DNA of 22,795 nucleotides from a virus, in the IMG/VR virus record IMGVR_UViG_3300003322_001221, positions 1-22,795 of that record; one strand, given 5' to 3'. The notes beneath the pieces are model-generated. The model saw only the letters and a program-made list of their open reading frames with translations, ran no database searches and was not told the origin of the DNA. Positions within the stretch are counted from its first letter, which is position 1. Every line of letters begins with the position of its first letter. A program made the translations under genes and the position numbers. Shown here piece by piece: positions 1 to 22,795 of this stretch.

Positions 1-16
1 ATGATATTTGCGTCCA

Positions 17-166
17 TTATTTTTTCTCGTTTTCTTTAGGATTTTTAGATGATATTTGATTTTTTTCGATTGTTTTCCGTGCTCTTTCACGGGCTTCTTG
101 AGCTTCGTCTTGAAGTTTTTGTTCTAGCAGCGATTGAATATCTAGCTTTGATAATTTACGTGCCAT
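17..166 (-). CDS. Small basic, coiled-coil-like protein of unknown function (49 aa)
   Basis: I do not recognise this protein. It starts MARKLSKLDIQSLLEQKLQ and runs into a Glu/Gln/Arg/Lys-rich stretch ending in ENEKK, so it is mostly helical and charged, with a likely coiled coil at residues 5-40. The ATG at 166 is chosen over an upstream start at 241 because AGGAAA sits just upstream of it on the minus strand. It is the only convincing minus-strand gene and is divergent from the HTH regulator at 299, with a strong promoter reading towards it. Its place opposite a regulator suggests a control-region partner such as an antirepressor or a small DNA-binding protein. That is inference from position only. 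Confidence 0.6.
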   Translation of the reverse strand: MARKLSKLDIQSLLEQKLQDEAQEARERARKTIEKNQISSKNPKENEKK

Positions 167-209
167 AAATTTCCTTTTGTTGAAGAAATGAAGGTATGTA
201 TATATAAAT

Positions 210-237
210 AATATATAACAATTTATTTCAATGTCAA
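210..237 (-). promoter_or_regulatory. Predicted sigma70 promoter, leftward
   Basis: On the minus strand there is a perfect -35 box TTGACA (plus-strand TGTCAA at 232-237), a 16-base spacer and a -10 box TATATT (plus-strand AATATA at 210-215). It points to the small minus-strand gene starting at 166. Its -35 box lies inside the palindrome at 233-247 and is 5 bases from the -35 box of the rightward promoter. Confidence 0.6.
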
Positions 238-247
238 TCAATTTGAC
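233..247. promoter_or_regulatory. Palindrome GTCAA-N5-TTGAC spanning both divergent -35 boxes (operator candidate)
   Basis: The perfect inverted repeat GTCAATCAATTTGAC covers the -35 hexamers of the leftward and rightward promoters. Part of the symmetry follows simply from two TTGAC boxes facing away from each other. Even so, a dimer bound here would block both promoters, as expected for an autoregulated phage switch. The obvious candidate ligand is the HTH protein encoded at 299-697. Confidence 0.4.
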
Positions 248-270
248 TTAATTGGTTTTTTATATATACT
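243..270 (+). promoter_or_regulatory. Predicted sigma70 promoter, rightward
   Basis: -35 box TTGACT at 243-248, a 16-base spacer and -10 box TATACT at 265-270, giving a transcription start near 277, about 20 bases before the HTH gene. AAGGAG at 288-293 is that gene's ribosome binding site. Confidence 0.65.
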
Positions 271-298
271 GGTATCAGGTTAACAATAAGGAGTATTT

Positions 299-697
299 AT
301 GAAAAAGACGTTTGTTGAATTTAAACAATCATTACAAGAAATTCGAGAAAAGTTGTTTGCAGTTATGCAAAAGCATAATTTAAGTGTTTTGGGAATGGCT
401 AAAGAAATAGGCATTACCCATAATGCGTTAAACAAATTTTTAACTGGACAAACAAATCCACGCATTACGTTAATGATGAAACTTGATAACTATATTAATG
501 AAAAACAGGCTGAAAAAATACCAGAAGATCCTTTTTTACATTTATCATCCATATTGACCCATCTTGATGATATTAAACAAATGATTATTGAAGAAAATTT
601 ATCGCAAGAATATTTGCCAAAATTAGAAATCATTAATAATTATTTAATGGAAGCAGCACGTGAATTTAAGGATTTAGTAGATTCTTTAAAAAAATAA
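299..697 (+). CDS. HTH (XRE/Cro-like) transcriptional regulator
   Basis: This 132-residue protein has a helix-turn-helix at about residues 28-65. LSVLGMAKEIGITHNALNKF has the usual A.e.Gi....l.kfl pattern and is followed by an LTGQTNP turn like that of XRE-family repressors. The remaining 70 residues are helical and probably form the dimerisation domain. It follows a good promoter, has AAGGAG at a proper distance and is closed by a terminator at 763-794, so it is a single-gene transcript. Its divergent arrangement with a small gene and the palindrome over both -35 boxes fit a phage repressor or Cro-like role with autoregulation. I see no peptidase domain, so RecA-dependent self-cleavage is not indicated. 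The lysogeny role is inferred. Confidence 0.75.
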   Translation: MKKTFVEFKQSLQEIREKLFAVMQKHNLSVLGMAKEIGITHNALNKFLTGQTNPRITLMMKLDNYINEKQAEKIPEDPFLHLSSILTHLDDIKQMIIEENLSQEYLPKLEIINNYLMEAAREFKDLVDSLKK

Positions 698-762
698 TAT
701 ACATGTTTATTGCATAAAGAAATTGACTCTTTACTTTTTTTTATCTAAAATTTCGCACATAA

Positions 763-794
763 AAAACGTCGAGCGCTAATGTACTCGACGTTTT
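763..794. terminator. Rho-independent terminator, near-symmetrical
   Basis: Arms AAAACGTCGAG (763-773) and CTCGACGTTTT (784-794) are perfect complements around a 10-base loop. The T run lies within the right arm and the A run within the left, so it can work in both directions. It closes the HTH gene. Confidence 0.75.
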
Positions 795-874
795 AAAGTA
801 ACTTCTTTAACTCAACCAATTTAACTACCTATCTCATTATCTTCCCGGATTGCCTAGATAGATAGAAGGACAAA

Positions 875-949
875 ATGAAACGACTTCATCAGAACCCAAC
901 CCAAATCCACATACACAGGAGGAATAGGCGAAGGGAGTTATTTCTATGA
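875..949 (+). CDS. Putative leader peptide (24 aa), coupled to the next gene
   Basis: ATG at 875 is preceded by AAGGA with a 4-base gap. The peptide starts MKRLHQNPTQIHIH and is Arg-rich after that, using four AGG codons, two of them adjacent. Its TGA stop (947-949) overlaps the ATG of the winged-helix gene at 946. The AGG-AGG pair is itself a perfect anti-Shine-Dalgarno match and so a likely ribosome pause site. The layout is that of a translated leader that controls or reinitiates the downstream gene. No homology is known to me, and expression is unproven. Confidence 0.35.
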   Translation: MKRLHQNPTQIHIHRRNRRRELFL

Positions 950-2118
950 AGGCTATTTCAAATCTCTCTAATAATATTCTAACTAATCTATCTCGTCAAG
1001 AAAAAAAACATTCATCAACAAACAATTCTTATCAGAATAAAAAGTGTGACCAAAAAAACTTTATTAAACCACCGGTAGAAATACTGTTTCCCATACCTGA
1101 TAATGAAGTATTAGATGATCCTTTGAAGGCATTATCACAACTACCAGAATCTGATAAGAAAATACTGGGCCTTTTGTTGTCACTAAAAAAAAGATTTAAA
1201 GTTGTTGCGCCAACCCAGGAATATATAGCTAAAAAAATAGGATATTCTCGTCAAACGACGAATGCCTCACTTGGTCGTCTTCATGCTAAGAAATTAATAT
1301 ACAAGGGATATCGCCATATGCGTCCTTGTTTTTACAATCTATCTCCATTTCTTTTACATGAATCAACAGCAATGAAGTTAAGATCTCTCTTTTCTACCTA
1401 CAAGCGCATGTTTATCTTCAGCTTATCACTGTTAATAATCTCTAGCAGCAGTATTTCAAAAGGGTTTACACGAGATAAATTTTTAAGAAATAATAAGGAT
1501 TATTATTACTTTAAAAATGTGGGGTTCAACCAAGGAAGAGTAATGGAATCAGCACATACCGTTTTGCTTGATATAACAAAAAAGCTTCGGCTTACCAAAT
1601 GGGGACAGATAAGACTATCGGCATTTCCAGAACAAGCACTTCAACATGCATTGGATGATTATGAATTTGCACAAAAATATCAAAAGAAATCTATTGATAA
1701 TGTGTTTAGTTGGTTTTTCAAATCTTGTTTGGTTTATTGCAATGAACATAATATAACCCCGGACTGGGTATTGATGAAAAAATTAGAGACGCAACATGGT
1801 ATGCCAACAAATCCTTTATTTATTCAAGCATCAAATATTAAAATTTCTACAAAAGGACCTGAAGTAAAAAAATCAACTATGCCGACATCCTCTTTTAGCA
1901 CTTCTTCTAACTCTTTGAACAAATCTCAAGAGCCTAGTGCATCAAAGTTATATCCTGTATGGAAACCAGAACAACGAAAAATTGAAACAGCGCAAGAACG
2001 TAAGCAAAATATTCTTGCATGGCTTCCTACCCAAAATGCTGAAAATTTTGCTAAATTGATGGGCAAAGAAGGTTTTGAAAAGTTTGTAGCTAATCTTTTA
2101 GTAGGAGATAGTGAGTGA
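946..2118 (+). CDS. Winged-helix DNA-binding protein, replication-initiator-like
   Basis: The protein has 390 residues. A polar N-terminus (1-50) leads to a winged helix at about 58-125: LPESDKKILGLLLSLKKRFK, then APTQEYIAKKIGYSRQTTNA with the recognition helix SRQTTNASLGRLHAKKLI. The middle part contains LRLTKWGQIRLSAFPEQALQ, a pattern I associate with HTH-type plasmid and phage replication proteins. A Ser/Lys-rich linker (about 295-330) joins a short helical C-terminus. AAGGGAG at 931-937 is the ribosome binding site, and the start overlaps the stop of the 24-codon leader. It overlaps the RusA-like gene downstream by 4 bases, so the two are co-translated, which fits a replication/recombination module. 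A transcriptional regulator is the alternative. The DNA-binding call is firm and the replication role tentative. Confidence 0.6.
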   Translation: MKAISNLSNNILTNLSRQEKKHSSTNNSYQNKKCDQKNFIKPPVEILFPIPDNEVLDDPLKALSQLPESDKKILGLLLSLKKRFKVVAPTQEYIAKKIGYSRQTTNASLGRLHAKKLIYKGYRHMRPCFYNLSPFLLHESTAMKLRSLFSTYKRMFIFSLSLLIISSSSISKGFTRDKFLRNNKDYYYFKNVGFNQGRVMESAHTVLLDITKKLRLTKWGQIRLSAFPEQALQHALDDYEFAQKYQKKSIDNVFSWFFKSCLVYCNEHNITPDWVLMKKLETQHGMPTNPLFIQASNIKISTKGPEVKKSTMPTSSFSTSSNSLNKSQEPSASKLYPVWKPEQRKIETAQERKQNILAWLPTQNAENFAKLMGKEGFEKFVANLLVGDSE

Positions 2119-2513
2119 AATATATCATAAAGGGTGAGCCGATGGGGCTTGTTAGCATACAAGAATATTCTGTATGGAATGAATCAAAAGCAACACGCCT
2201 TAACTATAGTATTCAGTTAAAAAATCAACACGATGAGAAACCATTATTGCATGGACCACTTTCAGTTAAAGTTACCTTTTATTTTCTTTCAACTATCGGT
2301 TCTAATAGCAAAAAAAAGAAATATTCTGGCGCTACTCATATCGATTCTCCTGGGATAGCAACATTGCTTAAAGTAATAGAAGACCTGGGTCGAGGTATTA
2401 TATTTGCAAACAGTTGTCATATTGCTCGCATTATGGCTGAAAAATATTATGATGATGAGCCAAGGACAGAAATACTGTTTAGCAAGTTAAAGGAGAGCGA
2501 TGAAAACTTCTAA
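2115..2513 (+). CDS. RusA-like Holliday junction resolvase, active site incomplete
   Basis: The GTG start at 2115 is chosen because AGGAG lies 7 bases upstream and because MKYIIKGEPMG matches the usual RusA opening (short beta strand then G.P). The rest follows the RusA plan: strand PLSVKVTFYF at 49-58, a helix LLKVIEDLGRG at 84-94, a strand and helix near IIFANSCHIARIMAEK, and the terminal YYDDEPRTEILF, which closely resembles family C-termini. In active RusA the central region carries a D.DN..K motif and a D-D pair before the Q-I motif. Here only D77 (HID) is obvious and the D-D position reads A-N. The protein may therefore be inactive or use shifted residues. It overlaps its neighbours on both sides. 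The family assignment is from pattern only. Confidence 0.55.
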   Translation: MKYIIKGEPMGLVSIQEYSVWNESKATRLNYSIQLKNQHDEKPLLHGPLSVKVTFYFLSTIGSNSKKKKYSGATHIDSPGIATLLKVIEDLGRGIIFANSCHIARIMAEKYYDDEPRTEILFSKLKESDENF

Positions 2514-2964
2514 AAATACACCAAGCGATAAAAAACCAAAGGCAACTTTCTTTGATGAATATTACAATTTGAGACAAAAAGACAAGCTCCCTATGACTAA
2601 TCTTGGCATATCGGCATTAGCTGAAGAATATTATGATTGGGCAGTCGAAGATGATACCGCTATTGCACAATCTGATTTTTACCTTCGCAAAGGGATTGAC
2701 CAGCGAACATTTCATAATTGGTTAGGAAGAAGCGAAGAATTGCAACGTGCTCATAAAGTTGTTATGGAGTTGATAGCAAATAGAAGAGAACGTAAAGGAC
2801 TCGACAGAACTTTTGATGCTGGTATGGTGCGATATACAATGCCTCGGTATAGTAAAGCTTATCGTAAACTCGAAGAATGGCGCTCATCGTTGAGGGAAAA
2901 GAAACATGATGATGGTGGAACTAAGATTGTGATTATGGAGAAATTTGCAGACGTAAATGAATAA
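2500..2964 (+). CDS. terS: Putative terminase small subunit
   Basis: This charged, helical protein has 154 residues. The centre (about 45-100) reads as helix, then FYLRKGIDQRTFHNWLGRSE, then LQRAHKVVMELIANRRERKG. A helix-turn-helix in which the second helix has the form R.TF..W followed by a long Arg-rich helix is typical of phage small terminases that select DNA by binding pac or cos. The C-terminus carries MVRYTMPRYSKAYRKLEEW and an acidic tail. It lies before the large terminase, though seven small genes separate them. The start overlaps the RusA-like gene by 14 bases with AAAGGAG upstream. The role is inferred from fold pattern and position. Confidence 0.55.
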   Translation: MKTSKNTPSDKKPKATFFDEYYNLRQKDKLPMTNLGISALAEEYYDWAVEDDTAIAQSDFYLRKGIDQRTFHNWLGRSEELQRAHKVVMELIANRRERKGLDRTFDAGMVRYTMPRYSKAYRKLEEWRSSLREKKHDDGGTKIVIMEKFADVNE

Positions 2965-2997
2965 CGCAGAAGCTGCTGCATAATTAGTGGAGATATT

Positions 2998-3306
2998 ATG
3001 AATAAGATTCTGATAATTATAGTAATATTGTTTTCGTCCTTTATTTATGCAGCCAAAGAATTAACTAATTCATCAATAATAACTCTTAAAATATTTATAG
3101 ACCAACAGCTTGAGAATGAAGTAAGAAGATCAAGTAATTTACCTTCGTATATTCCTTTGACGAGAAATAATTTTATATACCATGTAGCAACGTACCAACA
3201 TCCAGAAATTTTATGTAATTTAAAAACAGTTATTCGATTTTATGCTACTTTTAGAGGCACTGCTTTTGAAGTGTATAAAAAACCTTTAGTAGAACGTAAA
3301 AGTTAA
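2998..3306 (+). CDS. Small exported protein with signal peptide, function unknown (102 aa)
   Basis: Residues 1-18 are a clear Sec signal: MNK, a hydrophobic core of Ile/Leu/Val, then the cleavage-like FIYAA/KE. The mature part (about 84 residues) is mixed and basic, contains a single cysteine, and shows no family I know. GGAG lies 7 bases before the ATG. The gene begins a run of small accessory genes between the two terminase subunits. An exported protein here could be a lysis accessory or a lysogenic-conversion factor. The sequence does not decide which. Confidence 0.6.
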   Translation: MNKILIIIVILFSSFIYAAKELTNSSIITLKIFIDQQLENEVRRSSNLPSYIPLTRNNFIYHVATYQHPEILCNLKTVIRFYATFRGTAFEVYKKPLVERKS

Positions 3307-3308
3307 AT

Positions 3309-3545
3309 ATGAAGTTAAATTGGTTTCACTTTCCAGAAACTTATCCACTAGCGGGGAAATATTGTCTTATATTAGACGAAGATGATAAGTTGATATCAGG
3401 ATTTTCTTGCAAATCCGAGGATGGAACTCGAACTTTCAAGGTAACATGTGGCGGATTGAACAAGGATTTAACCACGTCGCATAATTGCTGTTCTCTTCCT
3501 ATTAAAGCTCGATACTGGGCGTACTTACCTTTTGAGGAGTTGTAA
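3309..3545 (+). CDS. Small phage protein, DUF551-like pattern (78 aa)
   Basis: It opens MKLNWFHFPETYPLAGKYCL and ends with KARYWAYLPFEEL. This framing, a Trp-Pro opening, a beta-rich middle that reads like 'value shown to the user', and a closing YW..LP, resembles the DUF551 family of small phage proteins, whose function is unknown. There is no clear Shine-Dalgarno. The ATG follows the previous stop after 2 bases, so translation is probably coupled. The family match is weak. Confidence 0.45.
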   Translation: MKLNWFHFPETYPLAGKYCLILDEDDKLISGFSCKSEDGTRTFKVTCGGLNKDLTTSHNCCSLPIKARYWAYLPFEEL

Positions 3546-3546
3546 T

Positions 3547-3678
3547 ATGTCACAATTCGCATGGCTTCTTATTACCGTTGTTGGATGTTTTTTTCTTAAC
3601 CTTATTCTTATGTTTGATAAGCTCAATGTCCTCCATGACAAGCTTGTTGGATTAAAAAAACAAATCGAAAGCAAATAG
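3547..3678 (+). CDS. Single-pass membrane micro-protein (43 aa)
   Basis: It is a short ORF, starting one base after the previous stop. GAGGAG at 3533-3538 is a good ribosome binding site. MSQFAWLLITVVGCFFLNLI is one transmembrane helix, followed by a charged amphipathic tail (FDKLNVLHDKLVGLKKQIES). The topology, short outer end, one helix and charged cytoplasmic coil, is seen in spanin-like and holin-accessory proteins and in many unrelated micro-proteins. Its stop and the next ATG are adjacent (TAG-ATG). Confidence 0.55.
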   Translation: MSQFAWLLITVVGCFFLNLILMFDKLNVLHDKLVGLKKQIESK

Positions 3679-4047
3679 ATGACTGAATTGAAGCTAATTA
3701 ACGCCTTTCATGATTATCTGCCGCCAACTGGTCATACCACGGGTTTTTATGTGTTTTACATTTCTACATATGTACCTTTTAAAGAAGGTTATAAATGTGG
3801 TGGTCAGGGGTGTGAGGCAAATATTAGATGGATATCGGTTTTAAAAATAGAAGGATCTATTTATGAAACTATGTTTTATCCCAATACTGATACACTAACA
3901 ATTTCTCCGTGGGCTAAATGCGTATATAACCACTCTAAAGATGTGATTAATGAAATGAACAATCAAAAAGGTTTGTACTTTGATTATGTTCAAATTGAGT
4001 CAGTGGATTGGAAAGAAATTGATCGTTGGATGTATTTAGGAGCGTAA
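3679..4047 (+). CDS. Hypothetical protein (122 aa)
   Basis: I do not recognise this protein. It is aromatic-rich and globular: MTELKLINAFHDYLPP, then a segment with CGGQGCEAN (two cysteines, no full zinc site), then VDWKEIDRWMYLGA at the end. No signal peptide or membrane helix is visible. Only a weak GAAAG lies upstream and the ATG directly follows the previous stop, so translation is likely coupled to the micro-protein at 3547. Packing in the cluster supports it as a real gene. Confidence 0.55.
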   Translation: MTELKLINAFHDYLPPTGHTTGFYVFYISTYVPFKEGYKCGGQGCEANIRWISVLKIEGSIYETMFYPNTDTLTISPWAKCVYNHSKDVINEMNNQKGLYFDYVQIESVDWKEIDRWMYLGA

Positions 4048-4233
4048 ATGAGTATAAATAATATAAAATGTGGATGCTGTCAGGAAATTGCTACAGAAAA
4101 ACATATAGGAGATGGCGAAGAATTGAATTTTTGTAGAGATTGTTATGAAGTTGTGATATTGGATAAACCTATAACAGTTTCTGTATTATCACCCGAAATA
4201 TTGTCAACGTTTTTTGATGGGGAAATAAAATGA
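4048..4233 (+). CDS. Small zinc-ribbon-like protein (61 aa)
   Basis: Four cysteines in two pairs, KCGCCQE near residue 8-11 and FCRDCYE near 29-32, separated by about 18 residues, suggest a treble-clef or ribbon zinc site. The C-terminal half is acidic. AGGAG lies inside the end of the previous gene, and the stop overlaps the next start (ATGA at 4230). The target is unknown. It is most likely a small protein-binding or nucleic-acid-binding accessory factor. Confidence 0.5.
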   Translation: MSINNIKCGCCQEIATEKHIGDGEELNFCRDCYEVVILDKPITVSVLSPEILSTFFDGEIK

Positions 4234-4421
4234 ACTATCGCGTGCAAGTAAAACTAGTTAACAATGAAGTATTATTTTTTTTAGTTGATCAAGATAGTTT
4301 TGATATTCTACGCAATCGTCTTGATGATAAGAAATGTGATTACTTAAGTTTTGATCCGATTAGAGTTATGAAAAGCGCTGTGTTGTTTATTAGTTGGGAT
4401 GAGGATAAGAGTATTAAATGA
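4230..4421 (+). CDS. Hypothetical protein (63 aa)
   Basis: This is a compact beta-strand-rich sequence (MNYRVQVKLVNNEVLFFLVD, then a short helix SFDILRNRLDDKK and more strands). I know no family for it. It overlaps the previous gene by 4 bases (ATGA), with GGGGA upstream. Support comes from this coupling and the normal codon use. Confidence 0.45.
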   Translation: MNYRVQVKLVNNEVLFFLVDQDSFDILRNRLDDKKCDYLSFDPIRVMKSAVLFISWDEDKSIK

Positions 4422-4433
4422 TGTCGGTTTTTA

Positions 4434-4601
4434 ATGGTTAGTTATTTTTCATATCCCGTAGGTCTTGTTCCGCTCAGGGATTCGGACTATCAGTTCATTT
4501 TTTGGAAACTGTTATTAGTTTTTATTATTGGAGGATTATTAGTTCTTTTGCTAGCGACAATGATATCTTGTTTGATCATTTGGTTAGAGAGAAAACAATG
4601 A
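4434..4601 (+). CDS. Single-pass membrane protein (55 aa)
   Basis: It starts MVSYFSYPVGLVPLRDSDYQ and continues with a long hydrophobic helix of about 25 residues (roughly 22-49, rich in Leu/Ile, with GG in the middle), ending WLERKQ. Its TGA overlaps the ATG of the large terminase (4598) in an ATGA junction, which supports it being translated. The start has no good Shine-Dalgarno, so the exact N-terminus is unsure. An alternative annotation would wrongly extend the terminase upstream through this sequence in another frame. The function is unknown. Confidence 0.45.
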   Translation: MVSYFSYPVGLVPLRDSDYQFIFWKLLLVFIIGGLLVLLLATMISCLIIWLERKQ

Positions 4602-5956
4602 AAATAGAAACACAAATCCATCTTAATAGATTTAAGCCTCGTTCCTATCAACTTCCTATAGTTGATGCAATTGAGAACAAAGGATTTAAGCGCGTGCTTG
4701 CCATTCTTCCTCGACGAGCTGGTAAGGACATAACAGCGTTTAATCTTTGTATACGGTATCTTTTAAGGAAAGTTTGTGTTGTTTATTATATCTTTCCTAC
4801 CTATGCCCAAGGTAAAAAAGTAATCTTCGATTCTATTACAAATGATGGGACGCGTATACTAGACTTTATCCCGAAAGAATTGATATCATCAATTAACTCA
4901 CAAGAAATGAAAATACGATTCATCAATGGTTCTTTGCTCCAAGTTGTGGGGAGTGATAATGTCGATTCCCTTATGGGAACAAATCCCCAAATGTGTGTGT
5001 TTTCTGAATATGCGCTCCAAGATCCGCGGGCTTACCAGTATATCCGTCCAATTCTTACTGCTAATGCAGGTATCGCTTTATTTTTATCAACTCCACGTGG
5101 CAAAAATCACCTATTTGAACTCTACGAAATCGCGCGTAATTCATCGGACTGGTTTTGTTACAAACTTACGGTCGAAGATACGAATCATATACCTCTTGAA
5201 GAAATTGAAAAAGAAAAAGCTGCTGGAATCATGAGTGATGACCTTATCCAGCAAGAATATTACACATCGTTTACCATGGGAGTTGAAGGATCATATTATG
5301 CTAAATATCTAGATCGTATGCGTTTGTGCAATCAAATAGGTCAGGTTCCCTGGGAGTCTGGGTTCAAAGTTAATACTGCGTGGGATTTAGGAGTTCGCGA
5401 TTCAACGACTATTTTGTTTTTTCAAGTAGTTGGCCAAACTGTTCGTATCATAGATTGTTATGAAAATAGCAAAGTTGGTTTGGATCATTATGTTAAAGTT
5501 ATCCAACAAAAACCGTATTCTTACGGTAAACATATCGCGCCTCATGATATAAAGGTGCGCGAATTTGGGTCAGGAATGACCAGAATAGAAAAGGCGCGAC
5601 AACTTGGTATAAGCTTCACCGTAGCTCCTGATCTTTCAATAGAAGACGGCATAGAATCTGTCCGATCGGCTTTAAGTAAAATATGGATAGATAGTTCGTG
5701 TAGTTCATTTATCAAGGCTCTTGAAAACTATCGTCAAGAATATGATCCAAAGAAAAAAGTTTATAAAAATCATCCATTGCATGATTGGTCCTCTCACTGG
5801 GCAGACTGTTTGAGATATTTAGTAATTTCATTACCTAAGACTCGTGATAGTATATCTCCTGAAGATCTCGATCGTCGATATAGAGAAGCTATGTACGGCG
5901 AACAAAGTAATATGCCATCTATTTTTAGAGATGATTTACCTACATATCCAATTTAA
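4598..5956 (+). CDS. terL: Terminase large subunit (packaging ATPase/nuclease)
   Basis: The protein of 452 residues pumps DNA into the procapsid and cuts it. The ATPase domain shows Walker A LPRRAGKD (37-44), Walker B MCVFSEYAL (132-140; Ser-Glu in place of Asp-Glu, a known variant in this type) and the coupling motif STPRGKNH (164-171). The nuclease domain has AWDLGVRDST (D263, D268), HIAPHDIKVREFG (D317) and HDWSSHWADCLRY (D396, D403), giving the expected acidic metal-binding set. The length is a little short but complete. ATG 4598 is chosen over a TTG at 4502 because it overlaps the stop of the small membrane protein and directly precedes the family-like N-terminus. It separates two accessory-gene blocks. 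Confidence 0.93.
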   Translation: MKIETQIHLNRFKPRSYQLPIVDAIENKGFKRVLAILPRRAGKDITAFNLCIRYLLRKVCVVYYIFPTYAQGKKVIFDSITNDGTRILDFIPKELISSINSQEMKIRFINGSLLQVVGSDNVDSLMGTNPQMCVFSEYALQDPRAYQYIRPILTANAGIALFLSTPRGKNHLFELYEIARNSSDWFCYKLTVEDTNHIPLEEIEKEKAAGIMSDDLIQQEYYTSFTMGVEGSYYAKYLDRMRLCNQIGQVPWESGFKVNTAWDLGVRDSTTILFFQVVGQTVRIIDCYENSKVGLDHYVKVIQQKPYSYGKHIAPHDIKVREFGSGMTRIEKARQLGISFTVAPDLSIEDGIESVRSALSKIWIDSSCSSFIKALENYRQEYDPKKKVYKNHPLHDWSSHWADCLRYLVISLPKTRDSISPEDLDRRYREAMYGEQSNMPSIFRDDLPTYPI

Positions 5957-6031
5957 ATTATTTTTATTGAATTGATTCTATTGTTGCTTATTATTAGATT
6001 GTTACATATTGAATGCAATGGAAATAAATTG

Positions 6032-6059
6032 TTGCATATAAGCAAAGTTGTGATAGATT
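6032..6059 (+). promoter_or_regulatory. Possible extended -10 promoter for the cargo block
   Basis: The 211-base gap between terminase and the next long gene contains TTGCAT (6032-6037), a 16-base spacer and TAGATT (6054-6059) preceded by TGA as an extended -10. A short inverted repeat, TAGAT-N4-ATCTA (6054-6067), overlaps the -10. The -35 match is poor, so this is tentative. The rest of the gap is AT-rich with no other structure that I can see. Confidence 0.3.
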
Positions 6060-6134
6060 CATATCTAATATTTTACTTAATATATTTAGTCGAAAGGGTT
6101 CATATCGAAACAATTAAATAGAGGAGATTTAGAA

Positions 6135-6167
6135 ATGAGCAGAAGGATAAATATTAAATCTATTTAA
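6135..6167 (+). CDS. Ten-codon leader ORF in frame with the exported protein
   Basis: ATG at 6135 has the best ribosome binding site of the area (GAGGAG at 6121-6126). It encodes MSRRINIKSI and stops at TAA (6165-6167). The reading frame then stays open straight into the signal-peptide protein. It is either a leader peptide with reinitiation at 6180, a nonsense mutation in a longer N-terminus, or a stop that is sometimes read through. Confidence 0.3.
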   Translation: MSRRINIKSI

Positions 6168-6179
6168 TTGAGCAAAATT

Positions 6180-6716
6180 ATGATTAAAAAAAATAATTAC
6201 ATGTCGCGCGCACTTATTATACTTGGATGTTTATTAGCTATTCCTGCTTCTGGCATGAAGATTAATAAACTTGTCTCTAATCAAATAATGAATTTAACTA
6301 ATCTAAAAATTGATACGTCTCAGTATAAAAACAAAACTATTTCTGATCTTCAAAAAAGAAATTATGGTATTAACGGATTTAAAATAGGCGCTGAAATAGG
6401 CAGAATAACTGGAATTGCTTTTGTTAAGTGTGGTGGAACATTGACTAGAATAGCTGTAAAATCATTCCTTGAATATAAAGGGGTAGACTCTTCAGTAATC
6501 GATAAAGTTGGTGAATTAAGTAATGCGATAGGAAGTGAAGCAACAGGACAAAATAAAACGCTTATTGTAAAGACTTTTCGCATTGGTTTTGGCTTTGCCG
6601 GACATCTAACAGAAGAAGTAGGATTTCCTTTTTTAAAAAATACCCATTCATCATCTTTGGATCCTATGGAAAATGCTTCTGTTTTAGAAGAGATCACCAA
6701 AATTATAAATGAATAA
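6180..6716 (+). CDS. Exported protein A with signal peptide, function unknown
   Basis: It encodes 178 residues from ATG 6180. A second ATG at 6201 would give a shorter, more standard signal peptide (MSRALIILGCLLAIPASGM); neither has a good Shine-Dalgarno, so coupling to the 10-codon leader is likely. The mature part begins INKLVSNQIMNL and carries regularly spaced glycines (GFKIGAEIGRITGIAF, then RIGFGFAGHLTEEVGF), suggesting packed amphipathic helices. The next gene shares the layout: signal ending before M-x-INK, G...G...G spacing, and a closing G....EEV. The two look like diverged paralogues. Secreted proteins are not part of a virion, so these are likely cargo acting in the host envelope or beyond. 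Confidence 0.65.
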   Translation: MIKKNNYMSRALIILGCLLAIPASGMKINKLVSNQIMNLTNLKIDTSQYKNKTISDLQKRNYGINGFKIGAEIGRITGIAFVKCGGTLTRIAVKSFLEYKGVDSSVIDKVGELSNAIGSEATGQNKTLIVKTFRIGFGFAGHLTEEVGFPFLKNTHSSSLDPMENASVLEEITKIINE

Positions 6717-6729
6717 TAAGGAAAGCAAC

Positions 6730-7284
6730 ATGATAGCAAAATATATTAGATCTTTTATAGGTGTTGCCATTATTTTGTTTTCAGCATCATCTAGCGCTAT
6801 GATTAATAAAAAAATAATGTGGAATATTGTCACATTAAACACTATTAATGCGCCTAAAGAACTTTTCAAATTAGTGCATTCAAAGAAAGGTAATTTTAAC
6901 CAAAAACGCTTGTTTAGTTTAACTAAAGTTTTATGTGGACAAAAAGGCTGGGAAGCAGGTAAGAAGTTTGGAGAATCTATTGCCGAACCCATTGCTAATG
7001 TAGTTCCAGAAGTGGCTGAAATAATAACCAGAAATGGGTTAGAAGATAAATTAGGAACTGTTGGTGCTGAGATTGTTGCCAAAGCAGTTGAATCTGTCGC
7101 TGAACATGGTGCTCCTGTCATAGAACAATGTATGATATATACATGCGGAGCTGTTGGGTGCCTTTATGAAGAAGTTCATCAAAAAACAAATACTGATCAT
7201 ATAAATGATATGGTAGATGTATTTAAATCGTGTATTGAAAAATACAAAGATAGTTCTGATGAGAGTTCAGGGGGAAGTTGGTAA
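6730..7284 (+). CDS. Exported protein B with signal peptide, diverged paralogue of A
   Basis: Start ATG 6730 is chosen because AAGGAAA precedes it (6717-6723); the upstream ATG at 6709 overlaps the previous gene and lacks a site. It encodes 184 residues. MIAKYIRSFIGVAIILFSAS is a Sec signal ending near SSSA/MINKK. The mature part has CGQKGWEAGKKFGESIAEPI and later TCGAVGCLYEEV, with the same glycine spacing and EEV ending as the previous protein, plus cysteines that could form disulphides after export. The tail is Ser/Gly-rich (SSDESSGGSW). It is followed within 20 bases by a strong terminator, so genes 6180 and 6730 form one unit. I do not recognise a family. Confidence 0.7.
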   Translation: MIAKYIRSFIGVAIILFSASSSAMINKKIMWNIVTLNTINAPKELFKLVHSKKGNFNQKRLFSLTKVLCGQKGWEAGKKFGESIAEPIANVVPEVAEIITRNGLEDKLGTVGAEIVAKAVESVAEHGAPVIEQCMIYTCGAVGCLYEEVHQKTNTDHINDMVDVFKSCIEKYKDSSDESSGGSW

Positions 7285-7300
7285 ATACGTAATTCTGTAT

Positions 7301-7346
7301 ATGTACTCGGGTTATCTTATGATGATGCCCGGGTACATTTTTTTTA
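7301..7346 (+). terminator. Strong Rho-independent terminator
   Basis: Arms ATGTACTCGGG (7301-7311) and CCCGGGTACAT (7328-7338) form an 11-bp stem with one U-G pair and a 16-base loop, followed by an unbroken T run to 7346. It ends the transcript carrying the two exported proteins. Confidence 0.85.
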
Positions 7347-7360
7347 AAATGAGGGAAATT

Positions 7361-7558
7361 ATGGATATAAAAAATATAGGTATAAAAATTCTTCATGCTG
7401 GATGTATCATATCAATAATAATGTTTTTGGCGGTAGTTATTATAGAAGTATGTTTTCCCAAGGTTTATTCTAGAGAAATTCTTAGTTATGCGGGTAGTTT
7501 TTTTCAATGGGCAATAGTATTTTGGACTATTCGGGCAGCTATTCTACTTTATCGATAG
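7361..7558 (+). CDS. Two-helix membrane protein (65 aa)
   Basis: Start ATG 7361 has GAGGGAAA just upstream; an earlier in-frame start would lie before the terminator. MDIKNIGIKILHAGCIISII opens the first transmembrane helix (about 12-32). A short polar turn with FPKVYSREIL follows, then a second helix (about 43-64, FQWAIVFWTIRAAILLY). The hairpin topology fits small holins, superinfection-exclusion proteins or toxin-like proteins. The next gene has the same architecture. Confidence 0.55.
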   Translation: MDIKNIGIKILHAGCIISIIMFLAVVIIEVCFPKVYSREILSYAGSFFQWAIVFWTIRAAILLYR

Positions 7559-7567
7559 GGAATAACC

Positions 7568-7741
7568 ATGCGTTTAAAAGATGTAGTATTATTTTTTTTA
7601 CATCTATTATTTCTACTTTCCATGGTCATGCTTATAGTATCTACCTTAAGTAATACGCTGCATGTAGATTATGCAACGAATGTGGTATTTTGGGGATATA
7701 TGTTTTTGTTAATAAGATTGATAGTAAAGAATTTCCGCTAA
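7568..7741 (+). CDS. Two-helix membrane protein (57 aa)
   Basis: ATG 7568 follows TAGGGA, 9 bases after the previous stop. It starts MRLKDVVLFFLHLLFLLSMV, a long first helix (about 6-29), then a polar turn (NTLHVDYATN) and a second helix (about 39-52) ending in IRLIVKNFR. Size, order and the aromatic-rich second helix with a following Arg resemble the preceding protein, so the pair may be a diverged duplication. The function is unknown; holin-like or exclusion roles are possible. Confidence 0.5.
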   Translation: MRLKDVVLFFLHLLFLLSMVMLIVSTLSNTLHVDYATNVVFWGYMFLLIRLIVKNFR

Positions 7742-7761
7742 TTTAATGTGTAGGTAATTTC

Positions 7762-7992
7762 ATGACATCTAAACTTGCATTATTAATGATATTGTTTTGT
7801 GGGTCTCATTCGGACATCGAAAAGAGAGAAGCTGAATTTGAATTAGAATGTATTTTTATATCTGAAGGTGTAAATTGTTGCTTATGGCCTGATGAATATG
7901 ATTTAGATTATATTCGTTCATGTAATGGATGTACGGAAGAAGAGTACAGAGAAATACGTGGAAGAATTCTTTTTCCAGAATATTATGATTAA
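7762..7992 (+). CDS. Small acidic cysteine-containing protein, possibly exported (76 aa)
   Basis: It begins MTSKLALLMILFCGSHSD, a short hydrophobic N-terminus that could be a weak signal or lipoprotein signal (the residue before Cys is Phe, which is unusual). The remainder is very acidic with paired cysteines (GVNCCLWPDEYD, RSCNGCTEEEY). A weak AGGT precedes the ATG. It is the last gene before the terminator at 8061. I recognise no family. Confidence 0.45.
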   Translation: MTSKLALLMILFCGSHSDIEKREAEFELECIFISEGVNCCLWPDEYDLDYIRSCNGCTEEEYREIRGRILFPEYYD

Positions 7993-8060
7993 AATGTCAT
8001 AATAAGTTCTATTGTTATCATAAATATAGTATTATTTTAAAGCTACGCTACATATGCGCC

Positions 8061-8101
8061 GCGCTCGAGTTGCTCATTTGCTCGAGCGCTTTTTATTTTT
8101 T
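8061..8101 (+). terminator. Strong Rho-independent terminator
   Basis: GCGCTCGAG (8061-8069) and CTCGAGCGC (8081-8089) make a perfect 9-bp GC-rich stem with an 11-base loop, followed by a T-rich tail to 8101. It isolates the cargo block from the portal operon. Confidence 0.88.
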
Positions 8102-8114
8102 AACTGATAAATAC

Positions 8115-8143
8115 TTGCGATCACTTTACAGCTTAACTATGCT
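8115..8143 (+). promoter_or_regulatory. Predicted sigma70 promoter of the portal/head operon
   Basis: -35 box TTGCGA (8115-8120), an exact 17-base spacer and -10 box TATGCT (8138-8143) lie between the terminator and the portal gene. The start would fall near 8150, about 30 bases before the portal ATG. Confidence 0.6.
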
Positions 8144-8178
8144 AGGATTTGTATAAAAGTTTTAGTAAAGGAGCAGGA

Positions 8179-10203
8179 ATGATATTTCCAGAGCTTGGTC
8201 CTCAATATTATGATGAAAAAGATCGTCCTATTCTGAGTAAAATGGAAGCATTTTATGCAGAAAGTATAACGATTAACCAATCTTTCTGGGGAGAAGCAGA
8301 CACTGATACTCGTTTTGAAACCGGTGATCAAACGTTATGGAATGATTTGTACGGAAATCTTCCTGCAAACAGACGTAGACAATTTAATTTTAATAGAATA
8401 CGCCGTGTAGTTAACATGATAAGTGGCCATCAAAGACGTAACCGAAAATCTACCATAGTAGTTCCTATTGAGAACGGTGATGCTGAAACTGCCGATCAAT
8501 TTACTAAAATTTTAATGTGGGCTAATGATCAAGAGGGAATTTTAGAAACAATTTCTTCTGCGTTTCATGGATCATTGGTTACTGGTATGAATTTGTTGCA
8601 AGTATGGGTTGATTATCGATCTGATCCAGTTTCAGGTAATATTAAAGTTGATAACTGTTCATATAATAGTTTTCTTATTGATCCTTATTTTAGAAAATCA
8701 GATTTATCTGATTGTAATGCAGTCTGGAAAAGATCTTTTTTGAGCAAACGTGAATGTGTTTCTTTAATGCCTCACAAAGCCGATGAGATTCTTGGACTAC
8801 AAGGTAATGATTCTGGTTCTGGGCGGGACGGTAAATTTCAATTCATGCCTGAATCATATAATTATGGCATGAAACGTTTGCTTACCTATGATGAGTTTTA
8901 CTATCGTGATTATAGAACGCAGCAAATGCTTTTAGATACCCAAACCGGTGAAACCACCGAGTGGCGCGGTAAAGAAAAAGATGCGCTTAAAGCTTTCTTA
9001 CAGGCGTATCCTCAAATTACCGTTATAGAAAATGAAATTCCCACGGTGAGATTGGCTATCGTTATTCAAGGAAAGGTATTCTATGATGGACCTAACCCTA
9101 TGGGAATCGATGCGTATCCCTTCGTTCCTGTTTTTGCCTATTATAATCCTCAGATGCCTTATTTTCCATGGCGAATACAGGGGGTTGTTCGCGGACTTCG
9201 TGACAGCCAGTATTTATACAATAGAAGGCGATGTGTTGAGTTAGACATACTTGAGTCACAAATAAATTCAGGTTGGATTTATAAAGAGAATGCTTTAGTT
9301 AATCCTAAGGATGTTTTCCTGTCGGGACAAGGTCGCGGCCTTGCTCTCAAAGAAGAAGCAAACATGACCGACGTGCAGCAGATAATTGCACCCCAAATAC
9401 CACCTTCGATGATTCAACTCTCTGAGCTTTTAGCAAAAGAGATTCAAGAAATATCCGGTGTTAATGAGGAACTTCTGGGCTCGGCAATTGATGATAAAGC
9501 AGGGATTCTTTCTATGTTACGTCAAGGTGCTGGTCTTACTACGTTACAAAGTTTATTTGATAACTTGGATCATGCTCAAAAATTACTTGGAAAATTAATG
9601 ATTGATATTATTCAATCAAATTTTACGCCTGGAAAAGTAAAAAAAATACTTAATGGCCAAGAGCCAGCTCCTTTGTTTTACAACAAAGCATTTGGAAAAT
9701 ATGGTGCAACAGTTGAAGAAGGCCTTAATACAACTACCCAGAAACAGATGCAGTTTGCTCAACTTTTACAGTTGCGTGAAATAGGCGTTCCTGTCCCTAA
9801 TGATATTTTGCTTGATGCATCTACGTTGCAAAATAAAAAACAACTTGTTGAAGCAATCGCAGCCGCACAACAAGCTCAAGCACAACAAGCTCAAGTACAA
9901 GCAGATGCCGCAATTCAAGAACAAATGGCACGTACTGAATTGGCACAAGCGCGAGCAACAGCTGATCGTGGTCTAGGGTTAGAACGTGCAAGCCGCGTAG
10001 AGGAAAACAAGGCATTAGCTGAAGAGCGCAAAGCTGCAGCAATTAAAGATGAAGAAATTGGATTGCTTAATCTTGTGAAAGCACTTAAAGAAATTGATTC
10101 TGTGGACATCTCACAGTTAGAAAAGCTAATTGCGTTGTCTGCTATAATAAAACAAAATGAAGTTGATTTATCGACCCAAGAAATCGCTGGAAGGTCAGCA
10201 TGA
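8179..10203 (+). CDS. Portal protein, P22-like
   Basis: This protein of 674 residues should form the dodecameric DNA gate at the capsid vertex and dock the terminase. The N-terminal part has NRIRRVVNMISGHQRRNRKS (about 70-90) and the clip/stem area includes RIQGVVRGLRDSQYLYNRRR, an arrangement I associate with P22-type portals. After EISGVNEELLGSA (about 425-437) comes a core helix, then a long Gln/Ala/Glu-rich helical C-terminus (about 510-650), comparable to the coiled-coil barrel of P22 gp1. ATG 8179 is chosen for AAAGGAG upstream; a TTG at 8149 lies at the predicted transcription start. The stop overlaps the next start (ATGA). The length is within the P22-like range. Confidence 0.88.
   Translation: MIFPELGPQYYDEKDRPILSKMEAFYAESITINQSFWGEADTDTRFETGDQTLWNDLYGNLPANRRRQFNFNRIRRVVNMISGHQRRNRKSTIVVPIENGDAETADQFTKILMWANDQEGILETISSAFHGSLVTGMNLLQVWVDYRSDPVSGNIKVDNCSYNSFLIDPYFRKSDLSDCNAVWKRSFLSKRECVSLMPHKADEILGLQGNDSGSGRDGKFQFMPESYNYGMKRLLTYDEFYYRDYRTQQMLLDTQTGETTEWRGKEKDALKAFLQAYPQITVIENEIPTVRLAIVIQGKVFYDGPNPMGIDAYPFVPVFAYYNPQMPYFPWRIQGVVRGLRDSQYLYNRRRCVELDILESQINSGWIYKENALVNPKDVFLSGQGRGLALKEEANMTDVQQIIAPQIPPSMIQLSELLAKEIQEISGVNEELLGSAIDDKAGILSMLRQGAGLTTLQSLFDNLDHAQKLLGKLMIDIIQSNFTPGKVKKILNGQEPAPLFYNKAFGKYGATVEEGLNTTTQKQMQFAQLLQLREIGVPVPNDILLDASTLQNKKQLVEAIAAAQQAQAQQAQVQADAAIQEQMARTELAQARATADRGLGLERASRVEENKALAEERKAAAIKDEEIGLLNLVKALKEIDSVDISQLEKLIALSAIIKQNEVDLSTQEIAGRSA
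9867..9896 (+). repeat. 15-base tandem duplication in the portal coiled coil
   Basis: Two copies of ACAACAAGCTCAAG(C/T), encoding QQAQA and QQAQV, stand head to tail. They extend the Gln/Ala-rich barrel helix and are a likely site of length change. Confidence 0.7.
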
Positions 10204-10478
10204 CAAATAATGAATTAAATGACATAAATCATCTGCCTGAGCTTACCGATGAACACCGTATGGCTATAAGTAATTGGTTAAAAGGAAAATTGCAAAGTAA
10301 CATCCCTTGTGAAATTCTTAAGTCTTTTGAGCATGCATCATTTGGTGTATTTATGCCTGATGGTGAAAGCCAGATAGAAAAAATGAAAAACGCTCAGATT
10401 TATTTGGATAAATGGATTACTATCTTAGAAATGACTAAATATCATGATGTATTCCTATTGTCTGCGAAGACTAAATAA
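10200..10478 (+). CDS. Hypothetical protein downstream of portal (92 aa)
   Basis: This helical protein starts MTNNELNDINHLPELTDEHR, has a central FEHASFGVFMPDG and ends with YLDKWITILEMTKY. I do not recognise it. It overlaps the portal stop by 4 bases and has GGAAGG upstream, so it is co-translated with portal and probably belongs to head assembly. The 67-base gap after it has only a weak inverted repeat (TGCAG / CTGCA). Confidence 0.6.
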   Translation: MTNNELNDINHLPELTDEHRMAISNWLKGKLQSNIPCEILKSFEHASFGVFMPDGESQIEKMKNAQIYLDKWITILEMTKYHDVFLLSAKTK

Positions 10479-10545
10479 GTAGTTAGAGGATTTTTATTAA
10501 CCTTGCAGCACATAGGTGGTCTGCAGTTTCTACAAAGGAGCCTAT

Positions 10546-10875
10546 ATGGCAAAAAGACATCACCAATCAGCAGCAGATAGACTTGCTGAATCACGTGGCG
10601 AAGAGCGTCACCTTTATCGTTCTATGCGACGTCATCATGAAGGATATTATGACGGCATGGAACCTCGTCGTCGTCAAGAAATGGAAGATGCCGGTATGAT
10701 TCGTGAAGATCATTCAAAAATTGCTAACCTTCCACAAGAAGTAATGATCAAATCATACAGTCACACTGGGCCTTATATGCCAGAAATTATCGATGATACA
10801 ATTCGTGGTGTTGACGCACAGATGGATCTTGATGATCGTCAAAGAGCGAAAAATTTCGTTCCTAAAAAAGTATAA
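10546..10875 (+). CDS. Conserved phage protein with PRRRQE / EDH-ANLP motif, copy 1 (109 aa)
   Basis: ATG 10546 is chosen for AAAGGAG upstream. The protein is charged and has the core EPRRRQEMEDAGMIREDHS followed by KIANLPQEVMIKSY, then GPYMPEIIDDTIRGVDAQMD and a basic end KNFVPKKV. I know similar small proteins from head-gene clusters of uncharacterised tailed phages, without a function. The next gene repeats the core motif, so the pair is a tandem duplication. Position between portal and scaffold suggests a minor head or internal protein. Confidence 0.65.
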   Translation: MAKRHHQSAADRLAESRGEERHLYRSMRRHHEGYYDGMEPRRRQEMEDAGMIREDHSKIANLPQEVMIKSYSHTGPYMPEIIDDTIRGVDAQMDLDDRQRAKNFVPKKV

Positions 10876-10884
10876 GGACTGCAT

Positions 10885-11175
10885 ATGGCAAAGAACAAAA
10901 AAATGTCTCGAATGCAAGATGCTGATCTTCAACGATCTGTTGCAGAAAGCATTATGCATCGCGCATTCTTTGCAAATATAGATCCCCGCAGACGCCAAGA
11001 AGTTGCCGAAGGCGGTATGCTCAGTGAAGATCACCGCGCAATGGCTAATTTACCTGAGCGTGCTATTCACATGGAATATCCGCGAAATATTCGTAAGGCA
11101 CAATATGAAATTCCCGATGTACGGGCATTCATGCACGGTAGAGAAGCAATTGATGATGATTACGAAATGGAGTAA
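10885..11175 (+). CDS. Conserved phage protein with PRRRQE / EDH-ANLP motif, copy 2 (96 aa)
   Basis: Its core DPRRRQEVAEGGMLSEDHR followed by AMANLPERAIHMEYP aligns without gaps to copy 1 (EPRRRQEMEDAGMIREDHS...). N- and C-termini differ: a basic start MAKNKKMSRMQDAD and an acidic end DDDYEME. AAGGA lies upstream, 9 bases after copy 1. The opposite charge of the two C-termini (basic in copy 1, acidic here) would allow them to pair. That is speculation. Confidence 0.65.
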   Translation: MAKNKKMSRMQDADLQRSVAESIMHRAFFANIDPRRRQEVAEGGMLSEDHRAMANLPERAIHMEYPRNIRKAQYEIPDVRAFMHGREAIDDDYEME

Positions 11176-11178
11176 CCG

Positions 11179-11331
11179 ATGCCTGCAGCTCCGCGTAAAT
11201 GGGATAGTAAGGCAACTAAAGTTGCGTATAAAATTATGGGCGTACCTGATAATATCGCTTATAAGCCTTCGAAAGAAGAATTAGAGATACGCAAAAAATT
11301 GTTTTACGATGAAACAATGCGTGTACGTTAA
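11179..11331 (+). CDS. Small basic protein (50 aa)
   Basis: ATG 11179 has GGAG upstream inside the previous stop region. It starts MPAAPRKWDSKATKVAYKIM and ends LFYDETMRVR. It is basic and helical with no known family. It is followed directly by a terminator, so it closes the transcript begun at the portal promoter. Confidence 0.55.
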   Translation: MPAAPRKWDSKATKVAYKIMGVPDNIAYKPSKEELEIRKKLFYDETMRVR

Positions 11332-11339
11332 TATATGGT

Positions 11340-11389
11340 GGCCCGGATAGACGACCATAAGGGTTAGTGTCTTCTGTCTGGGCCTTTTT
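11340..11389 (+). terminator. Rho-independent terminator
   Basis: GGCCCGGATAGA (11340-11351) pairs with TCTGTCTGGGCC (11373-11384) in a 12-bp stem with two G-U pairs, followed by TTTTT. It lies between the small basic gene and the next head gene, so downstream expression needs readthrough or another promoter. Confidence 0.8.
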
Positions 11390-11399
11390 AAGGAAAACT

Positions 11400-11720
11400 A
11401 TGGCTCGAAAAAAAAGTGAAGCAAAAAAAATTACTCTAGCCAAAGGAGTAAAAGTTACTCGTGGTAAAGAAGAAAAACTGCGAGAAAAAAAAGGCTCATC
11501 GAGTACCGGACGTTATAAAACAGTAAAACCTAAAGACTTCGCAGGAAAAATGGGAGGAGCATCTGCTTATTCATTTCCTATTGATACTCTTGCTCGTGCT
11601 CGTAATGCTTTAGCTCGCGCTCATTATGCCCCTAATCCTGAAGGAATACGAAGAGCTGTATATAAAAAATATCCTTCATTAAAGATGAGAGCGCTTGCTC
11701 GTAAACACAAGGAAGATTAA
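11400..11720 (+). CDS. Conserved phage protein with a 'FPI..RARNALARAHY' domain (106 aa)
   Basis: ATG 11400 follows AAGGAAA. A Lys/Arg-rich N-terminus (MARKKSEAKKITLAKGVKV) leads to PKDFAGKMGGASAYSFPIDT, then LARARNALARAHYAPNPEG and IRRAVYKKYPSLK. The F-A-G-..-FPI-..-R-A..AL pattern is a small domain seen in many phage head-region proteins, sometimes fused to other proteins; its function is not known to me. The next gene starts in the last base of this stop codon. Confidence 0.65.
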   Translation: MARKKSEAKKITLAKGVKVTRGKEEKLREKKGSSSTGRYKTVKPKDFAGKMGGASAYSFPIDTLARARNALARAHYAPNPEGIRRAVYKKYPSLKMRALARKHKED

Positions 11721-12001
11721 TGAAGCATACAAAGAAAAAAATACCTGTTGTTAAAAAATCAATTAAAGTTACTGAAATTAAAAAAGGCGAAAAACTGGAG
11801 AAGAAAAAATTGGCTCCTAAGTTGAAAAAAGCCAAAAAAGAAACTAAAGTACAAAAAGTTATGGAAGAGTTTAAAAAAGGTGAATTGCATAGTGGTTCTA
11901 AAAAAGGACCACAGGTAACTAATCGTAAACAGGCCATAGCTATAGCTTTAAGCGAGGCGCGAAAATCTAACAAAAAAACCACCCGTACAAAGAAAAAATA
12001 A
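11720..12001 (+). CDS. Lysine-rich protein with DUF6496-like C-terminus (93 aa)
   Basis: About a third of the residues are lysine. The first 40 residues are low-complexity basic; the second half carries VMEEFKKGELHSGSKKGPQV followed by TNRKQAIAIALSEAR, which matches my recollection of the DUF6496 pattern (K.M.EF..G.L.SG...G..V..R.QAIAI.LSEA). The function is unknown. Extreme basicity in a head-gene cluster suggests binding to packaged DNA or RNA. It overlaps the previous gene by one base and is closed by a terminator. Confidence 0.7.
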   Translation: MKHTKKKIPVVKKSIKVTEIKKGEKLEKKKLAPKLKKAKKETKVQKVMEEFKKGELHSGSKKGPQVTNRKQAIAIALSEARKSNKKTTRTKKK

Positions 12002-12015
12002 GGTTTTGTTGTTAG

Positions 12016-12050
12016 AACCGGCTGGCTCCCCCTCCAGCCGGTTTTGATTT
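12016..12050 (+). terminator. Rho-independent terminator
   Basis: AACCGGCTGG (12016-12025) and CCAGCCGGTT (12034-12043) form a perfect 10-bp stem with an 8-base C/T loop, followed by a short T-rich tail. Confidence 0.85.
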
Positions 12051-12067
12051 ACAAGAAAGAGGAATAT

Positions 12068-12553
12068 ATGACATTGCAAAAAAGGCCTACAGTTGGCGCA
12101 ATTTCTCAGGAATTGCTACAAAAAACTCAGGAAACGCATAATGCTATTGACTTAGAACGCGAAATGCAGAAAGAATATTTACAAGAATTAATTGCATGTA
12201 TAACTAATTGGCGGTCTAAATTTAATAAAGATTTTTTTGTCGTAGTGATAACCAAAAATGAAAAGTTAATGCCTAATGTCTTTAGGAACTATTTTATTCC
12301 TCGTTTCAGTTGTCCAACTCCTGATTATGATCAGTCAGTTTTTAAATATCATGCTGCTACTGAAGATGTAGAATATATCTGGTCGATACCATCCAAAGAT
12401 GCATGCATACATTTACTAAAAAATGCTCATGAAGTTCATAAAGACGAGCTTCAATTGTTGCACTACATTAAAGATTTTGCATCAGGAAAGCTTTACAAAT
12501 TAGCAAAAAAGTTGAATGGTGAAGCAGAAAGCACGTCTGAAATTGAACAATAA
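12068..12553 (+). CDS. Hypothetical head-region protein (161 aa)
   Basis: ATG 12068 follows AAAGAGG. A helical start (MTLQKRPTVGAISQELLQKT) leads to a mixed domain with KDFFVVVITKNEKLMPNVFR and YIWSIPSKDACIHLLKNAHE. Proteins with this 'W..P' pattern and length occur just before scaffold genes in related uncharacterised phages, as I recall it, but I can give no function. Its stop codon is part of the next gene's ribosome binding site (TAAAGGAG). Confidence 0.6.
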   Translation: MTLQKRPTVGAISQELLQKTQETHNAIDLEREMQKEYLQELIACITNWRSKFNKDFFVVVITKNEKLMPNVFRNYFIPRFSCPTPDYDQSVFKYHAATEDVEYIWSIPSKDACIHLLKNAHEVHKDELQLLHYIKDFASGKLYKLAKKLNGEAESTSEIEQ

Positions 12554-12563
12554 AGGAGAATGC

Positions 12564-13391
12564 ATGTCTGAATTAGATAGCACATTGCCACCATTGACAC
12601 CTGAAGCTCGAGCAGCAATGAATACATGGTCAAAAGATGATCAAAGCGTACAGCCAGAGACTGAAGCCGTAATAGATATTGAACCTAAACCACAAGAAAC
12701 ATCTGAGCAAATTGCGCAAACTCAAGAAGTAATTTCTGAATCAGTTAACGAATCAAATCATGACAGAAATTTTAAAATTCTGAGAGAAAAAGCGGCATTG
12801 GCTGATAAATTAGCTCGCGAACATGAAGCTGCTATGCAGAAGATTCGTGAATATGAGCAGATGTATCAAACTCAAAAACAAGCTCAAGAACCTGTAGATT
12901 CTGATGAGATAGAAATTGCTCCCGATGATTTGGCTGAAGGAAAGCATCTTAATAAGTTAGGAAAAAAACTACGTAAAATGGAAGAGCAATTAAAAGCATA
13001 TCAGCGCCAATCAGCTGACATGACTGCTGAAGCTCGCTTGCGCGCAGAATTTCCTGATTTTGATTCAGTTGTTACTGCTGATAATTTAACAACATTGCGT
13101 ACATTAAATCCAGAAATTGCAGAAACCATTCAATATTCGCCTGATCTTTACAAAAAGGCAGTTACTGCTTATAAAATAATTAAAAATATGGGAATTGATA
13201 AGCAAGAAAGTTATATTATTAATAAAGAACGTGCTGAAAAAAATATTGCAAAACCACGGCCTCTTGCATCAGTTTCACCCCAACACGGTGAAAGTCCTTT
13301 AAGTAAAGCAAATGCTTTTGCTAATGGATTAACGCCTGAACTACAAAAGCAATTACGAAGAGAAATGGAAGAGGCTCGTAAATCTATATAA
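12564..13391 (+). CDS. Putative scaffolding protein
   Basis: The protein has 275 residues, with no cysteine in the parts I examined. The first 75 residues are acidic, Gln/Glu/Pro-rich and likely disordered. A long coiled coil follows (about 80-170: DRNFKILREKAALADKLARE, then KIREYEQMYQTQKQAQEP and LNKLGKKLRKMEEQLKAYQR), then a compact region with EARLRAEFPDFDSVVTADNL, and a basic C-terminal helix (LQKQLRREMEEARKSI). An acidic, coiled-coil protein with a basic C-terminal helix directly upstream of the capsid gene is the standard scaffold layout; the basic end would touch the capsid protein. ATG 12564 is chosen for TAAAGGAGA. The scaffold role is inferred. Confidence 0.7.
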   Translation: MSELDSTLPPLTPEARAAMNTWSKDDQSVQPETEAVIDIEPKPQETSEQIAQTQEVISESVNESNHDRNFKILREKAALADKLAREHEAAMQKIREYEQMYQTQKQAQEPVDSDEIEIAPDDLAEGKHLNKLGKKLRKMEEQLKAYQRQSADMTAEARLRAEFPDFDSVVTADNLTTLRTLNPEIAETIQYSPDLYKKAVTAYKIIKNMGIDKQESYIINKERAEKNIAKPRPLASVSPQHGESPLSKANAFANGLTPELQKQLRREMEEARKSI

Positions 13392-13405
13392 CTCACTACA
13401 GACGT

Positions 13406-13456
13406 CTTGATGCATCATTAAGTGTTTTCCTTTTTCTCATTCGATGATGCATCAAG
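13406..13456. repeat. Inverted repeat built of two copies of the palindrome TGATGCATCA
   Basis: CTTGATGCATCAT (13406-13418) and ATGATGCATCAAG (13444-13456) are perfect 13-base complements around a 25-base pyrimidine-rich loop. Each arm contains the 10-base palindrome TGATGCATCA, so the site can be one large hairpin or two identical dyads 37 bases apart. No T run follows, so it is not a simple terminator. Confidence 0.65.
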
Positions 13457-13488
13457 CATGATGCGATTCATATTTATATTCTCCGGAC

Positions 13489-13517
13489 GCCACCTTGTAA
13501 AAAAGGTGGTGTTTTTG
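13489..13517 (+). terminator. Rho-independent terminator overlapping the capsid promoter
   Basis: GCCACCTT (13489-13496) and AAGGTGGT (13503-13510) form an 8-bp stem with a short A-rich loop, then GTTTTTGT. It would stop transcripts from the scaffold side. Confidence 0.7.
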
Positions 13518-13524
13518 TTATACT
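13495..13524 (+). promoter_or_regulatory. Predicted promoter of the major capsid gene
   Basis: -35 box TTGTAA (13495-13500) lies in the terminator stem and loop. After an 18-base spacer comes the -10 box TATACT (13519-13524). The start would be near 13531, exactly where the structured leader begins. Confidence 0.5.
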
Positions 13525-13530
13525 CACCTA

Positions 13531-13619
13531 TGAGCTGTAATCGCGAAGTCGCTCATCGACGGGACCTTACGTGCCAGTGGTCCAGGCACAGAGCTGTAAG
13601 AGATTCGCTCCCTCACGTC
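13531..13619 (+). promoter_or_regulatory. Structured 5' leader RNA of the capsid gene
   Basis: The leader contains a dense set of complementary segments. Hairpin 1: TGAGC (13531-13535) with GCTCA (13551-13555). Central helix: CTTAC (13566-13570) with GTAAG (13596-13600), continuing into GTGCC (13571-13575) with GGCAC (13585-13589). Outer clamp: GACG (13558-13561) with CGTC (13616-13619). A second module GAGC (13591-13594) with GCTC (13607-13610) repeats hairpin 1, and both modules carry GAGCTGTAA. Since TTAC can pair with the GTAA of either module, alternative folds are possible. It is not a tRNA and matches no riboswitch I know. A Shine-Dalgarno AAAGGAGG (13653-13660) follows 34 bases later. 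Confidence 0.55.
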
Positions 13620-13665
13620 TTTATTGTCCCAATTAATTTATCTCTTTTCTTTAAAGGAGGTACTT

Positions 13666-13701
13666 ATGTCCATTACGACAACGAGTACTTTACCAGCGCC
13701 T
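13666..13701 (+). CDS. Major capsid protein, exon 1 (12 codons)
   Basis: It starts at ATG 13666 behind AAAGGAGG and encodes MSITTTSTLPAP. Without splicing the frame ends two codons into the intron (TAA at 13708). The exon ends in GCGCCT; the terminal T forms the conserved U-G pair of a group I 5' splice site with the guide GGGCGC at 13714-13719. Joined to exon 2 it gives ...TLPAP-VQQSFSYK..., which fits the N-terminus of this capsid family as I know it. Confidence 0.82.
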
Positions 13702-14411
13702 AAACCTTAATATGGGCGCAATAAACCATAGGTGATTACATGGAAAGTCTAAACATAAAATCATTGGATTGCTATGCTCATACAGGAAGTGTATTAAGTT
13801 TAGTAAATGGATATTTTATGCATGACAACCAGAGCCAAACGCATTGGATTTATGCCGCGGCCATAATGGATTCAGATGGATGTTTTATGATTAATAGATA
13901 TAAGCGTGGGGCAAGATATGATTATCTCGCAACGATTAAAATAACCATGGTTAATAATGGTTCTATTAATTACATCATGAATTCTAGTGGCTTAGGTTAC
14001 GTAAATATCAATGGCATTCGTACATCACGTCCTTATAGTTTGCCGTTATATGAATACCGTATAACCAACCGAAATGATTTAATAATTTTTCTTACAGCTA
14101 TCATGCCATATTTGCAGAATAAGAAAGAGCGCGCAGAGCATTTGTTAAATTATTGTAATAAAATTGGTTATAAGCCTCATGGTCAACGGCATATTAAAAT
14201 GACTGATGAAGAATTACAATTTCGAGAGGATTCGTATTTAAAAATGCGAAAGCTCAATAAAATTAAAGTAGGCGCAACGACTAAGTCCTATGGACCTGAG
14301 AAGGTATGCGATAGTCTTATCTCATAAGAAATTATGAGAGGATAGATCGAAGTATCTGTCCCGCCAGAAATGGTCAGTAGGGTTAATAGCTAACCCGAAA
14401 GTAAAAGAATG
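13702..14411 (+). mobile_element. Group I self-splicing intron in the major capsid gene
   Basis: The intron is 710 nt. Visible helices: P1, exon GCGCCT (13696-13701) with guide GGGCGC (13714-13719), six pairs with U-G at the splice site; P3, CCATAGG (13726-13732) with CCTATGG (14287-14293), seven perfect pairs; P7, GACTA (14279-14283) with TAGTC (14312-14316). The segment CAACGACTA (14275-14283) matches the conserved R element and AAGGTATGCGATAGTC resembles the S element. Three hairpins near the 3' end are P9-like: CTTAT/ATAAG, GGATAGAT/ATCTGTCC and GGGTTA/TAACCC. The intron ends in G (14411), as group I introns do. I could not resolve P4-P6. It carries a homing-endonuclease gene. Confidence 0.9.
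13740..14327 (+). CDS. LAGLIDADG-type homing endonuclease of the group I intron
   Basis: It encodes 195 residues with a single LAGLIDADG-like motif IYAAAIMDSDGCF (37-49), aligning as A-A-A-I-M-D-S-D-G, with D46 at the catalytic position. A single motif implies a homodimer and a near-palindromic target. Downstream is the usual beta-sheet saddle (YDYLATIKITMVNNGSINYI and PLYEYRITNRNDLIIFLTAI), then a helix with LQNKKERAEHLLNYC. Its role is to cut intronless capsid alleles so that repair copies the intron in. The Shine-Dalgarno AGGTG lies inside the P3 strand, so folded intron would hide it. The C-terminal codons overlap the R/P7/S core. The ORF is intact, so homing may still be active. Confidence 0.88.
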   Translation: MESLNIKSLDCYAHTGSVLSLVNGYFMHDNQSQTHWIYAAAIMDSDGCFMINRYKRGARYDYLATIKITMVNNGSINYIMNSSGLGYVNINGIRTSRPYSLPLYEYRITNRNDLIIFLTAIMPYLQNKKERAEHLLNYCNKIGYKPHGQRHIKMTDEELQFREDSYLKMRKLNKIKVGATTKSYGPEKVCDSLIS

Positions 14412-15323
14412 GTTCAGCAAAGCTTTAGCTATAAACTGCTATCAGTGCCGGTACCAAATATGATCCATAAAATACCTGCAATGTTAAAGAATATGCCTCG
14501 TAACGGTGGTACAACCCTTCGTATGCGTCGTTACAATCCATTACCAACTGCTATGGTTCCACTAGGAAATTCTGGTGTAACTCCTCCTCCATCAAATTTA
14601 ACTGCAGTCGATATCGATGCAACAATTAGTTTTTATGGTCTCTATGTTCAATTGAATGAACAAGTGACGTTGCAAAACCAGGACCCTGTGTTGAATGAGT
14701 GCGCGGCTCGTCTTGGTGTATCATTACGTCAAACTGAAGATCAATTGACTCGTGATATGCTTGCAGCAACCGCATCATTTATTAACTGCACCGGCGGTGT
14801 TAATGGTGACAACCCAACAGAAATTACACGCTCAGATGTTGATGAAGTGGTAAGAACATTGCTTAACAACAATGCGTACACCATCATGGATAACATTGAG
14901 GGTGAAGACAAATTCGGTACAGCTCCAGTTCGTGATGCTTATTTTGCGTTATGTTCAACAAACTTAACTGGTAATTTGGACAACGTGGCCGGATTTATTC
15001 AAAAGAATCAATACCCAGCTCCTATGAATGCTCTACGTTCTGAATGGGGTGCAATTGGAAACCTTCGTTTCTTGGTATCATCCATTGGTTCGGTAACGGC
15101 AAATGCTTCTCTTTTAGGCGCTAATGTATACAACATTTTCTGTTGTGGCCTTGAAGCATATGCGTGCATTCAACAAGATGGATATAGTGCAAGCTTTATC
15201 TATAGACCGCCAATATATGATGGACCCTTGGCTCTTAATGCTTCAGTTGGTTACAAATTTGCTGAAGTGCCGCGTATTCTCAATGATCAATGGGTTATTA
15301 ACTTACGTGCAACTTTAGCGTAA
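14412..15323 (+). CDS. Major capsid protein (N4-gp56 family), exon 2
   Basis: Exon 2 supplies 303 residues from VQQSFSYKLLSVPVPNM; the spliced protein has 315. Recognisable stretches are PRNGGTTLRMRRYNPL, DIDATISFYGLYVQLNEQVT, LGVSLRQTEDQLTRDMLAAT (the long spine helix), GDNPTEITRSDVDEVVRTLL and near the end GYKFAEVPRILNDQWVINLR. These are hallmark patterns of N4-gp56-type capsid proteins with the HK97 fold. An in-frame ATG occupies the last three bases of the intron (14409-14411), so a simple gene call would start there; no good Shine-Dalgarno supports that start. Position after a scaffold gene and before structural genes agrees. Confidence 0.92.
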   Translation, partial: VQQSFSYKLLSVPVPNMIHKIPAMLKNMPRNGGTTLRMRRYNPLPTAMVPLGNSGVTPPPSNLTAVDIDATISFYGLYVQLNEQVTLQNQDPVLNECAARLGVSLRQTEDQLTRDMLAATASFINCTGGVNGDNPTEITRSDVDEVVRTLLNNNAYTIMDNIEGEDKFGTAPVRDAYFALCSTNLTGNLDNVAGFIQKNQYPAPMNALRSEWGAIGNLRFLVSSIGSVTANASLLGANVYNIFCCGLEAYACIQQDGYSASFIYRPPIYDGPLALNASVGYKFAEVPRILNDQWVINLRATLA

Positions 15324-15333
15324 AGGAGAAAAC

Positions 15334-16374
15334 ATGGCATATAATACCGTTATTCAACAAGGTAATTTTGTATCTACGGGCACTGCCACAACCATTAAAT
15401 TGGCTTCTGGCATAGATTGGATGGAAGTTATTAACTGGACAAATACCACTAATCCAAATGATTCTGAACAATACGGATTCAGATATTATTGGCAATTGGG
15501 TATGGATAATAATGATGGGTTGATGGATTTTTATGACAAAAATCTATCAGCTGGTGCTACTTATACAAGCACTAATACCACGGTAGCTATTAGTGAATTT
15601 GTAGGTGCTAATGGATTCACTTATGTTGATAGTTCAGTACAAAATCCTGGAAATCGTGTCGCAATTACCGCAGTAAGTACGGCAAATCCTCCTGTAGTAT
15701 CCACGGGAAGCACAGCTGGCTTATCTGCTGGCTCTATCGTTCGTCTTACTAATACTACCGGTGCTTTGCAATTGGGCGGAATTGATTTCAGCATTGATAC
15801 TATTGTTGCTAGCACGAGTTTTAGGTTGCCGTATATGGCGCAATTAAGTGCAGCTGCAACAGCTGGATATTATCGTCTTATTGCATTTAATCCTCTTTTT
15901 TATCCTAGCACCAGATTTATTTCCAAGGTTACAAAGGCTTCTCAAGCTGTAGTTACATTGACAGTTTCTATAGTTGAGAATTCACGTGCATGGCAAATAG
16001 GACAGAAAATTAGATTTAATATTCCCGCTGAATATGGCATGGTTGAGCTTGATGGTGTTCAAGCAAATATTGTGGCAGTTGATTATGTTAATAATACAAT
16101 TACTATCGATGTTGATTCGACTTCATTTACCACATTTGCATTCCCATTAACGGCGGCTGTTCCGTTTACGCCTGCTCAGGCTATTCCTTTTGGTGAAACT
16201 GCCGATGCTAATATTGCAAATCCTAATTTATTGGATGATTCAGTAATTAATACTGGATACACAGGCATGCTTCTTGCGGCTGGAAATAATGGTCCTGCAG
16301 GAGCAGAGGGAGATATAATTTATTGGAGAGCTGGTAAATCCTTCAATAATTATGTCAATGTATTAGGTAGCTAA
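15334..16374 (+). CDS. Virion protein with two FCCH-like beta modules (346 aa)
   Basis: The protein is beta-rich and Thr/Ser/Asn-rich, typical of a surface or head-decoration protein. Residues 108-171 and 194-270 are two related modules with the pattern I..V..A.P.VV....(10)G..VR......G...L.G....I......TF.L; the second reads FISKVTKASQAVVTLT, then IGQKIRFNIPAEYGMVELDG, ending IDVDSTSFTTF. The pattern is that annotated as 'ubiquitin-activating E1 FCCH domain' in many phages. A third copy forms most of the gene at 16875. TAAAGGAG at the capsid stop is its ribosome binding site, so it is co-expressed with capsid. A decoration or tail-surface role is inferred. Confidence 0.65.
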   Translation: MAYNTVIQQGNFVSTGTATTIKLASGIDWMEVINWTNTTNPNDSEQYGFRYYWQLGMDNNDGLMDFYDKNLSAGATYTSTNTTVAISEFVGANGFTYVDSSVQNPGNRVAITAVSTANPPVVSTGSTAGLSAGSIVRLTNTTGALQLGGIDFSIDTIVASTSFRLPYMAQLSAAATAGYYRLIAFNPLFYPSTRFISKVTKASQAVVTLTVSIVENSRAWQIGQKIRFNIPAEYGMVELDGVQANIVAVDYVNNTITIDVDSTSFTTFAFPLTAAVPFTPAQAIPFGETADANIANPNLLDDSVINTGYTGMLLAAGNNGPAGAEGDIIYWRAGKSFNNYVNVLGS

Positions 16375-16381
16375 CAATTCT

Positions 16382-16410
16382 GGGGATGATTAAATTCATC
16401 CCCTATTTCT
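16382..16410 (+). terminator. Probable terminator or RNA processing hairpin
   Basis: GGGGATGA (16382-16389) and TCATCCCC (16396-16403) form a perfect 8-bp stem with a 6-base loop. The following TATTTCT is only a moderate U tract, so termination may be partial, lowering expression of genes after the capsid and the first FCCH protein. Confidence 0.55.
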
Positions 16411-16424
16411 CATGAAAGAATATT

Positions 16425-16865
16425 ATGGAAATAAAAAATATGACATCGGTAAAAAATGATTTGACACCAATGCGTGCCAAAAAAGATAAAACGACTCAGG
16501 AAGAATTGCGCAATAATCTTAAATATATGCGTGATAAAGATCGTGAAATGGTACGTGGAAAGTTTAACTTCCATGAAGTTCCAGGAGGTAGCATTGGATT
16601 TAATTTTAAAAAATATAAGGAAGATGATGTTGAAGAATTTAAGATGATTGATGGCCATATCTATACGATTCCTCGATGTGTTGCTGAACATTTAAATAAA
16701 AATGGAAGTTATCCAATTCACAGTTATGCAAAAAGTGAAGATGGTTCTTCGGTCGCTAAGATTGGAAAAAAAGTGCATAGATTTTCTTTTACAAGTTTAG
16801 AATTTACAGAAGATACTGATTTGTTAGGAAATCCAACATCTTTGGTAACCGTGGAAAACATCTAA
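16425..16865 (+). CDS. Conserved phage structural-region protein (146 aa)
   Basis: The N-terminal third is charged and helical (LRNNLKYMRDKDREMVRGKF). The rest is strongly patterned: FNFHEVPGGSIGFNFKKYKE, YTIPRCVAEHLNKNGSYPIH, VHRFSFTSLEFTEDTDLL. I recognise the series F.F.E.PGG....F..KK, P..VA.HLN.NG.YP.H and R..F.SLEF as a conserved phage protein lying just after N4-gp56-type capsid genes, without assigned function. The Shine-Dalgarno is weak (GAAAG), and TAAGGAG at its stop serves the next gene. Confidence 0.65.
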   Translation: MEIKNMTSVKNDLTPMRAKKDKTTQEELRNNLKYMRDKDREMVRGKFNFHEVPGGSIGFNFKKYKEDDVEEFKMIDGHIYTIPRCVAEHLNKNGSYPIHSYAKSEDGSSVAKIGKKVHRFSFTSLEFTEDTDLLGNPTSLVTVENI

Positions 16866-16874
16866 GGAGATGCT

Positions 16875-17246
16875 ATGTCAACCTGTTATGCCCAATTTGA
16901 TCCCATATTTCAACCGGCGATGCGTCTTATTGCAGCAATAACTAACTCAAATCCTGCCGTTGTTACTACGACTTTTAGGCATCAATATGTTGACGGCACT
17001 ATCGTTCGTTTGGATATTCCGCAAGCAGACGGAATGCAGCAAGCTAATGGATTGTTTGCACCAATTATTGTATTAAGTGATACAACGTTTAGTATTGCTA
17101 TTGATACCACAAACTTTGATGCTTTTTCTATTCCAATGGACCCTCCTCCTTATGTTAATACATGTGCTATGGTTGTACCGATAGGAGAAGTTGCGACTAC
17201 GCTTCAAGCAGCTGTTCGTAATGTTTTACCATTTAGAGGAGAGTAA
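16875..17246 (+). CDS. Single FCCH-like module protein (123 aa)
   Basis: Almost the whole protein is one module: LIAAITNSNPAVVTTTF, VDGTIVRLDIPQADGMQQAN, PIIVLSDTTFSIAIDTTNF, then VVPIGEVATT. It aligns with residues 194-290 of the protein at 15334, including the tail (AIPFGETA versus VVPIGEVA). It is therefore a duplicated, free-standing copy. TAAGGAG lies upstream and AGAGGAG at its end serves the next gene. It probably decorates or joins virion parts. Confidence 0.65.
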   Translation: MSTCYAQFDPIFQPAMRLIAAITNSNPAVVTTTFRHQYVDGTIVRLDIPQADGMQQANGLFAPIIVLSDTTFSIAIDTTNFDAFSIPMDPPPYVNTCAMVVPIGEVATTLQAAVRNVLPFRGE

Positions 17247-17248
17247 TT

Positions 17249-18361
17249 ATGCCAATATCACCTCCAGGAAATACACTGGCTACTATACAAACTAAAGTTC
17301 GAAGATTAACTCGTACACCTTCAACATCTCAGCTGTCTGATGATGATTTAAATCAGTATATTAACACGTTTGTAGTATATGATTTTCCTGAACATCTTCG
17401 TATGTTTAATCTTCGAACAACGTTTGAATTTATAACCAATCCTTATCAGGATGTATATCCAACCGATCAAGCTTCTTTTGTTGGTGTTACTACCAATCCA
17501 CTCTATGATTTCCAAAATACGCATATTAGCGTTCATCCTCCATTTTACATCGCGGGTTACCAAACTTTCTATACCCAATCACGCGAACAATTCTTTGGCA
17601 TTTATCCTAATGTAAATACAATTCAGTCCATTGGTACCGCAGGAGATGGTATAACTACGCAATTTACAGGTGTAATTCCAATATTATCTCAATCATTTAA
17701 TTCGGGAATTGGTGGCGCGGTATTACTACAGAATCAAGTATTGTTTAGTTCTGTAGATATAAATAATAATGGGCTAGCATTACAAGATGTTCCATTAACA
17801 AATCCTTCTACAGGAAACCCAACCGTACAGGGAAATCTCTATGTTCCAGGAAGTTTACCAACAACTCCTCCTCTTACTACAGATTTTGATCCTAACAACA
17901 ATATTAATTATGTTACTGGTCAATTCACAATCACCTTTCCGACAGCTCCGGCACAAGCTGCTGCAATCAATAGCCAGACGGTGCCATCGGTCACCACGCG
18001 TCCACAAGGTATACTGTATTACGACAATAAATTTACTATACGTCCTGCTCCAGATCAGCCTTATACTGTTAATTTTGAAACGTATGTCAGACCTTCTTAT
18101 TTAATGCAAACAAATCAATCTCCACAATTGCAAGAATGGTGGCAATATATAGCCTATGGTGCGGCTAAAAAGATTTTAGAAGACCGCATGGATTTAGATA
18201 CGGTAGCACTTATTATGCCTGAGTTTAAAAAGCAAGAAGCATTGTGTCTAAGACGTACTATAGTCCAATATACTAATGAACGAGTTGCAACTATTTATAC
18301 AGAACAAACCAGCTTCGGTCCTGGGTCAGGACAATGGGGTTGGGGCGGTGGACCTTTTTAA
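17249..18361 (+). CDS. Putative head-tail adaptor (connector) with inserted beta domain
   Basis: Of 370 residues, the N-terminal 50 (TIQTKVRRLTRTPSTSQLSD, then DDLNQYINTFVVYDFPEHLR) and the C-terminal 80 (LQEWWQYIAYGAAKKILEDR, then KKQEALCLRRTIVQYTNERV) are helical and together resemble the helical bundle of portal-docking adaptors of podoviruses (P22 gp4 / T7 gp11 type). Between them lies a long beta-rich insert with QGILYYDNKFTIRPAP. The tail ends Gly/Trp-rich (GSGQWGWGGGPF). The position after capsid genes and before the tail propeller fits a connector. The match is by pattern and gene order, not by clear motifs. Confidence 0.55.
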   Translation: MPISPPGNTLATIQTKVRRLTRTPSTSQLSDDDLNQYINTFVVYDFPEHLRMFNLRTTFEFITNPYQDVYPTDQASFVGVTTNPLYDFQNTHISVHPPFYIAGYQTFYTQSREQFFGIYPNVNTIQSIGTAGDGITTQFTGVIPILSQSFNSGIGGAVLLQNQVLFSSVDINNNGLALQDVPLTNPSTGNPTVQGNLYVPGSLPTTPPLTTDFDPNNNINYVTGQFTITFPTAPAQAAAINSQTVPSVTTRPQGILYYDNKFTIRPAPDQPYTVNFETYVRPSYLMQTNQSPQLQEWWQYIAYGAAKKILEDRMDLDTVALIMPEFKKQEALCLRRTIVQYTNERVATIYTEQTSFGPGSGQWGWGGGPF

Positions 18362-18374
18362 TGAGCGAAATAAT

Positions 18375-18560
18375 ATGGTGATTTTATATAAAACTCTATG
18401 GTTTTTCGGTGTTCTTTTAATACCTGTTTTTCTGATTGGATTATGGCATATAATCTTGTATTGCATGCCTGTAAAGAATGCAAAAAAATGTATTAAACCA
18501 GTACGACGTAGAATGAAAAAAGCTCGCATACTTTCTAAAAACCATGAACATAATCATTAA
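18375..18560 (+). CDS. Small single-pass membrane protein with basic tail (61 aa)
   Basis: It starts MVILYKTLWFFGVLLIPVFL, a transmembrane helix (about 4-30), then a strongly basic tail (KKCIKPVRRRMKKARIL) ending EHNH. The positive-inside rule puts the tail in the cytoplasm. There is only a weak GAG before the ATG, so the start may lie elsewhere. It interrupts a block of virion genes. A holin or pinholin-like role is possible by size, but one helix and a basic tail are common in other micro-proteins. Confidence 0.45.
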   Translation: MVILYKTLWFFGVLLIPVFLIGLWHIILYCMPVKNAKKCIKPVRRRMKKARILSKNHEHNH

Positions 18561-18571
18561 AAAGGAACAAT

Positions 18572-19138
18572 ATGGCATATCAAAGTAATAAGCCCATGGC
18601 GACTGACCAATTATCTGTTTCACAAATAGATATTCAAGGTAATTTTGCTGCCATTAAGACATTAATAGACGTTAATCTTGTAGATTTTGCTTCATCCGAT
18701 CAAGGAAAACACAATCTTTCTCAATATGTAAATCAATCAGTCGATCCGACATTGGGAGCTACTGAAATAGCTGCGTATAACAAAGTTTCAGGGGTTACTT
18801 CTGTGCAAGAACTTTTTATTAAAAAAGGAGTTGGGGCTCCATTTTCCATTACATCTGCACAGGGTGGAGGAACTGGATGGTCTTCATTATCATCTGGTTT
18901 TATTTTGCAATGGGGAGAAGGTACGGTGACCGGATCGGGAACTCTCAATTTTGCCTTAACTTTTCCTTCTACCTGTTATCAAGTTGTTGCTTGTATCCAA
19001 GATCCAAATGCCGGAGATATTAATAAAGCAGTGCGTGTGGTAAGTTGGACAACGGCGGGAGCAACGTTTTATGTTTCTCCTCGAACTACAACAGGATCTG
19101 CTACTTCATTAATAAGCTTTTTTGCAATTGGTGTATAA
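18572..19138 (+). CDS. Tail fibre-like protein with gp53-type C-terminal domain
   Basis: The protein has 188 residues. The N-terminal part (SNKPMATDQLSVSQIDIQGN) has the form seen at virion-attachment ends of small phage fibres. The C-terminal 90 residues carry SGFILQWGEGTVTGSG, then LNFALTFPSTCYQVVACI, and end with LISFFAIGV. The G.I.QWG..., FP.....V and closing F.AIG series is the pattern of the 'tail fibre protein gp53-like' receptor-binding domain. It lies directly before the tail propeller gene, with AAGGA upstream. A host-recognition role is inferred from that domain. Confidence 0.7.
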   Translation: MAYQSNKPMATDQLSVSQIDIQGNFAAIKTLIDVNLVDFASSDQGKHNLSQYVNQSVDPTLGATEIAAYNKVSGVTSVQELFIKKGVGAPFSITSAQGGGTGWSSLSSGFILQWGEGTVTGSGTLNFALTFPSTCYQVVACIQDPNAGDINKAVRVVSWTTAGATFYVSPRTTTGSATSLISFFAIGV

Positions 19139-19147
19139 GGAGAAGAA

Positions 19148-21475
19148 ATGGCATTCGATCGTTTTTTGATCGCCCCCTATAATTCCGGGTGGCAAAATAA
19201 TCTTCGCCCCTGGTTAATTCCCGATGATGCATTTGAACAATTAATAAATGCATATGTTTTTAGGGGTCGTGTACGAAAACGTTTTGGATCCACATACATG
19301 CAAGGCAGTTCATTAGGATCGGTTGCTCAGCTCATATCTCGCTTACGTATTCAAGTGGGGATCACTGATGGTAGCGGTGATTTATCAGGTACTGTTCCGG
19401 GTACTATTTTTGCTCTGGGACAATTATTTTCTATTGGAAGTGAAATATTTACGGTTAATGCCACCGGTACTCCTGCAAATTTATTAAAAACGGGAACTAC
19501 GGTAACAGCTACTTTTAATACAACAACCGGTGCTTATGTGTTTGCAGGAGCTGCAGCCAATACTGCTGTTTATTTTTATCCTGCGTTACCTGTAATGGGA
19601 ATTACAACGTATAATGCTGCCGGCACAACTATTAATAATCAGCCTCCCTATGCATTTGATACTCAATTTGCATATACTTATTCAGGAAGTGGTTGGTACC
19701 GATCAGGAACCGGTACAACGCCAATATGGCATGGCAATGAATTAAACTTTTTTTGGTCAGCAAACTGGTATGGATTTAATAATGCAGGAACAGCGTATAT
19801 TACTGCCTTATTTGTTTCTAATTTCCAAGTTACTAATCCCAATGGTGCTCCAGTAGCTACTGATGATCCAATTTGGTATTTTGATGGTACTAATTGGACT
19901 GCTTATTATGCATATTTTGCTCCAGCGGGTGGTGCTGTTGGATCTGGACCGTTTGTTCAGACTGCTCGTTTAATTGTACCTTTTAAAGATCGATTGCTTC
20001 TTTTAAATACTATAGAAACGAATTCGGCAGGAACAGCAAATACAAATTACGTAAATAGATGCCGTTATTCGTGGAATGGTTCTCCGTTTGCCGATAATGC
20101 CTGGTATGAGCCTGGACAGCAGGATGCATCAGGTAATGTTGGTGCTGGAGCCGGCTATATAGACGCTACTACTGATGAGCAAATTGTAAGTGCCGAATTT
20201 ATTAAAGACCGCCTTATTGTTTTTTTTGAACGAAGTACATGGGAACTTGCTTATACTGGTAACGAAATTCAACCATTTATTTGGCAAAAAATTAATACCG
20301 AACTAGGCGCTGAAAGTCCAATGTCAAGTGTGCCATTTGATAAATATATTCTCACGATTGGTGGAACAGGAGTTCATTCGTGTAATGGTGCAAACGTCGA
20401 GCGTATTGATAACCAAATACCTGATCAAATATTTGAGATCAAAAATTCAAACTCGGCAACTTTGCGTGTAGCTGGTATTCGTGATTATAAAGCTGAGATG
20501 GTATATTGGGCATATACCTCAATTAATGATACACCGTTATCAGATTTTCCCAATCGCATACTTGTTTATAATTATAAAAATAATACGTGGTCTGAAAATG
20601 ATGACTGTATTACAGCTTTTGGCTATTGGGAGCAGCAGATTGATCTTACATGGAATGACACAACCACGACATGGGAAGAATCTAACTTTACCTGGACAGA
20701 TGGAATTATAGAAGCTCAGTCACGACGAATATTGGCTGGCAACCAACAGGGATATATGTTCCTGCTTTCTGCAGACGAATCTCGTAATGCTCCAGTTATG
20801 CAAATAAGTGATATGTCATATGACGCTTCAACCGATCAATTGTTTATTTTATGCATCAATCACACATTACAATCAAATAATCAGGATGGGCTTGGTGATT
20901 ATGTGTTAATAGAAAATTGCCAAGGAGTTACCTTTAGCGGACCTGAATTTGGTCTTACCTCCATTTATCCAGTATATTCAACACCAACAGCAAATATTTT
21001 TGTTATAGCAAATGTTACACAATTTACAGGAACATACACTGGCGGTGGTACTGTATCTCGTGTATCAAATATCGGTATACTTTCAAAACAATGGAACCCT
21101 TACGATAAAACCGATCGAAACGTGTATTTAGCAAAAATAGATTTCGGTGTTCAAAAAACACAAGCTGGTCAAGTAACGGTAGATTATTATCCTTCTTCGT
21201 CTGATTTGTCTCTCATTGAACAGGGTGGACCTTTAGGAACAAATTCATTAACAGGAAATAATGTTCTTGAAACCTTTGCATATCCAACTGTTCCTCTTGA
21301 AGATGTTCAGACCAGATTATGGCATCCGGTATATTTTAATGGTGAAGGTGAATGTATCCAGATATTTATTTCTATGAGCGAAGATCAGATAATTCAAAAA
21401 AACATAGCTCTGGCTGATTTTGAGCTTGAAGGAATGATTTTATATACTCAAGCAACATCGTATCGTATGCAATAA
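19148..21475 (+). CDS. Tail beta-propeller protein (P22 gp10 / T7 gp12-like)
   Basis: The protein has 775 residues. It opens MAFDRFLIAPYNSGWQNNLR, then DAFEQLINAYVFRGRVRKRF, a pattern (Y..G......P....D.A...L.N....G..RKR.G) familiar from tail-hub propeller proteins. Near 353-372 is KDRLIVFFERSTWELAYTGN and from about 390 SSVPFDKYILTIGGTGVHSC, typical of the blades in P22 gp10/T7 gp12-type proteins that plug the short tail. A large Gly/Thr/Asn-rich insert occupies about 60-270. The C-terminal third has further strands and DKTDRNVYLAKIDFGVQKTQ. TAAGGAG at the previous stop is the ribosome binding site. The family is inferred from pattern and context. Confidence 0.65.
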   Translation: MAFDRFLIAPYNSGWQNNLRPWLIPDDAFEQLINAYVFRGRVRKRFGSTYMQGSSLGSVAQLISRLRIQVGITDGSGDLSGTVPGTIFALGQLFSIGSEIFTVNATGTPANLLKTGTTVTATFNTTTGAYVFAGAAANTAVYFYPALPVMGITTYNAAGTTINNQPPYAFDTQFAYTYSGSGWYRSGTGTTPIWHGNELNFFWSANWYGFNNAGTAYITALFVSNFQVTNPNGAPVATDDPIWYFDGTNWTAYYAYFAPAGGAVGSGPFVQTARLIVPFKDRLLLLNTIETNSAGTANTNYVNRCRYSWNGSPFADNAWYEPGQQDASGNVGAGAGYIDATTDEQIVSAEFIKDRLIVFFERSTWELAYTGNEIQPFIWQKINTELGAESPMSSVPFDKYILTIGGTGVHSCNGANVERIDNQIPDQIFEIKNSNSATLRVAGIRDYKAEMVYWAYTSINDTPLSDFPNRILVYNYKNNTWSENDDCITAFGYWEQQIDLTWNDTTTTWEESNFTWTDGIIEAQSRRILAGNQQGYMFLLSADESRNAPVMQISDMSYDASTDQLFILCINHTLQSNNQDGLGDYVLIENCQGVTFSGPEFGLTSIYPVYSTPTANIFVIANVTQFTGTYTGGGTVSRVSNIGILSKQWNPYDKTDRNVYLAKIDFGVQKTQAGQVTVDYYPSSSDLSLIEQGGPLGTNSLTGNNVLETFAYPTVPLEDVQTRLWHPVYFNGEGECIQIFISMSEDQIIQKNIALADFELEGMILYTQATSYRMQ

Positions 21476-21484
21476 GGAGAAAGA

Positions 21485-22027
21485 ATGGCAAATCCTCAAC
21501 AAGTCGGTGCTTTTGTTCCTACGACGAATATATGGGATGTGCAATCTTTATATAATGCATCATTAACTGACGAAAATGTATTGCGTGAACTATTAGTTCG
21601 TCTTTATCAAAACATTAATAATATATCTTTGGTACTCAATATTAAAGATTCTGGTTATTATGACACCAAAGAATTTGTAAATGGTCAGCTTTATTATCCC
21701 AATCCCAACTCAACTTCAATTTCGCCAGTTGGAATACGTTATAGGCAGGTTTTTAGAAAGGTTATTGATTTTGGTAGTTTGCCTAATGCAGGAATTACCT
21801 CAGTGCCTCATGGTATAAGCATAACAGGTCAAACTACCTTTACCCGTATATACGGAACAGCTAATGATTTAACTAATATGAGTTACATTCCTTTGCCTTA
21901 TACCTCAAACGTTGCTAACTCTAATATAGAGTTATATGTCGATGCTATAAATGTTAATATAGCTACTGGAGTTAATTACTCAACGTATACAACGACGTAT
22001 ATCGTGTTGGAATATTTACAATTTTAA
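21485..22027 (+). CDS. Fibre- or tail-associated virion protein (180 aa)
   Basis: A helical N-terminus (WDVQSLYNASLTDENVLREL, then LVRLYQNINNISLVLN) could trimerise. A beta domain follows with RKVIDFGSLPNAGITSVPHG, FTRIYGTANDLTNMSYIPLP and a closing TYTTTYIVLEYLQF. The series IDFG.LP......V.HGI...FT.IYG and Y.....Y..LEY recurs in small phage virion proteins of unknown detailed role. TAAGGAG lies upstream and TAAAGGAG at its stop serves the next gene. It is probably a short fibre or tail knob part. Confidence 0.6.
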   Translation: MANPQQVGAFVPTTNIWDVQSLYNASLTDENVLRELLVRLYQNINNISLVLNIKDSGYYDTKEFVNGQLYYPNPNSTSISPVGIRYRQVFRKVIDFGSLPNAGITSVPHGISITGQTTFTRIYGTANDLTNMSYIPLPYTSNVANSNIELYVDAINVNIATGVNYSTYTTTYIVLEYLQF

Positions 22028-22036
22028 AGGAGTTCT

Positions 22037-22792
22037 ATGGCTTTGCCTTTGTTACCGGTGTTGTTAGGAGCAGCAATACCACCGCTTATTCAAGGCGGGA
22101 TAGATTTATTTCGTAATCGCAATAAACCCGATCAGTCTTCACAAGGCATGTTGCCGACGATGGGTGGCCAAGGAAATGCATTAACCGGATACTCAGCAGC
22201 AACACAACAATTGCCTCGATATACTCCTGAACAGCAAGCTCTCATAAATTCTTTAATTCCACATGTGCAACAAGGTTTACAACAAAAATCAGATTTTGCA
22301 CCTATAGCTGAACAGGCCAGAAGATCATTTTCTACTAAAACAGTTCCTTCTATTGCTGAACGGTTTACTGCTATGGGTGGTGGTCAACGGTCAAGTGCTT
22401 TTCAGGGAGCTTTGGGACAAGCCGCTAGTGACTTAGAAACAAATTTAGCTGCTTTAGGATCTGGTCATGCATTACAACAACAAGCCTTGCTACAAAATCT
22501 TCTTGGGCATGCATTATCTCCAAGTTTTGAAAATATCTATATTCCCCAAACAAGTGGTTTATTTGGTAGTTTAGCAGCCGGAGCAGGTGCATCATTACCA
22601 TTTTTATCATTACTTTCTGGTATAGGTTCTACAAATACTACACAAGCTCCACAAATAAATGCTACACAAGCTAATGCATTATCTGCCTTGTTACAAAATC
22701 TTCAAGCATCACAATCAGTTCAGAATGTAAATAGACTTGGAGGCGGTGCACAAAGAGGGTTATTGCAAGGATATACTCAAATTCAAGGATAA
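22037..22792 (+). CDS. Putative internal virion / DNA ejection protein (251 aa)
   Basis: The protein is Ala/Gln/Gly/Leu-rich. It starts with a hydrophobic segment MALPLLPVLLGAAIPPLIQG, has SIAERFTAMGGGQRSSAFQG followed by ALGQAASDLETNLAALGSGH, and a second hydrophobic stretch (SGLFGSLAAGAGASLPFLSL, about 174-193). Two apolar segments with a Gln/Ala-rich helical rest are usual for ejected internal proteins (P22 gp7/gp16/gp20, T7 core) and for pilot proteins. It is the last gene in the window, complete with a TAA at 22790. The role is inferred from composition and order. Confidence 0.55.
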   Translation: MALPLLPVLLGAAIPPLIQGGIDLFRNRNKPDQSSQGMLPTMGGQGNALTGYSAATQQLPRYTPEQQALINSLIPHVQQGLQQKSDFAPIAEQARRSFSTKTVPSIAERFTAMGGGQRSSAFQGALGQAASDLETNLAALGSGHALQQQALLQNLLGHALSPSFENIYIPQTSGLFGSLAAGAGASLPFLSLLSGIGSTNTTQAPQINATQANALSALLQNLQASQSVQNVNRLGGGAQRGLLQGYTQIQG

Positions 22793-22795
22793 AAT

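Follow-up and report, generated by a model that had tools for sequence, protein, structure and literature searches.

Phage major capsid protein (MCP) genes are known to carry introns. In mycobacteriophage LittleE (Cluster J), splicing of an MCP intron has been proven by RT-PCR and N-terminal protein sequencing (PMC3706429), and crAss-like Delta/Zeta phages have group I introns in the MCP and other core genes, with one Zeta MCP split into five fragments (PMC7886860). In Jug phages the mean number of group I introns per genome is 18.5 (PMC12363816). Splicing can also depend on physiology, as the splicing of T4 introns is reduced in stationary-phase cells and when translation is absent, in the work of Sandegren & Sjoberg 2007 as cited in PMC11878797 and PMC3984707.

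Here we describe a 710-nt insert in the MCP gene of an IMG/VR virus record (the window, the whole 22,795-base stretch analyzed, which encodes a P22-like portal gene and an MCP). Comparison with related sequences indicates that 13702–14411 is almost certainly a real, well-bounded group I intron. The LittleE MCP, like that of the window, has an intron (~820 nt) with a predicted LAGLIDADG ORF, a U at the exon end, and a G at the intron end, but it belongs to a siphovirus of high-GC Gram-positives, its ORF lies on the opposite strand, and its intron is single. The predicted MCP introns of crAss-like phages are likewise group I, but occur in large gut phages (145–192 kb, an intron-dense family) and across many genes, whereas those of the window's group were found mainly in the MCP. 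T4 td, nrdB, and nrdD also contain group I introns with endonuclease ORFs looped from the core and an in-frame stop near the 5′ splice site (see also PMC2988022, PMC11878797), but these interrupted genes belong to nucleotide metabolism and the td endonuclease reportedly belongs to another family. The initial annotation of this locus was right about the intron, its bounds, and the restored MCP. Its description of the location as unusual is overstated for phages in general, given the LittleE and crAss-like MCP introns, and it overlooked both the endonuclease ORF inside the intron and the many further intron sites in relatives.

Stenotrophomonas phage StenR_269 (OR838459) encodes a related endonuclease (30%), annotated "intron homing endonuclease," directly 5′ of a related MCP (25%). 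It does not qualify as a cultured phage with this capsid intron: codons 1–6 of its capsid gene (MSFSGM) occur in an extra copy ahead of the endonuclease gene (L092:4441–4943), behind which the capsid gene restarts intact. As the MCP is read from an unbroken frame downstream of the insert, the insert is probably unspliced.

Removal of the insert from the window restores the MCP of the family. Exon 1 follows a Shine-Dalgarno sequence, AAAGGAGG, and past its last codon the frame reads AAA CCU UAA, an in-frame stop (13708–13710) in the P1 loop. Joining the exons gives a 315-residue MCP, and the exon 2 product matches Pfam Phage_capsid_4 (29.1 bits) and PHROG phrog_1357, major head protein (2.4e-30). 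The closest 80 MCP relatives in IMG/VR, a set skewed to intact genes because it was ranked by exon 2 match, include 79 with enough upstream sequence, and nearly all of these 79 have the uninterrupted junction M(S/A/P)ITTTSTLPAPVQQSFSYKLL in one frame; 5/79 have other insertions near the MCP N-terminus (L026, L027, L029, L031, and L075). This junction is the predicted one, so excising 13702–14411 restores the family MCP exactly, and alignment to intronless relatives agrees with the initial annotation's junction after codon 12 and 315-residue product. An intein was excluded by the UAA within the first 9 nt of the insert and by a Pfam scan that found no intein domain.

Features of the split capsid gene, its intron, and the intron-encoded endonuclease in the window
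Feature	Coordinates	Strand	Evidence or remark
MCP exon 1, codons 1–12 (MSITTTSTLPAP)	13666–13701	+	Joined directly to exon 2 in intact relatives
Group I intron, 710 nt	13702–14411	+	Junction in relatives, covariation, left-out covariance model
MCP exon 2, codons 13–315 and stop	14412–15323	+	Phage_capsid_4 and phrog_1357 matches
P1, GCGCCU 13696–13701 (exon) / GGGCGC 13714–13719 (internal guide)	13696–13719	+	U.G at splice site
P3 5′ strand, CCAUAGG	13726–13732	+	Both-side changes in 7/7 pairs
P4 5′ strand, UGG, partner CCA 13829–13831	13741–13743	+	Invariant; placed by topology
P5 5′ strand, partner 13814–13826, includes endonuclease start codon	13747–13760	+	Partial support
Predicted LAGLIDADG homing endonuclease gene, 169 aa, in loop L6	13818–14327	+	Pfam, profile, fold
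P6 5′ strand, GCC, partner GGC 14271–14273	13834–13836	+	23/23 paired
P6 3′ strand, GGC, then J6/7 and R element	14271–14273	+	Comparison of 23 introns
P7 5′ strand, GACUA	14279–14283	+	Covariation alignment
P3 3′ strand, CCUAUGG	14287–14293	+	Pairs with 13726–13732
P8 hairpin, ACCU-GAGA-AGGU	14294–14305	+	Between P3′ and P7′
P7 3′ strand, UAGUC	14312–14316	+	Covariation alignment
P9, P9.1, P9.2, P9.3 hairpins	14321–14396	+	Covariation in P9, P9.1, and P9.3
Terminal (omega) G	14411	+	G at end of nearly all homologous introns

In an alignment of 23 homologous introns, P1, P3, P6, P7, P8, P9, P9.1, and P9.3 are all supported by covariation. The aligned introns interrupt site 12.0 (after codon 12) or site 12.2 (2 nt downstream), and the alignment covers sequence outside the endonuclease gene. 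P1 is paired in 137/138 cells (99%), and its guide tracks the site, with GGGCGC for GCGCCU exon ends (12.0) and GCCGG(N) for CCGGU-type exon ends (12.2). P3 is paired in 159/161 cells, compared with 27–67% for controls in which the partner was slid by 1–3 columns. All 115 P7 cells are paired, including one double change (GAUCA/UGAUC in L083), as are all 92 P8 cells, where 4/4 pairs vary on both sides. P6 is maintained in every intron through exchanges of G-C/A-U and C-G/G-C/U-A, and covariation is also seen for P9, P9.1, and P9.3. P4 is without covariation support because it is invariant across the homologous introns; within P5, CAUAAA/UUUAUG is mostly paired with limited covariation, and the GUC/GAC part is weaker. 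An alternative UGGA/UCUA hairpin as P5 was set aside for a P4/P5/P6 topology with P6 covariation, though the handful of changes observed is compatible with either. The intron therefore has the P3–P7 pseudoknotted core, with P8 between P3′ and P7′, by which group I introns are recognized, and a P4–P6 domain identified by compensation in P6, topology in P4, and, in part, P5. The P1 U.G, perfect P3, P7, and terminal G reported in the initial annotation are all present, and the comparison of 23 introns backs P1, P3, and P7. Given this anatomy, the capsid transcript would fold into P1–P9, an external guanosine would attack after U13701, exon 1 would then attack after G14411, and the exons would be ligated in frame to encode the 315-residue protein.

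General covariance models score these introns poorly. Rfam at the gathering threshold gave no match in the window, and RF00028, the model proposed for the search at the outset, scores the window intron at 17.1 bits (E = 0.1) against a cut-off of 50, which is a detection threshold and not a definition of group I introns. Related MCP introns reach 42.2 bits (E = 2.8e-11) with RF00028 and are likewise under the cut-off. On the other hand, a specific 3′-core model built from 22 relatives, with the window left out, matched 14227–14350 at 135 bits (E = 4.8e-23). The missing Rfam match at threshold is thus explained by a low score, not by absence of the intron.

The intron carries a predicted endonuclease gene that shares sequence with the ribozyme. 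The listed ORF spans 13740–14327. A start at 13740 was rejected, as the RNA of 13740–13817 is conserved but the ATG is not (several relatives have TTG at 13740); the conserved start is ATG 13818, where relatives begin MQDNQxQTH, mostly behind a Shine-Dalgarno sequence. The translation, scanned from 13740, matches PF00961 (LAGLIDADG_1; 23.5 bits, above cut-off), and an alignment profile matches I-MsoI, I-CvuI, and I-CreI (2.8e-10 to an I-MsoI construct). An AlphaFold2 model (mean pLDDT 81) matches I-CreI at E = 1e-7, with I-CvuI and I-MsoI close behind (TM 0.64–0.71 over these fold matches), and the LAGLIDADG motif together with the modeled alpha-beta-beta-alpha-beta-beta-alpha fold suggests an I-CreI-type enzyme. 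Like the homodimer-type I-CreI, I-MsoI, and I-CvuI, the window protein has a single LAGLIDADG motif, ~170 residues, and the same predicted fold, and it is intron-encoded; its identity to them is low (about 16–23%), its target is different, and its activity is a prediction. The start codon lies within P5 and codon 6 within P6, while the C-terminal codons form P6′, P7, P3′, P8, and part of P9, with the stop inside P9. In homologues codon 6 is AGG, AGC, AAC, AAG, or AAU, matched to an altered P6 partner. Because the gene overlaps the catalytic core at both ends, translation and RNA folding should compete for one RNA and exclude each other on any given molecule.

Patterns among relatives suggest that the intron is mobile. 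At site 12.0, endonuclease identity and MCP identity are uncorrelated (Spearman rho = −0.10; 66 pairs, 12 introns with full endonucleases), which points to horizontal homing, while at site 12.2 endonuclease identity follows MCP identity (Spearman 0.78; 9 introns). For example, L083 is 63% identical to the window in the MCP and 66% in the endonuclease, and L090 is 92% and 46% identical, respectively. The exon end GCGCCT (RNA GCGCCU) occurs in 10/11 distinct 12.0 alleles vs. 0/73 alleles without an intron there, an association that could reflect co-conversion on homing or, alternatively, selection for P1 pairing. Degenerate copies, including a 100-aa endonuclease (L126), a broken frame (L113), and a 240-nt intron with no ORF (L189), appear as predicted under a homing-decay cycle. 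From these patterns we infer endonuclease cutting, a target site, and homing for the window intron: the I-CreI-like endonuclease would be made from unspliced or excised RNA and would cut intronless capsid alleles of co-infecting phages, and repair would copy the intron and flanking exon sequence into the cut allele.

Introns are frequent in the capsid genes of related phages. A scan of 2.9 million IMG/VR contigs for the core DNA pattern (R-P7-P8-P7′) gave 35 loci, all except L102 and L123 also with a capsid match (tblastn). So as not to select for introns, we picked loci by the portal gene and mapped MCP exons by spliced protein-to-DNA alignment. Complete MCPs numbered 35: 16 had no interruption, and of the other 19 all but one were interrupted at two or more places; dereplication leaves 32 MCPs, of which 15 are intact, 1 has one insertion, and 16 have two to five (17 interrupted). 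The same crude criterion finds the terminase gene broken in about 4/51 loci and the portal in 0/80, the latter figure being biased because the portal was the bait. Over all loci we mapped 105 distinct insertions, with up to 5 per MCP gene, and in 83 of them (79%) a guide close to the start of the intron pairs with 6 or more exon bases, vs. 8.6% for random exon ends; this is a fairer control than counts of T..G boundaries, which are not independent evidence because a T ending an exon and a G ending an intron are favored in the aligner's scoring, but it also requires T. A separate filter (P1 of at least 5 pairs plus terminal G) retained 83 introns at 28 nominal sites (imprecise between MCP residues 86 and 98), and 15 sites have at least 2 distinct introns. 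The site-12 model matched 34 places in 1.02 Mb of portal-anchored loci (E below 0.01), 31 within mapped capsid introns, 2 overlapping an intron edge, and 1 just past a truncated capsid exon. Since this model finds introns elsewhere in the capsid gene, those at many sites belong to one structural class.

Several further observations concern individual loci. Intron counts in the portal-anchored loci (L131–L210) are bimodal, with 15/1/16 genes having zero, one, or at least two introns vs. 7.8/11.0/13.1 under a Poisson distribution (mean 1.41), which could reflect phylogeny. One contig (L082/L111/L178), together with L182 and L193, has 4–5 mapped capsid insertions with exons down to 22–26 nt between them. 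The same intron core occurs near codon 7 of a capsid gene just ~27% identical to that of the window (L104:9927–10676, P1 ACGGU/GCCGU), and a capsid relative at 88% (L129, contig PLSG01000101, binned as Parachlamydiaceae) has a 1130-nt intron at site 144. Host assignment gave no consistent answer, as the four genome contigs with MCP relatives fall in unrelated bins. Breaks in the gene at 15334–16371 were considered as introns and rejected; overlapping query ranges suggest tandem paralogues instead.

The capsid leaders also contain a recurrent element. In 5′ leaders of relatives (L052:2463–2702; L026 and L010 upstream of the MCP), a small putative H-type pseudoknot is repeated in tandem two to five times, with the motif NNCG-UAY-S2-CU-CGNN-A-S2′ (for example, GGCG-UAUC-AUGC-CU-CGCC-A-GCAU in L026) and a degenerate version at 13521–13610 in the window. 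At least two copies are present in 50% of 99 capsid leaders vs. 4% of dinucleotide-shuffled sequences and 8% of segments taken from elsewhere in those loci, in a scan designed after viewing some of the sequences; the element has no Rfam match. Two terminator-like hairpins lie at 13448–13514, between the gene at 12516–13391 and the capsid leader, and a sigma-70-like site at 13495–13524, promoter matches being at chance level. The capsid may have its own transcript.

We considered whether the insert could be anything other than a spliced mobile intron. Translation of the capsid from ATG 14409, in the last codon of the insert, would dispense with splicing and make exon 1 a dead leftover. This in-frame ATG (14409–14411) opens a 304-residue ORF, and the endonuclease-bearing insertion of StenR_269 does precede an intact MCP, with the duplicated codons upstream. 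However, the start is not conserved, reading ACG in L101, TAG in L115, AAG in L130, and GTG in L085 and L189, and 14395–14405 contains no Shine-Dalgarno sequence, AAAGGAGG instead preceding exon 1. Other introns fall in the middle of the protein (for example, at sites 79, 104, 144, and 184), and covariation across a full group I core would be unexplained, making this reading highly improbable. We give just as little credence to the idea that the genome is dying or misassembled and the insert is a broken intron or a disruption of the reading frame. The locus is a single metagenomic contig with a low Rfam score, but none of the helices tested is disrupted, the endonuclease frame and exon 2 are both open, exon 2 is conserved, and homologous introns turn up again in independent samples.

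It is also unlikely, if less remote, that the intron is retained as a regulator, with splicing making virion production conditional on host state (GTP, translation, temperature). In T4, intron splicing varies with translation and with the state of growth (Sandegren & Sjoberg 2007, as cited in PMC11878797), so such a check, which the initial annotation had raised, is plausible in the window phage by analogy. The in-frame UAA lies 6 nt into the window intron, and 40/83 introns have a stop in frame no more than 10 nt from the 5′ splice site, compared with 23 and 19 in the other frames; a simpler reading is that early stops keep ribosomes off the ribozyme. Moreover, 15/32 dereplicated relatives have intact capsid genes and intron presence at any given site is patchy and horizontally scattered. 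With about half of related capsid genes intronless in this scattered pattern, a mobile element fits better than a conserved regulator.

As far as sequence comparison can tell, what is new here is scale: about half of the capsid genes in this phage group are interrupted, mostly at two or more places. Our literature search, which most subscription papers lay outside, found no soil podovirus report of a multi-intron capsid gene. One possibility, which we advance tentatively and with some doubt, is that related group I introns land preferentially in the capsid gene of this uncultivated group of soil podoviruses (some two dozen or more positions, up to five insertions, and exons down to 22–26 nt); capsid production would then need several ordered self-splicing events, with possible rate or host-state control of virion assembly.

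With the window intron, the few introns known from capsid genes gain another example backed by covariation. Of more use is the wider pattern, in which one conserved, highly expressed gene has related introns at many sites and the portal has none in the sample, in a soil phage group with small genomes (about 35–40 kb where near complete). Gene callers will miss or truncate such capsid proteins in metagenomes, and the general Rfam model scores the introns under threshold. The relatives form a natural series, from 0 to 5 introns with and without endonuclease, that bears on why introns accumulate in one gene, on how ribozyme and endonuclease share sequence, and on the cost of splicing to a virion gene. 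What deserves follow-up is this crowding of related introns into a single family of capsid genes.
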